64,000 nucleotides of DNA from Ilumatobacter coccineus YM16-304 (GTDB taxonomy: Bacteria > Actinomycetota > Acidimicrobiia > Acidimicrobiales > Ilumatobacteraceae): contig NC_020520.1 of NCBI RefSeq assembly GCF_000348785.1, positions 186,001 through 250,000 on the forward strand. The letters run 5' to 3'. Both the position numbers and the translations under genes were made by a program. The notes below the pieces were generated by a model. It was not told the DNA's origin. It saw nothing but the letters and a program-made list of their open reading frames with translations, and ran no database searches. Shown here piece after piece: positions 1 through 64,000 of the stretch (position 1 is its first letter; every line of letters starts with the position of its first letter).

Positions 1-149
1 TGCTCGGCGATGTCGATGCAGTCGAAGATGATGTCGTCGTCGACCGGGCGCTCGAGGTCGAGGCGGCGCCGAACCGCTCGGGTGGTGGTGAGCGCGTGGT
101 CGACCGCCGCGGCGTCGAGCGGGGGACTGGCGTGCTGATCGGCGCTCAT
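1..149 (-). CDS. Nitroreductase family protein, N-terminal fragment
   Basis: Only the first 49 codons are in the window; the gene runs off the left edge. An ATG at 149-147 opens a frame without stops. After a short Ala/Pro-rich lead it reads LTTTRAVRRRLDLERPV, which resembles the opening helix of FMN-dependent nitroreductases, where the Arg-rich segment contacts the flavin phosphate. The following D-D-D-I-I-F-D-C-I-D-I-A-E continues the expected first helix. The substrate cannot be inferred. The call rests on the N-terminal motif alone, so another member of the nitroreductase/flavin reductase fold is possible. Confidence 0.6.
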   Translation of the reverse strand, partial: MSADQHASPPLDAAAVDHALTTTRAVRRRLDLERPVDDDIIFDCIDIAE

Positions 150-289
150 CTCCAGATCTTCGCAGGCGTGACGAGCATTGCGCGCCGATCTGGCGTCGGC
201 CGCGAGGCGCGCCCGGCGACGTCGATGCTGATCCTGCCGCTCGACCTCGACGACTCGTTCCGTCTCGCCTGCGAGTCGTAGCGCGATCG

Positions 290-1237
290 TCAGGCGGCGT
301 GAACGGCGACGGCAGCGGCTCGACGGGGAAGGTGGATGCCCGCGAGCATGCAGCGCATCGATCCGCCGGCCAGTTCGATGGTGGGGAGATCGACGGCGAC
401 GATCCGTGACGAGGCTTCGATTCGCGCGACCTGGTCGTCGGTGAGCGATCGGCGGGCCCGGCCCGACATCGCGGTGATCGATCCGTGACGTCCGGTCAAC
501 TCGAACGCGTTGCCGGCGAACTCTCCGAGTTGGGCGTTGCTGAGGGCGATCACGTCGCGGCCGGACTCGGTGAGTCGTTCGACGATCTCGTCGCGTCGTC
601 GGCGGTCGCTGATCGTGTCGAGTCCGATCAACGCGAACGACGTGCCCACCGTCATCAAGACGTTGGTGTGGTAGATCGGAACGCCCGAGTCGTCGATGGC
701 GTCGAAGGCCATCGGCTCGAACCCGAAGTTGGTGCAGAACCGTTCGAGGATGATCGGGTCGGCTCGATGCGACCGGGCGACGTACGCGACTCGGTCGAGG
801 TGATCGAGTACCATCGCGCCCGTTCCCTCCAGAAAGAGGTCGTCGTGCTCGAGGCCGGAGTAGTCGATCACGTCTTGGACGCGAAACTCCGACTTGAGCA
901 TGTCGATCACGTCGTACCGGCGTTCGAGGCGACGGTTCGGAGTGCACATGGGGTACACGGCGACGTGTCCGCCGTGATGGGTCGAGAACCAGTTGTTCGG
1001 AAACACGCTGTCGGGTGTGGCGGTACCGGCGTCTTCGAAGAGGTGGACGTCGATGCCTTCGTGGCGAAGCGCGTCGACCACCGCGGTCACTTCGTCGAAG
1101 GCGAGCGCGGCGACCCGATCGGCGCGGAGATCGGCGGGCACGTCGGCCTGGAACACGTTGTCGACGACGGTTTCGACGTTCGGGGTGAAGTGGTGCGGCC
1201 GGACCATCACCACCACGGACGGCGCCTGGAGCGACAT
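290..1237 (-). CDS. ctlX: Citrulline hydrolase-type guanidino enzyme (CtlX family)
   Basis: A 315-residue amidinotransferase-fold protein. It contains DSVFPNNWFS (residues 76-85), a LEGTGAMVLD segment (about 137-146), His190 in YHTNVLM and a C-terminal Cys at about 296 in SMRCMLAG. These are the substrate-binding and catalytic positions of the arginine deiminase/CtlX superfamily. CtlX enzymes release ornithine from citrulline. The start codon overlaps the stop of the upstream ornithine cyclodeaminase gene (ATGA), so the two are translationally coupled, and the product of this enzyme is the substrate of the partner. An arginine deiminase-like activity on another guanidino or ureido compound cannot be excluded. 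Confidence 0.85.
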   Translation of the reverse strand: MSLQAPSVVVMVRPHHFTPNVETVVDNVFQADVPADLRADRVAALAFDEVTAVVDALRHEGIDVHLFEDAGTATPDSVFPNNWFSTHHGGHVAVYPMCTPNRRLERRYDVIDMLKSEFRVQDVIDYSGLEHDDLFLEGTGAMVLDHLDRVAYVARSHRADPIILERFCTNFGFEPMAFDAIDDSGVPIYHTNVLMTVGTSFALIGLDTISDRRRRDEIVERLTESGRDVIALSNAQLGEFAGNAFELTGRHGSITAMSGRARRSLTDDQVARIEASSRIVAVDLPTIELAGGSMRCMLAGIHLPRRAAAVAVHAA

Positions 1238-2358
1238 CAGGACCCTGCGAGCGGGACGAGTTGGCGGAGCTGGTCGATCGCGGCTCCAGCAACATCGGAG
1301 GTATCGGTGGCCAGCGTGGAGCCGAGCAGTTCACCGAAGAGGTTCTTCGGGTCGGCGGGCTCGGCGACGAGGTCGATCTCGTCGTAGTAGTCGGTGCCCG
1401 TGATCGACTCGTTGAGGAACCGGAGCGCGCAGAAGTCCTCGATCGCGAAGCCGACGGAGTCGAACACGGTGAGCTCGTCGTCGGACTGTCGGCCGGGACG
1501 TTCGCCGGTGAGCACCTGCCACAGTTCGGTGATCGGCCAGTCGTGCGGGAGGAACTGGATCTCGCCTTCGATGAACGACTGCTCGGGGAACTCGACGAAC
1601 GTCGACGCGCGCTTCACCAACTCGATGTCGAGCTCGGTCTTGCCGGGGCAGTCGCCGCCGATGGCGTTGATGTGGAGCCCGCGGCGTGGACCGCGCGACG
1701 CCTCGGTGCTGCGGACCATCTCGTCGGTCAAGACGGTGGCGTTTCGCTTGTCGGCGGTGCAGGTGGTGACGATGTGCGCGCCGGTGATCGCCTCCTCGGC
1801 GCTGCGGCAGATCGTGACGTCGAAGCCCAGCGCCGTCGCATTGCGCTCGAACTTGGTCATGGCCGCAGGATCGGTGTCGAACACGCGCAGCGTCTCGATG
1901 CCGAGGTTGGCGCGGAACGCGAGCGCCTGGAACTCGCTCTGCGCCCCCGAACCGATCATGCCCATCACGGACGCGTGTGCAGGGGCGAGCACCTTGGCGG
2001 CCATCGCGGAGGTGGCAGCGGTGCGCAGCGCGGTGAGCAGCGTCATCTCCGACAGCATGAGCGGGTAGCCGGTGTCGACGTCGGCGAGTGCGCCGAACGC
2101 GGTCACCGTCTGCAGGCCGCGGGTCGAGTTGATGGGGTGGCCGTTGACGAACTTGAAGCCGTAGGTCTCGCCGTCGCTCGTCGGCATCAGTTCGATCACG
2201 CCGTGTTCGGAATGGCTGGCGACCCGTGGGGTCTTGTCGAACACGGGCCAGCGGCGGAAGTCGTGTTCCATCGCCGCGACCAGGTCGCGCAGGATGTTCT
2301 CGATGCCGGTGTCGGCAGCCCAGCGGGCCAGGTTGTGCACGTTCACGAATCGGACCAT
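1237..2358 (-). CDS. ocd: Ornithine cyclodeaminase
   Basis: A 373-residue protein of the ornithine cyclodeaminase/mu-crystallin family, which converts L-ornithine to L-proline and ammonia using bound NAD. A Rossmann glycine motif GSGAQ lies at residues 136-140. YGFKFVN (about 67-73) and LRTAA (about 111-115) supply the expected Lys and Arg substrate contacts. The ATG at 2358 begins MVRFVNVHNL, the usual length for the family; upstream in-frame sequence does not resemble it. It is the first gene of the ocd-ctlX pair and is transcribed away from an Lrp-type regulator about 100 bp off. Together with PutA it would complete ornithine to proline to glutamate. Confidence 0.9.
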   Translation of the reverse strand: MVRFVNVHNLARWAADTGIENILRDLVAAMEHDFRRWPVFDKTPRVASHSEHGVIELMPTSDGETYGFKFVNGHPINSTRGLQTVTAFGALADVDTGYPLMLSEMTLLTALRTAATSAMAAKVLAPAHASVMGMIGSGAQSEFQALAFRANLGIETLRVFDTDPAAMTKFERNATALGFDVTICRSAEEAITGAHIVTTCTADKRNATVLTDEMVRSTEASRGPRRGLHINAIGGDCPGKTELDIELVKRASTFVEFPEQSFIEGEIQFLPHDWPITELWQVLTGERPGRQSDDELTVFDSVGFAIEDFCALRFLNESITGTDYYDEIDLVAEPADPKNLFGELLGSTLATDTSDVAGAAIDQLRQLVPLAGS

Positions 2359-2461
2359 GCCTCGACCGTACGACTGGGCGATGTGTCGCCTCAAGCGGCA
2401 GATAGTGAGAAGTGTGGTCGCTGGATGCGCAATCTGTGCAGTCGGATCATACGATGTGTGC

Positions 2462-2893
2462 ATGACGGAGCTCGACGAGACCGATCGTCGGTTGATCGCA
2501 CTGCTGCGCGCCGACGGGCGTGCGCCGGTCACCACGTTGGCACGGCAACTCGGCGTCACGCGGGCCACGGTCAACAGCCGCCTCGAGCGGCTGATCGATT
2601 CGGGCCTGGTGCTCGGTTTCACCGTGCGCGTCCGCGAAGACCACGGCGACGACGACGTGCGCGCCGTGTCGCTCATCGAGGTCAACGGCCGCAACACCAC
2701 CGACGTCATCAAGCAGTTGCGCGGGATGCCCGAACTCCAGTCGCTGCACACCACCAACGGAGGCTGGGACCTCGTCGCCGAGATCCGCTGCGGTTCGCTG
2801 CGCGAGTTCGACGACGTGCTCCGGCAGATCCGCACCTGCGACGGCGTCATCAACTCCGAGACCAGCCTGCTCCTCAACTCCGTCATGCGCTGA
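2462..2893 (+). CDS. Lrp/AsnC family transcriptional regulator
   Basis: A 143-residue protein with the N-terminal LDETDRRLIALLRADGRAP helix typical of Lrp/AsnC, a helix-turn-helix over about residues 20-45 (LARQLGVTRATVNSRLERL) and a C-terminal RAM-type effector domain (about 65-140). Such regulators bind amino acids and control nearby metabolic genes. It is divergent from ocd-ctlX and convergent with putA, so arginine, ornithine or proline is the likely ligand and those genes the likely targets. That role is inferred from position. The ATG at 2462 was chosen because MTELDETDRR matches the usual family start. Confidence 0.9.
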   Translation: MTELDETDRRLIALLRADGRAPVTTLARQLGVTRATVNSRLERLIDSGLVLGFTVRVREDHGDDDVRAVSLIEVNGRNTTDVIKQLRGMPELQSLHTTNGGWDLVAEIRCGSLREFDDVLRQIRTCDGVINSETSLLLNSVMR

Positions 2894-2895
2894 CC

Positions 2896-2924
2896 CGTCA
2901 TCCGGTGTCAGACACCCGATGACG
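2896..2924. repeat. Palindrome with single central base between lrp and putA
   Basis: Two 14-bp arms (CGTCATCCGGTGTC and GACACCCGATGACG) flank a single A at 2910, with one mismatch. It sits 3 bp after the lrp stop and 5 bp before the putA stop, so it could act as a bidirectional terminator. It has no T-run. A closely related sequence occurs at 47081-47105. Confidence 0.75.
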
Positions 2925-2928
2925 CACG

Positions 2929-5900
2929 TCAGCGGAGGAGGCGGCCGTGGCGGTGCATCGTGCGGCTGATCGACTGTTCTCTCATCCAGTGTTGGAGTTC
3001 GAGGTGGCCGTCGCTCACGGGAGGTGTCTCGTCGACGGCGATGTTGACGTCGTGGAGGATTCGGCGAGCCGCATCGTCGAGCGACGTGACGAGACGGACC
3101 CGGTCGACACCGCTGCGAGCAGCGCGCCGAGCGAAGTCGCCGTCGGACTCGGCGGCGACGTTCGACTCCACGAGTTCGACGCCGGCGATCTGGGCGGCGA
3201 GCCGCAGGAGTGCGAGCGAAGCGTCGTCGGATCCGTCGTGGCGGACCGCGACACGATCGAGTGGACGGTGTCGCAGCACGTTCGATTCGACGGAGAGACC
3301 GCTCGCATCGATCGGCGTGGTGAACGTGTCGGACCACGCCGCCTCGAACGAACCGCGAGCCGTGGCGAGCGTCGAGTCACCTCCCGACACCCGCGCGAAC
3401 TGTGCGACGTAGCCGGGGCCACCGGCCTTCGCGCCACCGCCGACGACCGATCGCTTCCACCCGCCGAACGGTTGGCGCTGGACGATGGCACCGGTGATGT
3501 GACGGTTGATGTAGGCGTTGCCGATCTCGACGTGCTCCAGCCAGTGGTCGATCTCGGCGTCGTCGAGCGAGTGGATGCCACCGGTGAGTCCGAAGGCGGT
3601 CGCGTTCTGAAGGCGGAGCGCATGGTCGAGGTCGTCGGCGCGCATGATGCCGAGCACGGGGCCGAAGCACTCGGTGCGGTGGAACCACGATCCCTCGGTC
3701 ACGCCGAGTCGTACGCCGGGGGTCCAGAGGCGACCGTCCTCGTCGGGGTCGAGGCACGTCGGTTCGACCAGCCACGATTCGCCGCGGTCGAGACGGGTGA
3801 GCGCTCGTTCGAGCGGCTCGTTCGGTCGCTGGACGAGCGGCCCCATCATCGAGGCCGGGTCGGTCGCCGGGCCGACGCGCAGACTCGCAACGGCGTCGCG
3901 CAGCCGCTGGCGGAACGACGGGTCGTCGTACAACTCGCCGACCACGATGCCGAGGCTCGCCGCCGAACACTTCTGACCGGCATGTCCGAACGCCGAGCGC
4001 ACGAGATCGGCGATGGCCTGGTCGAGGTCGGCCGACGGCGTGATGACCAGCGCGTCCTTGCCGCTCGTCTCGGCGAACAAGCGCATCGACGGCTTCCAGC
4101 CGAGGAACATCGCCGCTGTGTCGTAGGCACCGGTGAGTACGACGGTGTCGACGTCGTCGTGCGTGACGAGTCGCGTCCCCACCGGCCCGTCGTCGCACAC
4201 GACGAGTTGCAGCACGTCGCGAGGAACGCCGGCGCGCCAGAACTGCTCCGCGATCCACGCACCGACCTCGACGGCCTCGGGCGCCGGCTTGAGGATGACG
4301 CTGTTGCCCGCCGCGATCGCGGCCGCGACACCACCGGTCGGGATCGCGTACGGGAAGTTCCACGGTCCGATCACGGTGATCACGCCGCGACCCGACACGT
4401 CGAAACCGTCGGTTCGTGCGGCGTCGAGCGCGGCCCGGCCGTCGGTGGCGTAGTAGCGGCAGAAGTCGATCGCCTCGGCGATCTCCGGGTCGGCTTCGTG
4501 CGCCGTCTTCGACACGGCGTGGGCGAGGAGCCCGACGGTCTGGAAGCGCTCCGTTGCCATCAGATCGGTCACACCGAGGAGCCAACTCCGGCGGGTGTCG
4601 GGGTCGGCGTCGCCGCGTTCGAAGGCGGCTACCGCCGCGCTGACGATCTCGTCGATCTGCTGCTCACTCTCGATCCGGTCGAACGTCGGCGTGGGCGGCG
4701 CGGCCACCGCCGCCGCGACAGCGGCCCGCGTGGCGCCATCGGTGAAGTCCGACTCCGCCTCGTTCGCGAACCCAACCTGGTTATTTCCATCCCGGATGGA
4801 AATAACCAGGTTGGGGGAGCGGCGGCGGGATCTGCTGACGGTGTGGCGGGCCTCGACGGCGGCGCGGAAGCGAGCAACCTCCTGGTCGAACAGGGGCGAG
4901 TCGGGGACGAGGGTGAACAGTGACCGCAGGAAGTTCTCGGGTTGCGTGTTCTCGTCGAGTCGACGTGTGAGATAGGCGATGCTGGCGTCGAAGTCGTCGT
5001 CGGCGACCACCGGGGCGTACATCAGCAGCCCGCCGGCCAACTCCTCGACCGAGCGAGCCTGCGACGGTGCCATGCCTTCGAGCATCTCGAACTCGATGCG
5101 GTCGAGCGCACCGCGTTCGCGACCGATCACGAACGCCCAGGCGATGTCGAAGAGGTTGTGGCTGGCGAGCCCGATGCGCAACGCGTCGCTCCACTCGTCG
5201 CGCAATGCCGAATCGAGCATCGCTTTGTAGCTGGCGTCGACGTCGGCCTTGGTCGGATAGGGAGCCGCCGTCCACCCGTGGATCTCGGCTTCGGCGTGCT
5301 CCATCGCCAGGTTCGCGCCTTTGACGAGACGGACCTTGATGTGGCCGCCTCCCTGCTCGCGACGCGAGGCCACCCAGGCGCCGAGGCGTTGAAGTGCGTC
5401 GTGCGAATCAGGAAGGTACGCCTGCAGCACGATGCCGGCATCGAGCGACCGGAACTCGGGCTCGTCGAGCACTCGCATGAACGACTGCAACGTCAGTTCG
5501 AGGTCGCGGTACTCCTCCATGTCGAGGTTGACGAACGTGGTCGGTGTCGCCGCGGACGCGCGTCGATAGAGCGTGCGCAGTCGCTCGCAGATCCGCTCCA
5601 CGGAGTGGTCGAAGGCCAGCGCGTCGAGGTTCGCGACGATCGCCGAGACCTTCACCGACACGTACGTCACGTCGGGTCGTTCGATGCGTTCGATCACCGC
5701 GCGCATCCGCTCGTCGGCCTCGGCGTCGGAAAGGATCGCCTCACCCAGCGGGTTGACGTTGAGACGCACGCCATCGCCGCTGCGCCGCTTCACGTGATTC
5801 GCGAACGCCGGGTCGTCGGCGGGAAGCACGATGCCACGCGTCTCGTGCTTGATCCGTTTCACCACGATCGGCATCACGATCTTCGGCAGCAACGGCGCGA

Positions 5901-6246
5901 CGATCGCGCCGGCGCGCATCATCAGCCGGTCGAGTGGGCCGATCGCCGTCGTCGGATGCTGCTCGATCACGTCGGCGAACTTCGCAGCGGCCCGTGCCGG
6001 GGAGTCGATCCGCATGACCTGATCGGTCAGCGCGAAGATCATCTCGCGGCCGTTCGGGTCGTCGAGCAGCGAACCGAGTCGAGCCTGGCGCCGCCGCTCC
6101 GATCGGGTGGCACCAGCCAGGCTGGTGGTGAGCAACTCGCGGGCGAGCCCGATGGCCTGTGCAGCGAGTCGCTCGTCGTCGGTCTGGGCGGCCGTGGCGG
6201 CGGAGGCGGCGGAGAAGTCGGCGTCGTCGAGAACCAGGTCGCTCAT
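2929..6246 (-). CDS. putA: Bifunctional proline dehydrogenase / glutamate semialdehyde dehydrogenase
   Basis: A 1105-residue PutA-type enzyme that oxidises proline to glutamate. The FAD-dependent proline dehydrogenase barrel spans about residues 130-450, with the substrate-binding segment containing VRLVKGAN and the AYLPDS region. The NAD-dependent aldehyde dehydrogenase domain spans about 500-1000, with FAETSGKD supplying the general base Glu and HAGQKCSAAS the nucleophilic Cys. No N-terminal DNA-binding domain is seen, so it is an enzyme rather than a self-regulator. Residues 478-492 (PNLVISIRDGNNQVG) are encoded by a perfect 45-bp palindrome in the linker between the two domains. It is divergent from a PAS-AraC regulator across a short palindromic promoter region. 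Confidence 0.95.
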   Translation of the reverse strand: MSDLVLDDADFSAASAATAAQTDDERLAAQAIGLARELLTTSLAGATRSERRRQARLGSLLDDPNGREMIFALTDQVMRIDSPARAAAKFADVIEQHPTTAIGPLDRLMMRAGAIVAPLLPKIVMPIVVKRIKHETRGIVLPADDPAFANHVKRRSGDGVRLNVNPLGEAILSDAEADERMRAVIERIERPDVTYVSVKVSAIVANLDALAFDHSVERICERLRTLYRRASAATPTTFVNLDMEEYRDLELTLQSFMRVLDEPEFRSLDAGIVLQAYLPDSHDALQRLGAWVASRREQGGGHIKVRLVKGANLAMEHAEAEIHGWTAAPYPTKADVDASYKAMLDSALRDEWSDALRIGLASHNLFDIAWAFVIGRERGALDRIEFEMLEGMAPSQARSVEELAGGLLMYAPVVADDDFDASIAYLTRRLDENTQPENFLRSLFTLVPDSPLFDQEVARFRAAVEARHTVSRSRRRSPNLVISIRDGNNQVGFANEAESDFTDGATRAAVAAAVAAPPTPTFDRIESEQQIDEIVSAAVAAFERGDADPDTRRSWLLGVTDLMATERFQTVGLLAHAVSKTAHEADPEIAEAIDFCRYYATDGRAALDAARTDGFDVSGRGVITVIGPWNFPYAIPTGGVAAAIAAGNSVILKPAPEAVEVGAWIAEQFWRAGVPRDVLQLVVCDDGPVGTRLVTHDDVDTVVLTGAYDTAAMFLGWKPSMRLFAETSGKDALVITPSADLDQAIADLVRSAFGHAGQKCSAASLGIVVGELYDDPSFRQRLRDAVASLRVGPATDPASMMGPLVQRPNEPLERALTRLDRGESWLVEPTCLDPDEDGRLWTPGVRLGVTEGSWFHRTECFGPVLGIMRADDLDHALRLQNATAFGLTGGIHSLDDAEIDHWLEHVEIGNAYINRHITGAIVQRQPFGGWKRSVVGGGAKAGGPGYVAQFARVSGGDSTLATARGSFEAAWSDTFTTPIDASGLSVESNVLRHRPLDRVAVRHDGSDDASLALLRLAAQIAGVELVESNVAAESDGDFARRAARSGVDRVRLVTSLDDAARRILHDVNIAVDETPPVSDGHLELQHWMREQSISRTMHRHGRLLR
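4771..4815. repeat. 45-bp perfect palindrome inside putA
   Basis: Two 22-bp arms are perfect inverse complements around one base (4793). The outer part, CCCAACCTGGTTA, is shared with the palindrome downstream of lon at 32875-32917. It occupies exactly 15 codons of putA in the linker between the two catalytic domains, so the frame is kept. In mRNA it would form a very stable hairpin within a coding sequence. Confidence 0.9.
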
Positions 6247-6282
6247 GCATCCATGAAACGCTGTGACCGGCCCCGGGGTCTT

Positions 6283-6317
6283 GTACGGATTCGACCGGCC
6301 GTCGGGCGAATTCGTAC
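6283..6317. promoter_or_regulatory. Imperfect palindrome in the putA / AraC promoter region
   Basis: Seventeen-base arms beginning GTACGGATTCGACCG and ending CGGGCGAATTCGTAC pair with three mismatches about a single base at 6300. It lies 37 bp upstream of putA and 35 bp upstream of the chosen AraC start, so it is a good candidate operator for the PAS-AraC regulator or Lrp. It could instead belong to the single-centre-base palindrome family seen elsewhere in this window. Confidence 0.5.
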
Positions 6318-6351
6318 CAGCCGACCGAACGTGCCCGAGGGCGTGATCGCC

Positions 6352-7080
6352 GTGTGCTCAGATACGACGGTGATCGACCGTTCGCTCGAAGCCGTGACCG
6401 ACGTGCTCGCCACCACGCCCGGCGTCATGTTCAGCGTCAAGGAACCATCGGGTTCGTACGTGTCGGCGAATCAGGCGTTCGCCGATCGCGCCGGGGTCAC
6501 CGGACCGGGCGACGTGATCGGCAAGACCGCTCACGACCTGTTCCCAGCCGAGCTCGCCGACCAGTACACCGCGCAAGACGCTCGGGTGCTCGAGACCGGT
6601 CACATGCTGACCAACGAACTCGAGTCGATCACGCGGCCCGACGGAACGATCGGATGGTTTCTCACCTCGAAGTCGCGGTGGGTCGACGACGCGGGTGAGG
6701 CGGTCGGCCTGGTGTCGGTGTCGGTCGATCTCCGCACGCCGGTCGATGCCGCCGCGCCGCATGCGCAACTCGCCGCGGCCGTCGACGTCGCCCGCCGCCG
6801 CTACGTCGAACAGGTACCGGTCGCCGACCTCGCGGCTGCCGCCGACATGTCGGTCGCGCAGTTGGAACGGGTGTCTCGTCGACTGCTCGGACTCTCACCG
6901 AAGCAACTCATCATGCGATTCCGGCTGGAGGAGGCGCTGCGGTTGATCACCGACACCGACCTCCCGATCGCCGACGTGGCGTCGGCGTGCGGCTACTACG
7001 ACCAGAGCGCGTTCGGCCGGCACTTCCGGCGCGTCGTCGGATCGTCACCGGCTGCCTACCGCTCGGCGCATCGCACCTGA
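6352..7080 (+). CDS. PAS domain AraC-type regulator
   Basis: About 242 residues. The N-terminal half is a PAS sensor (about residues 5-115), recognisable from GVMFSVKEPSGSYVSANQAF, the GKTAHDLFP loop and the terminal WFLTSKSRWVDD strand. The C-terminal half is an AraC double helix-turn-helix with LAAAADMSVAQLERVSRRL and IADVASACGYYDQSAFGRHF. Such proteins couple a small-molecule or redox cue to promoter activation. It is divergent from putA with a palindrome between, so control of proline use is likely but inferred. The start is uncertain: GTG codons at 6331, 6343 and 6352 are all in frame; 6352 has a GAGGG at a workable distance. Confidence 0.8.
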   Translation: MCSDTTVIDRSLEAVTDVLATTPGVMFSVKEPSGSYVSANQAFADRAGVTGPGDVIGKTAHDLFPAELADQYTAQDARVLETGHMLTNELESITRPDGTIGWFLTSKSRWVDDAGEAVGLVSVSVDLRTPVDAAAPHAQLAAAVDVARRRYVEQVPVADLAAAADMSVAQLERVSRRLLGLSPKQLIMRFRLEEALRLITDTDLPIADVASACGYYDQSAFGRHFRRVVGSSPAAYRSAHRT

Positions 7081-7132
7081 CCCGCACCGTCCGGTCACAC
7101 TCGGGAAGGCCGTCGCGGCGAGACTGTCGTAC

Positions 7133-7627
7133 ATGCCCGGCATGACCGACAGCGAGCTCACGACGTTCCTCGACGAGCCGGGCCATCTCCTGCGCCTCGG
7201 CACCAACGGCACCGACGGGCTGCCACGGGTGGTGCCGATCTGGTTCATCCATCACGAAGGAGCGATCTGGTTCACGCCGCGTGCCAAGTCGGCGTGGCTC
7301 GGCGATCTCCGAGCCGACCCGGCGGTGTGCGCGACGATCGACGAGACGGCGAGCCCGATGCGCAAGCTCATCGCTCGCGGCCGCGCCGAACTCGTCCACG
7401 ACCTCGGTGCCGACGACATCTGGCGAGACATGTACCGCGACATCGCCTGCCGCTACACACCCGAGCGGTTCGCCGACGCCTACATCACCGACACGATCGA
7501 CGAACCGCGGGCGCTGTTCCGACTGACGCTCGCCGATGCCGACGTGTCGACCTGGCGGATGCCATTGGTCGACCAGGGTGAGAACCCGCTCGCCGTGTGG
7601 GGCAAGCAGTACTACCACCGATCATGA
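7133..7627 (+). CDS. Pyridoxamine 5'-phosphate oxidase-family (F420/flavin) protein
   Basis: A 164-residue split-barrel flavin/F420-binding protein. It opens with a short helix, then LLRLGTNGTDGLPRVVPIWF, the usual first strands that contact the cofactor, and AIWFTPRAKSAWLGDLRADP, matching the 'K..n...dprv' segment of the actinobacterial PPOX class. Family members reduce or sequester diverse substrates; none is specified here. An ATG nine bases downstream (7142) is an alternative start. The stop overlaps the start of the following MFS gene (ATGA), making a three-gene operon with the SnoaL-like protein. Confidence 0.85.
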   Translation: MPGMTDSELTTFLDEPGHLLRLGTNGTDGLPRVVPIWFIHHEGAIWFTPRAKSAWLGDLRADPAVCATIDETASPMRKLIARGRAELVHDLGADDIWRDMYRDIACRYTPERFADAYITDTIDEPRALFRLTLADADVSTWRMPLVDQGENPLAVWGKQYYHRS

Positions 7628-8934
7628 CCACCACGCCCGCCGACGAACCCGACGACGCAGCGGACCGCGAGGCGACGGGCGGGCGCGTGATGACGGCGAC
7701 GACGTTGCCGTTCCTGGTCGGCGGCTTCCTCGGACCGGTCGGCACGATGAGCGTGATCTCGATCTACCCCGAGTTGCGCGACACCTTCGACGCCTCGACG
7801 AGCGCGGTCAACTGGTCGCTGAGTGGCTATTTGCTCCCGATGGCGTTGTTCATGCTCGTGTCGGGGACGATCGGTGAGCGCTACGGGCGGCGTCGCGTCA
7901 CCCGGATCACGTTCATCGGCTACGCGATCGCCTCGGTGCTGTGCGTGCTCGCACCGAATCTCGGTGTGTTCATCACGGCCAGGGTGATGCAGGGCGTGTT
8001 CAACGCGTTCATCACGCCGCTCCTCATCGCCGGGCTGACCGAGCAGGTCGACCCGTCGCGCCTCGGTCGGGCGGTCGGCATCTACGCCGGATTCCAGGCC
8101 GCCGGTGGCGCCGCGGCACCGTTCATCAGCGGCGTCGCCGCGACCGTCAACTGGCGGTGGACCTACGTGATCATCGGTGCGGTGGCCATCGGGCTCGCCA
8201 CGCGCCCGCCGAGCGGCGAGCCGCGCCCCGCGGCGTCGGCGCCGCCGATCCGCCCGCTGCTCACCAAGCGCATGGCATCGCTCTGGCTGTCGGCGCTGTC
8301 GGCCGCCGCCGGCCCGATCGGCATCGGGGTGCTCGTCGGCGTGCACCTCCGCGACGGTCTGGGAGTGAGCTCGGCCACCACCGGTGTGATCCTGCTCGCT
8401 GCCGGCGTCACCGCGATCGTGCTCAGCCCGACCTCGGGCCACCTCATCGACTCATGGGGCCCGCGGCGAGCAGCGTTGGTGTCGGCGGCGAGCGTCACGG
8501 TGCTCACCGTTCCGCTCGGCCTGATCGGTGCGGCGTGGGGTCTCGCCGTGGCGTGGATCATCGTCGCCGGACCGGTCGCCTTCGTCCCGGTCAACCTGCA
8601 ACACCTGGCGGCTGTCGCCGTGCCCGACAATCGAGGTGGCGCGCTCTCGTCGGTGTTGTCGTTCCGCTTCTTCGGGCACGCCCTCGGCCCGGTCATCTGG
8701 GTCCCGCTGCTCGCCGACGACCCGGGCTGGGCGTTCGCCGGCGCCGGACTTCTCGGCCTGATCACCATGGGCGCGCTCGCCGTCGCCACCCGCTCCGATC
8801 CCGACGGCGTCGGCGCTCCGCCGGCCGATGTCCCCACGCCGTCGATCGCCCACCCGACCACGCCCACGGTGATCCGACCCACCACCGCGGCGCCCAGTTC
8901 TCCATCCACCAACCCGACCGAGGAGTCGACATGA
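7624..8934 (+). CDS. MFS transporter, drug/H+ antiporter type
   Basis: About 436 residues with roughly 12 hydrophobic segments. The loop after the second helix has GTIGERYGRRRVTRI, close to the MFS motif A (G-x-L-a-D-r-x-G-r-k/r). The segment FITARVMQGVFNAFITPLL matches the proton-antiporter motif of the DHA families. The cytoplasmic tail is Pro/Thr-rich. It begins inside the stop of the PPOX gene, and its own stop overlaps the next start, so the three genes are tightly coupled. Export of a small hydrophobic compound is likely; the substrate is unknown. Confidence 0.85.
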   Translation: MTTTPADEPDDAADREATGGRVMTATTLPFLVGGFLGPVGTMSVISIYPELRDTFDASTSAVNWSLSGYLLPMALFMLVSGTIGERYGRRRVTRITFIGYAIASVLCVLAPNLGVFITARVMQGVFNAFITPLLIAGLTEQVDPSRLGRAVGIYAGFQAAGGAAAPFISGVAATVNWRWTYVIIGAVAIGLATRPPSGEPRPAASAPPIRPLLTKRMASLWLSALSAAAGPIGIGVLVGVHLRDGLGVSSATTGVILLAAGVTAIVLSPTSGHLIDSWGPRRAALVSAASVTVLTVPLGLIGAAWGLAVAWIIVAGPVAFVPVNLQHLAAVAVPDNRGGALSSVLSFRFFGHALGPVIWVPLLADDPGWAFAGAGLLGLITMGALAVATRSDPDGVGAPPADVPTPSIAHPTTPTVIRPTTAAPSSPSTNPTEEST

Positions 8935-9425
8935 CCGACGCACGCCAACAGATCCACGACGCACTGCTCTCGTACTGCAGAGGCATCGACCGCCTCCGCC
9001 CCGACGACGTGAGCGCCGGATTCCACGACGGCGCCACCCTCGACGGCTACGGCGCCGGACCGATGACGATCGAAGACTTCGCCTCGTACGCGACCGTCGC
9101 GCTCGGCAAACGCTTCACGGCGACGCAGCACCGCATCACGAACACCCGTATCGAGTTCGGCGACGGCGATGCGACCGCGCTGGTGGAGACGTACGTCGAG
9201 GCCAGCCACGTGGAGCCGGCCACCGACGACACACCGCAGCGGCTGCACCTGTTCGCCGGTCGCTACATCGACCGCTGCGAGCCGGATGCCGACGGCGTGT
9301 GGAAGATCGCGTCACGGACGCTGCGCAACGACTGGAGTCGCGTCGACACGATCAGCGAGCCGATGAGCGGGTCGTACGTGCCCAGCGGTCGCGGCGAGAC
9401 GCCCGATCCGTTGTTCGACGCCTGA
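8931..9425 (+). CDS. SnoaL-like / nuclear transport factor 2-fold protein
   Basis: A 164-residue protein matching the NTF2-like layout: an N-terminal helix (QQIHDALLSYCRGIDRLRPDDV), a GYGAGPMTIEDFASY segment, then strands around TQHRITNTRIEFGDGDATALVETYV and the terminal GVWKIASRTLRNDW. Members include steroid isomerase-like and ring-hydroxylating accessory proteins, and many bind small hydrophobic ligands in the cone. It is the last gene of the PPOX-MFS-SnoaL operon and is convergent with an SDR gene 57 bp away. Its exact reaction is not identifiable. Confidence 0.8.
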   Translation: MTDARQQIHDALLSYCRGIDRLRPDDVSAGFHDGATLDGYGAGPMTIEDFASYATVALGKRFTATQHRITNTRIEFGDGDATALVETYVEASHVEPATDDTPQRLHLFAGRYIDRCEPDADGVWKIASRTLRNDWSRVDTISEPMSGSYVPSGRGETPDPLFDA

Positions 9426-9482
9426 TCCCGTCCGGTTCTCCTGGCTGGGTTTCGCGTGGCTTCGCCGCCCGCGGGTTGCGAG

Positions 9483-10232
9483 TCAAGAGAGATGGAATCC
9501 GCCGTCGACGTGCAGGAGTTCGCCGGTGATGAACGCCGCTCGATCGCTCACCAGGAAGGCGACCGCCTCGGCGATCTGCGACGGCTCGGCGACCTCGCCG
9601 AGCGGCAGCCCCTTCGCCACGAACGCGCGCCGTTCCGGGTCGACCAGACCGTTCATCTCGGTCGCAGCGAGCGGTGAGAGCGAGTTGACGCGCACGCCGA
9701 ACCGGCCGAGCTCGCGAGCGGCGGTCTGGGTGATCGCGTGGAGTCCGCCCTTGCTCGCCGCGTAGGCGGCCTGACCGGCGTTGCCGCGCTCGCCCGACGT
9801 CGAGGTGAGGTTGACCACCGCCCCGCCGGTGCCCTGCTCCTTGAACACCCGCGTCGCGGCACGGATGACGGCGAACGGCGCCGTCAGGTTGGCGGCGAGC
9901 GTGTCGTTCCACCGCTCGTCGGTCACGCCGGTGATGAAGTTGTCGAGCGCGACCCCGGCGTTGTTGACCACGATGTCGATGCGCCCCGCAGCCTCGACCA
10001 CGTCGGCGACGAGACGGTCGCCGACCGTTGCCGAGGTCATCTTGGCGGCGATCGGAATCGACCCCGGAATCTCGGCGGCGGTCGCCGCGCAACCCTCCTC
10101 GGTGCGGCCGTGGATGACGACGGTGGCGCCTGCTGCCGCCAGTCGTTCGGCGATCGCTCGACCGATGCCTCTCGTCGAGCCGGTCACCAGTGCGACCTTC
10201 GAATCGAGTCGGTCGGACGCTGTCTCAGGCAT
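9483..10232 (-). CDS. Short-chain dehydrogenase/reductase (FabG-like)
   Basis: A 249-residue classical SDR. The cofactor motif GSTRGIGRAI lies at about residues 18-27, NNAGVA at about 90, the catalytic Ser in NLTSTSGERG, and YAASKGG gives the catalytic Tyr and Lys. The C-terminal ITGELLHVDGG is typical of FabG-type reductases. HGRTEEG after the second strand suggests NADP preference. It stands alone between a convergent SnoaL gene and a divergent serine hydrolase, so neither neighbour indicates a substrate. The ATG at 10232 gives the family length. Confidence 0.88.
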   Translation of the reverse strand: MPETASDRLDSKVALVTGSTRGIGRAIAERLAAAGATVVIHGRTEEGCAATAAEIPGSIPIAAKMTSATVGDRLVADVVEAAGRIDIVVNNAGVALDNFITGVTDERWNDTLAANLTAPFAVIRAATRVFKEQGTGGAVVNLTSTSGERGNAGQAAYAASKGGLHAITQTAARELGRFGVRVNSLSPLAATEMNGLVDPERRAFVAKGLPLGEVAEPSQIAEAVAFLVSDRAAFITGELLHVDGGFHLS

Positions 10233-10368
10233 TCCGTCGACCGTACTTTCGGCAGGCCTCCCAGTTCGATTTCGACGAGCGTGGCGCGTGGCACCAGCTG
10301 ACCGACCCGATCGGGTCGCGACGGGTACGTTCAATCCACCGGCGCGTTCTGCCGATGTCTCCTTCGCC

Positions 10369-11811
10369 ATGCTCGTGAGTTCCGCCACCCGTCGACGTCG
10401 CTCGATGCGCCTGTCCGCGCTCGCTGTCGTCGTCGCTGTCGTGGTCGGGGCCTGCGGTTCGGCCGCCGACGTGCCCGTTCCGGGCGCCGCTCCGACGTCG
10501 ACGATCGGTGACACGGGATCCGACCGAGCGGTGTTCGTCGAGGTCCGGACCACCGACGACAGCGACGCACCGGCCACGTCCCCCGGGCGGGTCGAGCTCG
10601 GTGATCCGACGCCGTCGACGATCAGCCCGACGGCCGACACGGTGGCGAGCGTTTCGACCGTGGTGTCGGAGATCGTCGAGGCCGGTTCCGATGCCGTGAT
10701 CGACGCGCTGCCCACCACCATCCCGGTCGTGGCGCCGGTGCCGGTGGTTCCGGTCGTGTCGGGCTGGCCCGCCTTCGACCAGCACCTCATGACCATCCTC
10801 GACGACGGTTCCTCCGCCGTCTCGGCCACCGTGCTCCGCAACGGGGAGGTCGTCCACGAAGTCGCCATCGGCGAGCGCACCAGCGCCGGTGACCCCGTCG
10901 AGATCGGCGATCGATATCGAATCGCCAGCATCAGCAAGCTGATCACGTCGATCACCGTGTTGCAGCTGGTCGAAGCCGGGGCGATCGGCATCGACGACGT
11001 CGTCGGGCCACGTCTCGCCGCGCTCGTCGGTGTCACGTCACCGAGCGCAGGCGTCGAGTCGATCACCGTCCGACACCTGCTCACCCACCGGTCGGGCATC
11101 GCCCAGTACGAGAACCTGATGTTCCGACGACAGGTCGAATCGTGCGCGGAGGCGGGAGCCACCGGACTCTCGCGCGGACTCGAACGAGCGCCCGGCACCA
11201 CCTACCGCTACAGCAACCTCAACTTCTGCCTGCTCGGATTGCTCATCGAAGACGTCACCGGTGACGACTACGAAGCGGTCGTCGATCGCGAGTTGCTCGA
11301 CCCGCTCGGCATCGACGGCATGCGACTCGCCAGCACGTTCGACGTCGGTGACGGCGACGTCGAACACGACTCCGACGACGGCCGCAACTACATGGAGGTG
11401 CTCGATGCCGCCGGTTCCTGGATCGCCTCGCCGACCGACATCGCTCGCATCACCGACTCGCTCGACCTGACCACCCCGGGTTGGAAGCCACTTGGGCCGG
11501 CCGCCCACGCCGAGATGATGACCATCACCGTCGACCCTCCCGTTCCACCCGAGCCGGTCACCGACCCCGGCACGACGACGACCACCACGATCGTCCCGCC
11601 ACCGCCCACCCGGGGCTACGGCATGGGGCTGATGATCTTCGGCAGCGGCTCGTTCGGCCACACCGGCACGCTCGAGAGCACGAGCGCGATGACCGTGCGG
11701 CAACCCGACGGACTCACGTGGGCGATCACGGTGAGCGGCGACTTCCCCGGCTCCGGCCGGAACCTGGCGCCGATCGTGGCCGAGGCCTTCCGCTACGCCG
11801 GCGACGTGTGA
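10369..11811 (+). CDS. Lipoprotein serine hydrolase, beta-lactamase/class C PBP family
   Basis: About 480 residues. An Arg-rich n-region and a hydrophobic stretch end in VVVGAC, giving a lipobox with Cys29, so the protein is probably anchored outside the membrane. A Thr/Val-rich linker leads to the enzyme domain. That domain has all three motifs: S187-I-S-K190, Y281-S-N283 and a C-terminal GHTGT. A Pro/Thr insert (about residues 390-415) lies before the last motif. The family includes D-amino acid carboxypeptidases, esterases and beta-lactamases, and the sequence does not separate these. A second ATG at 10405 is possible but would shorten the positively charged lead. Confidence 0.85.
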   Translation: MLVSSATRRRRSMRLSALAVVVAVVVGACGSAADVPVPGAAPTSTIGDTGSDRAVFVEVRTTDDSDAPATSPGRVELGDPTPSTISPTADTVASVSTVVSEIVEAGSDAVIDALPTTIPVVAPVPVVPVVSGWPAFDQHLMTILDDGSSAVSATVLRNGEVVHEVAIGERTSAGDPVEIGDRYRIASISKLITSITVLQLVEAGAIGIDDVVGPRLAALVGVTSPSAGVESITVRHLLTHRSGIAQYENLMFRRQVESCAEAGATGLSRGLERAPGTTYRYSNLNFCLLGLLIEDVTGDDYEAVVDRELLDPLGIDGMRLASTFDVGDGDVEHDSDDGRNYMEVLDAAGSWIASPTDIARITDSLDLTTPGWKPLGPAAHAEMMTITVDPPVPPEPVTDPGTTTTTTIVPPPPTRGYGMGLMIFGSGSFGHTGTLESTSAMTVRQPDGLTWAITVSGDFPGSGRNLAPIVAEAFRYAGDV

Positions 11812-11839
11812 GGCGGCGGCGACTCCCATTCTCTTCGCG

Positions 11840-11853
11840 CGACGCGCGCGTCG
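11840..11853. promoter_or_regulatory. 14-bp perfect palindrome upstream of thiolase
   Basis: CGACGCGCGCGTCG is a perfect palindrome ending 13 bp before the thiolase ATG at 11867. The position suits an operator or a promoter-proximal site, but GC-rich palindromes of this length also arise by chance. Confidence 0.3.
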
Positions 11854-11866
11854 TAACGTCGTGGAC

Positions 11867-13090
11867 ATGTCTGACGCACTCATCATCGACGCCTGCCGCA
11901 CACCCCGCGGAATCGGAAAGCAGGGCAAAGGTTCGCTCGCGCACCTCCACCCGCAGCATGTTGCTTCCACCGTGCTCAAGGCGCTCGTCGAGCGCAACGG
12001 GTTCGACACCGCCGACGTCGACGACGTCGTGTGGGGCACCAGCTCGCAAGTGGGTGAGCAAGGCGGCGACCTCGGCCGCATGGCCGCCCTCGACGCCGGA
12101 TACGACATCACCGCCAGCGGCGCCACGCTCGACCGCTTCTGTGGCTCGGGCATCACGACCGCCAACTACGCCGCGCACGCCGTCATGGCCGGCATGGAAG
12201 ACCTCGTCGTGTCGGGCGGTACCGAGATGATGTCGATGCCGAAGAAGGGCATGCTGCCGATGGGCGCGAACAACATGCACCTGCAGGAGATCCACCCGCA
12301 GTCGCACCAGGGCGTGTGCGCCGACGCCATCGCCACCATCGAAGGCATCTCGCGCGAAACCCTCGACGCGCACGCCGCCGAATCGCAGCGTCGCGCCGAC
12401 ATCGCCATCAAGGAAGGGCGCTTCGACAAGTCGCTCATCCCGGTGATGAACCTCGACGGCTCGATCGCCCTCGACCACGAAGAGTTCCCCCGTCCGAGCA
12501 CGACCGTCGAATCGCTGGCCCAGCTCGCACCGAGCTTCCCGGCCATCGCCGACTACCGCCACACCGAGGACGCCAAGACCTTCCGCGAGCTCATCAACCA
12601 GAAGTACCCCGACGTCGACATCCAGCACGTCCACCATGCCGGCAACTCGTCCGGCGTCGTCGACGGCGCCGCCGCGATCCTCTTTGCCAGCGCCGACTAC
12701 GCCAAGGCACACGGCCTCACACCGCGAGCCCGCGTGGTCGCCACCGCCAACATGGGCGACGACCCGACGCTCATGCTCAACGCTCCGGTGCCCGCCGCCC
12801 GCAAGGTCCTCGAACGCGCCGGCATGACCCTCGACGACATCGACCTCTTCGAGATCAACGAAGCGTTCGCCGTCGTGTCGGAGAAGTTCCAGCGCGACCT
12901 CGACCTCGACCGATCCAAGGTCAACGTCAACGGCGGCGCCATGGCGCTCGGTCACCCGATCGGTGCAACCGGCGCCATCCTCATCGGCACCGTGCTCGAC
13001 GAGTTGGAGCGCACCGACAAGCAGGTCGGCCTCATCACCATGTGCGCCGGCGGCGGCATGGCTCCCGCCATCATCATCGAACGCGTCTGA
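11867..13090 (+). CDS. Acetyl-CoA acyltransferase (thiolase)
   Basis: A 407-residue thiolase. The nucleophilic Cys is at about residue 92 in LDRFCGSG. EINEAF carries the conserved Asn-Glu, NVNGGAMALGHPIGATGA carries the catalytic His, and MCAGGGMAP carries the second catalytic Cys near the C-terminus. The HHAGNSSGVVDGAA region fits the substrate loop. It either cleaves 3-ketoacyl-CoA in beta-oxidation or condenses acetyl-CoA. It is related to the second thiolase at 34847. The stop codon lies inside the first bases of a 109-nt hairpin element that also follows the other thiolase gene. A GTG six bases upstream is an alternative start. Confidence 0.92.
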   Translation: MSDALIIDACRTPRGIGKQGKGSLAHLHPQHVASTVLKALVERNGFDTADVDDVVWGTSSQVGEQGGDLGRMAALDAGYDITASGATLDRFCGSGITTANYAAHAVMAGMEDLVVSGGTEMMSMPKKGMLPMGANNMHLQEIHPQSHQGVCADAIATIEGISRETLDAHAAESQRRADIAIKEGRFDKSLIPVMNLDGSIALDHEEFPRPSTTVESLAQLAPSFPAIADYRHTEDAKTFRELINQKYPDVDIQHVHHAGNSSGVVDGAAAILFASADYAKAHGLTPRARVVATANMGDDPTLMLNAPVPAARKVLERAGMTLDDIDLFEINEAFAVVSEKFQRDLDLDRSKVNVNGGAMALGHPIGATGAILIGTVLDELERTDKQVGLITMCAGGGMAPAIIIERV

Positions 13091-13195
13091 GCGGGGCCAG
13101 CTTTCCGTCTCGCTGCGTCAACCGAGCGGCTCGTGTACCCACGTACACGTCGCCGCCGGTTTCCTTGCGAGACGAAAACCGTGATGCCCGCTCAG
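13087..13195. repeat. 109-nt hairpin element fused to the thiolase stop codon, copy 1
   Basis: The element starts CTGAGCGGG, overlapping the TGA stop, and ends CCCGCTCAG, so its ends are perfect inverse complements. Inner stems include CGTCTCGC with GCGAGACG, and CGTGTAC with GTACACG at the tip. It is followed by CGAGCTGAC. A second copy of exactly the same length lies at 36046-36154. The T-run of a standard terminator is missing. Confidence 0.8.
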
Positions 13196-13230
13196 CGAGC
13201 TGACTCCGCGGGCGGCGACGTGAGCTCGGG

Positions 13231-14454
13231 TCAGTTGGTGGCGGTCGATTCGGGGATCCAGCGGGTGGCGACGAGCCCGGCCACGAAGAGGACACCGGCC
13301 ACGCCGGCGAGCGCCCACACCGAGATCTCGCTCGTCGACAACAGCGTCACCGTGCCGAACGCGGCGATACCGACCACCCCACCGAAGAACGAACGAACAC
13401 TGGTGACCGTGGCGCGCGTCGACTGCGGGAGCCGCTCCTGGAAGCGGGCATCACTGATGGCCCAGGTCATCTCCTGCGCCGCGTAGCCGACACCGACGAG
13501 CAGCAACGGCCACATCGACGTACTCAGCGCCGCCGCGCCCAATGCGAGAGCGCCGACGCACATGCTCACGCCGACGGCGCGCCCACTCACGCGTGGCCGC
13601 CGCGCGACGAACTCGTTGCCGACGACGAGTCCGACGAAGATGACGGCGAAGAAGATCGGGATCACGGCATCGTCGGCGCCACGCTCGTCGGCGAGGATCG
13701 GAACGTAGTCGTCGAACAGATACAGCCCTTCGAGCACCGCACCCAGCGCGATCAAACGAAGCGCCACCGGCGTCGACCACGCGTACCGCACCCCATCACG
13801 AAGCGTCGTTCGCCACGCCTCGAATGCACCGCGCTCGTCGTCGTGGCCCGCGTCGTCATCGTCGGCGACCCAGCGAACGTCCGGCAGCGTGAGTACCAAC
13901 CCGATCGACACCGCGTGCACGGCGACCGTGATCCAACCGAGCTGGACGATCGTCGCGCCGATCGCGACCAACCCGGTCGCCACGAGCGCACCGAGCGTGA
14001 TGCCGATCGCGCTGAACTGTTCCATCCTCGCCATCGTGCGGGCGTAGGAACCGGCCTGGTCGACGGCGGTGAGTTGGTCGTGGATCATCGCCTCCCAGGC
14101 GCCGCTCGCGAGCGACTGGTGGACCGACCACAGCGCAGCGCCGACCACCACCCCGGCGAACGACGGTTCGATCAGCCACACCGAGATGCCCACGGCGCGG
14201 AGCACGAACGCGAACGCCAGCAGTGTGCGTCGGTCGACGAGGTCGGCGATCGCACCGCTCGGCACCTCGAACGCCACCTCGATCGCGGCCCACAGGAGGA
14301 ACACGGTCGAGATCTGGCCGGTCGTGATCCCGTTGTCGAGGAACAGCACGGTGTAGAGCGCGTAGAGCGGGCCGAACTCGTCGACGAACCCCAACCCGTA
14401 GAGCCGTCGCCGAAGCGGACCGGCGTGATCGTCGACGGTGGAGTCGCTGCTCAT
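13231..14454 (-). CDS. MFS transporter
   Basis: A 407-residue integral membrane protein with about 12 hydrophobic segments. VPSGAIADLVDRRTLLAFAF after the second helix is an MFS motif A-like loop. AYTVLFLDNGITTGQISTVFLLWA resembles the first two helices of the uncharacterised actinobacterial 'MFS permease' type. The ATG at 14454 starts a short hydrophilic lead (MSSDSTVDDHAG). It is convergent with the thiolase gene across the hairpin element and divergent from an exported serine hydrolase. The substrate is unknown. Confidence 0.8.
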   Translation of the reverse strand: MSSDSTVDDHAGPLRRRLYGLGFVDEFGPLYALYTVLFLDNGITTGQISTVFLLWAAIEVAFEVPSGAIADLVDRRTLLAFAFVLRAVGISVWLIEPSFAGVVVGAALWSVHQSLASGAWEAMIHDQLTAVDQAGSYARTMARMEQFSAIGITLGALVATGLVAIGATIVQLGWITVAVHAVSIGLVLTLPDVRWVADDDDAGHDDERGAFEAWRTTLRDGVRYAWSTPVALRLIALGAVLEGLYLFDDYVPILADERGADDAVIPIFFAVIFVGLVVGNEFVARRPRVSGRAVGVSMCVGALALGAAALSTSMWPLLLVGVGYAAQEMTWAISDARFQERLPQSTRATVTSVRSFFGGVVGIAAFGTVTLLSTSEISVWALAGVAGVLFVAGLVATRWIPESTATN

Positions 14455-14551
14455 CGTGTGCCCCTCTCGCGGACCGTAGTCGGCCGAGCCGTCGCCATCG
14501 CCTGCACGTTTCCGGTCCGGCGGCGCCACCGGGCCACAGTAGGTTCGAGGC

Positions 14552-15895
14552 ATGACATCGCTTCGTCGAATCGCCGCCCTCGCATCGTGTGCGACGTTGA
14601 TGCTGGCGGCATGCGCCGGATCCGATGCCGACTCGCAGCCGACCGACTCGGCTGCGCCACCGGCGACCGAAGCACCGGAGCCGCCGGCGACCGAAGCGCC
14701 CGAGCCAGAGCCAGAACCCGAGCCGGAACCAGAACCAGAACCGGAGCCGGAACCAGAACCGGAGCCGGAGCCGGAGCCGGAGCCTGAACCCGAGACCGAC
14801 GATGACGGGTTCGACGAGGACGATGCCGCCGCCGTGGCCACCGGTGGTGACGGCGATGCGCCCGACGGTGCGGACTTCTCGGCGATCGATCCGATCGTGC
14901 AGGCGTTCGTCGACGAGCGCGGTCTCAACGGCGCCGGCCTCATCGTGGTGAGCGCCGACGACGGCGTGCTCTACGAAGACCACTGGGGGGAGTTCGACGC
15001 CGACCGGATCTCCCTCGTGGCGTCATCGAGCAAGATGATCACCGCCGGGGTGCTCGCACGCCTCCACGACGACGGGTTGCTCGACATCGACGCACCCGTC
15101 GCCGACGTCGTCGACTGGGGTGCCGGCAACCCCGACATCACGCCGGCACAACTCGTGTCGAACAGCTCCGGACTCATCGGCCTGCTGCAAGACGTCGGCT
15201 ACCCGCCCTACATCTGCCAGTACGTCGCCGACGGAACGCTGCAGGAGTGCGCCGAGCAGATCTTCACCAACACCGACGACGACGCCGCGATCCTCCCGCC
15301 CGACACCGCCTTCCACTACGGCGGAGCGCAGTGGCAGGTGGCCGGTGCCGTCGCCGAGGTCGCGTCCGGCAAGTCGTGGGACCAACTCATCGACGAGATC
15401 TACGTGCAACCGTGTGAGCTCGAGACGCTCGCCTTCAACAACCACTTCACGCAGATCGGAACGGGTGGCTTCGACTACCCGACGGCGTTCAACGGTGACC
15501 CGTCGACGCTGGCACCCACCGACAATCCGAACATGGAAGGCGGCGCCTACGTCACCACCGGCGACTACGGCAAGTTGCTGTTGATGCACCTACGCGGTGG
15601 CATGTGTGGCGACGAGCAGGTGCTGTCGCAGAACGCGCTCGACATGATGCACGCCGACCGGATCGCCGAGGCGTACGACGGCGACGCCTACGACGAAGCC
15701 ACCGGCTACGGCATGGGGTGGTGGGTCGACCGCGAGTCCGGCTACATCAGCGACGGCGGTGCCTACGGGTCGGTGCCGTGGCTCGACCTCGACGACGGCT
15801 ACGGCGCCTACCTCGTCATCGAGGCCGACTCGCCGACCGGCAACGAACTCGCCAGTCAGCTCTACGACATCGTCGAAGCCGCCGTCACCACCTGA
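14552..15895 (+). CDS. Lipoprotein serine hydrolase with Glu-Pro repeat spacer
   Basis: A 447-residue exported enzyme. A signal sequence ends in LMLAAC, giving a lipobox Cys at about residue 21. Next is a low-complexity spacer of about 25 alternating Glu-Pro pairs (about residues 48-87), which would hold the domain away from the membrane. The catalytic domain has S158-S-S-K161 and a tyrosine motif FHYGGAQWQ, where the usual Y-x-N is Y-G-G. No clear Lys/His-Thr-Gly motif is seen. It belongs to the beta-lactamase/D-aminopeptidase superfamily. The altered second motif suggests an esterase-like or unusual activity rather than a true beta-lactamase. Confidence 0.8.
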   Translation: MTSLRRIAALASCATLMLAACAGSDADSQPTDSAAPPATEAPEPPATEAPEPEPEPEPEPEPEPEPEPEPEPEPEPEPEPETDDDGFDEDDAAAVATGGDGDAPDGADFSAIDPIVQAFVDERGLNGAGLIVVSADDGVLYEDHWGEFDADRISLVASSSKMITAGVLARLHDDGLLDIDAPVADVVDWGAGNPDITPAQLVSNSSGLIGLLQDVGYPPYICQYVADGTLQECAEQIFTNTDDDAAILPPDTAFHYGGAQWQVAGAVAEVASGKSWDQLIDEIYVQPCELETLAFNNHFTQIGTGGFDYPTAFNGDPSTLAPTDNPNMEGGAYVTTGDYGKLLLMHLRGGMCGDEQVLSQNALDMMHADRIAEAYDGDAYDEATGYGMGWWVDRESGYISDGGAYGSVPWLDLDDGYGAYLVIEADSPTGNELASQLYDIVEAAVTT

Positions 15896-15935
15896 CCGAC
15901 CGTGTTCCCTCGGACCTCGACCGAGGGGCCGACGG

Positions 15936-16451
15936 TCAGAGCGAGGCAGCGGCGCGAGCGATCGCGTCGTTGAAGCGCTGCACGAGTTCGGCGGGATCAC
16001 CACCGCCCTTGAAGATGTCGAGCGGCACCGACGAACCGTCGGCCATGTACAACGTCATCTTGCCGATGAGCTTTCCCTTCTGCGCTTCGATCCCGGCGAA
16101 GTCGGTCAGCGGATAGGTGACCAGGAGATCCTTCGGCGCTCCCGCCAGCACGCCGAACGAATGAACGAGCACCCGTCGATCGGTGAGCGTGAAGTAGCAC
16201 TTCGCCGACGGGAAGTCGGCAGCCATGCCGCCAGCAGCTTCGAGCTCGGCCCGTTGCTCGTTGGTGAACTTGGCGGTGCGACGATCCATCACGACCTTCG
16301 CCGTCGACCCCAGCTGTGCGAACGCCCCCGCTGCTACCGCCTGGCGCAGCGCTTGACCGGCCGGCTGGATGATGCGCGCGTCGAGCACCTGCTCGCCCGG
16401 CTCCAGGTCGTGGCCTGCCTTCTTCGTGACTTTCTTGATGAGGTCGATCAT
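15936..16451 (-). CDS. Conserved hypothetical protein, PH-like domain
   Basis: A 171-residue cytoplasmic protein with no signal sequence. MIDLIKKVTKKAGHDLEPGEQVLDARIIQP leads into a helical middle, then strands YFTLTDRRVLVHSF, DLLVTYPLTDFAGIEAQ and KMTLYMADGSSVPLDIF. The order '..ltdrRvlv.s...' followed by '..i.l.di..v' is that of bacterial pleckstrin-homology (bPH-type) domains. No catalytic residue is evident. It stands alone; two tandem palindromes lie upstream of its start. The function is not known. Confidence 0.65.
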   Translation of the reverse strand: MIDLIKKVTKKAGHDLEPGEQVLDARIIQPAGQALRQAVAAGAFAQLGSTAKVVMDRRTAKFTNEQRAELEAAGGMAADFPSAKCYFTLTDRRVLVHSFGVLAGAPKDLLVTYPLTDFAGIEAQKGKLIGKMTLYMADGSSVPLDIFKGGGDPAELVQRFNDAIARAAASL

Positions 16452-16509
16452 GGGCTCCGTGCTACACGACGACCGCCAGCGCAGCGTCAACCGGCCGACG
16501 CTCTCCCGG

Positions 16510-16578
16510 TTGTTTCTTTTCGACCCGGTCCGAAGGAAACAAGCGGATGTTTCTTTTCGACCGGGTCCGAGGGAAACA
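16510..16578. repeat. Two tandem palindromes, each with a single central base
   Basis: Copy one (16511-16541) and copy two (16548-16578) are each 31 bp. Each left arm is TGTTTCTTTTCGACC, followed by one base (C or G) and a right arm GGTCCGA-x-GGAAACA with two or three mismatches. They lie between the end of the molybdopterin oxidoreductase gene and the start of the PH-like gene, both on the minus strand, and may terminate or stabilise the upstream transcript. Confidence 0.75.
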
Positions 16579-16588
16579 AGCGGCGCGG

Positions 16589-18772
16589 TCAGCCGACGAG
16601 GGCGGATTCGGAGATGGGTTCGACGCTGACGGGGATCGCCGACTGGATCGCCTGGCCGGTGATGGTGCAGTAGCCGTTCTCGACATCGATCAACCGGTTG
16701 GTCGGCGACCCGATGTCACGGACCTTCTCGTCGGTGCCGGTCGACGACCCCCAGCTGTGGGCCATCGAGATGACGGAGCGTCGCACGTCGGGCGCAGCCT
16801 TGACCACACCGACCAGTTCGGCGTGCGGCGAGGCGATCTTGACGAGGTCGTCGTCGACGATGCCGAGCTCATCCATGTCGGCAGGGTTCATGTACGCGTA
16901 GTTGGTCGAGTTCTTCCGTTGGAGTCCGGGAAGCTCGCGACCGAGCGAGTTGAGGTGCGACTTGAGCCGACGGCTGATGAGACGGAACGTGTGCACGTCG
17001 GGATCGAACCCACGCATCACTTCGGCCGACGTGGTCTCGTTGCGGACGTCGGCGAGCTCCTCCATGTGGTCGCTCAGCGCGATCTGGAACCGGCCGCTCG
17101 CATCGGGATCGGCCGGTGCGATCGTGATGGCGTGCTCGGGAACCAGAGTGCCGTTCTTCGCTCGCACCTCGTCGAGAGGAACGCGCGACTTCGCGTAGAC
17201 GAGATCGAGCACCTCGTCGTCAGTCGGTCGTGAGCCGTCGGCGTTGCGGTGTGGGATGGGCCCGCCCGCGAGGGTGATGTCGACGCCGAGGCGTTCGGCG
17301 ATCTCCCAGTAGACCTCCCAGTCGTTGAGCAGGTCACCCTCGGGTTCGACGACGGCCGGCGTGTAGCAGGCGTACGGCTGGCGGAACCAACGGTCCATGA
17401 ACGGCGGAACATCGGCGCGTTCGAGCGACAGGCGTGGAGCGAAGACGTAGTCGGCGAAGTCGGCCGTCTGAGTCATGCGATGGTCGATGACGATCAACAG
17501 CTCGAGCGCTTCCATCGCCTCGAGCGACTTGGTCTGGTCGGGCCACGCGGCCACCGGGTTACCACCGTTGACGATCAGCGCTCGGACCTGTTCGGGTCCG
17601 GGGGTGATGATCTCCTGCGCGAGCGTCGCGCAGGGCATCTCGCCGTTGTAGCCGTGCAGTTCGCGGAAGCGACTCTGCGGGCCCTTCGGGTTGCCGAACG
17701 GGCCGATCACCTGGGCTCGCTTCGGCGCGGCGGGCGGGAGCAGACCGCCGGAATCCATCTGCTCGCCTTCGCGCAGGAACCGGCCACACAGCACGTTGAG
17801 GCTCAGCGAGAGGTGTTCCATCAGGCTGGCGTGGGGCGACATGCTCGGGCCGGTGCCCGAACCGCTCGCGCCGGTCGGGCCGGCGGCGAACATGCGGGCG
17901 GCCGCCACGATGTCGTCGGCGTCGACCCCGCAGCGCTCGGCGGCGTAGGCAGGTGTGAAGTCGTCGACCGCGGCGCGGAGCTCGTCGAGATGGCCGGGCT
18001 CGACCCAGCGGTCGCAGAACTCTGCGTCGTGGAGATCCTCGGCGAGGATGACGTGGATGAGCGAGGCGAGCAGCGCCGGATCCTCGCCGGGCTTGACCTG
18101 CAGGTGGATGTCGGCTTGGCGTGCGAGTTCGGTCTTGCGCGGGTCGATGACGATGACCTTCAGACCCTCTTCCTTGCGGAGCCGGAGCGTCTGGAACGGG
18201 TCGGTCCCCTGCAGCCCGCCGTAGGGCGCATAGCTCGACACCATCGGGTTGTAGCCGATCGCCAGCATCACGTCGGCGGTGCTGAAGTTCTGCGGGCCGC
18301 CCTCCCACATGCCCATGCGCATCGGCGCGGTTGCCTTCATCGGCTGGTCGATCGTGACCGACGTGTAGTAACTGATCGATCCGATCGCCCGGTGGAACGC
18401 GGCAGCGGTGGGGTGCGACGGCGCGTTCTGGTAGCCGCCGGTTCCGGTGTACGACGCCACGGCGCGTGGCCCGTGCTCGTCGATGATCGCCTGGAGTTTC
18501 GCGGCGACCTCGTCGAGTGCGTCGCTGCTCGCGATCTCCTCGAGCGTGCCGTTCGGGTTGCGCTTGAGGGCGGTGCGAAGGCGAGCCGGGTCGTGGATCT
18601 GGTCGGGGAGTTGGCGACCCTTCACGCAGGTGTAACCCTTGAAGAGCGGGTCGTCGTCGACGCCGGTGATCTTGACGACGCGTCCTTCGTCGAGGTGCAC
18701 GTTGACGGGGCACGCCGCGTGGCAGATGCGACAGAACGATCGCTCGACGGTCTCGCTGGTCTGCTTGGTCAT
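16589..18772 (-). CDS. Molybdopterin oxidoreductase (formate dehydrogenase-like)
   Basis: A 727-residue member of the DMSO reductase/formate dehydrogenase family. Four cysteines (C14, C17, C21, C49) form the N-terminal 4Fe-4S site, and the molybdopterin domains follow (LAIGYNPMVSS, VIVIDPRKTELARQADIHLQVKPGEDPA). No Tat signal is present, so it is probably cytoplasmic. At the position where formate dehydrogenases have Sec or Cys bound to molybdenum, the sequence reads SVTIDQPMKATAP, with neither Cys nor Sec; the Asp may replace it. This argues against simple formate oxidation. It lies 110 bp downstream of two AhpD-like genes on the same strand and may be co-transcribed with them. Confidence 0.85.
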   Translation of the reverse strand: MTKQTSETVERSFCRICHAACPVNVHLDEGRVVKITGVDDDPLFKGYTCVKGRQLPDQIHDPARLRTALKRNPNGTLEEIASSDALDEVAAKLQAIIDEHGPRAVASYTGTGGYQNAPSHPTAAAFHRAIGSISYYTSVTIDQPMKATAPMRMGMWEGGPQNFSTADVMLAIGYNPMVSSYAPYGGLQGTDPFQTLRLRKEEGLKVIVIDPRKTELARQADIHLQVKPGEDPALLASLIHVILAEDLHDAEFCDRWVEPGHLDELRAAVDDFTPAYAAERCGVDADDIVAAARMFAAGPTGASGSGTGPSMSPHASLMEHLSLSLNVLCGRFLREGEQMDSGGLLPPAAPKRAQVIGPFGNPKGPQSRFRELHGYNGEMPCATLAQEIITPGPEQVRALIVNGGNPVAAWPDQTKSLEAMEALELLIVIDHRMTQTADFADYVFAPRLSLERADVPPFMDRWFRQPYACYTPAVVEPEGDLLNDWEVYWEIAERLGVDITLAGGPIPHRNADGSRPTDDEVLDLVYAKSRVPLDEVRAKNGTLVPEHAITIAPADPDASGRFQIALSDHMEELADVRNETTSAEVMRGFDPDVHTFRLISRRLKSHLNSLGRELPGLQRKNSTNYAYMNPADMDELGIVDDDLVKIASPHAELVGVVKAAPDVRRSVISMAHSWGSSTGTDEKVRDIGSPTNRLIDVENGYCTITGQAIQSAIPVSVEPISESALVG

Positions 18773-18882
18773 GGTGTCCTCCGATGGCTTGATCCGAGCG
18801 TAGGTCGCACCCCTCGGCGCGAATCGAGACGAGCGGCGCGAGCTGTCGACATCGGCGTATGCCGAGGTTCAGGGGTGACGGC

Positions 18883-19383
18883 TCAGGAGCCCGGTCGGAT
18901 CCAGTTGCCGTCGGCGTCGAAGGACAGATCGGTCAGCTCGCCCGGAACGACCTCTCGGTCGGTGCCGAGCGCGACCGGCACCTTCTGATAGCTCCACTTG
19001 AGCACGTCGAGCGACAGCTCGATGATCTGCTCACGCGAGTAGTGCTGGTGCAGACGCTGCCGGAGTTCGGGGGTGACGCCCGCCGGGTCGATGATCAGCG
19101 CGTCGGCCAACTCCAGTGCGACGAGTTGCGCTTCGGTGAGGTCGGGGTCGTTCGACGTGAGTTGTGCGACGAGGTCTTCGTCGAGTCCGTGCTGCTTGGC
19201 AACTGCCGAGCGGAGCGACAGTCAAGTGTGGCAGTCGTGATACGTCGCGCAGCGGAGTCGGACCAGCTCGGTGGTGATCGGATCGATGGCGTCGTTGCGA
19301 ACGGCAGCGGCGGCGAACTCCATGAGCGCACCGACGAGCGCTCGGTCGGGTCGTGCGTCGGCGCCGATGCGTGCCGATCTCAC
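18883..19383 (-). CDS. AhpD/carboxymuconolactone decarboxylase-like protein with in-frame TGA (candidate selenoprotein)
   Basis: Read through one TGA at 19224-19222, the frame gives 166 residues. ELVRLRCATYHDC51-H-T-U54-LSLRSAVA matches the AhpD-like core, in which a C-x-x-C pair reduces peroxides or disulfides; codon 54 (TGA) is exactly the second cysteine. Sequence after the TGA stays in frame and family-like (LTEAQLVALELADALIIDPAGV) to a TGA stop at 18883. The start is a GTG overlapping the stop of the upstream gene (GTGA). A hairpin with an AGTT loop 17 nt after the TGA could be the SECIS. Selenocysteine is the best explanation. A nonsense pseudogene is the alternative, but a random stop would be unlikely to hit this codon. 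Confidence 0.75.
19194..19211 (-). promoter_or_regulatory. Candidate bacterial SECIS hairpin after the AhpD-like TGA
   Basis: In the mRNA sense the sequence is GCTCGGC-AGTT-GCCAAGC, a seven-position stem with one C-A mismatch. The apical loop starts 17 nt after the in-frame TGA and has G as its second base. Both features agree with the general description of bacterial SECIS elements (loop 16-37 nt downstream, G among the first two loop bases). A competing hairpin directly after the TGA is also possible. Confidence 0.45.
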
Positions 19384-19775
19384 AGCACGCCTCCCAGGAC
19401 GAGTTCGAGGCTCATGCGCTGCTCGATGACGAGGAGCGCGTTGACGAACGTGGCGAACGCCGAGTCGTCGAGGTGCGCTCGTAGCGCGTCGGCGTGCGCA
19501 TCGGTGAGCGAGGAGACGTCGACGACGTACTGCTCGGTGAAGTCGAGTGCGGCGCGCTGCACGTCGGTGAGCGTGGTCGACGTCGGCCAGGCCGAGAGTT
19601 CTCGTCGGTCGTCGTCGGTCAGCGAGTCGAGCGTGGGTTGGTGACGAAGGAGCATCGCCATGCGATCGCGGCACAGCGCCAGCAGTTCGGAATCGGTGGC
19701 TTCCCACGCTGCGGCATAGGCAGCATCGAGCGCGGCGAGCGCATCGGTGTCGGCCAACCACTCGTCGAGTTCCAT
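19380..19775 (-). CDS. Carboxymuconolactone decarboxylase-like small helical protein
   Basis: A 131-residue all-helical protein. LADTDALAALDAAYAAAWE is followed by SELLALCRDRMAMLLRHQP and TLTDVQRAALDFTEQYVVDV, the helix order of AhpD/CMD folds, and ends with LVIEQRMSLELVLGGVL. It lacks the C-x-x-C pair; a single Cys lies in LLALCRDR. Its stop overlaps the GTG start of the TGA-containing AhpD-like gene, so the two are translationally coupled and may form a hetero-oligomer with one redox-active subunit. That pairing is inferred. Confidence 0.65.
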   Translation of the reverse strand: MELDEWLADTDALAALDAAYAAAWEATDSELLALCRDRMAMLLRHQPTLDSLTDDDRRELSAWPTSTTLTDVQRAALDFTEQYVVDVSSLTDAHADALRAHLDDSAFATFVNALLVIEQRMSLELVLGGVL

Positions 19776-19929
19776 GGTCGCGACCGTACGCGACCGACCC
19801 TCTTCGTCGTCGACCGGAGTCGTCGATCGTGTCCGAGTGGCGCGCCGATGCTTCGGTCGGAGCTGTCGACCTCCGGATCGGTACGGTCGCTCGGGGGTCG
19901 TCCGTCTCGATCCCCGAAGGGGGAGACTG

Positions 19930-20706
19930 GTGGACACACTCGCAGGACAGGTCGCCATCGTGACCGGCGCAGCCCAGGGCATCGGGCGTGCGATCGCCGA
20001 GCGGCTCGTCGACGACGGGTGCGTGGTGGCGGTCACCGATCGACAGGAATCGGTGCTCGACGTCGCCGCGGAGATCGGCGCGACCGGGTTCGTCGGCGAC
20101 GTCGCCGACGCAGCGCACGTCCGCTCAGTCGTCGACGGGACGGTTGCTGCACACGGCTCGATCGACGTCCTGATCAACAACGCGGGCGAAGTGAAGAAGT
20201 CGGGTCCGGCCGACGACTGGGCCGATGCCGAAGCCGACTTCGACCGGTTGTTCGACTCCAACACGAAGGGTGCATTCCTGTTCGGCCGCGCCGTCGCCCC
20301 GATCATGGCCGACGCCACCCGAGGTTCGCTCGGCGGCAACATCGTCAACATCTCGACCGATCACGTCAAACCGTGCCCCGACTGCGACCGTCATCACGGG
20401 CACGGCGCCATGGACATCTACAACGCCGCGAAGTGGGCGCTGAACGGGTTCACCTTCGACTGGGCGAAGTCATTGGCGAAGCACCGGGTGCGCGTGAACA
20501 ACATCTGCATGGGTGCCACCGACACCGAGATGATCCGCAACTACTTCCGAGGCGATCCCGATCCGGAGTACGTCGCGAAGTGGATGACACCGGCGCAGAT
20601 CGCGCAGATCGTGTCGGAGCTGCTCGCCGAAGGCCGCGACGGTCGCACGGCCAACAGCATCGGTCTGTACGCCGGCTACGACTGTGTGATGCCCCCGCCC
20701 GAGTGA
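19930..20706 (+). CDS. Short-chain dehydrogenase/reductase
   Basis: A 258-residue classical SDR with GAAQGIGRAI at about residues 14-23, NNAGEV at about 88-93, the catalytic Ser in NIVNISTDHV and Y-N-A-A-K giving the Tyr/Lys pair. The segment CPDCDRHHGHGAMDIYNAAK before the Tyr is Cys/His-rich and unusual for the family; it could bind a metal or shape the pocket. The GTG start at 19930 is preceded by AGGGGGAG at good spacing. It is divergent from the AhpD-like pair and convergent with the P450 operon. The substrate is not identifiable. Confidence 0.87.
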   Translation: MDTLAGQVAIVTGAAQGIGRAIAERLVDDGCVVAVTDRQESVLDVAAEIGATGFVGDVADAAHVRSVVDGTVAAHGSIDVLINNAGEVKKSGPADDWADAEADFDRLFDSNTKGAFLFGRAVAPIMADATRGSLGGNIVNISTDHVKPCPDCDRHHGHGAMDIYNAAKWALNGFTFDWAKSLAKHRVRVNNICMGATDTEMIRNYFRGDPDPEYVAKWMTPAQIAQIVSELLAEGRDGRTANSIGLYAGYDCVMPPPE

Positions 20707-20725
20707 CGCGCCCGGCGACTCCGGA

Positions 20726-22033
20726 TCAGCGGAGGCGGACGGGAAGTCGCCAGCAGGTGTACATCTCGCCGAGGCGCAGCGAGCGCATGGTGGGCTCGGC
20801 GCCGTCGGCCAGATCGAGGACGGGCCAGCGCTCGAGCAACCGGGTCGACGCAGCGACCGCGACATCACGCGTGATCGCGTAGATCGATCGCGGTCGTTCC
20901 TTGGGCACCGCAGGATGGATCGACGGCTTCCCCATCCCGAACGCGATGCCCGACGGGAGTCCGTCGGCGCGGTACTGACCGCGCGGTTCGCGCTGGCACA
21001 GATCGCGCCGACCGACCACGAAGTCGTCGGGATCGCTGAAGGCGCGTGGGTCGCGGTTCGCCGCCGCTGCCGACAGATGGACGAGCGCGCCGTCGGGTAG
21101 CAGGCGTCCGAATCGCTCGACCTCGCGGCGGGCGTAGCGCTCGGCCGACTGGACCGGGGGGCTGTGCCGAAGCGCTTCGAGCCAGGCGAACTTCATCAGC
21201 CGCGGGTCGGCGCGGACCCGGTCGAGTTGTTCGCGATGCGTGAGGAGTAGGCACCAGAGGTTGGCGAGGCCGCCGTGCAGCGTCTCGTGGTCGGCTTCGA
21301 CGACGGTGGCGACGACATCGGTCGGCGTGGGAGGTCGTTCGCCGAGGTCGAGTCGGGCGATCGCGCTGATGAGGTCGTCACCGGGTTCGTGCCGACGACG
21401 TTCGAAGAGCGGTGTGACGAGGTCGACCATCTCCTCCCACGCGGCGGTGGCGTCGACCTGCGCGACCGGGTCCCATCCGAGGCCACGTTGCAGCCTCCAG
21501 GTGAGCGCGGCGAACCGAGTGAGTTGTTCGGCGTCGAGGTCGAGGACGGCTCCCCAGAGTTCGAGCGGCAGCCGCGCCGCGAACTCGGTGGCGAGATCGC
21601 AGGCGGGCGTGAGGTCGGCGAGGCATCGTTCGATCGCAATGTCGAGTGCGTCGTCGATGCGGGTGGCGTGTGCGTCGAGCACGGCAACGTGGCTCCACAG
21701 GTCGCGGCCGCGGTCGGCTGAGGAGCCGACGATGCGTGATCGTTTCGGCCGGGTCTCGAAGTTGGCGTCGTCGACGAACACCGACGTGACGTCGTCGTAG
21801 CGGGTGAGCCAGAAGCGGTTGTTCTTCCAGTCGCGGTAGCACGGGTAGTTTTCGCGCAGGACGCCGAGGGCTCGGTACGGGTCGGTGAGCATCTCGTCGT
21901 CGACGAGCTCACGGGGTGACACGAGGTTGGTGGTCTCTCCCACACGCTCGCGCTGGAACACTTCGTACGTTCGATACCCCGCCGCCGGCAACGGTTCGTC
22001 GTCGTGCTGGTTCGTATACGCAGCGTCACTCAT
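20726..22033 (-). CDS. Cytochrome P450-like protein lacking the haem-ligand cysteine
   Basis: A 435-residue P450-fold protein. It keeps the ALRHSPPVQSAERYARREV ExxR region, the AAANRDPRAFSDPDDFVVGRRD segment before the haem loop, and a typical N-terminal RFWLTRYDDVTSVF. At the haem-binding loop, where P450s have F-G-x-G-x-H-x-C-x-G, it has FGMGKPSIHPAVP, with no Cys anywhere in the loop. It should not form a normal P450 thiolate haem. It could be a pseudoenzyme, use a histidine ligand, or partner the intact P450 just upstream. Its ATG lies in the third copy of an 82-bp repeat that joins it to that gene. Confidence 0.8.
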   Translation of the reverse strand: MSDAAYTNQHDDEPLPAAGYRTYEVFQRERVGETTNLVSPRELVDDEMLTDPYRALGVLRENYPCYRDWKNNRFWLTRYDDVTSVFVDDANFETRPKRSRIVGSSADRGRDLWSHVAVLDAHATRIDDALDIAIERCLADLTPACDLATEFAARLPLELWGAVLDLDAEQLTRFAALTWRLQRGLGWDPVAQVDATAAWEEMVDLVTPLFERRRHEPGDDLISAIARLDLGERPPTPTDVVATVVEADHETLHGGLANLWCLLLTHREQLDRVRADPRLMKFAWLEALRHSPPVQSAERYARREVERFGRLLPDGALVHLSAAAANRDPRAFSDPDDFVVGRRDLCQREPRGQYRADGLPSGIAFGMGKPSIHPAVPKERPRSIYAITRDVAVAASTRLLERWPVLDLADGAEPTMRSLRLGEMYTCWRLPVRLR

Positions 22034-22115
22034 GTGCGGGCCTGGCAGTGGTGTCGCCGGCGTTCTGCATGCCAACGGCCGCTGTTGCGTTGTCGGGTCC
22101 GCGGGCGTCATGCAT
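22026..22115 (-). CDS. Repeat-encoded mini-ORF 2 (29 aa)
   Basis: The frame starts MHDARGPDNATAAVG and ends ARPAHE. Its ATG overlaps the stop of mini-ORF 1, and its stop overlaps the ATG of the downstream P450-like gene. It is a by-product of the 82-bp triplication. Its probable value, if any, is to pass ribosomes on by translational coupling; there is no sign of a functional peptide. Confidence 0.35.
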   Translation of the reverse strand: MHDARGPDNATAAVGMQNAGDTTARPAHE

Positions 22116-22197
22116 GTGCGGGCCTGACGGTGGTCTCGCCGGCGTTGTGCATACCAACAGCCGATGTCGCATTGTCGGGTGTCAGAGCGTCACTCAT
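22108..22197 (-). CDS. Repeat-encoded mini-ORF 1 (29 aa)
   Basis: The frame starts MSDALTPDNATSAVG and ends VRPAHA. Its ATG at 22197 overlaps the stop codon of the upstream P450, and its stop overlaps the ATG of mini-ORF 2. The first five codons nearly repeat the start of the true downstream gene (MSDAA), as expected if they arose from a duplicated gene start. Confidence 0.35.
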   Translation of the reverse strand: MSDALTPDNATSAVGMHNAGETTVRPAHA

Positions 22198-23734
22198 GTG
22201 CGGGCCTGGCAGTGGTGTCGCCGGCGTTCTGCATACCAACGGCCGATGTATCGAAGCGGAGCCAGAGTTCTCGGATGGCTCCGAGTCCGATCGGGGCGAG
22301 TTCGATGCCGTCGACATCTGCCGTCGGGTTCTTCGGCATGCGGTCGGTCTCGATGCGGACATTCCGCAGTACGGGAGCGAGGAGTTCGGATCCGATCGCC
22401 GCTTCCTGGTGGGAGATCCAGGCGCCGGGGCAGAGGTGTGGGCCGACGCCGAACGCCATGTGGCTGTAGCGCCCGTCGCCGTCGGGACCGCCACCGTCGT
22501 GGCCGGAGCGGAGGATCTTCTCGCTGTAGAGATCGGTGCGAAAGATGTCGAAGCGCTCGGGGTCGGCGAAGATCCGGTCGTCGTGGTTGGCCGACACGTC
22601 GACCATGTTGATGAGCGAGCCGGCGGGGATGGTGACGCCGTGCAGTTCGATGTCGAACGTGTTGTGGCGTGGTTGCCCGCCGATCGATGTCGAGTGGCGC
22701 AGCATCTCGTGGAACGCCGCGTTCCAGATGCTCGGGTCGGCGCGCACCTGCTCGAACTGGTCGGGGTGTTGGAGGAGCAGGTACCAGAGGTTCATGATGG
22801 CCCCGCGGGTGGTCTCGCCGCCGCCGCCGACGACGAGTGCGGCGAACGAGGTGATCTCCTCGGTCGACATGACGTCGCCGTCGATCTTCGAGTGGCACAG
22901 CTCGGAGATGATGTCCATGCAGATCTCGTTGCCCGCCTCGTCGTAGAGGAAGGTCGGGGTGGTCCGCCGCTCTTCGACGAGCGATTCGAGGTACTGCTCG
23001 AGATCGTCGCGGGCGACGAGTCCGTCGTGGTGGGTGTCGCTGCCGCCGAGCCCCGACATCATCGCGTCGTACCACCACGTGAACTGCTCTCGCATGTCTT
23101 GGGGAATGCCGAGGACCTGTGCGACGACGCTGATCGGGAACTCGTTGGCGAAGCAACGCCCGAGTTCGATGAGCGCGGTTCCCGACTCGTGGTCGATCTC
23201 GATGCGGCTGCCGTGCTCGCCCGGCGCGTTCTTCGGATGGTCGGGGTCCCACCACTCGGCGATGAGTTCGTCGGCGATGTCGCGCAGCGCGTGGAGCCGT
23301 TTGGTGAGGGCGGCGCCGACGAGGTGGCGGCCGTAGATGTTGCGGCGGCGACGGTGTTCCAGGCCGCTCAACTCGAGTTGGGTGTTGCCGAGCACGCCCG
23401 ACGACGAGCCCTTCGGGATGGTGTTGAATCCGATCTCGTCGAAGTAGCCGGCGGTGATGTCGGCGTAGCGGGTGACGTAGTAGCAGTTGTGCAGTCGGTC
23501 GTGGAACACCGGATGGTGGTCGCGCATGATCCGGTAGTACGGGTACGGGTTGCGTTGGAACTCTCGGCTGTCGAAGATGCGCGGGTCGATCAGCGGGGTG
23601 CCGTCGGGGGACGTGCCCATGTCGACCGCTTGGCCGATCGGCATCGTCGGGAAGCGGCGGCGCGCTCCCGAGTCGTCGCTCGTCGGTGTGAGGTCGAGCA
23701 CCGTGTCGAGCACGGCGTTGAACGGGTTCGTCAT
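22190..23734 (-). CDS. Cytochrome P450
   Basis: A 514-residue P450 with an intact haem loop AFGVGPHLCPGAWISHQEAA. The I-helix region AALVVGGGGETTRGAIMNL carries the acidic/Thr pair used for oxygen activation, and FHEMLRHSTSIGGQPRHNTF gives the ExxR motif. LIDPRIFDSREFQRNPYPYYRIMRDHHPV is the usual N-terminal core of bacterial class I P450s. The last residues (TSAVGMQNAGDTTARPAHE) come from the 82-bp repeat and are probably dispensable. It lies between a TetR gene upstream and the Cys-less P450 downstream, and would need a ferredoxin and reductase; a candidate reductase is at 28972. Confidence 0.93.
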   Translation of the reverse strand: MTNPFNAVLDTVLDLTPTSDDSGARRRFPTMPIGQAVDMGTSPDGTPLIDPRIFDSREFQRNPYPYYRIMRDHHPVFHDRLHNCYYVTRYADITAGYFDEIGFNTIPKGSSSGVLGNTQLELSGLEHRRRRNIYGRHLVGAALTKRLHALRDIADELIAEWWDPDHPKNAPGEHGSRIEIDHESGTALIELGRCFANEFPISVVAQVLGIPQDMREQFTWWYDAMMSGLGGSDTHHDGLVARDDLEQYLESLVEERRTTPTFLYDEAGNEICMDIISELCHSKIDGDVMSTEEITSFAALVVGGGGETTRGAIMNLWYLLLQHPDQFEQVRADPSIWNAAFHEMLRHSTSIGGQPRHNTFDIELHGVTIPAGSLINMVDVSANHDDRIFADPERFDIFRTDLYSEKILRSGHDGGGPDGDGRYSHMAFGVGPHLCPGAWISHQEAAIGSELLAPVLRNVRIETDRMPKNPTADVDGIELAPIGLGAIRELWLRFDTSAVGMQNAGDTTARPAHE

Positions 23735-23816
23735 ACGTCAACTCCCAGTCAGGTCGTCGCGCCGACCGTAACGCTCGCCCCTCGTCCGACGCTCGTCGGA
23801 GCGCGTGCTCGTCGGT

Positions 23817-24518
23817 TCAGCTGAGCCCGATGACTCCTGCGAGTCGACGCGCCGCCGTCTCGAAGAGGGCCTCGTGGTGGGTGACGACGCCGCGTGTCTG
23901 GTTGAAGAGCTCGAAGCTGACCAGGCCGAACAGTTGGCTCCACGCGATGAGCACGTCGAGCACGACGGTGTCGTCGACGTCGAGATCGACAGCGGATCGG
24001 AGGGTGGCGAAGTCGGCGGCGAGATCGGCGCCGACGTCGATGGGAGCCGATCGCCTCGTCGCCAACTGCCGGTTGCGGCGCGCATCGGCGACGATCGCAA
24101 CGAGGGCGCGCGTCGCCCGCGTGCCCGACACGGCGGTCTGTTCGGGGGCCGCGTAGCCGGGCACCGGCGAGCCGTAGAGCAGCGAGTACTCGTGCGGGTG
24201 GTCGAGCGCCCACGAGCGGATGGTGAGCGCGGCACTCACCCACCGGGCCTCCGCCCGCTCGTCTGCGGTGGCTGCGGTGTCGGCCTCGACTGCGTCGCCG
24301 AGCGAGTTGTAGGCGTCGTCGATCAGCCTCGTGAGCAGTTCGTCTCGACTCGCGACGTAGCGGTAGATGGCCGACGACACGATGCCGAGTTCGCGGGCGA
24401 CCGCCCGCAGCGACAGCGCGGCGGCACCGACCTCGGCGAGTTGCTCTCGACCGACCCGCATGATCTCCCGGTTCATGTCGATGCGCGCTTGCGCTCGTGA
24501 GGTCGGTTTCGTTGCCAC
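23817..24518 (-). CDS. TetR family transcriptional regulator
   Basis: A 233-residue TetR protein. The helix-turn-helix spans about residues 20-62 with GAAALSLRAVARELGIVSSAIYRYVASRDEL, and a C-terminal ligand-binding domain follows (WALDHPHEYSLLYGSPVPGY is a recurring actinobacterial motif). The GTG at 24518 gives the usual short Lys/Arg-rich lead. It is divergent from a deazaflavin-type reductase and 83 bp upstream of the P450 on the same strand. Two matching operators lie in the divergent region, so it probably represses both directions and itself. Confidence 0.9.
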   Translation of the reverse strand: MATKPTSRAQARIDMNREIMRVGREQLAEVGAAALSLRAVARELGIVSSAIYRYVASRDELLTRLIDDAYNSLGDAVEADTAATADERAEARWVSAALTIRSWALDHPHEYSLLYGSPVPGYAAPEQTAVSGTRATRALVAIVADARRNRQLATRRSAPIDVGADLAADFATLRSAVDLDVDDTVVLDVLIAWSQLFGLVSFELFNQTRGVVTHHEALFETAARRLAGVIGLS

Positions 24519-24550
24519 CGCTGCAGTGTGACATACACCGAGCCAGAAAA

Positions 24551-24565
24551 GAGAGCAGTGCTCTT
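24551..24565. promoter_or_regulatory. TetR operator, site 1
   Basis: GAGAGC-AGT-GCTCTT, an inverted repeat with a three-base centre, lies 33 bp upstream of the TetR start. The same arms recur at site 2, which supports a shared binding protein. Confidence 0.65.
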
Positions 24566-24607
24566 GCTTTTTCGCTGGTGGGGGTGTTGAGTGTGAATCA
24601 ACGAAAC

Positions 24608-24622
24608 GAGAGCACCGCTCTT
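24608..24622. promoter_or_regulatory. TetR operator, site 2
   Basis: GAGAGC-ACC-GCTCTT has arms identical to site 1, with centres 57 bp apart. It ends 21 bp before the reductase ATG, where bound repressor would block that promoter. Confidence 0.65.
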
Positions 24623-24643
24623 TAAACGATGAGGAGCAACCAG

Positions 24644-25174
24644 ATGAACGAGACCAACAGCAGCGCCAGGGCCGCCACGACCGTGATGACCGCCGCGCCA
24701 GCGGCATCCGAATCGACGCAGGCCGTCGAGCGCTACCTCGAGCCCGACAAGCTGACGAAGCGGCTCGCCAACCCGATCGTCGCCGGGCTCACCCGACTCG
24801 GCATCAGCGTCCGAGGGTCGCGGGTGCTCGAAGTGCAGGGGCGGGTGAGCGGGGAGTGGCGGGAGGTGCCGGTCAATCCACTCGCTCTCGACGGGCGTAC
24901 GTACCTCGTGGCGCCGCGCGGGCACACCCAATGGGTCCGCAACCTCCGCGTGGCCGGCACGGGCCGCCTCCGCCGAGGCCGTCGCCGCACCGTCTTCACC
25001 GCGACCGAACTCGCCGATGCCGACAAGGCTCCGATCATCCGCGCCTATCTCGCCGAGTGGGCGTTCGAGGTCGGCAAGTTCTTCGACGGCATCACGAAGG
25101 ACTCGTCCGACGACGAACTCCTCGCCGTCGCCAGCGGTTTCCCGGTGTTCGAGATCCACATCGCAGAAGACTGA
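24644..25174 (+). CDS. Deazaflavin (F420)-dependent nitroreductase-family protein
   Basis: A 176-residue protein. After an Ala/Thr-rich lead, the core (LTRLGISVRGSRVLEVQGRVSGEWREVPVNPL...YLVAPRGHTQWVRNLRVAG) has the strand-loop pattern of the Ddn/F420-dependent split-barrel family; the QWVRNLR segment is the usual cofactor-phosphate contact. Members reduce enones, quinones or nitro groups. The ATG at 24644 has a GAGGAG ribosome-binding site; the upstream ATG at 24629 would place it inside the coding sequence. It is divergently controlled with the TetR/P450 operon, so it may act on the same compounds. Confidence 0.85.
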   Translation: MNETNSSARAATTVMTAAPAASESTQAVERYLEPDKLTKRLANPIVAGLTRLGISVRGSRVLEVQGRVSGEWREVPVNPLALDGRTYLVAPRGHTQWVRNLRVAGTGRLRRGRRRTVFTATELADADKAPIIRAYLAEWAFEVGKFFDGITKDSSDDELLAVASGFPVFEIHIAED

Positions 25175-25214
25175 GTTGACACCTCACCGAGTCGGACGTG
25201 TCGAGGCGAAAACG

Positions 25215-25274
25215 CACGAGGTGCCAGGCGTGCCGTCATCGGTCGTGTCGACCGGACGGTGCTGGCACCTCGTG
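25215..25274. terminator. 60-nt composite hairpin between convergent genes
   Basis: A perfect 13-bp outer stem (CACGAGGTGCCAG with CTGGCACCTCGTG) encloses CCGTC/GACGG and a CGGTCG-tgt-CGACCG tip. It lies between the convergent reductase and coiled-coil genes, where a bidirectional terminator is expected, but has no T-run on either strand and is longer than most terminators. Confidence 0.5.
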
Positions 25275-25340
25275 ATTGCACTCGCAGGTTCGGATCGGGT
25301 CCTGCGATGCGTGTGTTTCGGGCGCGTTGCCCGATGGGAC

Positions 25341-25940
25341 TCAGATGATCGAGAGGCCGCCGATGGGCTCGTTCGAAGCGGGCGGGGGAAGGATCGCGTC
25401 GCCGGGGGCCGAGTCGTCGGTTGCGCCGTCGAGCGTGGCGTCGGCGTGGGTGCCGGATTCCGCAGCGTGGCCGGCGTTCGTCTGAGGTTCGAAGAGTGCG
25501 GTGATCGCGTCGGCCAGGGCCTTCTGGCGGGCCAGGCACTCGTTGAGGCCGTGCTTGATCTCGGCGACGCTGCGCTCGAGCGTGTCGAGTCGGGCGGCGA
25601 CGTCGGGGGCGGTCCATGCGGAGCCGGCGGCCGGGGCGGCGGTGCCTGATGCTTCGATGCGATCGGCACGCTCGCGCTCGATCAGCTCGGTCATGCGACG
25701 TTCGGTGCGCTCGGTGGCGTGCTTCGCCTCCGACCGAGCGGTCTCGATCTGTTCCTGAGCGATCTGTGCGTACGCGGCCATCGACGTGAACTGGCTGCTG
25801 ATCTGTTGCTCGACCTGCGTGACTCGATGGTGGAGGTCGTCGACCCGCACCACTTCTGCCGCAGCTGCTTCGTCACCGAAGAACTGCTCGACGCCGAGGT
25901 CGTTGTCGATCTCGTCGATGTCTCTTGTCTTACCGAACAT
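25341..25940 (-). CDS. Coiled-coil hypothetical protein
   Basis: A 199-residue cytoplasmic protein. An acidic lead with FGKTRDIDEIDNDLGVEQFFG is followed by about 90 residues of heptad-rich helix (VDDLHHRVTQVEQQISSQF, then IAQEQIETARSEAKHATERTERR and VAARLDTLERSVAEIKHGL). A disordered Ala/Asp/Pro tail ends IGGLSII. No membrane segment or catalytic motif is seen. It is divergent from a type IV pilin-like gene across a region with a hairpin, so a role in pilus or cell-surface assembly is possible but not shown. Confidence 0.6.
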   Translation of the reverse strand: MFGKTRDIDEIDNDLGVEQFFGDEAAAAEVVRVDDLHHRVTQVEQQISSQFTSMAAYAQIAQEQIETARSEAKHATERTERRMTELIERERADRIEASGTAAPAAGSAWTAPDVAARLDTLERSVAEIKHGLNECLARQKALADAITALFEPQTNAGHAAESGTHADATLDGATDDSAPGDAILPPPASNEPIGGLSII

Positions 25941-25975
25941 GTTGTTCCTACTCGTGGGTGTCGATCCGATTGTGT

Positions 25976-26016
25976 TGCCTCTGCCCTCACACACGTGCGT
26001 GGGCATGTAAGAGGCA
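25976..26016. promoter_or_regulatory. Hairpin in the 293-bp divergent region before the pilins
   Basis: Outer arms TGCCTCT and AGAGGCA and inner GCCC/GGGC enclose CACACACGTGCGTG. A further small stem, AGCCC to GGGCT, lies near 26070-26088. The rest of 25941-26233 is relatively AT-rich around 26085-26115 (cattttcggcaaag), a likely promoter zone for the pilin gene. No known riboswitch was recognised. Confidence 0.35.
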
Positions 26017-26233
26017 TCGGGCGCGCGGCGGATCGACTTGAGCCCAAATTGATTCTTGGGAATCGGGAGCCCTCTGAGCTGGGGCTAAACATTTTCGGCA
26101 AAGTTTTTTCGGAAAACCGTTCAAGGTTCTCAGCGCCTGGACCGAAACATTCAGTGCGCTACGGGAGATGTTCTCACGGAGCCATCTACAACAACTCCAA
26201 TTGAGATTCATCAGCGGAAGGAAACGCAGAATC

Positions 26234-26623
26234 ATGAACAAGAACCAGGACAAGGGATTCACCCTCGTCGAACTCCTCATCGTCATCGTCATCCTCGGCA
26301 TCCTCGCCACGGTCACCGTGTTCGCAGTTCGCGGCATCACCGACCAGGGCCAGGAGAACGCTTGCGCAGTCGAGCGTCGCACCCTCGATACGGCCATCGA
26401 GTCGTACTACGCTCAGAACCAGAGCGACCCGGCCACGCTCGGCACCAACGCCGCTCCCGGCGATCTGGTCCCGGACTTCCTGAAGACCGACGTCAACACG
26501 GCGAACTGGACCTTCGTGAGCACGGCTGGTCCCGACGGCATCGCCGGCAACGGCGACGATCTCGACACCGCTGTGTTCCTCGCCGTCACCGCTGCCAACG
26601 ACGGAGCTTGCGAAGGCGCCTGA
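26234..26623 (+). CDS. Type IV pilin-like protein
   Basis: A 129-residue prepilin. A short charged leader MNKNQDKG is cut before FTLVELLIVIVILGILATV, the classical N-methylated pilin helix with Glu at position 5. A small globular domain follows, with two Cys (ENACAVERR and the C-terminal DGACEGA) that can form a pilin disulfide loop. The start is well supported by GGAAGGAAA upstream. A strong terminator follows, then a second pilin gene. Such proteins form pili or pseudopili, or act in DNA uptake in Gram-positive bacteria. The assembly genes (pilB/C/M/N) are not in the window. Confidence 0.9.
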   Translation: MNKNQDKGFTLVELLIVIVILGILATVTVFAVRGITDQGQENACAVERRTLDTAIESYYAQNQSDPATLGTNAAPGDLVPDFLKTDVNTANWTFVSTAGPDGIAGNGDDLDTAVFLAVTAANDGACEGA

Positions 26624-26655
26624 TCGACTGATCAGTCGTCTCTGACGAACAGGTG

Positions 26656-26693
26656 AAGGAGCCCCGCCGAAAGGCGGGGCTCCTTCCGTTTTC
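26656..26693 (+). terminator. Rho-independent terminator after pilin 1
   Basis: A 13-bp GC-rich stem (AAGGAGCCCCGCC with GGCGGGGCTCCTT) with a GAAA tetraloop is followed by CCGTTTTC. It is the clearest intrinsic terminator in the window. Confidence 0.85.
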
Positions 26694-26732
26694 GGCATTG
26701 ATGCGAATGGTCAGGGTCCAAAAGGAACCAAC

Positions 26733-27161
26733 ATGCTTCTTCAACATTTCCTCAAGAGACCGGCGAGATCTGCCGATCAATTGCGCATGAACGAGTACGA
26801 CGCTATCGAGGTGACACCCGCCGTGAAGCGGGCACCATTCGACCGAGGCTTCTCCTTGGTCGAGATGCTGATCGTGATCGTCGTGCTCGGCATCCTCGCC
26901 ACGGTCGCGGTGTTCGCCGTGCGCGGTACGACCAGCAACGCCGAGTCCCAGGCGTGCCAGTCCGAACTCAAGAGCCTCAACACGATGGTCGAAGCGCACT
27001 TCGTGCGCACCGGTGAGCGCACGATTGCGCCGACCGGCGTGACCGACGATCGGTTCGAGATCACCTTGGTCGACGCGCAGATCATGCGCTCGGTGTCGGC
27101 GAACTACCACATCGATGCCGATGGTGAGGTCACGCCCGTGGCGGGAACGATCTGCGACTGA
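26733..27161 (+). CDS. Type IV pilin-like protein with long leader
   Basis: A 142-residue prepilin. The cleavage site is G before FSLVEMLIVIVVLGILATVAVF, again with Glu at position 5. The leader is long (about 43 residues from the ATG at 26733, which has AAAGGA upstream; about 25 from the ATG at 26787). The mature protein has a short globular part with paired Cys (ESQACQSE and the terminal TICD). It is the likely paralogue of pilin 1; the helix and the AVRGxT segment are nearly identical. Separate termination suggests different expression levels, for example major and minor pilin. Confidence 0.85.
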   Translation: MLLQHFLKRPARSADQLRMNEYDAIEVTPAVKRAPFDRGFSLVEMLIVIVVLGILATVAVFAVRGTTSNAESQACQSELKSLNTMVEAHFVRTGERTIAPTGVTDDRFEITLVDAQIMRSVSANYHIDADGEVTPVAGTICD

Positions 27162-27233
27162 GCGTCTCCGGAACGTCCTCGACCGCCGACCACTCGCGCT
27201 ACCTACGCGTGAGCGGTCGGCGGAGTGATGGGC

Positions 27234-27923
27234 TCAGCCGGCTCGAGATTCGGCGGCGAGCTGCAGGACGTCGTCCTCGGGGAACGGGCCGATCCAGCCG
27301 GTGATCGGCGTGCCGTCGGCTGCCAGCAGCACTGCTGACGGCTGCGACTGGATGCCGATCTCGATCCACGTCTCGAACGATTCGTCCCACAACATGGTGA
27401 ACGAATCGGTGCCGTAGTCGTCGACGAAGGCATGGGCATCGTCGAGGTTGTCCTGTGTGCCGAGGCCCACAACGATCAGTTCGTCTTCATGATCTCGAGC
27501 AAACTGCTCGACGCCGGGAGCTTCCCGGCGGCAGATCGATCAATGCGGCGCCCACATCCACAACAAGACGGGCTTGTCCTGCGGGACGAGGTTGCGGAAG
27601 TTGACCTTGCGATCGTTGGTGAGGTCGTCGACGACCACGCTCGGGAGCTGGTTGGTGTCGATCTCCGCCGACGGGAGCACCTCGGCTCCGACCAGGTCGA
27701 CGAACCCGGCCCCGACGGCCGTGGCCGCCACGTCGGCGGGTACCTCGGTGCCAGTATCGGTCTGGGTGTCGGGTGATGCTTCAGGCAACGCCTCGTCGGT
27801 CGACGCGTCGTCCCCACCGCACGCGGCGAACAGCATCGTGCCGGCCAGGGCGCCCGCCATGACTCGGCGTCGCGCTCGACTGACTGATCGAGATGGGTGC
27901 GTACTCCGCATGTGCGCCATCAT
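27234..27923 (-). CDS. TlpA/thioredoxin-like lipoprotein with in-frame TGA (candidate selenoprotein)
   Basis: Read through TGA at 27542-27540, the frame encodes 229 residues. A signal ends in LFAACGG (lipobox), followed by an Asp/Thr-rich spacer and a thioredoxin fold. The active site reads LLWMWAPH-U128-S-I-C131-RREAPGVEQFA. The family motif is W-A-P-x-C-x-x-C, and TGA is exactly its first, nucleophilic cysteine. Sequence beyond the TGA is a complete thioredoxin fold (ELIVVGLGTQDNL, the cis-Pro in SQPSAVLL) ending in TGA at 27234. A stable hairpin starts 9 nt after the TGA. A UxxC thiol oxidoreductase outside the membrane is the likely product. The exact ATG (27923, 27920 or 27911) is uncertain. 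Confidence 0.82.
27512..27530 (-). promoter_or_regulatory. Candidate bacterial SECIS hairpin after the TlpA-like TGA
   Basis: CGCCGGG-AAGCT-CCCGGCG forms a perfect 7-bp GC stem with its apical loop 16 nt after the TGA. An outer CTGC/GCAG pairing (27534-27531 with 27507-27504) can extend it. If the top G-C pair opens, the loop begins with G, as is usual in bacterial SECIS elements. Placement closely matches that in the AhpD-like gene. Confidence 0.55.
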
Positions 27924-28010
27924 TGCGCCCCGATCACGTCGAGCGTCGGTGACGAATCGCTGTTCTCCGAACGTTTCGCGTCCCGTACCCGCCGAATTCG
28001 CCGGCTGATG

Positions 28011-28436
28011 TCAGTGCGCGAAGACCTGCGCGTCGTCGGCGAACGCCTTGAACTCGAGTGCGTTGCCCGACGGGTCGTGCAAGAACATCGTCGACTGCTC
28101 TCCGACTTCACCGACGAAGCGCGTGTGGGGCTCGATCACGAACGAGGTGCCCGCCGCCGTCAGGCGTTCCGCGAGTTCTGCCCAGGCATCGGGCGTGAGC
28201 AGCACGCCGAAGTGAGGGACCGGCACCGCATCCCCGTCGACCTCGTTGGTGAGCCCGGCCGGACCGGGATGGTTGGTGTCGAGGTGTGCCACGAACTGGT
28301 GGCCGAACAGATCGAAGTCGACCCAGTGATCGGCCGATCGCCCCTCCGGGCAGCCGAGTAGTTCGCCGTAGAAGGCGCGTGCCGCGGCGAGGTCATGGAC
28401 GGGCATGGCGAGATGAAACCGTTGCAGCTCGGGCAT
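28011..28436 (-). CDS. VOC family (glyoxalase/dioxygenase-fold) protein
   Basis: A 141-residue vicinal oxygen chelate protein with two beta-alpha-beta-beta-beta modules. It starts FHLAMPVHDLAAARAFYGELLGCPEG, the standard module entry, with possible metal ligands His8, His58-type (DLFGHQFVAHLD) and a C-terminal Glu in MFLHDPSGNALEFKAF. The 'fl.DPsGN.lEfk' ending is typical of glyoxalase/bleomycin-resistance types. It is a single gene upstream of the TGA-containing TlpA-like gene on the same strand, but separated by about 90 bp. The substrate is unknown. Confidence 0.85.
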   Translation of the reverse strand: MPELQRFHLAMPVHDLAAARAFYGELLGCPEGRSADHWVDFDLFGHQFVAHLDTNHPGPAGLTNEVDGDAVPVPHFGVLLTPDAWAELAERLTAAGTSFVIEPHTRFVGEVGEQSTMFLHDPSGNALEFKAFADDAQVFAH

Positions 28437-28497
28437 CGTCCGAACTGTACGCCCTCCGTGGCGACACGCTGCGTCGAACGACGCAACGAAGCGACCG

Positions 28498-28923
28498 CTA
28501 CGTCGACGGGGTGTGCGGCAGCATGTAGGTGCCCTGCGCGACCGCCGACGGCTTCGATTCGTCGGTCGTCCAGATGCTCACCGTTCCGACGACCGATCGC
28601 CGCCCGGCCACGTCGAGGGTCGCCTTCGCCCACAGCACGTCGCCGACCGCCGGGCGGATGTAGCGGATCGACAGCTCCGAGGTCATCGCCATCGGTTCGA
28701 TTCGACCGACGCCGACGAAGGTGACGTACCAGAGCGCCGCGTCGGCGAGACCGAACTGAGTCGGACCCGACACGAAGCCGCCGGGCCGGATCTCGTCGGT
28801 GTGAACGTCACGACGAGCGATCGCGTAGTCGTCGCCCACCTCGAAGCACGTGTTGCCGGTGCCGGAGAACTCCCGATCGATCATCGCAGTGATCGCCTCG
28901 GCGGTGACGGGGTTCGTGCTCAC
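28498..28923 (-). CDS. PaaI-type hotdog-fold thioesterase
   Basis: About 141 residues. The hotdog core includes GGFVSGPTQFGLADAALWYVTFVGVG, the central helix with Asp, and strands TSELSIRYIRPAVGDVLWAKATLDVAGRRSVVGTVSIW. The pattern 'G...sg......D.a' is that of acyl-CoA thioesterase 4HBT/PaaI proteins, which hydrolyse acyl-CoA. The GTG at 28923 follows GGGAGG with almost no spacer, so the ATG at MIDREFSG, about 14 codons in, is a fair alternative. It is divergent from a ferredoxin reductase. Confidence 0.78.
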   Translation of the reverse strand: MSTNPVTAEAITAMIDREFSGTGNTCFEVGDDYAIARRDVHTDEIRPGGFVSGPTQFGLADAALWYVTFVGVGRIEPMAMTSELSIRYIRPAVGDVLWAKATLDVAGRRSVVGTVSIWTTDESKPSAVAQGTYMLPHTPST

Positions 28924-28971
28924 CCTCCCGACGGTACGCCTCGACAGAGGCGCGCATGGCATCGTGTCGGA

Positions 28972-30201
28972 ATGGCTGATCAGTTGGAACAAGTCGTGGT
29001 GATCGGAGCGTCGCTCGCAGGGTTGCGAGCCGCCGAGACCCTGCGGAGCGAGGGCTTCGAGGGGACGGTGACCGTGGTGGGCGCCGAGACGCACCGGCCA
29101 TACGATCGCCCGCCACTGTCGAAGAAGTTGCTGGCCGGTGAATGGGAGCCCGATCGCATCCATCTCCGCCAACCCGATTCGTTCGACGAACTCGACGTCG
29201 AGTGGAAGCTCGGTGTCGCCGCGTCACATCTCGACCTCGACGCACGCCGGGTCGACCTCAGCGATGGAACCTCGCTCGACTTCGATGGTTGCATCATCGC
29301 GACCGGCGCCGGGTGTCGGCGACTGCCCGACCAGGGTCGACACGCGCACGTCCACGAGGTCCGCACGGTCGATGATTCGATGCGCTTGCGTGCCGAGATC
29401 GCCGACGGTGGTCGACACGTCGTGGTGATCGGTGCCGGGTTCATCGGTCTCGAGGTCGCCGCCACCGCCAAGCAGTTGGGCAACCAGGTGACCGTGCTCG
29501 AGGGGGCGTCGGCGCCGCTCATCCGTGGCCTGGGTGCCGAGATGGGCGCCGCGATCGGTGCGATGCACGAAGCCAATGGCATCGACATCCGCTGCGACGT
29601 ACGCGTCGATCGGCTCGACCCTGCCGGCGTGCTGCTCGAGGGCGGCGAGCTCGTCGAGTCCGACGTCGTGGTGGTCGGCATCGGAGTGGTGCCGGCGACG
29701 AAGTGGCTCGACGACAGTGGCCTCGAGATCCGTGACGGTGTGGTCTGCGACGAGACCCTGCTGGCGTGGCGGACCGATGGTTCGCCTGTGCCCGGCGTGT
29801 ACGCGGCCGGTGACGTGCTGCGTTGGCCGAACGCGCTCTTCGGTGAGGAGATGCGCATCGAACACTGGACGAACGCAGCCGAGCAGGGGGCCGCAGCCGC
29901 GCGCAGCATGCTCGCAGTCGCCGCGGGCGAAGCTCCCGAGCCGTACGCGCCGATTCCGTTCTTCTGGAGCGATCAGGCCGACATCCGCATCCAGTTCCTC
30001 GGCCGGGCCGCCGACGACGACGAGGTGCTGGTCGGCGCCGGGTCGATCGCCGACGGCAAGTTCCTCACTCTCTACGGACGTGAGGGCAAGCTGCACGGTG
30101 CCCTCGGGGTCAACGCCCCGCGCTGGGTGATGCCGATCCGCAAACTGCTGCTCGCTGGCGCGAGCTGGGACGAGGCCGTGGCTCACGCCGCCACCCTCTG
30201 A
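28972..30201 (+). CDS. FAD-dependent ferredoxin/rubredoxin reductase
   Basis: A 409-residue two-dinucleotide-fold flavoprotein. The FAD site VVVIGASLAGLRAAETLR is at the N-terminus, TVVGAETHRPYDRPPLSKK follows, the NAD(P)H site VVVIGAGFIGLEVAATAKQLG lies at about residues 145-165, and VYAAGDV gives the second FAD contact. The C-terminal IPFFWSDQADIRIQFLG segment is the ferredoxin reductase signature. Such enzymes feed electrons to P450s or dioxygenases, so it may serve the P450 at 22190. A perfect palindrome follows the stop codon. Confidence 0.92.
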   Translation: MADQLEQVVVIGASLAGLRAAETLRSEGFEGTVTVVGAETHRPYDRPPLSKKLLAGEWEPDRIHLRQPDSFDELDVEWKLGVAASHLDLDARRVDLSDGTSLDFDGCIIATGAGCRRLPDQGRHAHVHEVRTVDDSMRLRAEIADGGRHVVVIGAGFIGLEVAATAKQLGNQVTVLEGASAPLIRGLGAEMGAAIGAMHEANGIDIRCDVRVDRLDPAGVLLEGGELVESDVVVVGIGVVPATKWLDDSGLEIRDGVVCDETLLAWRTDGSPVPGVYAAGDVLRWPNALFGEEMRIEHWTNAAEQGAAAARSMLAVAAGEAPEPYAPIPFFWSDQADIRIQFLGRAADDDEVLVGAGSIADGKFLTLYGREGKLHGALGVNAPRWVMPIRKLLLAGASWDEAVAHAATL

Positions 30202-30206
30202 CCACA

Positions 30207-30239
30207 CCGGACGGTTTGTCTCAGAGACAAACCGTCCGG
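30207..30239. repeat. 33-bp perfect palindrome after the ferredoxin reductase
   Basis: Arms CCGGACGGTTTGTCTC and its exact inverse complement flank one A at 30223. It begins 5 bp after the stop. It could terminate transcription, but no T-run follows. Its arm sequence is unrelated to the other palindromes although the geometry is the same. Confidence 0.9.
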
Positions 30240-30270
30240 CAACACATCGACTGCGGTCAATATTCCGATG

Positions 30271-30289
30271 TTGAGTGGTTGGCACTCAA
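30271..30289. promoter_or_regulatory. HAIR element (HspR-type operator) upstream of lon
   Basis: TTGAGT-N7-ACTCAA matches the HspR-associated inverted repeat consensus (CTTGAGT-N7-ACTCAAG), lacking only the outer C on the left. It lies 24 bp upstream of the lon ATG. Lon is a known HspR/heat-shock target in actinobacteria, so heat control of this gene is likely. Confidence 0.75.
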
Positions 30290-30313
30290 GAAAAGTGAAT
30301 CTAGTGTGTCTCC

Positions 30314-32863
30314 ATGTCCAACACGGAGACACTCACCCGCTTTCCCCTCGTTCACCTGCCGAGCCCCGTCCTGCCCGGGGCCACGGTCACCATCGCCATC
30401 GCGTCCGACGCCGTTCGAGTCGCGATCGAGGCGGCGCGAGCCGCCGACGGTCGGCTGCTGCTGACCGGCGGTGCCGAGCGCACGCTCGGCGTCATCGCCA
30501 CCGTCCCCAACGTCGGCAACCTGCCGACGGGTGAGCCGGCGGCGATCATCAAGGTCGATCGGCGGGCGCGCATCCTCGCAGTGCACGAGTCCGACTCGAA
30601 CGATCTGGAGCCCACGGCCACGTTCGCCGACGCGGAGTTCCTGATCGATCAGCCGACGAGCGGTCGTGTCGAAGCGGCGACGCGTGAGTTGCGGGCGGCG
30701 CTCGAGCTGATCGCCGAGCTTCGTCGCTCACGTCGTCTTCCCGAGATCCTGCGCACGATCACCGATCCGGGTGCGCTGGCCGACGCGGTCGCGCTGTGGG
30801 CGGAGTTCGGCGACGACGATCGGCTGCGCGTGCTGCAAGCGGTCGACGTGTCGGACCGTGTCGACGCGATCCACTCGTGGGCGCGCAACCACCTCAACGA
30901 GTTGCAGGTCGCCGAGACGATCCGCAACGACGTCAGCGAGGGCATGAACAAGCAGCAGCGCGAGTTCTTGCTTCGTCAGCAGCTCAACTCGATCCGCAAG
31001 GAGCTCGGCGAGGGCGACGACGATGTCGTCGGCGAATACCGCGCCAAGCTCGACGAGCTCGATGCGCCCGACGTGGTGAAGAACTTCGTCGCGAAAGAAC
31101 TCGATCGGTTCGAGCGGATGAACGAGCAGTCGCCGGAGCACTCGTGGGTGCGGACGTGGCTCGACCGGATCTTCGAGATGCCGTGGGGTGAGCGGAGCGA
31201 CGACGAACTCGACCTGGCGAAGGCGCAGGAGATTCTCGACGCCGATCACTACGGCCTCGATGACGTGAAGGAACGCATCATCGAGTTCCTCGCCGCCCGC
31301 AAACTCCGCCACGACCGTGGCCTCGACCGCTGGCGCGGAACGAACGGAGCAAAGCGAGGAAACGAAGAGGCGAGTGAGCAAACCAGCGATGACGTCGCGC
31401 CGGGCGCCGGGAGCGCCAGCGACCAAGCCTCGGGTCACGGCCGTCCAGATTCGGATGGCAGTAGCCCGACGTCAGGCCGTGACGATCATGACGGCGCCAG
31501 CGACCAAGCCTCGGGTCACGGCCGTCCAGATTCGGGTGGCAGCAGCAAGCCGTCAGGCCGTGACAATCAACGCGGCGAGGGCAATGTCATCACGCTGGTC
31601 GGGCCTCCCGGTGTGGGCAAGACATCGCTCGGTGAGTCGATCGCTCGGGCGATGGGTCGCGAGTTCGTGCGTGTCGCGCTCGGTGGTGTTCGTGACGAAG
31701 CGGAGATCCGCGGGCACCGTCGTACCTACGTCGGGTCGCAGCCGGGTCGTATCGTCCGGGCGCTGCAGGAGGCCGGCACCATGAATCCGGTCATCCTGCT
31801 CGACGAGGTCGACAAGCTCACCGCGGGTGGATGGTCGGGAGATCCGACTGCCGCTCTGCTCGAAGTGCTCGACCCGGCCCAGAACCACACCTTCCGTGAC
31901 CACTACCTCGAGGTCGATCTCGACCTGTCGGAGGTGGTGTTCATCGCGACGGCCAACGTCGCCGACACCATTCCGGCGCCGCTGCTCGACCGCATGGATC
32001 TCGTGCAGCTCGACGGCTACACCGAGGCCGAGAAGCTGTACATCGCCAACCGGTACCTGTTGCCTCGTCAGATCGAGCGGGCGGGTCTGACCGAGGGCGA
32101 GTTGGTCGTCGACGACGAGCTCATCGGCTCGGTGATCCGTGGCTACACGCGAGAGGCCGGCGTTCGTTCACTCGAACGAGAGCTCGGGCGACTCGTCCGC
32201 AAGGTCACCTCGAAGGTCGCCACGGGCACCGAGACGCCGGTCGAGATCGACAACGAGCATCTGAGCGACTGGCTCGGCCGGCCGAAGGTCGACGATGAGA
32301 TCCCGGAGCGCACCTCCGAGCCGGGCATCGCCACCGGTCTCGCGGTCACCGGTGTCGGCGGCGACGTGCTGTTCATCGAGACGACCGCGTTCCCGACCGG
32401 AGCCGACGCCGAACCCGGCCTCACCCTCACCGGTCAGCTCGGCGACGTCATGAAGGAGTCGGCACAGATCGCGCTCAACTACGTCCGTAGCCACGCCACC
32501 GAGCTGGGCCTCGACGACGACGCGTTGCGCCGTCGGTTCCACATCCACGTCCCGGCGGGAGCGGTGCCGAAGGACGGCCCGTCGGCGGGCATCACGATGA
32601 CGACGGCGCTCGTCTCGCTGCTCACCGATCGGTCGGTCAAGTCGACGGTCGGGATGACCGGCGAGATCACGTTGCAGGGCCAGGTCCTGCCGATCGGCGG
32701 CGTGAAGCAGAAGGTGCTGGCCGCGCACCGGATGGGCCTCACCGAAGTCGTGTTGCCCAAGCGCAACGGTCCCGACATCGACGATGTGCCCGAGTCGGTG
32801 CGCAACGAGATGACCTTCCATCTCGCATCGACCTACGACGAGGTCTTGGCCGCCGCGTTCTGA
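30314..32863 (+). CDS. lon: ATP-dependent protease Lon
   Basis: An 849-residue Lon (La) protease. The N-terminal substrate domain (FPLVHLPSPVLPGATVTIAI) is followed by a long helix with MNKQQREFLLRQQLNSIRKEL, an AAA+ module with GPPGVGKTS at about residue 430 and ILLDEVDKL, and a C-terminal protease domain with the catalytic Ser in PKDGPSAGIT (about 757) and Lys in GGVKQKVL (about 800). A Gly/Ser/Asp-rich insertion of some 85 residues (about 340-426) before the P-loop is not part of the usual enzyme and holds an 81-bp duplication. It degrades damaged proteins; a HAIR site suggests heat induction. Confidence 0.96.
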   Translation: MSNTETLTRFPLVHLPSPVLPGATVTIAIASDAVRVAIEAARAADGRLLLTGGAERTLGVIATVPNVGNLPTGEPAAIIKVDRRARILAVHESDSNDLEPTATFADAEFLIDQPTSGRVEAATRELRAALELIAELRRSRRLPEILRTITDPGALADAVALWAEFGDDDRLRVLQAVDVSDRVDAIHSWARNHLNELQVAETIRNDVSEGMNKQQREFLLRQQLNSIRKELGEGDDDVVGEYRAKLDELDAPDVVKNFVAKELDRFERMNEQSPEHSWVRTWLDRIFEMPWGERSDDELDLAKAQEILDADHYGLDDVKERIIEFLAARKLRHDRGLDRWRGTNGAKRGNEEASEQTSDDVAPGAGSASDQASGHGRPDSDGSSPTSGRDDHDGASDQASGHGRPDSGGSSKPSGRDNQRGEGNVITLVGPPGVGKTSLGESIARAMGREFVRVALGGVRDEAEIRGHRRTYVGSQPGRIVRALQEAGTMNPVILLDEVDKLTAGGWSGDPTAALLEVLDPAQNHTFRDHYLEVDLDLSEVVFIATANVADTIPAPLLDRMDLVQLDGYTEAEKLYIANRYLLPRQIERAGLTEGELVVDDELIGSVIRGYTREAGVRSLERELGRLVRKVTSKVATGTETPVEIDNEHLSDWLGRPKVDDEIPERTSEPGIATGLAVTGVGGDVLFIETTAFPTGADAEPGLTLTGQLGDVMKESAQIALNYVRSHATELGLDDDALRRRFHIHVPAGAVPKDGPSAGITMTTALVSLLTDRSVKSTVGMTGEITLQGQVLPIGGVKQKVLAAHRMGLTEVVLPKRNGPDIDDVPESVRNEMTFHLASTYDEVLAAAF
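31413..31574 (+). repeat. In-frame 81-bp direct repeat inside lon
   Basis: Two copies (from 31413 and 31494) encode ASDQASGHGRPDS followed by Gly/Ser and SGRD. Each is 27 codons, so the frame is kept. Copies differ at a few bases. The high Gly/Ser/Asp content suggests a flexible linker between the helical domain and the ATPase. Confidence 0.85.
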
Positions 32864-32874
32864 CCCCGAATCCC

Positions 32875-32917
32875 CCAACCTGGTTACATCGCTCCGGGAG
32901 CGATGTAACCAGGTTGG
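32875..32917. repeat. 43-bp perfect palindrome after lon
   Basis: Twenty-one-base arms starting CCAACCTGGTTACATCG are exact inverse complements around a single G (32896). It starts 12 bp after the lon stop. The outer ten or so bases are the same as in the palindrome inside putA, but the inner part differs. Confidence 0.9.
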
Positions 32918-32966
32918 CCGGGGACCGTCCCTCGGTTCGGTCAGAGGCACCTCATAGGCTCTTGGG

Positions 32967-34208
32967 ATGAGCTCCCCCGGTTCACATCTGTCCGGAGTGT
33001 GGTCGAAGGTCACCGATCTGCAGATCGAACGCGGCATCGGTTGCCGCGTCGTCGACACGAACGGCAACGAGTACCTCGACTTCACGTCCGGCATCGCAGC
33101 GGCGTCGACCGGCCACGCCCATCCGAAGGTCGTGCAGGCGATCTCCGAGCAGGCTGCCAAGATCGTGCACGCCCAGATCAACGTGTACCGCCACGACCTG
33201 CTCGATCCGTTGGCGACGAAGCTCGCCGAGATCACCCCCGACGGCCTCGACACCTTCTATTTCGACTCGTCGAGCGACGCGGTGCTCGAGGCGGCCGTCA
33301 AGCTCGCGAAGCACGCGACGGGCCGTCGCAACGTGGTGGTGTTCGACGGGGCCTTCCACGGCCGCACCCACTACACGATGGCGATGTCGAGCAGCCGGGC
33401 GATCGATCGTGAGGGATACGGACCGCTGCCGGCCGGCGTGTTGATCGCGCCGTTCCCCGATCCGCACGCTTCCGACCAGGAGGCCGAGGTCTCGCGGGCG
33501 CTCCGTGCACTCGACCGCATCTTCGCCACCCAGACCCCGGCCAGTGAGGTCGCTGCGATGGTCATCGAGCCCGTCATCGGCGAGCGCGGCTACATCCCCA
33601 CGCCGAAGGTGTTCATCGAAGGGCTGGCTGAACGGTGCGCCGCCAACGGCATCCTGTTCGTCGCCGACGAGACGCAGAGCGGATTCGGACGCACCGGTCG
33701 CATGTTCGCGATCGAATCGCTCGGTGTCGTCCCCGACATCCTCTGCATGGCGAAGGGCATCGCGTCGGGCTTCCCGTTCGCGGCGTTCGGCACTCGGCGC
33801 GAACTCGACGACCAGTGGCGAACCGGCAGCCACAGCGGGTCGTCCAACGGCAACCCGCTCGGGTGTGCCGCTGCGCTCGCCACGATCGAAGTGCTCACCG
33901 AGCCGGGATTCCTCGACAACGTCAAGTCACGCGGTGACCAGCTCATCGATGCGCTCCGCGATCTGCAGCAACTCGACCAGGCACTCCTCCACGTGCGAGG
34001 ACGCGGCCTGATGGTGGCGACGGAGTTCGACACCGCCGAACGAGCGCAGGCCATCGTCGAGCACTGCCTCACCGAGAACAAGCTGATCCTGATGACCGCC
34101 GGCACGCGCAATCGGACGATCCGTTGGATCCCGCCGCTCATCGCCACGTCCGACGACATCAACGAAGCGGTGTCGGCGTTCGCGTCGGCCATCCGCGCCA
34201 CGGGCTGA
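32967..34208 (+). CDS. Class III aminotransferase (4-aminobutyrate/ornithine type)
   Basis: A 413-residue PLP enzyme. Features are the N-terminal GCRVVDTNGNEYLDFTSGIA, GHAHPKV, the PLP-phosphate region DSSSDAVLEAAVKLA, FDGAFHGRTH, and VADETQSGFGRTG carrying the cofactor Asp. The Schiff-base Lys is in CMAKGIASGFP, and GSHSGSSNGNPLGCAAA follows. The layout matches GabT/ArgD-like enzymes that transfer the terminal amino group of GABA, ornithine or related omega-amino acids. It is followed by a MarR gene 41 bp downstream. The substrate is not settled by sequence alone. Confidence 0.9.
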   Translation: MSSPGSHLSGVWSKVTDLQIERGIGCRVVDTNGNEYLDFTSGIAAASTGHAHPKVVQAISEQAAKIVHAQINVYRHDLLDPLATKLAEITPDGLDTFYFDSSSDAVLEAAVKLAKHATGRRNVVVFDGAFHGRTHYTMAMSSSRAIDREGYGPLPAGVLIAPFPDPHASDQEAEVSRALRALDRIFATQTPASEVAAMVIEPVIGERGYIPTPKVFIEGLAERCAANGILFVADETQSGFGRTGRMFAIESLGVVPDILCMAKGIASGFPFAAFGTRRELDDQWRTGSHSGSSNGNPLGCAAALATIEVLTEPGFLDNVKSRGDQLIDALRDLQQLDQALLHVRGRGLMVATEFDTAERAQAIVEHCLTENKLILMTAGTRNRTIRWIPPLIATSDDINEAVSAFASAIRATG

Positions 34209-34249
34209 CCGGACGAGCGGCGAGCGCTGGCGCCTGGAGCTGATCGATC

Positions 34250-34720
34250 ATGGCCCGTCTCGACGGACACCGCATCGAAGCCTGGCGCGAGCTGCAGACG
34301 CTGACGAGCCAGATCGAGCGAGCGATCGACGACGCCCTGCGCGCCGATTGGGACATTCCGCTCGGCTGGTACGACGTCCTCGGGTCGCTGCAACGGGCGG
34401 GTGGTTCGGCCCGTCCGCAAGCGGTCGCCGACGACCTCCGCCTTCCCCCGTCGAGCCTGAGCCGCCGGATGGACCGTCTGGAAGAAGAAGGCTGGATCGC
34501 TCGGACCCGCGCCGATCGTGACGACCGCCGAGCGATCGAGATCGAGCTGACCCGTACGGGCCGTCGCCTCTGGCGGGAGATGAGCGTGACGTACCGGCGC
34601 GCGGTCCAGGCGAACTTCGCCGTGCACCTCGACGACGACGAGATCGCGTCGGTACACCACCTGCTCGGCTTGCTGGCACCGTTGCACACCCCCGATCGGT
34701 CCGAGCCCGTCGACGACTGA
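34250..34720 (+). CDS. MarR family transcriptional regulator
   Basis: A 156-residue winged-helix protein. The recognition region QAVADDLRLPPSSLSRRMDRLEEEGWIARTRADRDDRRAIEIELTRTGR includes the MarR wing 'r..dDRR...v.lT..G'. The flanking helices form the dimer interface. It lies between an aminotransferase and a thiolase in the same direction and may control one of them. No operator was identified with confidence. Confidence 0.92.
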   Translation: MARLDGHRIEAWRELQTLTSQIERAIDDALRADWDIPLGWYDVLGSLQRAGGSARPQAVADDLRLPPSSLSRRMDRLEEEGWIARTRADRDDRRAIEIELTRTGRRLWREMSVTYRRAVQANFAVHLDDDEIASVHHLLGLLAPLHTPDRSEPVDD

Positions 34721-34846
34721 CGCCCAACAGCCGTCGGCGTGGGCGAGGTTCTGCTCCCACGGTTTGGGCAGACGGGGTGCGCTCGTCAAGACTGACGGAT
34801 GGATCGACGTGGGGGCGCCGATCCGGACCGATTGGATCGAAGGAAG

Positions 34847-36049
34847 ATGCCGACTCACCAGCGCTCGATGCGCGACGCCGTCATTGTCGACGCCGTACGA
34901 ACACCCTTCGGGGCGCGAGACGGATCGCTCTCGCATTGGCATCCGGTCGATCTCGTCGCGGAGACCATGGTCGCGCTCGTCGACCGGACGGGCATCGACC
35001 CCGAGATCATCGACGACGTCATCCTCGGCTGTGTGATGCAGGTCGGCGAGCAGTCGATCAACATCGCCCGCAACGCCATCCTCGCCGCCGAATGGCCCGA
35101 GCACATCCCGGGCACGACGGTCGATCGTCAGTGCGGTTCGAGTCAGCAGGCACTCCACTTCGCCGCCCAGGGCGTGATGGCCGGCGCCTACGACGTCGTG
35201 GTCGCCGGTGGGGTGGAGGCGATGACGCGCATCCCGATGGGGGCGACGACGGCCGACGGAAAGTACGGCTTCCCCTTCGGCCCGTCGGTCAGCGCGCGGT
35301 ACGCCGACCGAGGTGGTCTCGTGTCGCAGGGCATCGCGGCCGAGTTGATCGCCGACGAATGGGGCTTCAGTCGCCGCGACCTCGACGAGTACGGCCTGCG
35401 CAGTCAGCAGCTCGCACGACAGGCGTCGGAAGAAGGCCGGTTCGAGAACGAGATCATCTCGGTGTCGGGCGCCGACGGCGGCGCCGTGCTCCGTGACGGC
35501 GGTCTGCGCGACACGTCGCTCGACGAACTGTCACGCCTCAAGCCCTCGTTTCGGTCGGAGGCCGAAGGCGGTCGGATGACCGCCGGCAACTCGTCGCAGA
35601 TCACCGACGGTGCCGCCTCGGTCTTGGTCATGTCGGCCGATCGCGCCGACGAACTCGGGCTCACGGCGCGTGCCCGGATCGTCGACTTCGCGGTGGTCGG
35701 CGACGACCCGCGGCTCATGCTCACCGCGAACATCCCGGCGACGCGACGCGTGCTCGAACGCTCGGGTCTCACACTCGACGACATCGACCTGTTCGAGGTC
35801 AACGAAGCGTTTGCCTCCGCGGTGCTCGTCTGGCTGCGCGAACTCGGTGGCGACGACCCCGACCTGATCGACCGCGTCAACGTCAACGGTGGGGCCATCG
35901 CGCTCGGACACCCGCTCGGAGCGTCGGGCGCTCGACTCACCTCCACACTGCTCAACGAACTCGAACGCACCGGTGGGCGCTACGGCCTCCAAGTCATGTG
36001 CGAAGGCGGCGGCATGGCCAACGCCCTCATCATCGAACGCCTGGCCTGA
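34847..36049 (+). CDS. Acetyl-CoA acetyltransferase (thiolase)
   Basis: A 400-residue thiolase. Motifs are the nucleophilic Cys in VDRQCGSSQQAL (about residue 95), GGVEAMTRIPMG, FEVNEAF, VNVNGGAIALGHPLGASGARL with the catalytic His, and the C-terminal MCEGGGMANALIIERL. In the last motif Cys is followed by Glu, typical of the degradative/biosynthetic type. ATG 34847 follows AAGGAAG closely; ATG 34868 (MRDAVIVDAVRTP) is the start that best fits related proteins. The gene ends inside the second copy of the 109-nt hairpin element, like the thiolase at 11867. Confidence 0.92.
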   Translation: MPTHQRSMRDAVIVDAVRTPFGARDGSLSHWHPVDLVAETMVALVDRTGIDPEIIDDVILGCVMQVGEQSINIARNAILAAEWPEHIPGTTVDRQCGSSQQALHFAAQGVMAGAYDVVVAGGVEAMTRIPMGATTADGKYGFPFGPSVSARYADRGGLVSQGIAAELIADEWGFSRRDLDEYGLRSQQLARQASEEGRFENEIISVSGADGGAVLRDGGLRDTSLDELSRLKPSFRSEAEGGRMTAGNSSQITDGAASVLVMSADRADELGLTARARIVDFAVVGDDPRLMLTANIPATRRVLERSGLTLDDIDLFEVNEAFASAVLVWLRELGGDDPDLIDRVNVNGGAIALGHPLGASGARLTSTLLNELERTGGRYGLQVMCEGGGMANALIIERLA

Positions 36050-36154
36050 GCGGCGCCAGATCTCCTTCTCGCTGCGTTCCGTGAGCTCGTCGTGTACGGC
36101 CAGTACTCCTCCTCGCGATGCGCCTTGCGGGAAGAAGATCTGAACACCGCTCAG
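36046..36154. repeat. 109-nt hairpin element fused to the thiolase stop codon, copy 2
   Basis: Starts CTGAGCGG over the stop codon and ends CCGCTCAG. It has the same length and aligns without gaps to copy 1. Stems include CAGATCT/AGATCTG and CTTCTCGC paired with GCGGGAAG. The G to T change in the left arm, relative to copy 1, is matched by C to A in the right arm. It is followed by CAAGCTGAC, close to the CGAGCTGAC after copy 1. Confidence 0.8.
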
Positions 36155-36250
36155 CAAGCTGACGTCAGAATCCGGGTTCGTTGCCGCAGCGTCTGCATGG
36201 CGGCATCGCCGTGGGGCGATCGGGGGGAAGGGCGGCGGTACGCTGCGGTC

Positions 36251-36517
36251 ATGCCTGCTGCTTCGACCGTTCTCTGGGTTGGCTGCGGGCTGCTTTTCGG
36301 CGTCGTTCTGTGGAAAAGTGGAATCGGGATGCTACGGAGCATGACACAACTTCCTCCCGAGCCTCCGCCGACCGGTGAGCTCCGCAAGGTCAAGCGCAAT
36401 TATCGCTGTGACGTATGTGGCGTAGAGCTCAGAATGACCATGGCCCCCGACGAGGACCCACCGCCGCCGAAGCACTGCCTCGAGGAAATGACCGAAGTCG
36501 CGCCGCTCTACGACTGA
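36251..36517 (+). CDS. Small membrane-anchored protein with Cys-rich motif
   Basis: An 88-residue protein. A single hydrophobic helix (TVLWVGCGLLFGVVLW) at the N-terminus is followed by a Pro-rich stretch and a metal-binding-like segment: YRCDVCGVELRMTM, with C-x2-C, and PPPPKHCLEEM with a further His-Cys. This resembles a small zinc ribbon tethered to the membrane. The stop is directly followed by an inverted pair of DnaA boxes that may also serve as its terminator. The function is unknown. Confidence 0.65.
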   Translation: MPAASTVLWVGCGLLFGVVLWKSGIGMLRSMTQLPPEPPPTGELRKVKRNYRCDVCGVELRMTMAPDEDPPPPKHCLEEMTEVAPLYD

Positions 36518-36518
36518 G

Positions 36519-36540
36519 TTGTCCACAGGAGTGTGGACAA
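36519..36540. promoter_or_regulatory. Inverted pair of DnaA boxes / hairpin
   Basis: TTGTCCACA and TGTGGACAA, the actinobacterial DnaA-box sequence, face each other across GGAG. The position next to crgA is compatible with the neighbourhood of the origin. The same sequence is a 9-bp hairpin right after the preceding gene, so a terminator role is equally possible. Confidence 0.45.
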
Positions 36541-36622
36541 GGAAGCGCGAGTGAGAACTCGGTGAACAGGGGTTTCCCACAGAGTGGGAGATCGTGTGCT
36601 CAACGAGTGAGCGAGCGGGAAA

Positions 36623-36937
36623 TCATTCCCACTTCGTGGCGGCCCACAGGCCACCGAGAATCGCCACGAGCCCGATCAGCGTGGGGATGTTCGACCCGGT
36701 CCAGATGAGGTACCGAGCCATGATCATCAAGCCGCCGCCGACGAGCAGCGCGACCATGATGATCGGGATCCAGTTCGGCGGGATCAGCTGCCGACGGGAG
36801 GTCTTCGGGGTGTAGCGCGATGACGCCGCGACCGCAGGTGCGTCGTCGGACTTGGGCGCGGTCACGCGGCTGTTGCCGGGCTGCGTCCCCTTCGGGGTGA
36901 CTCGTCCGCCACCGGTCTTTCGCTTCGGGGGTGCCAT
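36623..36937 (-). CDS. crgA: Cell division protein CrgA
   Basis: A 104-residue protein with a basic cytoplasmic N-terminus (MAPPKRKTGGGRVTPKGTQP), a Ser/Ala linker, then PPNWIPIIMVALLVGGGLMIMA and GSNIPTLIGLVAILGGLWAATKWE, which give two transmembrane helices. This is the size and topology of CrgA, which recruits FtsI/PBPB and other divisome parts at septa. The neighbourhood (pabA/trpG, pknB cluster) matches its position in mycobacteria. Confidence 0.88.
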   Translation of the reverse strand: MAPPKRKTGGGRVTPKGTQPGNSRVTAPKSDDAPAVAASSRYTPKTSRRQLIPPNWIPIIMVALLVGGGLMIMARYLIWTGSNIPTLIGLVAILGGLWAATKWE

Positions 36938-37084
36938 CAGTCAGGCATCGTAGCCCAAAGCATCACGAACCAGAGACTGTCGCTCGATCGCGGCCCGAGC
37001 CGGACGACGCGATGCCGCCAGCGCGTCGCGCCGAATCCGCGAATCGCTCGCGACGCGGCGGCCGACATCAGGCAGACTTGCCCG

Positions 37085-37675
37085 ATGCGCGTGCTCGTCA
37101 TCGACTCCTACGACAGCTTCGTCTACAACCTCGTCCAGTACCTCGGCGAACTCGGAGCGGAGCCGATCGTGGTGCGTAACGACGAGGTCACCGTCGACGA
37201 AGCCCTCGCGATGGCCCCCGATGGTGTGCTCCTGTCACCCGGGCCGGGGCGACCCGAGACGAGCGGCATCATCTGCGATGCCATCGGCGCGTTCGCCGCG
37301 AACGGCACACCGGTGCTCGGCGTGTGCCTCGGACATCAGGCGATCGGTCACGTGTACGGAGCCGACGTCGTCGGTGCGCCCGAGTTGATGCACGGCAAGA
37401 CCTCGCAGATCGAGCACGGCGACGTCGGTGTGTTCGCTGGACTTCCGTCGCCGCTGACGGCCACGCGGTACCACTCGCTCACGCTCGCACCCGACTCGAT
37501 CCCCGACGTCCTCGAAGTGACGGCACGCAGTCACGACGGCGTCATCATGGGCGTGCGACATCGCGACCTCGACGTCGAGGGTGTGCAGTTCCACCCGGAG
37601 AGCATTCTCACCGCCGCCGGACACGACCTGCTGCGCACCTGGCTGACGCGCCTCGGCTCCAACGCACCGGCCTGA
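37085..37675 (+). CDS. Anthranilate/aminodeoxychorismate synthase glutamine amidotransferase
   Basis: A 196-residue class I glutamine amidotransferase subunit. Start VLVIDSYDSFVYNLVQYLG, oxyanion/loop LLSPGPGRPETSG, nucleophile Cys in PVLGVCLGHQAIG, and the His-Glu pair in GVQFHPESILT. It supplies ammonia to TrpE or PabB for tryptophan or folate synthesis; sequence does not separate the two, and the partner is not in the window. In mycobacteria the equivalent (trpG/pabA) sits between crgA and pknB, as here. Confidence 0.92.
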   Translation: MRVLVIDSYDSFVYNLVQYLGELGAEPIVVRNDEVTVDEALAMAPDGVLLSPGPGRPETSGIICDAIGAFAANGTPVLGVCLGHQAIGHVYGADVVGAPELMHGKTSQIEHGDVGVFAGLPSPLTATRYHSLTLAPDSIPDVLEVTARSHDGVIMGVRHRDLDVEGVQFHPESILTAAGHDLLRTWLTRLGSNAPA

Positions 37676-37752
37676 CCGGCACGCTCTGACCGTCACGCCC
37701 ACCGGCACGCTCTGGTCGTCACGCTGCGGTCGGTGGCGTCTGGGCCGTGGGC

Positions 37753-38412
37753 TCAGCGGTCGCCGAGGTAGTGCAGCACGGCGAGGACGCGCTTGTGGGC
37801 GTGCTCTTCGTGAGCGAGGTCGAGCTTGGTGAACACGTTGGTGATGTGCTTCTCGATGGCGCCCAGCGACACCACCAACCGCTCGGCGATGCCGGAGTTC
37901 GACAGCCCTTCGGCCATGAGCCCGAGCACTTCGAGTTCGCGCGGTGTCAACCGGTCGAGTTCTTCGTGGCGTCCGGATCGCCCCAGCAGTTGACGAACCA
38001 CATCGGCGTCGACCGCGCTCCCGCCTCCAGCGACGCGGCGAACGGCGACGATGAAGTCCTCGACGTCGACGACGCGATCCTTGAGCAGATAGCCGACGCC
38101 CGTGGTGTCGCCGGTGAGGAGGTCGGCCGCGTACCGCTCCTCGACGTACTGCGACAGCACGAGTACGGCGACCTTCGGGTGTTGGGCTCTGATCGCGAGC
38201 GCCGCCCGGATGCCTTCGTCGGTGTGCGTGGGCGGCATGCGCACGTCGACGAGGGCGATGTCGGGAGCGTGCTCGGTCACCGCGTCGAGGAGGTCGCTCG
38301 CGTTGCCCACGGCGGCGACCACGTCGATGTCGCCGTCGCCGAGCAATCGCACGACGCCGTCGCGCAGGAGCACCGAGTCGTCGGCGACGACAGCGCGGAT
38401 GGGGTCGGTCAT
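37753..38412 (-). CDS. NarL/LuxR-type response regulator
   Basis: A 219-residue regulator. The receiver domain spans about residues 1-120, with VVADDSVLLRDG (acidic pair) and phospho-acceptor Asp in IALVDVRMPP; the Thr and Lys switch residues lie in VLSQY and LLKDR. A LuxR helix-turn-helix follows, LTPRELEVLGLMAEGLSNSGIAERL. Its ATG overlaps the stop of the histidine kinase gene (ATGA), so the pair is co-translated. It ends the four-gene ABC/two-component operon and probably controls it. Confidence 0.95.
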   Translation of the reverse strand: MTDPIRAVVADDSVLLRDGVVRLLGDGDIDVVAAVGNASDLLDAVTEHAPDIALVDVRMPPTHTDEGIRAALAIRAQHPKVAVLVLSQYVEERYAADLLTGDTTGVGYLLKDRVVDVEDFIVAVRRVAGGGSAVDADVVRQLLGRSGRHEELDRLTPRELEVLGLMAEGLSNSGIAERLVVSLGAIEKHITNVFTKLDLAHEEHAHKRVLAVLHYLGDR

Positions 38413-39986
38413 GCGGAGGGTCCTTCTGGTGCGTCTGGTCGCCGTGAAAGCGTGTCGGTGGCGGGTGCGTCGGTGAGTCGTGGCCGCCGGATGGGAATCA
38501 CGGCGGTCAGTGTGGTGGGTCCGCCGGTCGGGGAGTCCACCTCGAACACTCCGTCGACCCCGGTGACCCGAGCGGCGATGCCGGCCAGGCCACTCCCCGA
38601 TGAACGTGTGGCGTCGGCACCTCCTCGGCCGTCGTCGTGCACGACGATCCGGATGGCCGGCAGCAGACCGGGTTCGTCGTGCACGCGCACCGACGCGGTG
38701 CGTGCTCGCGCGTGCTTGAGGACGTTGGCGACCGCTTCGTTGACGACGTAGTAGCTGGTCTCGGCGACGTCGGTGGGGAGTTCGTGGGTGGTGGCCACGT
38801 CGACCGAGATCGGAATGGGTGCGTTGGCGACGACGGCCGACAAGGCGGCGTCGAGCCCCCGGTCCGACAGCACCGCCGGGTGCAGGCCACGGCCGATCAG
38901 CCGCAGCTCACCGATCGACCCGCGCACCTTGTCGCGGGCCTCGCCCAGCAGTTCCTTGGCTCCCTCGGGGTCGGCGTCGAGTCGTGCGTGCGCCCGACCG
39001 ATGTCGATGCCCAGCGCGACGAGTTGTTGTTGCACGCCGTCGTGGAGGTTGCGTTCGATGCGGCGTCGCTCGGCCGCCACGGCGTCGAGGATCTGCTCGC
39101 GTTGCGTCGACAGCTCCTCCACACGTTCTTCGAGGCGTTCACTCGGGTCGGGGCCGAGAAACCACGCCGAGAACGACACGGCGACGTCGGCGACGAACCG
39201 AGTGAAGCGCGGCCCCACTCCGAGCAACGCGGCACTGGCGAGGAGCCGACCGATCGAGAACGATCCGAACCCGAAGGGGCCACCGAGCAGCAGGCTCCAC
39301 GGCAGGAAGCCGATGACGAAGAAGACGGGGCCGCTCACTAGCGACACGAGCAGGAACGACACCTGTCGCCACCGGTTGGCGTCGTGGAGCCGGGTGCTGA
39401 TCGCCGACCATCCCAGTCCGCTCGACGGGTCGAGACGTCGGGCAGGGACGGTGTTGCTGACCCACGAGGCGAGATGACGGTGGACTGCGGTGAGCGCGTC
39501 GACGAACGCAAACGCGGGGACGACGAGCAGAAGACCGATGCCAACGGCCATGAGCGCCGAGGTGGTGGCGACCGTGGCCACGGTGAGCGCGAAGAAGACC
39601 GGCCCGAGGACGAGTCCGACGAAGAGGTACGCCAGCGCCAGCCACGACTGTGCTTCGAGCACCGGCCGGTACCACCACTCGATCGCTTCGGGCAGGGTGT
39701 CGAACGGCCACTCGATCCCCTTGCCGGTGATCGGGTTCGCACGGTTCTCGGCATGCCGGTTCTCGGCAGCACGGTTCTGGCTAACACGGTTGTCGACGGG
39801 GCGATCGTCGGCTCGCGGTGGGTCGAGCTGTCGACGCGAGGGATCGGCACGGCCGGCTGGTGCCGACGCGAGTGGAGCCGAGGTCTCGTCACCGATTGCG
39901 TCCACCGACTCATCATCGCACTTCGATCGCACGACGTGTTCGGACGGCGTCGACGACGAGCTGCTCCCCGCTCCAGCTGTGATCAC
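38409..39986 (-). CDS. Sensor histidine kinase, NarL/DesK class
   Basis: A 525-residue kinase. A long disordered lead (about 85 residues) contains repeated Asn-Arg units (NRAAENRHAENRANP). A four-helix membrane sensor domain follows (about 90-290; VGLVLGPVFFALTVATVATT and the related VSLVSGPVFFVIGFL show an internal duplication). Next is the dimerisation helix with ERRRIERNLHDGVQQQLVALG, whose His is the phosphorylation site, and a HATPase domain with NEAVANVLKHA and VHDDGRGG. The start overlaps the stop of the permease gene. It probably senses a membrane or cell-wall signal and regulates the ABC transporter. Confidence 0.92.
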   Translation of the reverse strand: MITAGAGSSSSSTPSEHVVRSKCDDESVDAIGDETSAPLASAPAGRADPSRRQLDPPRADDRPVDNRVSQNRAAENRHAENRANPITGKGIEWPFDTLPEAIEWWYRPVLEAQSWLALAYLFVGLVLGPVFFALTVATVATTSALMAVGIGLLLVVPAFAFVDALTAVHRHLASWVSNTVPARRLDPSSGLGWSAISTRLHDANRWRQVSFLLVSLVSGPVFFVIGFLPWSLLLGGPFGFGSFSIGRLLASAALLGVGPRFTRFVADVAVSFSAWFLGPDPSERLEERVEELSTQREQILDAVAAERRRIERNLHDGVQQQLVALGIDIGRAHARLDADPEGAKELLGEARDKVRGSIGELRLIGRGLHPAVLSDRGLDAALSAVVANAPIPISVDVATTHELPTDVAETSYYVVNEAVANVLKHARARTASVRVHDEPGLLPAIRIVVHDDGRGGADATRSSGSGLAGIAARVTGVDGVFEVDSPTGGPTTLTAVIPIRRPRLTDAPATDTLSRRPDAPEGPSA

Positions 39987-42220
39987 GCGCTGCCCCGGAG
40001 CGTGAGCGCCACCGGTCGTCGGGTGGCGGTCCGCACCATGGTGAGGGCGAGCAGCATCGATCCGATCGCCACCACCGCCACCACGACGGGGATCACCCCG
40101 CGGGCGAAGGTGAAGCCGATCTCGACCGCGTTCGACACCTCGAACGATCGGGCGATCGCCCGCCCGCCGAAGTAGCCGCCGACGAGGCCGATGGCCAGCC
40201 CGCCGACGAGGAGTGCTCCGAGTTCGGCGATGACGAGCCGGAACACGTGACGGCGGCGGCCGCCGATCGCCTGCAGCGCGGCGAACTCGTGCCGGCGTTC
40301 GTACAGGCTCACCGCAAGACCGGAGGCGACCGCGAGTCCGGCGACCGAGACGACGACGAGACCGATGGCGCCGAAGATCAGCAGCACCGCGTTGCGGCCG
40401 GTGTCGTCGGCGGTCAGCTCGTCGAAGTACGTGACCTCGACGACGCCGCCGAGTCCCAGGTCGGGCAGCTCCGAAGCCCCGCCGGGCGCCGACGAGTAGA
40501 TGCGGTTGACGAGGCCGGGGCCACCGAGGTCGCTCGCGAGTTCGTCGATGTCGACGTAGATCTCGCGTCCGCGGTTGGGGTGGAGCCCGCTGATCTCGTA
40601 TCGATGGGTTCCCGATGCGAGGAGCACGTCGATCTCGTCGCCGAGTTCGAGGTCGAGGTGTTCGGCGAACCCGGCCGAGACGACCGCTTCGTCGGCGGCC
40701 TCGAACCAGCGGCCGCTGCGCACGTCACGATCGACCATCTCGGTGTCGGCGACGAAACCGAAGACGTCGATCTCCCAGTCGAAGGCGCTGGCCCCGACGA
40801 CGATGCCCGGTTCGCTGGTGGGGTCGCCGTCGACCACACGCGGGTCGATGTCGAGGCCGGGGCCGGCGACCGAGGTCACCGTCGACCAGCGCCACGGCTC
40901 CAGTTCGGCGTCGTTGAAGTCGGTGATCGTGGTCGCCATCGAGCTGACGATCATGAGCGCGGCGACGGCCGCGCCGATCTGCGTGGCGATCGCCAGCGAC
41001 CGGGCTCGCCGTTGCACCCCGTTGCGGAGCGCCGAACGACTCAGCAGTCCGCCGAGCGGGACCCGAGCCGCGATGCGCTCGCTCGCCCGGCGGCCGAACG
41101 GTGAACCATTGCGATCGCGGAGTGCGGTCGCGAGGGGCAGCTTGGTGACGCGACGCGCGGCCCGCGCCGCGACGAGCCGAGCACCGACGAGCGCGAAGGC
41201 GGCGCTCGCCACCATCACCGGAACCGACACGGCGATGCCGGGGGTGAGACCGACGAACTCCTGGAGCACCAACCTGGCGATCACGTTCGACAGCACGACG
41301 CCGAGCGGCACGCCGAGCACGACGGCTGCGGCGGCGATACCGAGCGCCAAGCGACGGAGCCGGCGCCGCAGCGCTCGCGGGGGCGACCCGAGCGCACGCA
41401 TGATCGCGACTTCCCGGGTGCGTTCGATGACGAGCGTGTTGGTCGTGGAGGCCAGTAAGACGAGGCCGACCAGCCCGGCGACGATGCCGAGGAGGCCGAT
41501 CAGCATGCTGATCTGCTCGATCTCCGCTTCGACCGGGTGGATCCCGTCGGGGATCGTCTCGGGCAAGTGGGTGAGCGCGATGCCCTCCGCTGCGAGTGCG
41601 GTCCGCACGTCGTCGACCGTGGCGCTCAGCGATGCCGAGTCGGTGTCGACGGTCGACATCGCCACACGGTTGATGCCGGTGAGCGTGCTCACGTCGCGGG
41701 CGCCGTCGAGCGTGGTGAACAGCACGTCGGAGTCGACGAAGAAGCTGGTTCCTCCCAGACCGACGACCTCGAACGACGCGACGTCGCCGTCGACTCCGAT
41801 GACGTCGACCACGTCGCCGATGGCAGCGCTGCCTTCGGCGACGATCGCCTCCGACGGGCGGTCGGGGAGTTCTCCGCTCGTGGCTCGGACGATGTCGATC
41901 TGTTGGCGGCCGAGGTCGAGCCCGACCACGGTGACGGCGCCGCCGTCGACGAGCGGTGCTTCGATCACGATCTGCGGTTCGACGTGATCGACGTTGTCGA
42001 CGGTGGCGAGCAGGTCGGCTACGGGCACCGCTCCGGTGTCGGTGGTGCCGGCGATGATGTTGGCGACGCCGTCGCGTTCGGCCGCGTCGCGCAGCGAACT
42101 CGTCGCCACCGTCGGGATGGCGAACACGCCGATCGCCGCCACCGCGAGTGCCAGCGCGAAGACGCTGGTGAGGATGCGGCCCGGCGAGCGCCGCACGGTT
42201 CGGAACAGTCGCCGGATCAT
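39983..42220 (-). CDS. ABC transporter permease, FtsX/MacB type
   Basis: A 745-residue membrane protein. An N-terminal helix ([17 protein letters not shown]) is followed by an extracellular domain. A three-helix FtsX unit spans about residues 250-400, marked by [29 protein letters not shown] second extracellular domain and a C-terminal FtsX unit follow, [30 protein letters not shown]. This double-FtsX layout is typical of lipoprotein- or peptide-handling exporters. It overlaps both its ATPase and the histidine kinase genes (ATGA each). Transporters paired with such kinases often give resistance to cell-envelope antibiotics; that role is inferred. Confidence 0.92.
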
Positions 42221-42999
42221 CGTGCGCCCGATCCTGCGAGGGCAGCCGGCGCGTCGGTGGGGTGCGCGCCCGGCTGGACCAGCGGCGCCAGCAGGAGGTC
42301 GACGCCCGATGCGGTGTGCATCGTGACCCGACCATCGACCATGCCGATGCGTCGGTCGGCGCCATCGGCGATCGCCTCGTCGTGCGTGATCATCACGACC
42401 GTCGTCCCGTCGTGTGCCTCGCGAGTGAGCAGCGCCGCGATCTGTTCGCCCGCGGCTCGGTCGAGGCTGCCGGTGGGTTCGTCGGCGACGATGAGCTTCG
42501 GGCGGGTCACGATCGCTCGCGCCACGGCGACCCGTTGCTGTTCGCCACCGCTCAGCTGGCTCGGGAGGCGTTTCGTCTTCTGGCCCAACCCGACGGCGCA
42601 CAGCATCTGCGCGCTGCGATGCAGCCGTTCGCGCCGACCGATCTTCGTGCCGCTCAGCTTCAGCGCCAACTCGACGTTCTCGACGGCGGTCAGCGTCGGC
42701 AGCAGGTGGAAGTCCTGGAAGACGATGCCGACCGTGCGTCCGCGCCAGCGTGCGAGCGCGTCGTTGCGCATCTGGTCGATGCGTTCTCCATCGACCACGA
42801 GCGACCCGGAGGTCGGCTGATCGATGCCGGCGATCAGCGCGCCGAGCGTCGACTTGCCCGAACCCGAGGGTCCGGTGATCGCGACGAGTTCGCCGTGGCC
42901 GATCGAGAGGTCGACCTGGTCGACGCCGAGTTGTGCACTGTCGCCCGACCCCCATCGACGGGTGAGATCGCGGGCCGAGATGAGAGGTGTTCGTTCCAT
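42217..42999 (-). CDS. ABC transporter ATP-binding protein (MacB/LolD type)
   Basis: A 260-residue ATPase. Walker A is GPSGSGKST at about residues 44-52; then [20 protein letters not shown], signature [16 protein letters not shown], Walker [13 protein letters not shown] and the switch His in MITHDEAI. The wording is that of the MacB/LolD/FtsE family, which drives FtsX-type permeases. The ATG at 42999 ([12 protein letters not shown]) gives the usual length. It is the first gene of an operon of four overlapping genes (ATPase, permease, histidine kinase, response regulator). Confidence 0.95.
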
Positions 43000-43107
43000 G
43001 CACCGATCGTGCGCGGAACGGTCTGCTCGATGCGATGGAGCGCGCTGGCCGATCGGAGGTGGGGATTCCCCCACCATCGACGGCCCGCGGCTACGGCGGA
43101 CGGCCCG

Positions 43108-45312
43108 CTACGGCGCCGCGGTCGTGGGTGCCGCGGTGGTCGGAGCCGCCGTGGTCGGAGCGGCGGTCGTGGGTGCCGCCGTGGTGGGCGCCGCGGTGGT
43201 GGGCGCGGCGGTGGTGGTGACCACCGTGGTGGTCGGTGCCGTGGTGGTGGGCGGCAGCGTCGGCGGGATCGTGGTGGCGATCTCGAGCGAGCGACCGACC
43301 GTGAGGGTGATGGTGGTGCCGCGCGGTACCTGCGTGCCGGCATCGATGTCTTGCGAGATGACCCGACCGTCGTCGGAACTGCCCGCTCGAACTTCCTGAT
43401 TGACGATCACGACCTCGAGCCCGGCATTGCGGAGGCTGTTGGTTGCCTGGCCGGCGGTGAGCCCTTCGACCGCCGTGACCGTGACGGGAGGCGGACCGAT
43501 CGACACGGTGATCGTGACCGGGCCGCCCTTCGGTGCCAGCGCGCCCGGGCCGGGTGCGATCGAGATGACCTGACCCGCAGGAATCGACTCGCTCGTGACC
43601 TCGGCGACGGTGACCTCGAAGTTGTACGGCTCGTTCTCGAGCACCGTGATCGCATCGGACTGGGTCTGGCCGACGATGAACCCGGGAATCTGGAGGCTGT
43701 CGGGCGGTGCCGCGACGACGAGGTCGACGACGGTGCCCTCCTTGACCGGCGTGCCCGCTTCGGGATCGGAGGCGAGCACCGTGTTCTCTTCGCGGCTGTC
43801 GGTCTGTTCGTTGGTGATCGTGCCGACGTCGAACCCGTCGGCTTCGATGCGCTCCATCGCGTCTTCGAGCGAGATGCCGACCACCTGCGGGATCGGACGC
43901 AACTGCGGGTCGGGGTTGAAGTAGACGAGGATCTGCTGTGCCTCGAGCACGATCTCGCCGGCGGGCGGCTCGGTGCGGTGCACGAAGCCGACCTGCACCG
44001 CCGCGTTCTCCTCGGCGATGGTCTCGAAGTTGAGTTTGAGCGCGGTGAGTTCGGCGACGACGTCTTCGCGCGACCGACCGACGTAGTCGGCGAGTTCGAA
44101 CTGCGATGGTTCGGCGGTCTCCTCGGGCGAGCTCAGTGCCTGGAACAGCAGGACACCGCCGATGGCGAGTGCGACGAGTGCGACGAACGCAGCGAGCGCG
44201 TACCACCCGGTGCGCGAGCCGCCCGCGTCGTAGTACGCGGCTTCGGTCGAGGCGCCCGTCGGGTAGCCCGCCTCGTACATCCCGGTCGACGGAACCGCCG
44301 ACGCCTGCGGATGCACCGGGTTCATCGTGGTGGCCGCTGCGGCCGGGTCGAGCGGGTTGACCGCGGTGGGCGGGGCCGACTGCGGAACCGCGCCGGTCGC
44401 GGCCGCACCGCGACCTGCCTGACCGTTGGGTCGAGCCTTGGCGGTGACCGCGGCGACGAGCGCCTGCACCGGTTCGTCGTTGCGGAACCGTCGGAGGTCG
44501 TCACGCAGCGCCCCGGCGCTCGGGTAGCGCAGCTTGGGGTCCTTCGCGAGCAGCTTGGCGACGATCGCCTCGTACGGCTTCGGAACATCGGCGACGATCT
44601 GCACCAGCGGCTGCGGCAGATCGTGGACCTGCTTGTAGGCGATGCTGACCGGGTTGTCGCCGGTGAACGGTGCCCGCCCGGCGACCATCTCGTACATGAC
44701 GATCCCGAGCGAATAGAGATCGCTGCGAGGGTCGGGTTGAGCGCCTTGCGCCTGCTCGGGCGAGAAGTAGGTTGCCGTGCCCATGACCGACCCGGCCTGC
44801 GTGAGGTTGGCCTCGGTCGGTGCGTTCATGGCTCGGGCGATGCCGAAGTCGGCGACCTTCACCTGGCCGTTGGAGCCGATGAGGATGTTGGCCGGCTTGA
44901 TGTCTCGGTGCGCCACGTCTTTCTCGTGGGCGAACCCGAGCGCCGCCGCGACTTCACTCGCGATCTCGGCGGCCTGCTTCGACGTGAGCTGGCGGTTCGA
45001 CTTCAACACGTCGGCGAGGGTGCGGCCCTTCACTTCCTCCATCGCGATGAAGTAGGTGCCTTCGTACTTGCCCCAGTCGTAGACGTTGACGATGTTGGGG
45101 TGCGACAGGTTGGCCGCCGACTGCGCTTCGCGGCGGAACCGTTCGACGAAGTTCTCGTCGGTGGCGAACTCGGGGAACAGGACCTTGATGGCGACCTGGC
45201 GATCGAGCAGGAGGTCGCGCGCGGAGAACACGTCGGCCATGCCGCCGCGCCCGATGCGCTTGTGTACCTCGTAGCGGTCGTTGATGACCGTTGCTTCGCC
45301 TTGGTTCGTCAC
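43108..45312 (-). CDS. pknB: PASTA-domain Ser/Thr protein kinase PknB
   Basis: A 734-residue transmembrane kinase. The kinase domain spans about residues 10-275, with the Gly loop IGRGGMADV, VAIKVLFPE, catalytic HRDIKPANIL and DFGIA. A juxtamembrane region and one helix (WYALAAFVALVALAIGGVLLF) follow, then four PASTA repeats (about 410-690) that bind muropeptides. The tail has about seven TTAAP units, encoded by a Val/Gly-looking GC-rich DNA repeat at 43110-43210. It is downstream of pbpA, rodA, pstP and fhaBA, the usual set controlled by this kinase. No separate pknA is present, so this may be the only kinase of the cluster. Confidence 0.96.
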   Translation of the reverse strand: MTNQGEATVINDRYEVHKRIGRGGMADVFSARDLLLDRQVAIKVLFPEFATDENFVERFRREAQSAANLSHPNIVNVYDWGKYEGTYFIAMEEVKGRTLADVLKSNRQLTSKQAAEIASEVAAALGFAHEKDVAHRDIKPANILIGSNGQVKVADFGIARAMNAPTEANLTQAGSVMGTATYFSPEQAQGAQPDPRSDLYSLGIVMYEMVAGRAPFTGDNPVSIAYKQVHDLPQPLVQIVADVPKPYEAIVAKLLAKDPKLRYPSAGALRDDLRRFRNDEPVQALVAAVTAKARPNGQAGRGAAATGAVPQSAPPTAVNPLDPAAAATTMNPVHPQASAVPSTGMYEAGYPTGASTEAAYYDAGGSRTGWYALAAFVALVALAIGGVLLFQALSSPEETAEPSQFELADYVGRSREDVVAELTALKLNFETIAEENAAVQVGFVHRTEPPAGEIVLEAQQILVYFNPDPQLRPIPQVVGISLEDAMERIEADGFDVGTITNEQTDSREENTVLASDPEAGTPVKEGTVVDLVVAAPPDSLQIPGFIVGQTQSDAITVLENEPYNFEVTVAEVTSESIPAGQVISIAPGPGALAPKGGPVTITVSIGPPPVTVTAVEGLTAGQATNSLRNAGLEVVIVNQEVRAGSSDDGRVISQDIDAGTQVPRGTTITLTVGRSLEIATTIPPTLPPTTTAPTTTVVTTTAAPTTAAPTTAAPTTAAPTTAAPTTAAPTTAAP

Positions 45313-45436
45313 AGTTCCGTCGTTGCTCTTCTCGCGACAGCCGCCGCGTTGGTCGCGATCGGCGGCCGTGTGAGCCGTCGAACGAGGTTATCGGCCCGAC
45401 CGCTGCAGCCCTGTTCGCTCCAACCTCGACCCCAGT

Positions 45437-45533
45437 CGGGTGTTTTCGTGGCCCGCCGCCGGTCTCGGGTGTTTCCGTGCCCACAGGGGGTCGCGAAACA
45501 CCCGAAGGGGTGGGATGGTGACGCAAACACCCG
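45437..45533. repeat. Nested direct and inverted repeats of CGGGTGTTT between pbpA and pknB
   Basis: CGGGTGTTT occurs at 45437 and 45466, and its inverse complement AAACACCCG at 45496-45504 and 45525-45533. The two pairs can form nested hairpins with GC-rich loops. The 235-bp interval 45313-45547 holds no other gene and lies between pbpA and pknB on the same strand. Confidence 0.7.
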
Positions 45534-45547
45534 GGTGGTGGGGCGCA

Positions 45548-47059
45548 TCAGTCGAGCACCACGTTCGCGCCGGGACCGGTGAGCAGATAGTCGAGCACGC
45601 CTTTGACGACGGGGCCGGCTTCGCGGCCACCGGTTGCGGCGTCGGCCTGCGTCGACTCGAGGTCGTTGAGCACGACGGCCACGGCGTACTTCGGTGCCTC
45701 GAGCGGAGCGAACGCGATCATCCAGGCGTGGACGAGGTCGGGGTTGTCGACGATGCCGAGTTCGGCCGTGCCGGTCTTGGCCGCGAAACGCACGCCGCCG
45801 TCGAGCGTGACGCTGCGGGCGGTGCCGCGGTCGCCTTCGGTCACGCCGGTCATCAGTTGGGTGAGGGTCGCTGCCGTCTGTGCCGAGATGGGCGTCTTCC
45901 ACACCGACGGCTCGGTCTGATCGAGCACACGACCCTGATGGTCGTACGTCGCCTCGACGACGTAGGGCTCCATCATCTGGCCGCCGTTGGCGACCGTGGC
46001 CGCCACCATCGCCATGTGTAGCGGCACCATCTGGTCTTCGTTCTGGCCGAAGCCACGGATGGCGAGCAGCGGCAGTTGCTGGTCGAGGTCGTCGGTGTTG
46101 CCGAACGTGCTCGCCGCCGGGCGAGGCAGATCGATCGGGAGTTCTGCGTCGAGCCCCCACGCGTCGGTGCCCGCGATCATCCCGTCGGGGCCGAGTTCGA
46201 CGGCGATCTGGGCGAACGGGATGTTGCAGCTGCGCCGGAACACTTCGGCGAGATCGCCGCCGCATTGCGAGCCGCGGTAGTTCTGGATCGGGTCGTCGGT
46301 CTGCGGCGGCACCCACTCGGTTTCGCGAGCGAACTCGGAGTCGAGGCCGATGACGCCGGCTTCGAGGCCGATGCCGGTGGTGATGACCTTGAAGGTCGAG
46401 CCCGGCATGAAGCGCTGCTGGTAGGCGGCCGAGAGCAGCGGGTCGTCGTCGGCGTCTTGCAGCGCGATGATCGTCTCCTGCGCTTCGCTGAACGGCTCGT
46501 TGACGAAGGTCGACGGGTCGTAGCTCGGGTTCGACCAGAGCGCGCGTACCGCGCCGGTCTCGACCTCGATCACGGCCACCGATCCGGTCCGTCCGCCCAG
46601 CGCGAACTTCGCGACCTGTTGGAGGTCGTGGCGCAATGCCAACTGCACCGACCCGCTGTTGTCGACCTCTGTGGAGAGTAGGTCGCCGAGGCTGCGCACC
46701 TGCTGCTCGGTGGTCGACCCGGTGAGCACGTCGCCGTAGAGGCGTTCGACCTGGGTCGCCCCGAAGCTCAACGTGAAGTACCCGGTGGCGTGCGCGAGCA
46801 GGTCGCCGGTCGGGTATTCGCGGCGTCGTTGGACGCTGCCATCGGCCTGCGGGGTCTCGATCGAGTGCGCGGCGACCACGCCGTCGGCGGTGACGATCGG
46901 CCCGCGCGGCTTGTTGAACTCGCGTCGCACGGCGCGCGTGTTCTCGACGTTGGCGTTGAGCTCCTCCTCCTGGCCGACCTGCCAGTAGTTGAGCGCCACG
47001 AACAACACGAGGTAGCACGCCATCAACCCGACTGCGAGCTGTCGAATCTGCCGGTTCAC
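45548..47059 (-). CDS. pbpA: Penicillin-binding protein PbpA
   Basis: A 503-residue class B PBP. An N-terminal membrane helix (LMACYLVLFVALNYWQ) is followed by a short dimerisation domain and the transpeptidase. Active-site motifs are S-T-F-K in FMPGSTFKVITT, S-C-N in FRRSCNIPFAQ and K-T-G in FAAKTGTAELG. The family makes peptidoglycan cross-links during growth and division and is paired with RodA. It is transcribed between rodA and pknB, as in other actinobacteria. Confidence 0.95.
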   Translation of the reverse strand: MNRQIRQLAVGLMACYLVLFVALNYWQVGQEEELNANVENTRAVRREFNKPRGPIVTADGVVAAHSIETPQADGSVQRRREYPTGDLLAHATGYFTLSFGATQVERLYGDVLTGSTTEQQVRSLGDLLSTEVDNSGSVQLALRHDLQQVAKFALGGRTGSVAVIEVETGAVRALWSNPSYDPSTFVNEPFSEAQETIIALQDADDDPLLSAAYQQRFMPGSTFKVITTGIGLEAGVIGLDSEFARETEWVPPQTDDPIQNYRGSQCGGDLAEVFRRSCNIPFAQIAVELGPDGMIAGTDAWGLDAELPIDLPRPAASTFGNTDDLDQQLPLLAIRGFGQNEDQMVPLHMAMVAATVANGGQMMEPYVVEATYDHQGRVLDQTEPSVWKTPISAQTAATLTQLMTGVTEGDRGTARSVTLDGGVRFAAKTGTAELGIVDNPDLVHAWMIAFAPLEAPKYAVAVVLNDLESTQADAATGGREAGPVVKGVLDYLLTGPGANVVLD

Positions 47060-47080
47060 CAGATCCCCCCGACCCGAAAA

Positions 47081-47105
47081 TCATCGGGTGTCAGACACCG
47101 AATGA
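47081..47105. repeat. Palindrome between rodA and pbpA, related to the one after lrp
   Basis: TCATCGGGTGTC and GACACCGAATGA flank one A at 47093, with two mismatches. The arm sequence GGTGTC-A-GACACC is shared with 2896-2924. It is 21 bp upstream of the pbpA start, within a presumed operon, so it may be a processing or attenuation site. Confidence 0.7.
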
Positions 47106-47132
47106 TGCGGGCGCCCGGGTGCGCGTGGCGGA

Positions 47133-48599
47133 TCATGCGTTGACCACTTCGCCGGGGTGCAGTTCGCCCTTGCGGACGCGGCGACGGAGCCGCCACGCCG
47201 CCCATCGCTCGCCGGTGGTGGGCTCGTCGGGCATCTCGCCGAGACGGCGCGCGGAGGAGTCCGACACGCGGATCAGCAGTGCGAGCAGGATGTAGTTGGC
47301 GATGAGCGACGAGCCGCCGTAGCTGACGTACGGGAGGGTGATGCCGGTGAGCGGTACGACCTTGATGACGCCGCCGATGATGATGAACGCCTGGACGCCG
47401 ACGATCGTGGTGAGGCCGACGGCGAGCAGCTTCTCGAACGTGCGGTCGGTGCGCAGCGCGGTGCGCAACCCGGCGCCGACGATGAGGAGGTACGACATCA
47501 GGATCGCGGTGGCGCCGATCAGGCCGAGCTCTTCGCCGATCGACGCGAAGATGAAGTCGTTCTGCGCTTCGGGCACCTGGTTGGGGTTGCCGCGTCCGAG
47601 TCCCGTGCCGGTGAGTCCGCCGTCCGCGAGACCGAACAGCGACTGCACGATCTGGTAGCCCTTGTCGAGCGAGTCCGACCACGGGTCACGCCAGATCGTG
47701 ACGCGAGTCTTGACGTGCGTGAACTGGCTCCACGAGAAGTACGCGGCACCCGAGAACAGGATGAGCCCGATCCAGAGGTAGGCGACCTTCTCGGTGGCGA
47801 CCCACATCATCACCACGAACAGAGTGAAGAAGAGCAGTGAGGAGCCGAGGTCGCGTTCGGCGACCATCACCACCACGGCGAAGCCCCACGCCACGCCGAT
47901 CGGGAGGATGTAGCGCGGTTCGGGGAGTCGGATGGGGCCGATCTTCCAGGTTCGTGCCGCGATGACCTCGCGGTTGTCGGCGAGGTAGGCGGCGAAGAAG
48001 ATGGCGAGCGCGATCTTGGCGAACTCACCTGGTTGGAAGTTGATCGGCCCGAGGCTCACCCAGATGCGGGCGCCGTTGATGTTGGCGCCGAGGCCGGGCA
48101 CGAGCGGCAGCAGCAGCGCGCCGGCACCGCCGAAGAACAGGAGCCAGCGGTATCGGGCGAGGTCGTTGACGCGTTGGACGACCAGCAGCGTGGCGACGAA
48201 CACGGCGATGGCGACGAGACTCCAGATCGACTGGAGGCCGGCGAGCTGGTCGTCGAGGCGCGTGATCATCACGAAGCCGATGCCGTGGAGCAGCGCGACG
48301 AGCGGCAGCAGTGTGGAGTCGGCGCCGCGGGCGACGAGGCGAACCACGAGGTGCGCGCACACGAGCAGCGCGAGGAGGAAGGCGACGAAGACGACGATGC
48401 CCGGCGGGATCTCGGCGTTGGTGCCGAGTGCGGCGAGCGTGTAGGCGGCGCCGGTGATGAGGCCCGCCATGATGATCAGCGTGAGCTCGGCGTTGCGGCG
48501 GCGCCGGGGGAGTGCGAGTTCGGCGCGGCGGCGCTGCCGCGCTTGGCGCTTGGTTTCGACCACCTCGACGTCGAGGTCACCCGTCAACGTCTCGGACAT
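47133..48599 (-). CDS. rodA: SEDS glycosyltransferase RodA/FtsW family
   Basis: A 488-residue membrane protein with about 12 helices. LGANINGARIWVSLGPINFQPGEFAKIALAIF is the SEDS signature with the catalytic-loop Asp region, and GLTTIVGVQAFIIIGGVIKVVPLTGITLPYVSYGGSSLIANY is the classic RodA/FtsW C-terminal block. It polymerises lipid II together with the class B PBP. A cytoplasmic Arg-rich N-terminus precedes the first helix. The pstP gene ends 6 bp upstream, and pbpA follows 73 bp downstream. Confidence 0.94.
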   Translation of the reverse strand: MSETLTGDLDVEVVETKRQARQRRRAELALPRRRRNAELTLIIMAGLITGAAYTLAALGTNAEIPPGIVVFVAFLLALLVCAHLVVRLVARGADSTLLPLVALLHGIGFVMITRLDDQLAGLQSIWSLVAIAVFVATLLVVQRVNDLARYRWLLFFGGAGALLLPLVPGLGANINGARIWVSLGPINFQPGEFAKIALAIFFAAYLADNREVIAARTWKIGPIRLPEPRYILPIGVAWGFAVVVMVAERDLGSSLLFFTLFVVMMWVATEKVAYLWIGLILFSGAAYFSWSQFTHVKTRVTIWRDPWSDSLDKGYQIVQSLFGLADGGLTGTGLGRGNPNQVPEAQNDFIFASIGEELGLIGATAILMSYLLIVGAGLRTALRTDRTFEKLLAVGLTTIVGVQAFIIIGGVIKVVPLTGITLPYVSYGGSSLIANYILLALLIRVSDSSARRLGEMPDEPTTGERWAAWRLRRRVRKGELHPGEVVNA

Positions 48600-48605
48600 G
48601 TCGGG

Positions 48606-50150
48606 TCAGCCCTCGGTGGTGGCCGGTGTCTCGTCGGTGTCGGACTCGTCGGTCACGTCCGGGTCGACGTCGTCGTCGGTCAGAGCGTCGGCGTCGGTCT
48701 CGTGGGTTTCGTCGGCGAGGTCGAGGCCGGCGACGAACGCTTCGGCATCGGTGCGCGACGAGAACGTCGGGTGCTCGTCGACCAGGTCGATGCTGGCATC
48801 GTCGAGGTCGTCACGCGAGGGGCCACCGCTCTCGACGGTCGGGTCGATCCAGAGGACTCCGCCGCGGCGACCCTGGAACACGGTCACATCACCGTCGTCG
48901 TCGAAGTCGACGTAGTAGCCGCGACGTGCCCACGCGCCGAGGACGACCGTTGCGGCGAGCAGTGCGGCCACGACGACGAAGATCGCGATGGCGCGGCCGA
49001 GACGAGGCCGCCTCGCCTTGCCGGGTTTGGCGTCGCTCGACTCGCCGGACTCGTCGCCGGTGGTGTTGCCGTCGGCGTCGTCGTCGCTGGGGTGGCTCAG
49101 CGCTTCGAGTGCGGCTGCTGCCTCCGCAGCCTGCTTGGCCGCGTTGGCACGCCGGTCGCGGCGTCGTCTGCGCTTGCCGGGGGTGGCGTCGTCGGCATCC
49201 TCGCCGCCGCCGAGCTCGGCGAGGGTCGCCGGTTCACCGACCACGGGGGGCGGGAACGGTGTCGGCACCGTGTCGTCGGCCCACTGGGGGACGAGGTCGA
49301 TCTCCTGCGTCGGGTCGGGCGGGTCGTCGCCGTCGAGCACGTCGACCACGACCACGGTGATGTTGTCGCGCCCGCCTGCCGCGTTGGCGAGGTGGATCAG
49401 TCGGTCGGCCGCTTCCTGCGGGTCGGGATGCGAGCGCAACGTCTCGGTGATCTCGTCGTCGGTGACCTCGTCGACGAGGCCGTCGCTGCACAGCACGAAC
49501 CGGTCGCCGCGGATGAGCGGCAGGGTCCACCAGTCGACCTTCACGTCGGGTTCGATACCGAGCGCGCGGGTGATGATGTTGCGGCGCGGGTGATAGCGAG
49601 CTTCGTCGTCGGTGATGTGGCCGGTGGCCACCAACTCCTGCACGTAGCTGTGGTCGACCGTGACGCGGCGGAGGCGATCGTGGCGGAACAGGTAGGTGCG
49701 CGAGTCGCCGACGTTGGCGAGCACCAACGCTTCGGGCTGCTCGAGCGGCACGACCGGGGTGACGCGCGGGTTGCCGTCGGGGTCGGTGTCGATCGGGTCG
49801 TTGTCGTCGATGTTGGGTGCGCCGCGGCCCGCCATCGGGTCTTCGATCACCGCGATCGCGGTGACCGTGGTGCCCATGCCGGCCTGACCGGGGTTGGCGA
49901 TCGCGGCGCGGAAGATGTCGCCGTTGGCCTCGGTGATCGACGCAACCACCTGTTCGGCGGTGAGGTGTCCGTCGGTCTCGAGGGCCTGACGGATGCGCTC
50001 GACGGCGATGTGACTGGCGACTTCGCCGGCTTCGTGGCCGCCCATGCCGTCGGCGACGACGAACACGCCGTCGGCGACGTGCAGGTTGTCTTCGTTCTGG
50101 GCGCGGATCTGGCCCGGGTGCGTTCCGGCGCCCCACTTCAGTTCAGCCAC
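48606..50150 (-). CDS. pstP: PP2C-type Ser/Thr protein phosphatase PstP
   Basis: A 514-residue phosphatase. The PP2C catalytic domain (about residues 1-250) has the metal-binding Asp residues in DGMGGHEAGE, GDSRTYLFR, and DGLVDEV. It reverses PknB phosphorylation. A charged, Arg/Lys-rich and Ala-rich linker leads to one helix (AIAIFVVVAALLAATVVLGA), followed by a small extracellular domain and an Asp/Glu/Thr-rich tail. The first part of the PP2C domain contains an inserted Pro/Asp stretch (about 95-115). Lies between fhaB and rodA. Confidence 0.94.
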   Translation of the reverse strand: MAELKWGAGTHPGQIRAQNEDNLHVADGVFVVADGMGGHEAGEVASHIAVERIRQALETDGHLTAEQVVASITEANGDIFRAAIANPGQAGMGTTVTAIAVIEDPMAGRGAPNIDDNDPIDTDPDGNPRVTPVVPLEQPEALVLANVGDSRTYLFRHDRLRRVTVDHSYVQELVATGHITDDEARYHPRRNIITRALGIEPDVKVDWWTLPLIRGDRFVLCSDGLVDEVTDDEITETLRSHPDPQEAADRLIHLANAAGGRDNITVVVVDVLDGDDPPDPTQEIDLVPQWADDTVPTPFPPPVVGEPATLAELGGGEDADDATPGKRRRRRDRRANAAKQAAEAAAALEALSHPSDDDADGNTTGDESGESSDAKPGKARRPRLGRAIAIFVVVAALLAATVVLGAWARRGYYVDFDDDGDVTVFQGRRGGVLWIDPTVESGGPSRDDLDDASIDLVDEHPTFSSRTDAEAFVAGLDLADETHETDADALTDDDVDPDVTDESDTDETPATTEG

Positions 50151-50177
50151 GGCGACATCCGTTCGAGAAGGAGTGGC

Positions 50178-50723
50178 TCATTGCGCCTCGATCACGGTCG
50201 TGCCGACCTGGATGCGGTCGCCTTGGTGGAGCAGTTTGGAGCCGCGCAGTCGGTTGCCGTTGTGGAAGGTGCCATTGGTCGATCCGAGATCCTCGACCAT
50301 CGGTTGGCCGTCGTAGTCGTACACGCGGAGGTGGAGTTGTGAAACGTAGCTGTCGTCTTGGATCGAGATGGTGCATTGCTCGTCACGGCCGAGGGTGATC
50401 TCGCCGGTGAGGGCGATCGCCATACCTCGTCGGTGTCGGGGTTCGAGGATGACGAGGCGGGCGGCGCGGCCCCGACGGCCCTTCGCGGGGCGGCGTTGCT
50501 TGCTGGCGCTCGTGGCCTGCACCGGGGCGGGTGCGGCGCCGCGTTGCATCGGTTGGGTGGCCGCCGACGGGCCGTTGGCCGGCGCGTTGGGTTGGGGTTG
50601 CGCGACCGGGCGGGCGGGCGGTGTGCGCACTTCGCTCCACACGGCCCAGAGCACGCGTGCGAAGAAGAGGTAGACGAGGCCGAGCAGCGTCAGCTTCAAG
50701 ACGTTGAGGACCTGATCGCTCAT
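50178..50723 (-). CDS. fhaB: FHA domain protein FhaB (FipA-type)
   Basis: A 181-residue membrane-anchored FHA protein. One helix (LTLLGLVYLFFARVLWAVW) near the N-terminus, a Pro/Ala-rich cytosolic linker, and a C-terminal FHA domain (about 95-180) with ITLGRDEQCTISIQDDSYVS-QLHLRV and LGSTNGTFHNGNRL, the phospho-Thr recognition residues. FhaB binds phosphorylated partners of PknB and links them to the divisome. The 64-bp gap to fhaA suggests one operon. Confidence 0.93.
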   Translation of the reverse strand: MSDQVLNVLKLTLLGLVYLFFARVLWAVWSEVRTPPARPVAQPQPNAPANGPSAATQPMQRGAAPAPVQATSASKQRRPAKGRRGRAARLVILEPRHRRGMAIALTGEITLGRDEQCTISIQDDSYVSQLHLRVYDYDGQPMVEDLGSTNGTFHNGNRLRGSKLLHQGDRIQVGTTVIEAQ

Positions 50724-50787
50724 CGTGAGGTATCCGAATGGTGAAGCTGCATGGCGGATGCGTTGTGGTGCGGGGTGGCCCGAACCG

Positions 50788-51447
50788 TCAACTCGCCTCG
50801 AAGCGGACGTGCGTGGAGCCGAAGCTGACGATGTCGCCGTCGGACAACTTTTGGTCGCCGGTGACGCGCACGCCGTTGACGAGCGTGCCGTTGGTGGAGC
50901 CAAGGTCGGTGACGACGTAGGCGCCGGCACCGGGAGCGATGCGGGCGTGTTCGCGGCTGACGTTGCCGTCGTCGAGGGTGATGGTGCACTCGGGCAGGCG
51001 GCCGATGCTGGTGACGTGGTCGCCGAGGCTGACGCGCTGGCCCGACGGCATGACCAGCGATCCGGCGCCGACGCCGTTGGCGGCCTGCTTGAGCTGCGAG
51101 ACGATGCCGAAGCGGCCGTTCTTGAGTCCGTTGTCGACGGTGAGCCGCACCTGGACCGGGCCGATGAAGTGGTACGCCTCTTCGCGGGCGTACTCGCGTG
51201 CGGCTTCGGAGAGCTCGGTGATGAGCGCGTCTTCGATGTCGTTGAAGCTGGAGTGGTCGGCGGGGGCGAGGAGCACGGTGAAGTCGTTGGGGACCATGCG
51301 ACGGCCCTTGACGTCGACCGTGCGGTTGTCGTCCATCTCGCGCACGAGGCGTCGACCGAGCTCGATGGGGCGGATGGACCCGCGGGAACGTCTGAACACG
51401 CCCTCGACCATACGCTCCAAACGGCGTTCGATTGACTGCAATCCCAT
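50788..51447 (-). CDS. fhaA: FHA domain protein FhaA
   Basis: A 219-residue protein. The N-terminal domain (MGLQSIERRLERMVEGVFRR...ELGRRLVREMDDNRTVDVKGR) is the actinobacterial FhaA-specific domain. The C-terminal FHA domain (about 135-219) has VTSIGRLPECTITLDDGNVSREHARI and LGSTNGTLVNGVRVT, which bind phosphothreonine. It lacks the long Pro/Gly linker of mycobacterial FhaA, making it less than half that length. It is the first gene of the fhaA-fhaB-pstP-rodA-pbpA-pknB set and adjoins tRNA-Leu. Confidence 0.93.
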   Translation of the reverse strand: MGLQSIERRLERMVEGVFRRSRGSIRPIELGRRLVREMDDNRTVDVKGRRMVPNDFTVLLAPADHSSFNDIEDALITELSEAAREYAREEAYHFIGPVQVRLTVDNGLKNGRFGIVSQLKQAANGVGAGSLVMPSGQRVSLGDHVTSIGRLPECTITLDDGNVSREHARIAPGAGAYVVTDLGSTNGTLVNGVRVTGDQKLSDGDIVSFGSTHVRFEAS

Positions 51448-51544
51448 AACTGGAACACGATCGTACTGGCCGCCCGTCCCGTCACCCCGCCACGTAGCGG
51501 TGTGGAACGCGCCGCGCGGCCGCTAGCGTTTGGCTGTCCACTTT

Positions 51545-51627
51545 GCGCGAGTGGCGGAATGGCAGACGCGCCAGCTTCAGGTGCTGGTGTCCGAAAGGGC
51601 GTGGGGGTTCAAGTCCCCCCTCGCGCA
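51545..51627 (+). tRNA. tRNA-Leu (anticodon CAG)
   Basis: An 83-nt class II tRNA. The acceptor stem GCGCGAG pairs with CTCGCGC, the anticodon arm CCAGC-TTCAGGT-GCTGG carries CAG, a variable arm follows, and GGGGG-TTCAAGT-CCCCC is the T arm. A discriminator follows; CCA is not encoded. The same tRNA lies beside fhaA in mycobacteria. The last 21 nt also form part of the att repeat of the downstream island. Confidence 0.95.
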
Positions 51628-51630
51628 CGA
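51607..51630 (+). other. Left attachment repeat (attL) within tRNA-Leu
   Basis: GTTCAAGTCCCCCCTCGCGC followed by ACGA, overlapping the T arm and acceptor end of the tRNA. It is identical to 63471-63494. Confidence 0.85.
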
Positions 51631-51657
51631 GAAATCCCTTGCAGTGCAAGGGATTTC
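51631..51657 (+). terminator. Hairpin after tRNA-Leu
   Basis: GAAATCCCTTGCA and TGCAAGGGATTTC are exact inverse complements around one G, followed by TTCGCGTCT. It is a likely terminator for the tRNA and is brought in by the island. The chromosomal counterpart is at 63496-63519. Confidence 0.7.
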
Positions 51658-51674
51658 TTCGCGTCTGAGGGTCG

Positions 51675-51695
51675 ACTTCTAGCGGACTTCTAACC
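51675..51695. repeat. Paired CTTCTA sites near attL
   Basis: ACTTCTAGCGG and ACTTCTAACC are adjacent direct copies 11 bp apart. Related copies lie inside the right end (63333-63376). This is the arrangement expected of recombinase arm-binding sites. The rest of 51696-51875 shows no gene. Confidence 0.5.
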
Positions 51696-51875
51696 TTGCG
51701 GTCGTAAGTAACGCCGACGCACTGGCAGCGCTCGTGAGGGCGGATGCCTTGACGCCACAACACCGGTATTGCAATTCAAGGAGTATCCGGACATTGCGCA
51801 TGACTGGATCAGGGCGTTCGAGCCGCCACGCCGAGCGCGCAGCCTGTACAGGCGGACCAGGCGGTTCAGCCGAAT

Positions 51876-52469
51876 TTACTCGGTAACGATCTGTCGGAGG
51901 GTGACTGAGACGCGTCGCGCGCGACGGGTGCCGAACAGTTTGTCGGTTCGGCGGCGGGCGATGCCGTGGGTCCAGTGGTGGCGGGCGTCGCCTTCGACGA
52001 CGAGCAGTCCGCGCCGCTGGAACAGGAGCGGGAGCGTTTCGCCGTGGCGCCCGAAATCCATCTGCGCGTCAGAGCCAAGTCCTAGCATCGCAATGACTGG
52101 ACCGAAGCACGGCTCGCAGTCGACGTGTGGGGCGATGCCCTGTCCTGGTTCGTACTCGTTGATGATCGCCTGGTCTGCCCGCAAGCCGAATTGTTGGTTG
52201 ATCCGGTCGACGAGCGGACCGAGGAATGCGGGGAGAGGACCGAGATAACTCGACGGTTCAACCTTGCGCTGCTTGTAGTCGTAGCGCCAGCCGTAGTGCT
52301 GAACCCGTCGAGCCATGCTCTCATCCCAAGACGCATTGTCGATGCTGTTCAACAGGTCGCGCTCCTCATCAGGCGACACGTAGCCGGGAGTGAACGTCAT
52401 GCCGTCAGGCGTGACGTTGTCCGAATCTTCGAGCGGCTCTTCGAGCAGAAGTTGAAGTTGGCTATCCAT
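51876..52469 (-). CDS. alkB: AlkB-family 2-oxoglutarate dioxygenase
   Basis: A 197-residue Fe(II)/2-oxoglutarate dioxygenase of the AlkB/ALKBH type. IINEYEPGQGIAPHVDCEPCFGP has the His-x-Asp iron ligands, HHWTHGIARR the distal His, and RRARRVSVTLR the Arg-x5-Arg that binds 2-oxoglutarate. The nucleotide-recognition lid lies in the N-terminal third (GWRYDYKQRKVEP). It repairs alkylated DNA or RNA bases. First gene of the island; transcribed toward attL, with no close partner on that strand. Confidence 0.9.
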   Translation of the reverse strand: MDSQLQLLLEEPLEDSDNVTPDGMTFTPGYVSPDEERDLLNSIDNASWDESMARRVQHYGWRYDYKQRKVEPSSYLGPLPAFLGPLVDRINQQFGLRADQAIINEYEPGQGIAPHVDCEPCFGPVIAMLGLGSDAQMDFGRHGETLPLLFQRRGLLVVEGDARHHWTHGIARRRTDKLFGTRRARRVSVTLRQIVTE

Positions 52470-52526
52470 GTCGCCCTCCTTCAGTCAGTGTACGCGTCGC
52501 TGGTGAGGAGCGTAGATGACCCGCGG

Positions 52527-53375
52527 ATGATCCCGCTGTTGAGCATCATCAACCTGGCAGTTGAAGCGTGGCCGCTGCCTGGGCTAGAACTCGGACCCAT
52601 GCTCGACTGGTCGTCTCAGTTCAACGAGAACGTGAGAGCACCGATCGCGGAACCGCCGTTGGTCGAACAGTGGAACCAGGCGGTGAACACCGCGACGCAA
52701 CGACTACTTGCCGATCGAGGGAATGTGTCGGCTGACGACGAGCCGGCGGCGGCGCTGTGGCAGGCGATGGTGTATCAACGGTCGCACATCAACGCGTTTG
52801 CCCGAGTTCTCCAGGAGGTGGTCGTCGGCGTCGGGCGTGAGGAACCCGTGACGATCGTCGATGTGGGCTGTGGTGCGGGAAGTGTTGCCTTCGCATTCGC
52901 CGAAAGCGGCTTTGGCGACATCCGATACGTCGGAAACGATCATCACCACGAGACCCGGAAGCTCTGCAGACGGATGCTGGCGCCGCTCGGCGACGCGATG
53001 CATGTCGTGAAACACCAGCACCAAATGTCTGAATCAGAAGTGCTTGATAGCGGTGTCGGCTACCTATTCGTGACGTGCTCCTATCTCACAGGTCAAGCAA
53101 CCTTCGACGCCAAGCAGCTACGAGCGCTCGTCGATCAGATCGGCGAACTCGCTGAACGGTTCGGTAATCTGACCGTCGTCGCCGCGGACGCAGTGTTCTC
53201 GGGGAGCCGCCTAGATCAGCTCTTTCGATTGACCCAGCAGTCACGCAGCACGTCGACGATCATGCCCGTGACCACGCTGGACTTCGACATGCTCTATCCC
53301 AAACTCAGTGGCGCTCCGACCGATGGCATACTGCGCCCCAGCGAGGTCAACGGGTTCGGACTGGCCATTCCGTAG
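52527..53375 (+). CDS. SAM-dependent methyltransferase-fold protein
   Basis: About 282 residues. A helical N-terminal part (to about residue 105) precedes a Rossmann methyltransferase core with motif I VTIVDVGCGAGSVAFAFAE, an acidic-strand segment IRYVGNDHHHE and motif IV-like YLFVTCSYLTGQATFD. The Asp-His-His-His after the second strand is unusual. No NPPY or Dcm-type Pro-Cys motif is present, so it is more likely a small-molecule or protein enzyme than a DNA methylase. The start at 52527 is uncertain. The substrate is unknown. Confidence 0.65.
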   Translation: MIPLLSIINLAVEAWPLPGLELGPMLDWSSQFNENVRAPIAEPPLVEQWNQAVNTATQRLLADRGNVSADDEPAAALWQAMVYQRSHINAFARVLQEVVVGVGREEPVTIVDVGCGAGSVAFAFAESGFGDIRYVGNDHHHETRKLCRRMLAPLGDAMHVVKHQHQMSESEVLDSGVGYLFVTCSYLTGQATFDAKQLRALVDQIGELAERFGNLTVVAADAVFSGSRLDQLFRLTQQSRSTSTIMPVTTLDFDMLYPKLSGAPTDGILRPSEVNGFGLAIP

Positions 53376-53500
53376 GGTCGTCCACTGATCGTCCTAAGCG
53401 CCTTCGATGGTTATCGCTATGCGGAGGATCGTCGGGCAGCCAACAGAGGGTCGTAAGCGACCGGTCTGTCGAATCGAGGCAACGCCGACTCCTGGCCGAG

Positions 53501-54259
53501 ATGGAACGAGCTGCTGCGCCGCACCGGCCGAAGCGAACGATGCGCTGCCCCATTCCATCGTGGTTCGCCGACCTCCAATCTGATGTCGCCAATCAACTCG
53601 CGGCGGCGAACGTCGAGGTCGATCGTGAACTCCGAGAGGTCGACGGGGCCCGAGTGAGCATCGCAGCGGCGAAGGTCGACCTCTTCGCAGCGCAGCGAGC
53701 GATGGCGCCGTTTCAGCCATCGCTCGATCAGGCGCGTCAGGACGTCAAGAACGCGCAGCAGGAGATGTGGTCAGCTCACCGCCGACTGGAGCGCTCTGGC
53801 CGTGTGAAGCGGCGTGCGGCACGACGAGACGCCAAACGGGCCGACGAAGAGCTGAGACTTGTAAACGAGCGACTCGGCGAAGCGAAAACCCTCGCCGCTC
53901 CGGCACAACAGAAGATCGACGCCTCCCGCGCGGCGATCGACAGGGGCGAATCGTCGATCAGCACTCTCCGAACCATCTACCGTTGGAGCGGAAACGAGAT
54001 CCGCCTCGACCGCCTCGCCGAGCTCGACAGTGCTCTCTTGACCTGGCGCGAATGGGCGGCGGGCGAACTGGCTGGTGACATCGAGCTAAGCAGGTCCGTC
54101 GACATCATGAAGGCCAATGAGAACCCCGAGTGGCAACAACCCCTCGCCTACCTCACTGAGGCTGCCACCGACTGGCCGGAACACTCCCGTCAAGCTCTGC
54201 GGCCGCACCTGCAAGTAGGGCCTCCAACTGTTCGTCGGGGATTGGGAATCGATTGGTAA
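53501..54259 (+). CDS. Coiled-coil hypothetical protein
   Basis: About 252 residues, mostly helical and highly charged: long heptads at about residues 25-150 (VEVDRELREVDGARVSIAAAK, VKNAQQEMWSAHRRLERSGR, RRAARRDAKRADEELRLVNE). A final helical part is Trp-rich (LTWREWAAGEL). No membrane segment or catalytic motif. MRCPIPSWFADL at 53540 is an alternative start. The gene lies between the methyltransferase-like gene and a convergent membrane-protein gene; no function is suggested by its neighbours. Confidence 0.5.
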   Translation: MERAAAPHRPKRTMRCPIPSWFADLQSDVANQLAAANVEVDRELREVDGARVSIAAAKVDLFAAQRAMAPFQPSLDQARQDVKNAQQEMWSAHRRLERSGRVKRRAARRDAKRADEELRLVNERLGEAKTLAAPAQQKIDASRAAIDRGESSISTLRTIYRWSGNEIRLDRLAELDSALLTWREWAAGELAGDIELSRSVDIMKANENPEWQQPLAYLTEAATDWPEHSRQALRPHLQVGPPTVRRGLGIDW

Positions 54260-54297
54260 AAGGCCATCGAAACGGGCTGCAGTGTCGTCTCGGTGGA

Positions 54298-55650
54298 TCA
54301 CGTCGTCGCCCCTATTGCGATCGTTACGAAGAGTGTGATCGCCGTAGCCAAGAGAGCTGCTCCGTACTGAACGACGGTTTCCCGTCGGAACACCCAAGAA
54401 GGCGCGTCGTAGACCAGCGCCCAAATTCTTGCTGCTTCGATAGCGCTCCGGTCATGTGGGGGCCGTGCAAGGGAGACGTCCGGATACTGTCCAATCAGGT
54501 CTTGGAGTGCGCGACGCCTCGACTCGGCTACGGCTTGGTATGCGACGTACTGCGGCAGGAGCCCAGTAAGGAGGAACGTGGCAAGCATTGCCACGGGCGC
54601 GACCCACACGATTGCCGCGCCGGATGTGGCGCGAAGGAATGACCACGCGTAGACGATGGGCAACCCGATCGAAGCGCCACCTAGCAGCCCGAGTAGAGCC
54701 GTCGAGCCGAGCAAACGCGTCAGTCGATCAATAGCGGGCGTCGAAGCTGGGTTGTGCCAGTAGAGATCCAAACGCTTTCGTGAGATAACCCAAACCAGCC
54801 TAGGAAGCCTCATCACCCACAAGAGGTTCTCGAAGGCAAATACGGCGACGAGAAATATCGCCGCGTGTGATCCGATGGAGAACGGTACGTCTGGCTCCAA
54901 GGCAGGGCCGAGCCAAGCGACCGAGACAACGGTGCTAGATACGCCCACAATGAGGCACAGCGGGAAGTATCTCATTGGACGAGAGTGACGCTCTAGCCAG
55001 CTTGCGACATCGAGGCGATCTGCCCGGTTGGGTATAGCGGTGTCAAGCGAAGCAGACAGCTCGGTGAGCCGGTTCCACGTGTAGTGAGGTGACCAAAGGC
55101 ACAAAAGAGTTAGGGCATAGAAGTAGACGAACGCAATGCCCGATCGGCGATCGCCAATTGTCTCGAAACCGCCGCCTCCGCCAAGGGAGACTTCCAGAAT
55201 TGCCGGGATCGCAGAAAGGACAGCTGCGGCAATAGCAAGGTGTACGAGCTTCAGCGGATACCGAGTCGACCTCGTGAGCAGCCTTGCGAGCGAACTGAGG
55301 ATCCGAATGGACAGAATCCTTGGAGCTGATGACGCCATAAACTGTTGAATCTCGAGTGGTTTGCTCGGGCCGTGGACGGAAGTTCGCGTTGTGTTCGGGC
55401 CGAGAGCGCCAAGCTGATTCACGTCAACGGTGTCGACGCCTTCGGGGGTCGGAGCGGCAACGCTAAGATCAGGAGCGTCCGACTCGCACTTAGCTGTGTC
55501 CGCTCGGCAGTCGCAACAGATGTGGCAGGACGACTCGACGTTCTTGCGCTTGCCGCAAGCGAGTGCCGCCAACACGGCTGCTGAAGCGAGAATCCAGGCC
55601 CGCCCGATTCCGCCCTGACGACTGGGCGTCTGTTCAAACCGCTCCGCCAT
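54298..55650 (-). CDS. Multi-pass membrane protein, unknown
   Basis: About 450 residues with eight or so hydrophobic segments. The N-terminal region has one helix (AWILASAAVLAALACGKRKN) followed by a Cys cluster (SSCHICCDCRADTAKC) and a long Pro/Thr linker. The main membrane part starts near residue 120, where ATG 55338 offers a shorter start. YCA-like motifs or transporter signatures are absent. It begins 10 bp after the flavoprotein gene on the same strand, so the two are probably one operon. Confidence 0.6.
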   Translation of the reverse strand: MAERFEQTPSRQGGIGRAWILASAAVLAALACGKRKNVESSCHICCDCRADTAKCESDAPDLSVAAPTPEGVDTVDVNQLGALGPNTTRTSVHGPSKPLEIQQFMASSAPRILSIRILSSLARLLTRSTRYPLKLVHLAIAAAVLSAIPAILEVSLGGGGGFETIGDRRSGIAFVYFYALTLLCLWSPHYTWNRLTELSASLDTAIPNRADRLDVASWLERHSRPMRYFPLCLIVGVSSTVVSVAWLGPALEPDVPFSIGSHAAIFLVAVFAFENLLWVMRLPRLVWVISRKRLDLYWHNPASTPAIDRLTRLLGSTALLGLLGGASIGLPIVYAWSFLRATSGAAIVWVAPVAMLATFLLTGLLPQYVAYQAVAESRRRALQDLIGQYPDVSLARPPHDRSAIEAARIWALVYDAPSWVFRRETVVQYGAALLATAITLFVTIAIGATT

Positions 55651-55660
55651 GGCAGTTGGC

Positions 55661-56830
55661 CTAAGCCGCTGCCGTCCAACGGCAAGGCAAGGCGGCCGAC
55701 GTTCGGCGTACGTCTTCGAACATCCATCGAGCAAAGAACGATTTGGCTCCAGGCACCACGCCTACGGCCTGGAGTCCTTTGTCGAGAAGTCGGGCGTGCG
55801 AAAGCGGTCGAACGAGGCTCGCCGATAGTTCATGTTCGGCGACGAGAACGCGACTGATCCGCCGCCGATACTCGGCCGCAGCCCCTTCTCGTTGACCCGG
55901 TTTCGAGCGAGCGATGGACTCTGCGGCGTACCGTCCGCTGACCAAAGCCTGCCCGATGCCTTCGCCGGTCATTGGGTCTGCAAGCCCGGCTGCATCGCCG
56001 ACAAAGAGTGCTCCAGAGTCTGAAAGGCGGTTCAGTCTCAGTGTTGACGGAATCGGCCACGACTTTGGGTTCTGGACTTGGTCGATGGGGATTGCCGAGG
56101 AGCCCGCAGACAGTTTGTCCCACACGGCCCGCAACTGGCCAGTCTTTCCGAAGTGTCGGCGATTCACCATGATCCCGAAGTTGATCTCACGCTTGCCGGA
56201 AGGGAACGACCATACGTATCCGGGAATGAGGTCCGGCGGAAACCAGACGCGCAGGACGTCAGATCGCACGTCAGCTTGCTCGGTGCCGTAGGCCCGCATG
56301 GCGAGAAGATCATGTCGTTGATTTCGATGCTCGGTGTTCTGAGTCAGCAGCCTCCGTAAGGTTGATCGAGCACCATCAGCTCCGACTACGTGCCGCGCAA
56401 CGACCACGCGGGCGTCGTCGGAGGTGATTCGAACCGACGAATCGTCAACTCGGATGTCGCTGATTCCGCTCCCGGTCCGCACCATTGCTCCGGCCTGCTC
56501 AGCACGCTCAAGGAGGAACGAATCGAATTCCATGCGGCGAGCGGTAGCCGCGATAGGAGGCTGGCGCCGAAGGTCTAACCCGAGCCTTCGCCCGGATGGT
56601 GACACGACCTCAGCACGTTCGATCGTCCGCCACGAACTGAGGTGATCGGGAAGTGCATCAAGTCGCCGGAGCTCGCGTAGAGCGAGACTCGTCAATCCGT
56701 CCCCGCAGCACTTGTCGCGTGGAAACGTCGCGCGGTCGAGCAATGCAACGCTTAGTCCCTCACGAATGAGGTGAAGCGCGGTCGACGTTCCTGCGGGTCC
56801 AGCACCAACTACGCAGACGTCGACTTTCAC
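55661..56830 (-). CDS. Geranylgeranyl reductase-family FAD oxidoreductase
   Basis: A 389-residue flavoprotein. The FAD-binding start VDVCVVGAGPAGTSTALHLIREG, a CCGDGLTSLALREL segment close to the start of the PxxYxWxFP family, GYVWSFPSGKREINFGI, which matches the conserved 'Y.W.FP......vG' motif, and ALFVGDAAGLADPMTGEGIGQAL, the second FAD motif. Members reduce isoprenoid chains or hydroxylate aromatic rings. It is in an operon with the membrane protein gene 10 bp downstream and divergent from the restriction-modification methylase. Confidence 0.85.
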   Translation of the reverse strand: MKVDVCVVGAGPAGTSTALHLIREGLSVALLDRATFPRDKCCGDGLTSLALRELRRLDALPDHLSSWRTIERAEVVSPSGRRLGLDLRRQPPIAATARRMEFDSFLLERAEQAGAMVRTGSGISDIRVDDSSVRITSDDARVVVARHVVGADGARSTLRRLLTQNTEHRNQRHDLLAMRAYGTEQADVRSDVLRVWFPPDLIPGYVWSFPSGKREINFGIMVNRRHFGKTGQLRAVWDKLSAGSSAIPIDQVQNPKSWPIPSTLRLNRLSDSGALFVGDAAGLADPMTGEGIGQALVSGRYAAESIARSKPGQREGAAAEYRRRISRVLVAEHELSASLVRPLSHARLLDKGLQAVGVVPGAKSFFARWMFEDVRRTSAALPCRWTAAA

Positions 56831-56977
56831 GATCCCATGCTAGTTCGTCGGTCGGTTCTGGGGAGCTGGTAGCGCCTACAAGCGACTCTGCGACACCCAT
56901 CCGTCATGATGGTCATCAAGTGATCACCCTCGGTTCCAGCGGACCCCAATCCACGACGAGTAGTTTGGAGGTACGCG

Positions 56978-58684
56978 ATGTCCGGGGTCCGCCGGTACGC
57001 AGAAAGACAACTGAGCCTCGACTTGGGGCAGGAAGTAGACCCACACGTGTTCCAGATCGACGAGCAAGGCGAGCACGGTGAAGTCTTCACCCGCCGCTGG
57101 GTCGTCGATCTGATTCTCGACCTCTCGGGTTTCACGATCGATCGCGATCTCGGAGGCATGGTCGCCGTCGAACCGTCGTGCGGCTCGGGCGCCTTCCTCG
57201 CTCCCATGACCGAGCGGCTCATCGAATCCTGTCGAATCCACGAGCGTCCGCTGACCGACATCCGTTCAGCACTCCGAGCTTTTGACCTTCTCCCAACGAA
57301 CGCAGAACTTGCTCAGAAGGCTGTCGCCGGAGCTCTGGTGGAGGCCGGCCTCGGCGATGCCGAGGCCAAGTCGATCTCGACGGATTGCGTCCACTGCGGC
57401 GACTTCCTCCTCACCTCGCATGGCGAAGACGCTGCCGACTTCGTTCTCGGCAATCCGCCATACATCCGACTCGAGGACGTCCCCACCGCTCGGAGTGCCG
57501 CCTACCGCCGAGCGTGTCCGACGATGCGCGGGCGGAGCGACATCTTCGTCGGCTTCATCGAGATGGGTCTCCGGATCTTGAAGCCGGACGGAGTGCTCGG
57601 CTTCATCGTCGCCGACCGCTGGATGCACAACCAGTACGGCGCTGACCTCCGCCGGCTTGTCTCGGCGAGCTATGCCGTCGAGGCAATCGTGTCGATGCAT
57701 GATGTCGACGCCTTCGAAGAATCGGTTTCCGCTTATCCGGCCGTCACCGTGATCCGTCGGGCCGAGCAGTCGAACGCCGTTGTCGCCAATGCCACGAAGG
57801 CGTTCGGCGAAGCGAATGCGCCGTCGCTGACCAAGTGGGTGAGTTCGCGTCGCAAGTCCGTCTCCACGAAGGCCATGTCTGCGGTCAAGCTCCCCGAGTG
57901 GTTCGACTCCGAGCTGTCGTGGCCGTCGGGCGATCCAGCGAACCTTGCGCTTGTCGCCGATCTCGAGCGTCGATTCCCGCCGCTGCAGGATCCGGCGACT
58001 GGCACCCGCGTCGGCATCGGCGTTGCGAGCGGAGCCGACTCGGTCTACCTGACCGACGATCCAGACCTGGTCGAGTCCGACCGGCTGCTGCCACTTCTGA
58101 TGACTCGAGACACGACAACCGGTGAACCGAATTGGTCTGGCACTCACCTCGTCAATCCTTGGGACGACGGCCGACTGGTCAACCTCGACGACTATCCACG
58201 TTTGGCGACGTACCTTGAGTCTCGGTCGTCCGATGTTCGAGGCCGACACGTTGCACGGAAGAACCCAGGCAGCTGGTATCGCACCATCGATCGTGTCGAG
58301 CCTGGCCTCCAACATCGAGAGAAGTTGGTCATCCCGGAGCTGAAGGCGTTCATCCAGCCGGTGCTGGACCGTGGCGAGCACTACCCGCACCACGGCCTCT
58401 ACTTCATCACTTCCGACGAGTGGGACCTCGAGGTCCTCGGCGGACTCCTGCTCTCCGACATCGCCGAGCTGTTCGTCGCTACCTATTGCGTCAAGATGCG
58501 CGGCGGTTGTTACCGCTTCCAGGCGCAATACCTCCGCCGTATTCGCGTTCCAGCTATCGAGTCAATGAGCAAGCGGGATCAAGCTCAGCTGGGGCGGGCG
58601 TTTGAGGCTCGCGATCGAGTGAGCGCAAGCGCCGTGGCTCGTCGCCTGTACGGCATCGACGCAAACGTTTCGGTCTCAAGCTGA
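56978..58684 (+). CDS. Adenine-specific DNA methyltransferase (Eco57I-like)
   Basis: A 568-residue N6-adenine methylase. Motif I is VEPSCGSGAFLAP (about residues 64-78), the catalytic motif is N159-P-P-Y162 in VLGNPPYIRLED, and GVLGFIVADRWMHNQYG matches the following Eco57I/Taq-type block. The C-terminal part (from about 350) is a target-recognition-like region. GGAGG at suitable spacing precedes the ATG. It is convergent with a nuclease gene 6 bp away, giving a type II restriction-modification pair. Confidence 0.88.
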   Translation: MSGVRRYAERQLSLDLGQEVDPHVFQIDEQGEHGEVFTRRWVVDLILDLSGFTIDRDLGGMVAVEPSCGSGAFLAPMTERLIESCRIHERPLTDIRSALRAFDLLPTNAELAQKAVAGALVEAGLGDAEAKSISTDCVHCGDFLLTSHGEDAADFVLGNPPYIRLEDVPTARSAAYRRACPTMRGRSDIFVGFIEMGLRILKPDGVLGFIVADRWMHNQYGADLRRLVSASYAVEAIVSMHDVDAFEESVSAYPAVTVIRRAEQSNAVVANATKAFGEANAPSLTKWVSSRRKSVSTKAMSAVKLPEWFDSELSWPSGDPANLALVADLERRFPPLQDPATGTRVGIGVASGADSVYLTDDPDLVESDRLLPLLMTRDTTTGEPNWSGTHLVNPWDDGRLVNLDDYPRLATYLESRSSDVRGRHVARKNPGSWYRTIDRVEPGLQHREKLVIPELKAFIQPVLDRGEHYPHHGLYFITSDEWDLEVLGGLLLSDIAELFVATYCVKMRGGCYRFQAQYLRRIRVPAIESMSKRDQAQLGRAFEARDRVSASAVARRLYGIDANVSVSS

Positions 58685-58690
58685 TTCGAC

Positions 58691-59542
58691 TCAGGCGTCG
58701 TCGGCTGCTCGGTCCTTCACTGATTGCAGGTCGACGCACGCCTTGTAGAGGACGCGCTCGAGCTGGAGGTCTGCCGGGACGCCATCGCGGCGCCGATAGG
58801 TGGTGAAGCTGTCGTCTGTCGGTTCGAAGCAGTAAACGCCGACCGCGTCGAGCACCTGCTGAGCTGTCGATGCCCACTCCATCGTGCGCTCGAAATCTGC
58901 ATCGCTGACCACTCGGACGGCAATGAAGAAGTAGATCTTCGGGTCAACCGATCGGAGCCACGTCGTCAAGTCGCCACCGCCAGCACCGCCACTCCGTGGA
59001 GCCGTTCCATGCATCGTTTGCAGCCGGCTGAACTCGCCCTTCAGGTCGATGGACTTGAAGGCGAGCTCCTTCACGCGCTTGTCGATGTCGGCAGAACCGG
59101 GGCGCCCGATCGCTTTCTGCTTTGGGCTGTTGATGTGCTTCGGCGTCCCCATCATCTTCGCTTCAAGCATGAAGCGGACCTGGCCCGTCGCCGGGTACAC
59201 GCCGTCGAGGTTGTGCCGAGGAACGATGAGGCCGGGCACGACGCGTCGGGTGGTCAGCAGGTCGACGCCCGAGCAACGCTCAAGAAGCAGCACCAAGAGA
59301 TCGTTGAAGAAGTCGCCCTTGCCGTTCTGCAGGTCAGCGCCGAGCTCGGACTTCTCGTCGTCGGTCAGGGCAGACCCCGTGGACGCAGCAATCGACGTGT
59401 CGAACGACGACATGGATGCCAGGAACGCCTCTTCGATCTGGTTCCAGCTCGTATACCGGCCCGCGTCTGCCTCCTGGTAGACGGTGCGGAATACCTCGCA
59501 GCGCGGACTCGTGGCCCATCTGGCTGTGAGAGGTATCGGCAT
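58691..59542 (-). CDS. Type II restriction endonuclease (PD-(D/E)xK)
   Basis: A 283-residue protein. D113 in RHNLDGVYP, then E127-A-K129 in RFMLEAKMMG, give a D-x13-E-x-K nuclease centre. The N-terminal helical part (VFRTVYQEADAGRYTSWNQIEEAFL) and the KGDFFNDLLVLLLERCSG helix resemble known restriction enzymes. It is convergent with the Eco57I-like methylase, so it presumably cuts the site that enzyme protects. The recognition sequence cannot be predicted. Confidence 0.75.
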   Translation of the reverse strand: MPIPLTARWATSPRCEVFRTVYQEADAGRYTSWNQIEEAFLASMSSFDTSIAASTGSALTDDEKSELGADLQNGKGDFFNDLLVLLLERCSGVDLLTTRRVVPGLIVPRHNLDGVYPATGQVRFMLEAKMMGTPKHINSPKQKAIGRPGSADIDKRVKELAFKSIDLKGEFSRLQTMHGTAPRSGGAGGGDLTTWLRSVDPKIYFFIAVRVVSDADFERTMEWASTAQQVLDAVGVYCFEPTDDSFTTYRRRDGVPADLQLERVLYKACVDLQSVKDRAADDA

Positions 59543-59598
59543 CTGTGGATTCTGCCCGACGCGCCGGCGCCCTGGGCGGATCGCCTCGTTGGCTGCAG

Positions 59599-60666
59599 CT
59601 ACGGCGTGTGGCTGGACAGCCGCCGAATCAACGCAACAGCCGGATTGGATACGACCTTGCGGTAGCGGCTTCGGCCCTTGAACTCGGCTCCGCAGTGGTG
59701 GCAGATATGCAGATCATGGGGCCGAAGGCCATCGAGGCCAACGTCAAAGTGCGGCGTACCGCATCCGGTGCATGCGAGGTCGACCACGCGGTCCCGCAAG
59801 AAGCTCAGGGACTGTTGCACCATCAGAACGCGTACTTGTTCGGGATTCAATTGCTCACCGTCGATCGACACTCGCCCAAACGTGTCGTCGATCACGAGGG
59901 CTCCTGCGTCAGACCAAGCGTGGACGTGCACGCCAGACTCCTCCGGTCGCTCTGCGGTCCACAGCAGCGCTTCGTTGGAACCCCATACTGCGATGCCTCC
60001 GAAATCGGATTGCTTGATACTGAGGGCTTCTTGTGACGTTGTCACGCCGCCCCTCCTGCCGAAGGACTCCGACAGGCCGGCAAGTGGATTGGAGATCGAG
60101 GGCTCGCCATCCGGATCGAAGAAATGTCGCCCGCAATGGTTGCACTGGTGCTTTCTGTGCGCCTCCGCTGCGAATTCTTCAGCATCCAGGTGGATCCCTC
60201 CGCAGTGGGGGCAGCCCAGTCGCTTGAGTTCGAGATCAAAGACATTGGCGACGAGGTACGACGTGGCCGCGAGCGCGTCCACTTCGATCGTCTCCGAGCT
60301 GCCCCTCAGCACGACGCGTTCGAAAGTGTCGTCGATGGCCTTCGCTCCTCCTGGTCGGTCGCGTGCATGAACGTGGATGCCCCACTCCTTCACCCGAGGT
60401 CCTGTGTTGATGACCGGGTGTACTGCGCCCCAGAGACCGACGCCGCCGAGATAGCTATCGACATCAAGCTCGAGGATCTCGTCTGGTGGAGGCTCGGGTC
60501 GGTTGGCGCCGGGGCATTCCCGCAGCCGCGTTCCGCCGGCACCCCAGGCGGGTGCGCCGTGCGTGTAGCACCACCACCTCGGATGGCCCGAGCGATTCTT
60601 GACCTCGGAATCAATATGGCAGGGCTCGGTCGATGGACGCCTGGCTTGCCCGCATGCTGTTGACAT
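59599..60666 (-). CDS. Duplicated zinc-ribbon protein, unknown
   Basis: A 355-residue protein. After a Cys/Pro-rich lead with single zinc-ligand-like residues come two copies of one domain. Copy 1: GVGLWGAVHPVIN...GIHVHARDRPGGAKAIDDTFERV, then zinc ribbon CPHCGG...CNHCGRHFFD. Copy 2: GIAVWGSNEALLW...GVHVHAWSDAGALVIDDTFGRV, then CTGCGT...CHHCGAEFKG. Each ribbon has two C-x2-C pairs. The shared V-H-x-H-A and IDDTFxRV motifs suggest a metal-dependent or nucleic-acid-binding unit. AAGGAG at good spacing supports ATG 60666. It follows the restriction endonuclease, so a defence role is possible but not shown. Confidence 0.65.
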   Translation of the reverse strand: MSTACGQARRPSTEPCHIDSEVKNRSGHPRWWCYTHGAPAWGAGGTRLRECPGANRPEPPPDEILELDVDSYLGGVGLWGAVHPVINTGPRVKEWGIHVHARDRPGGAKAIDDTFERVVLRGSSETIEVDALAATSYLVANVFDLELKRLGCPHCGGIHLDAEEFAAEAHRKHQCNHCGRHFFDPDGEPSISNPLAGLSESFGRRGGVTTSQEALSIKQSDFGGIAVWGSNEALLWTAERPEESGVHVHAWSDAGALVIDDTFGRVSIDGEQLNPEQVRVLMVQQSLSFLRDRVVDLACTGCGTPHFDVGLDGLRPHDLHICHHCGAEFKGRSRYRKVVSNPAVALIRRLSSHTP

Positions 60667-60778
60667 CGGTACTCCTTGTTCGTTTGAACGGGAGTCCGTC
60701 GGCTTGCATCGCGCCCGACCCGAACCGTGTAGGTTGCGGGTTGCGTTTCGGCGTTGGCGATGCCAGCTGTCGAACACA

Positions 60779-60812
60779 GGCCCTCACCGGTTACCGCCGG
60801 TGAGGGCCTTTT
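60779..60812 (+). terminator. Orphan Rho-independent terminator
   Basis: GGCCCTCACCGG pairs with CCGGTGAGGGCC across a 6-base loop, followed by TTTT on the plus strand. No plus-strand gene precedes it; the interval 60667-60778 has only a weak promoter-like stretch (TTGCAT at 60704 and TAGGTT near 60730). It may end a small RNA. Confidence 0.65.
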
Positions 60813-60878
60813 CCGTTGTCTGTCTGTTGGTGCACGGAATTGCATCACATTCCTGCCGGAGAGTGGTGGATGGTGACG

Positions 60879-60938
60879 GTTTGTGGTGTCAGAAATCTTC
60901 GCGAATACGCGCGAAATCGCGCAGTATCCACCACAAAC
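60879..60938. promoter_or_regulatory. Long-spaced inverted repeat upstream of the ribbon-helix-helix gene
   Basis: GTTTGTGGTG (60879-60888) and CACCACAAAC (60929-60938) face each other 40 bp apart, with several CGCGAA-type repeats between them. It ends 27 bp before the ATG, a suitable place for autoregulation by the encoded DNA-binding protein. Confidence 0.5.
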
Positions 60939-60965
60939 AACATCGATGTGATTTAGGATGGCGTC

Positions 60966-61295
60966 ATGAACCAGCAACCCACGAAGCGATCGCCCGGCAG
61001 GCCTGCGGAGTTCGGACCGCGGGTCACCAAGGCCGTGCGGCTCGATCCCGAACTAGACGAGGCACTCAAGCTGCACGCAGCCGAATGCGATCTGAGCGCC
61101 AACCTTCTCATCAATAGGGCCATCAAGGCGTACCTCGATGAGGCAACAGTGCGTCTTGACGACAAGGTCGAGCAGCGTGTCGCCCTCGAAGCGTCGGCGC
61201 GGCAGGTCAGCATGAGCCTCCTCGTCAACCATGCCGTGCTCGACTACCTCGATCACCTGATTCCGGTTGACGACCAATTGAGGACGGCGTCCTAG
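60966..61295 (+). CDS. Tandem ribbon-helix-helix DNA-binding protein
   Basis: A 109-residue protein. A disordered Pro/Arg lead (KRSPGRPAEFGPRV) precedes two ribbon-helix-helix-like units: TKAVRLDPELDEALKLHAAECDLSANLLINRAIKAYL and, after VRLDDKVEQRV, ALEASARQVSMSLLVNHAVLDYL. Each has a strand then two helices with the 'S.s.l.n.ai..yl' ending of Arc/CopG-type repressors. Two units in one chain would mimic an RHH dimer. The inverted repeat upstream suits self-repression. Confidence 0.7.
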   Translation: MNQQPTKRSPGRPAEFGPRVTKAVRLDPELDEALKLHAAECDLSANLLINRAIKAYLDEATVRLDDKVEQRVALEASARQVSMSLLVNHAVLDYLDHLIPVDDQLRTAS

Positions 61296-61314
61296 TTTCG
61301 TCGTACACGCCATC

Positions 61315-61373
61315 CTGGAGTTGACCCGGTAGTTCGGACACCACCCGTGTCAGGATTATCGGGTCAGCTCCAG
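61315..61373. repeat. Inverted repeat resembling an IS end
   Basis: CTGGAGTTGACCCG and CGGGTCAGCTCCAG, inverse complements with one mismatch, enclose a second small stem, GACAC...GTGTC. The wording TTGACCCGGTAGTTCGGACACC recalls terminal repeats of IS3-type elements. No transposase is present, so it may be a relic, or a hairpin terminator. Confidence 0.35.
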
Positions 61374-61483
61374 ACGGCGCTTAGGCAGTTGGTATGTGGT
61401 GGCAGTCGGCTGGTGTAAGTTGGACGTCCAGTTGAGGGATCTGTTGGTCCTCGCGATATTGATCGGATGAGGATCGGGCACAC

Positions 61484-61987
61484 ATGGCGCGGCGGAAGAT
61501 GAAGAAGTATCGATGCCCGGATGGGCGTGTGGTGAATGTCTATCGCGATGCTGAGGACGCGTTCCCACTCCTTGCACGAGACGCGCACCTGTCAGTCGGG
61601 GTTGCGATGGGTGTACTGAATGAGATCGAGGGAAAAGTCGGCGCTGAGCATGTCACGCAGGTTCGTGAGCTCGGACAGCGCGTTGATTCCCTGAACTTGT
61701 CCATGCGTGATTCGCTACGCGCCACGTATATCGTTTTTCAGAGCGATCCTTGTTCGAATGGTACTCATCTGGCTGAACAGGTACGTTCGATCACTCTCTA
61801 CGAACAGGAACTCCGCATGTTCACCCATGCGTCAGAGAGTTGCGTCCGCTTACTCAACGCAGGGGTACCTGCGGACGAGGCAATAGCCGTGTTGCGAGAG
61901 AAGCTATTCGAGATGAGTGATCCCCTGCCGGCACTGACCGAAGGCCAAATCGAAGAGAAGTTGGATGACTGGGAGCTTGAGGCGTGA
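61484..61987 (+). CDS. Hypothetical protein coupled to ParA-like ATPase
   Basis: A 167-residue protein. A short basic start (MARRKMKKYRCPDGRVVNVYRD) with one Cys, then mostly helix: LARDAHLSVGVAMGVLNEIEGKVGAEHVTQV, a helical pair around LYEQELRMFTHASESCVRLLNAG, and an acidic end. No known domain is recognised. Its stop overlaps the GTG start of the ParA-like gene (GTGA), so the two form one unit; it may be the adaptor or partner of that ATPase, as ParB-like proteins are, but shows no ParB motifs. Confidence 0.5.
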   Translation: MARRKMKKYRCPDGRVVNVYRDAEDAFPLLARDAHLSVGVAMGVLNEIEGKVGAEHVTQVRELGQRVDSLNLSMRDSLRATYIVFQSDPCSNGTHLAEQVRSITLYEQELRMFTHASESCVRLLNAGVPADEAIAVLREKLFEMSDPLPALTEGQIEEKLDDWELEA

Positions 61988-63246
61988 GTCGGCGCACGGT
62001 GGCTTTTGCATCGCCAAAGGGTGGGTCCGGCAAGTCAGTTACCTGTCTCGCCTACGCGCAGGTCATTCACGCCCTGGGATTTTCGGTAGCGGTCGTGGAC
62101 CTCGACATCGAAACGTCAGGAACCACCCTGCTGCACTTAGATCAAGTGCTGGCGAGCAAACGTAGTCAGGGATTTGGTACCCCGGTTGGGGGCGCGTTTG
62201 ACCACGAGGAATCAGAACGCTATGCGGAGGTGTTGCTGGAGTCCGGCGTCATACTGATCCCCGCGCAGATCGAACTTGGCGAGTTCAGCACTGACCGAAC
62301 GGATGCAATCGGAGTTGTGCGTGACGTCCTAAGGGCGACTTCCGGTTTTGACTACGTGCTTCTAGATCTTCAGGCGGGAGCAGACCCGGTTGCTGTTCAG
62401 GCAGCCATGCATGCAGACGATGTTGTTATTGTTTCGGAGTTTGATCCGGTTTCGATTCAGGGGGTGAAGCGTCTAGAGCGACTTTACCCTGAAGCGTTCG
62501 CCAAGGAATCAACATGGATTCTCTACAATAAGGTCCTTCCCGAAATCGCGAAGCGAATGACGGACATCTTGCGGATTGAGCGCAAGCTTCCAGCAATGCC
62601 GTGGACGGTCGAGGTCGTGCGAAGTTACTTGGACGGCCAGATTCCAGTAGACATGCGATTGCCAAACCCGTTCACCCTTGTGGTGGTGGAAGGAGTGGCG
62701 TCGTTGCTAGGTACAGAAGTTGGCACTGCCATTGCAGAGTGGCGTATGGCTGCTGAGCGAACTCGGCGTGAGCCGATCGAGGACCGTCTCCGCCAAATCG
62801 ACAACGAGCTCGACGAGCTGGAACGCGACAGAATTCGGGCTGGCAGCGAGCTCGAAGCGCAGCGGCGTTCGGGTCGCATGGGTCTCGCGGCGTTCTGGGT
62901 GAGCAGCGTTCTGGTTGTATTTGGCGTGAGCCTCGCGCTTACTCCGGACTATCGGTGGGTTGGTGGCGCGCTCTCGCTGCTTGGGCTATTTTCTGCTGGT
63001 CTCGCGTTCACTCAGCGGCCGGTGCGTGGTTTCGTACTTCGATGGGTGCGGTTGATTGCGGCCCCCTACATGAGGCTCTTTCGCATTGGCGGCCACGAAG
63101 GGGAGGACGACTGGATGGAACGTAGTGGTGAAACGGAGCTTGCTGTTCTTGAGCGCCGGATTGAGCGGCGCATTAGCGAGCTCGATCGTGAACGAACGGA
63201 GCTCTCTATCGCGACAAGGTCGAAATCCGACTCGCGGTCGGTGTGA
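61984..63246 (+). CDS. ParA/MinD-like ATPase with C-terminal membrane segments
   Basis: A 420-residue protein. The deviant Walker A KGGSGKS is at residues 12-18 with the signature Lys12; the strand VAVVDLDIETSGTT and FDYVLLDLQAGADPVAVQAAM follow, as in ParA/MinD ATPases. A coiled coil (about 255-295; IDNELDELERDRIRAGSELEAQ) leads to two membrane helices (about 300-345; FWVSSVLVVFGVSLAL and LSLLGLFSAGLAF). It ends with another charged coil. A membrane-tethered partition or positioning ATPase is suggested. The GTG start overlaps the preceding gene's stop. Confidence 0.75.
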   Translation: MSRRTVAFASPKGGSGKSVTCLAYAQVIHALGFSVAVVDLDIETSGTTLLHLDQVLASKRSQGFGTPVGGAFDHEESERYAEVLLESGVILIPAQIELGEFSTDRTDAIGVVRDVLRATSGFDYVLLDLQAGADPVAVQAAMHADDVVIVSEFDPVSIQGVKRLERLYPEAFAKESTWILYNKVLPEIAKRMTDILRIERKLPAMPWTVEVVRSYLDGQIPVDMRLPNPFTLVVVEGVASLLGTEVGTAIAEWRMAAERTRREPIEDRLRQIDNELDELERDRIRAGSELEAQRRSGRMGLAAFWVSSVLVVFGVSLALTPDYRWVGGALSLLGLFSAGLAFTQRPVRGFVLRWVRLIAAPYMRLFRIGGHEGEDDWMERSGETELAVLERRIERRISELDRERTELSIATRSKSDSRSV

Positions 63247-63470
63247 GCGAGCGCCGCCAAAACACCCTGATGCTGTTCGGGGCTCGTGGCCGTTCGCGGC
63301 TGATCCGTAGTTTCGACTCGGTGTACCCGATTCTTCTAACGAAACTTCTAACGGACGGTTAGAAATCGGCTAGAAGCGGCTGGGACGGCCTGACACAAAG
63401 CTTCGCGAAACACCAGCTCAGATGGTATTTTCTGACACTCATCGGACTGTGGATAACCTCTCGAATCTGA
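63247..63470. other. Non-coding right end of the island
   Basis: No gene is seen. It contains four CTTCTA(A/G)-type sites (63333, 63345, 63358 inverted, 63370 inverted) and one TTATCCACA-type DnaA box on the minus strand at 63448-63456. No CDS of integrase type is detectable. Confidence 0.6.
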
Positions 63471-63494
63471 GTTCAAGTCCCCCCTCGCGCACGA
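63471..63494 (+). other. Right attachment repeat (attR)
   Basis: An exact copy of the 24-bp tRNA-Leu 3' sequence at 51607-51630, without the rest of the tRNA, followed by what is probably the original chromosomal terminator. Confidence 0.85.
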
Positions 63495-63495
63495 T

Positions 63496-63519
63496 GAACC
63501 CCAGTCTCGGCTGGGGTTC
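63496..63519 (+). terminator. Hairpin beyond attR (ancestral tRNA-Leu terminator)
   Basis: GAACCCCAG and CTGGGGTTC pair over a short loop and are followed by CTTCGCGTCTGGGG, closely similar to the sequence after the left-end hairpin. Most likely this ended tRNA-Leu transcription before integration. Confidence 0.6.
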
Positions 63520-63561
63520 CTTCGCGTCTGGGGTCGGTCGATGTGCCCGGTCGCCGCAACC

Positions 63562-64000
63562 TCAGCCCGTGGTCGCAGCCATCGCCACGGCCAGGAACTC
63601 GTCGCGGTCCGGGGCGAGTGTTGGTGCCGGCGGACGTTCGTCCTTCGCGGCGTGTGCGGCTCCGGCGGCGGACAGCACCGCGGGGTCGGCGAACAATGCG
63701 TTCGGGTCGTCGAGCATGTTGAACGAGCGGAAGAACGCACGGAACACGTCGGGGTCGGCGCGGGTCGCCGGGACGAGGCCGTTGAGGATGAAGTCGCGCG
63801 TCGCTGCAGCGGCCTCATCGGGGTCGGAACCGTCACGAAGCGACGCGTGCAAACGCGTCCGGTCAGCATCCTGCCGACACGCCAGCTCGTAGTGCGGCTC
63901 CATCTCGTCGCGCATCGCCTCGTCCATCGCCAACGCGATCGCCAGTCGGTTGCGGCCGTGCTCGGCGAGCGCACCCGACAATGCCTCGGCGGCGATGCCG
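63562..64000 (-). CDS. C-terminal part of an oxidoreductase-like protein
   Basis: The frame is open to the window edge and only the last 146 codons are visible, so the start is outside. Helical sequence RNRLAIALAMDEAMRDEMEPHYELACRQDADRTRLHASL, then LVPATRADPDVFRAFFRSFNMLDDP, resembles the C-terminal substrate domain of FAD-dependent monooxygenases/halogenases. No cofactor motif is within view. It is convergent with the island. Identity is tentative. Confidence 0.4.
   Translation of the reverse strand, partial: GIAAEALSGALAEHGRNRLAIALAMDEAMRDEMEPHYELACRQDADRTRLHASLRDGSDPDEAAAATRDFILNGLVPATRADPDVFRAFFRSFNMLDDPNALFADPAVLSAAGAAHAAKDERPPAPTLAPDRDEFLAVAMAATTG

Follow-up and report, generated by a model that had tools for sequence, protein, structure and literature searches.

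A UGA codon almost certainly read as selenocysteine in a secreted thioredoxin-like protein of Ilumatobacter coccineus, followed by two tandem hairpins

Results

The window, by which we mean the whole stretch of 64,000 nucleotides of Ilumatobacter coccineus YM16-304 analysed here (contig NC_020520.1, positions 186,001 to 250,000), carries on its minus strand a reading frame (27923-27234) whose single in-frame TGA ahead of the terminator lies at 27542-27540, where translation table 11 reads a stop. Several ATG codons are candidate starts; counted from the first of these the gene comprises 229 codons, with the in-frame TGA as residue 128. The terminator (27236-27234) is also TGA, so that UGA appears to have two meanings, selenocysteine (Sec) and stop, inside this one gene, and its position places the gene end well beyond the range 27512-27923 given in an earlier, sequence-only reading of this DNA. 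What that reading described within the frame is nonetheless present and in the order it gave: a lipoprotein-like signal (MLFAACGG) is followed by WMWAPH, the TGA, SICRREAPGVEQFA and the remaining thioredoxin domain with SQPSAV, and the TGA occupies the first position of a UxxC motif at which relatives carry cysteine. The active-site motif is W-A-P-H-U-S-I-C, and its second cysteine codon (TGC, 27533-27531, minus strand) falls in an invariant alignment column (C64). On the same strand a lipobox-like LFAAC was assigned by eye at 27833-27819 (Cys codon 27821-27819), and SQPSAV (27347-27330) forms the presumed cis-Pro loop, its near-invariant Q127 and P128 preceding the following strand in the alignment and the structure model. 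With the TGA read as a residue, the product matches two Pfam families, AhpC-TSA at 34 bits against a cut-off of 26 and Thioredoxin at 27.4 bits against 23.5.

Two hairpins follow the TGA on the minus strand. The earlier reading had already noted hairpin 1 (27530-27512), giving it 7 bp and a loop 16 nt past the TGA, both of which are exact; the seven pairs are perfect, and counting the next A-T pair gives an 8-bp stem with a 3-nt loop (AGC). Hairpin 2 (27511-27495), overlooked in that reading, lies directly 3' of hairpin 1 and has a 6-bp stem (UCGAGC/GCUCGA) and the loop AGUUU (27505-27501). Among the 1574 TGA trinucleotides on both strands of the G+C-rich window, 123 are followed by a stem of at least 6 bp and 37 by a perfect stem of at least 7 bp within 50 nt, which makes one such hairpin no rarity; two disjoint perfect stems of at least 6 bp follow only two, namely the Sec site and its own reverse complement. 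An outer stem (UGAUC/GAUCA) present in the window's fold was rejected as it is lost in most relatives, judged by eye, and an Rfam search over 27300-27700 returned five matches at E<=10, none of them close to its gathering score.

To place the codon among relatives, 77 loci were read and the active site was aligned in 75, two loci on one contig (L087 and L091) failing alignment. The aligned codon is TGA in 55 distinct sequences, which come from many genera, and TGC or TGT in 16, a share that is uninformative on the frequency of Cys forms because most Cys rows were fetched for lacking a stop. Among named organisms, the closest relatives come from Ilumatobacter nonamiensis, with 62% identity in its best-matching segment, and from an Ilumatobacter MAG (58%). 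The window protein and its I. nonamiensis counterpart are 76% identical in the 45 residues before the TGA and 78% identical in the 95 residues after it, and in the latter part dN (0.14) is well below dS (0.60). Outside the window, the same genome holds a paralogue (L069, G000:C1:162138-162656) with 49% identity, the TGA, UxxC and tandem hairpins alike. Three contigs from other genomes (G318:C2, G382:C30 and G250:C7) each carry an adjacent pair of TGA-containing homologues, which suggests tandem duplication of the selenoprotein gene.

The genome itself (4.83 Mb, one contig) contains tRNA-Sec (66.5 bits, anticodon tca by ARAGORN), SelA (413 bits) adjoining SelB (275 bits), and SelD (369 bits) with an in-frame TGA of its own, that is, all four components of the machinery needed for a bacterial selenoprotein. 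Across the class (Acidimicrobiia), matches at E<=1e-8 occur in 187 of 395 genomes; the co-occurrence set was restricted to the 64 genomes with a best match of at least 68 bits (tallied by eye), 57 with a TGA-containing match and seven with stop-free matches only. A strong Sec marker (tRNA-Sec or SelA) is present in 57/57 of the former versus 1/7 of the latter (Fisher p 9e-8), a contrast that lacks phylogenetic independence, as a single family accounts for six of the seven Cys-only genomes. For tRNA-Sec at E<=1e-10 the corresponding counts are 50/57 and 1/7 (Fisher p 1.4e-4), weaker matches near 1e-8 being attributed to other tRNAs whose variable arm is long; SelA is present in all seven TGA genomes without tRNA-Sec at this threshold and was not found in six of the seven Cys-only genomes, whilst one Cys-only genome (G083) has the full Sec machinery. 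The position of the TGA was read in fetched sequences only, and in several other TGA genomes the pattern scan described below found TGA and then the motif. One of the 57 genomes (G039), the source of the two loci that failed alignment, has an extra in-frame TAG in its best match, and its active site is unaligned.

Conservation of the two hairpins differs between the Sec and the Cys forms. Hairpin 2 pairs in 94.8% of alignment cells in the 55 Sec forms versus 31.3% in the 16 Cys forms, and within the Sec forms three of its six pairs show two-sided changes, the second pair going from C-G to U-A in seven sequences. Its loop is AGUUC, AGUUU or AGUUG in 52/55 Sec forms, with GU at positions 39-40 in 53/55, and the Ala codon in its stem is GCT in 51/55, GCT being the rarest Ala codon in pooled genes. 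Measured against synonymous-codon shuffles, hairpin 2 has a mean z of -2.91 in the Sec forms (p<=0.05 in 46/55) and lies near zero in the Cys forms (p<=0.05 in 1/16); a hairpin after the TGA is thus kept in Sec forms and lost in Cys forms. Individual exceptions occur, in that hairpin 2 alone is not significant in I. nonamiensis (L062, p 0.09) and is absent from two Sec forms, one an own-genome paralogue (L070) and one from another genome (L100). Hairpin 1 gives a mean z of -2.20 in the Sec forms (p<=0.05 in 37/55) and near zero in the Cys forms (0/16). Its stem is usually kept, but its register and letters are not: 59.3% of cells pair in the window's register, and sliding by -2 raises the two-sided changes to 42, versus 26 in that register. 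RNAalifold on the family alignment recovered hairpin 2 alone and did not call hairpin 1. On these grounds hairpin 2 is better supported than hairpin 1 as the selenocysteine insertion element (SECIS) and is likely the SelB site.

A pattern scan for TGA-N(24-34)-GAGCAGTTYGCTC found matches in 70 of the 395 genomes of the class, versus about 10 of 395 for a reversed control pattern (tallied by eye). Among the 90 pattern matches listed, the spacing is exactly 30 nt in 59 and any other spacing occurs at most seven times; at least one of these 59 (in G233) apparently involves no family member. In the I. coccineus genome the motif occurs only at the window gene and at the paralogue (162386-162431).

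A structure model based on an alignment of 47 family members, comprising Sec and Cys forms and including the window protein, has a mean pLDDT of 90 and a pTM of 0.86, and places the Sec position directly ahead of the first active-site helix. The modelled fold is of the TlpA/ResA/DsbE thioredoxin type, with the active-site residue opening the first helix after a strand. By sequence, the best solved chains are Mycobacterium tuberculosis DsbF (3ios, E 1.3e-13) and Mpt53/DsbE (1lu4, E 5.5e-12); DsbF is also the best structural match of the model, Mpt53 is likewise among the closest, and ResA and CcmG types come next. Identity of the window protein to DsbF and Mpt53 in the fold alignment is 27-28%, and both have cysteine where the window protein would have Sec. 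Among the NCBIfam models listed, the window protein exceeds the cut-off of none: it scores 50.3 bits against DsbE TIGR00385 (curated cut-off 123.15) and, with its motif HUSIC, 24.4 bits against NF041054 (cut-off 300). By fold and nearest relatives, the gene product would be an extracytoplasmic thiol-disulfide oxidoreductase. In one relative (L031:1453-2388, genome G379) the Sec-thioredoxin domain and an FKBP-type prolyl isomerase domain (78.5 bits) are joined in one reading frame, and this fusion points to a possible part in the extracytoplasmic folding of secreted proteins.

A tandem layout is also found in selD. The I. coccineus gene (G000:C1:2441028-2441951) is a likely selenoprotein gene (GAGUGCKL) with two tandem hairpins after its TGA. 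From 71 SelD loci of the class, four without the site and two others (duplicate or too short) were set aside, leaving 44 distinct Sec and 21 distinct Cys forms for comparison. The second hairpin is significant in 42/44 Sec versus 1/21 Cys forms, and the first stretch in 18/44 versus 1/21. Across the alignment of the 44 Sec forms, 97.2% of the cells in the two stems are paired; two-sided changes occur at two pairs of stem 1, in which four of the six pairs are uninformative because they never vary, and at three pairs of stem 2; positions 37-38 are GU in 44/44. Among 47 SelD loci from outside the class, a motif search gave no site in 29 and a site in 18 (17 called Sec, 1 Cys), three of the 18 appearing spurious (L202, L221, L235), and the second hairpin is significant in 13 of the 17 called Sec. 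The I. coccineus genome also contains four thioredoxin-fold or AhpC-like frames with a TGA (L057, L058, L059 and L070, with the motifs YUGC, HULPC, WUGC and TUSIC, respectively), in which tandem hairpins were not found; since these four selenoprotein-like genes are without it, the tandem layout is not universal.

Discussion

The UGA at 27542-27540 of this secreted thioredoxin-like protein is, on sequence evidence, almost certainly read as selenocysteine. The earlier proposal of a selenoprotein gains support from the Sec machinery, from relatives with TGA or Cys at the aligned codon and from the intact downstream part; selA, selB, selD and tRNA-Sec, which it had proposed looking for, were all found, homologues carry TGA or Cys where it suggested aligning them, and the downstream decay that would have counted against it is not seen in the comparison with I. 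nonamiensis. Its choice of SECIS fared less well: a recoding hairpin does exist, but the one chosen, hairpin 1, is less conserved than hairpin 2. We consider it very probable that the gene encodes a lipoprotein oxidoreductase with a Sec nucleophile, inserted through SelB acting at hairpin 2. During translation, SelB carrying Sec-tRNA-Sec would bind hairpin 2 (27511-27495, loop AGUUY) and Sec would be inserted at UGA 27542-27540; hairpin 1 (27530-27512), situated between codon and SECIS, is likewise maintained by selection and probably cuts the effective distance or prevents other structures from forming. The product would be secreted and anchored to lipid, a thiol-disulfide oxidoreductase of the extracytoplasmic thioredoxin/Dsb type, and the mature protein would then reduce, oxidise or isomerise disulfides outside the cytoplasm. 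Sec in the product, SelB binding and the role of hairpin 1 are what we infer, from the observed frame, codon exchange, machinery, fold model and hairpin conservation.

The alternatives concern both the codon and the signal. Were the TGA a true stop, the locus would encode a 127-residue lipoprotein followed by a remnant; equally, TGA could be a sequencing error for TGC or TGT, and one genome taken alone, in which table 11 reads a stop, could look so. A sequencing error is unlikely, however, to recur in 55 distinct sequences from many genera, and the downstream part is undecayed, the hairpins are retained in TGA forms only and the genome possesses Sec machinery; conserved TGA and conserved downstream part together speak strongly against an error or a pseudogene, and we attach almost no credence to a stop or an error. 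It is nearly as hard to accept that both hairpins are by-products of codon usage and conserved amino acids, with Sec inserted independently of a SECIS or through a different signal. The stretch CRREAPGVEQFAR is indeed conserved as protein, and hairpins are frequent after TGA in the G+C-rich window (123/1574 with at least 6 bp), but shuffles that preserve the protein yield weaker structures, hairpin 2 covaries, and the stem Ala codon is held at GCT in spite of its rarity.

A selenoprotein in which hairpin 1 is the SelB-binding SECIS and hairpin 2 an accessory deserves somewhat more weight, although we still consider it unlikely. The loop of hairpin 1 lies 16-17 nt past the UGA, and this hairpin is stable and above synonymous expectation in 37/55 Sec forms. 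Against this, its loop and register vary, whereas the loop of hairpin 2 is near-invariant and obeys the G-then-G/U rule of the consensus, as given in PMC13188914, and RNAalifold calls hairpin 2 alone; given the variable register and the RNAalifold result, hairpin 1 as sole SECIS is not favoured. With hairpin 2 as the predicted SelB site, the two gene families suggest a further reading to which we give even odds: that the class uses a bipartite SECIS in two unrelated genes (the thioredoxin-like family and selD), in which a spacer hairpin after the Sec-UGA is followed by a SelB-binding hairpin with loop G-U near +37 to +40. By folding, the spacer hairpin would take about 19 nt out of the path, giving a loop distance that resembles that of single-hairpin elements.

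UxxC thioredoxin-like selenoproteins are established (PMC2398784, PMC13188914), and the window protein is a further member of them. In the GOS survey of marine metagenomic reads, Trx-like 1 (COG0526) has Sec first in UxxC (PMC2398784); as described there, it shares with the window protein a thioredoxin-like character, Sec as the first active-site residue, the UxxC motif and many Cys homologues. In this comparison, which covers UxxC and the thioredoxin fold, the window protein differs in representing a lipoprotein subfamily of one actinobacterial class with WAPHUxxC. A UGC-containing TlpA family is among the selenoproteins listed in PMC13188914; this family and the ResA-like WAxxUGC selenoprotein (NF041054) are like the window protein of ResA/TlpA type with a thioredoxin fold, but have the motif UGC where the window protein has UxxC. 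The consensus that Zhang and Gladyshev gave for the bacterial SECIS, as quoted in PMC13188914, calls for a loop of 3-9 nt, a stem of 4-16 bp, a G at loop position 1 or 2, a distance of 16-37 nt from the UGA and MFE <= -7.5. Hairpin 2 fits the consensus in this form, with a 5-nt loop having G then U, a 6-bp stem, 34 nt from the UGA and -9.2 kcal/mol for its own stretch; the consensus as quoted comprises one stem-loop, whereas here a second conserved hairpin lies between UGA and SECIS. The tandem-hairpin recoding element is thus possibly a new variant of the bacterial signal. None of the literature titles among the matches listed, in a coverage that leaves out most subscription papers, deals with this selenoprotein family or a tandem element.

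The standard code stops at UGA, so a class-wide family of secreted selenoproteins can be missed or shortened in annotation. Dozens of naturally occurring variants of a single fold, some with Sec and others with Cys, make the family suitable for asking what maintains Sec in proteins outside the cytoplasm. Should the tandem element prove real, one-hairpin models would account for the bacterial signal only in part, and the SelB of this group would be a good system for studying what determines the spacing from the UGA.

With regard to genomic context, no cluster of more than nine loci was seen among the neighbours in flanking stretches of roughly 1 to 3 kb, clusters of the gene's own frame or overlapping it excepted (judged by eye). 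In the window, two genes on the plus strand (26168-26623 and 26733-27161) encode pilin-like proteins that carry N-terminal methylation motifs, and both are convergent with the selenoprotein gene.
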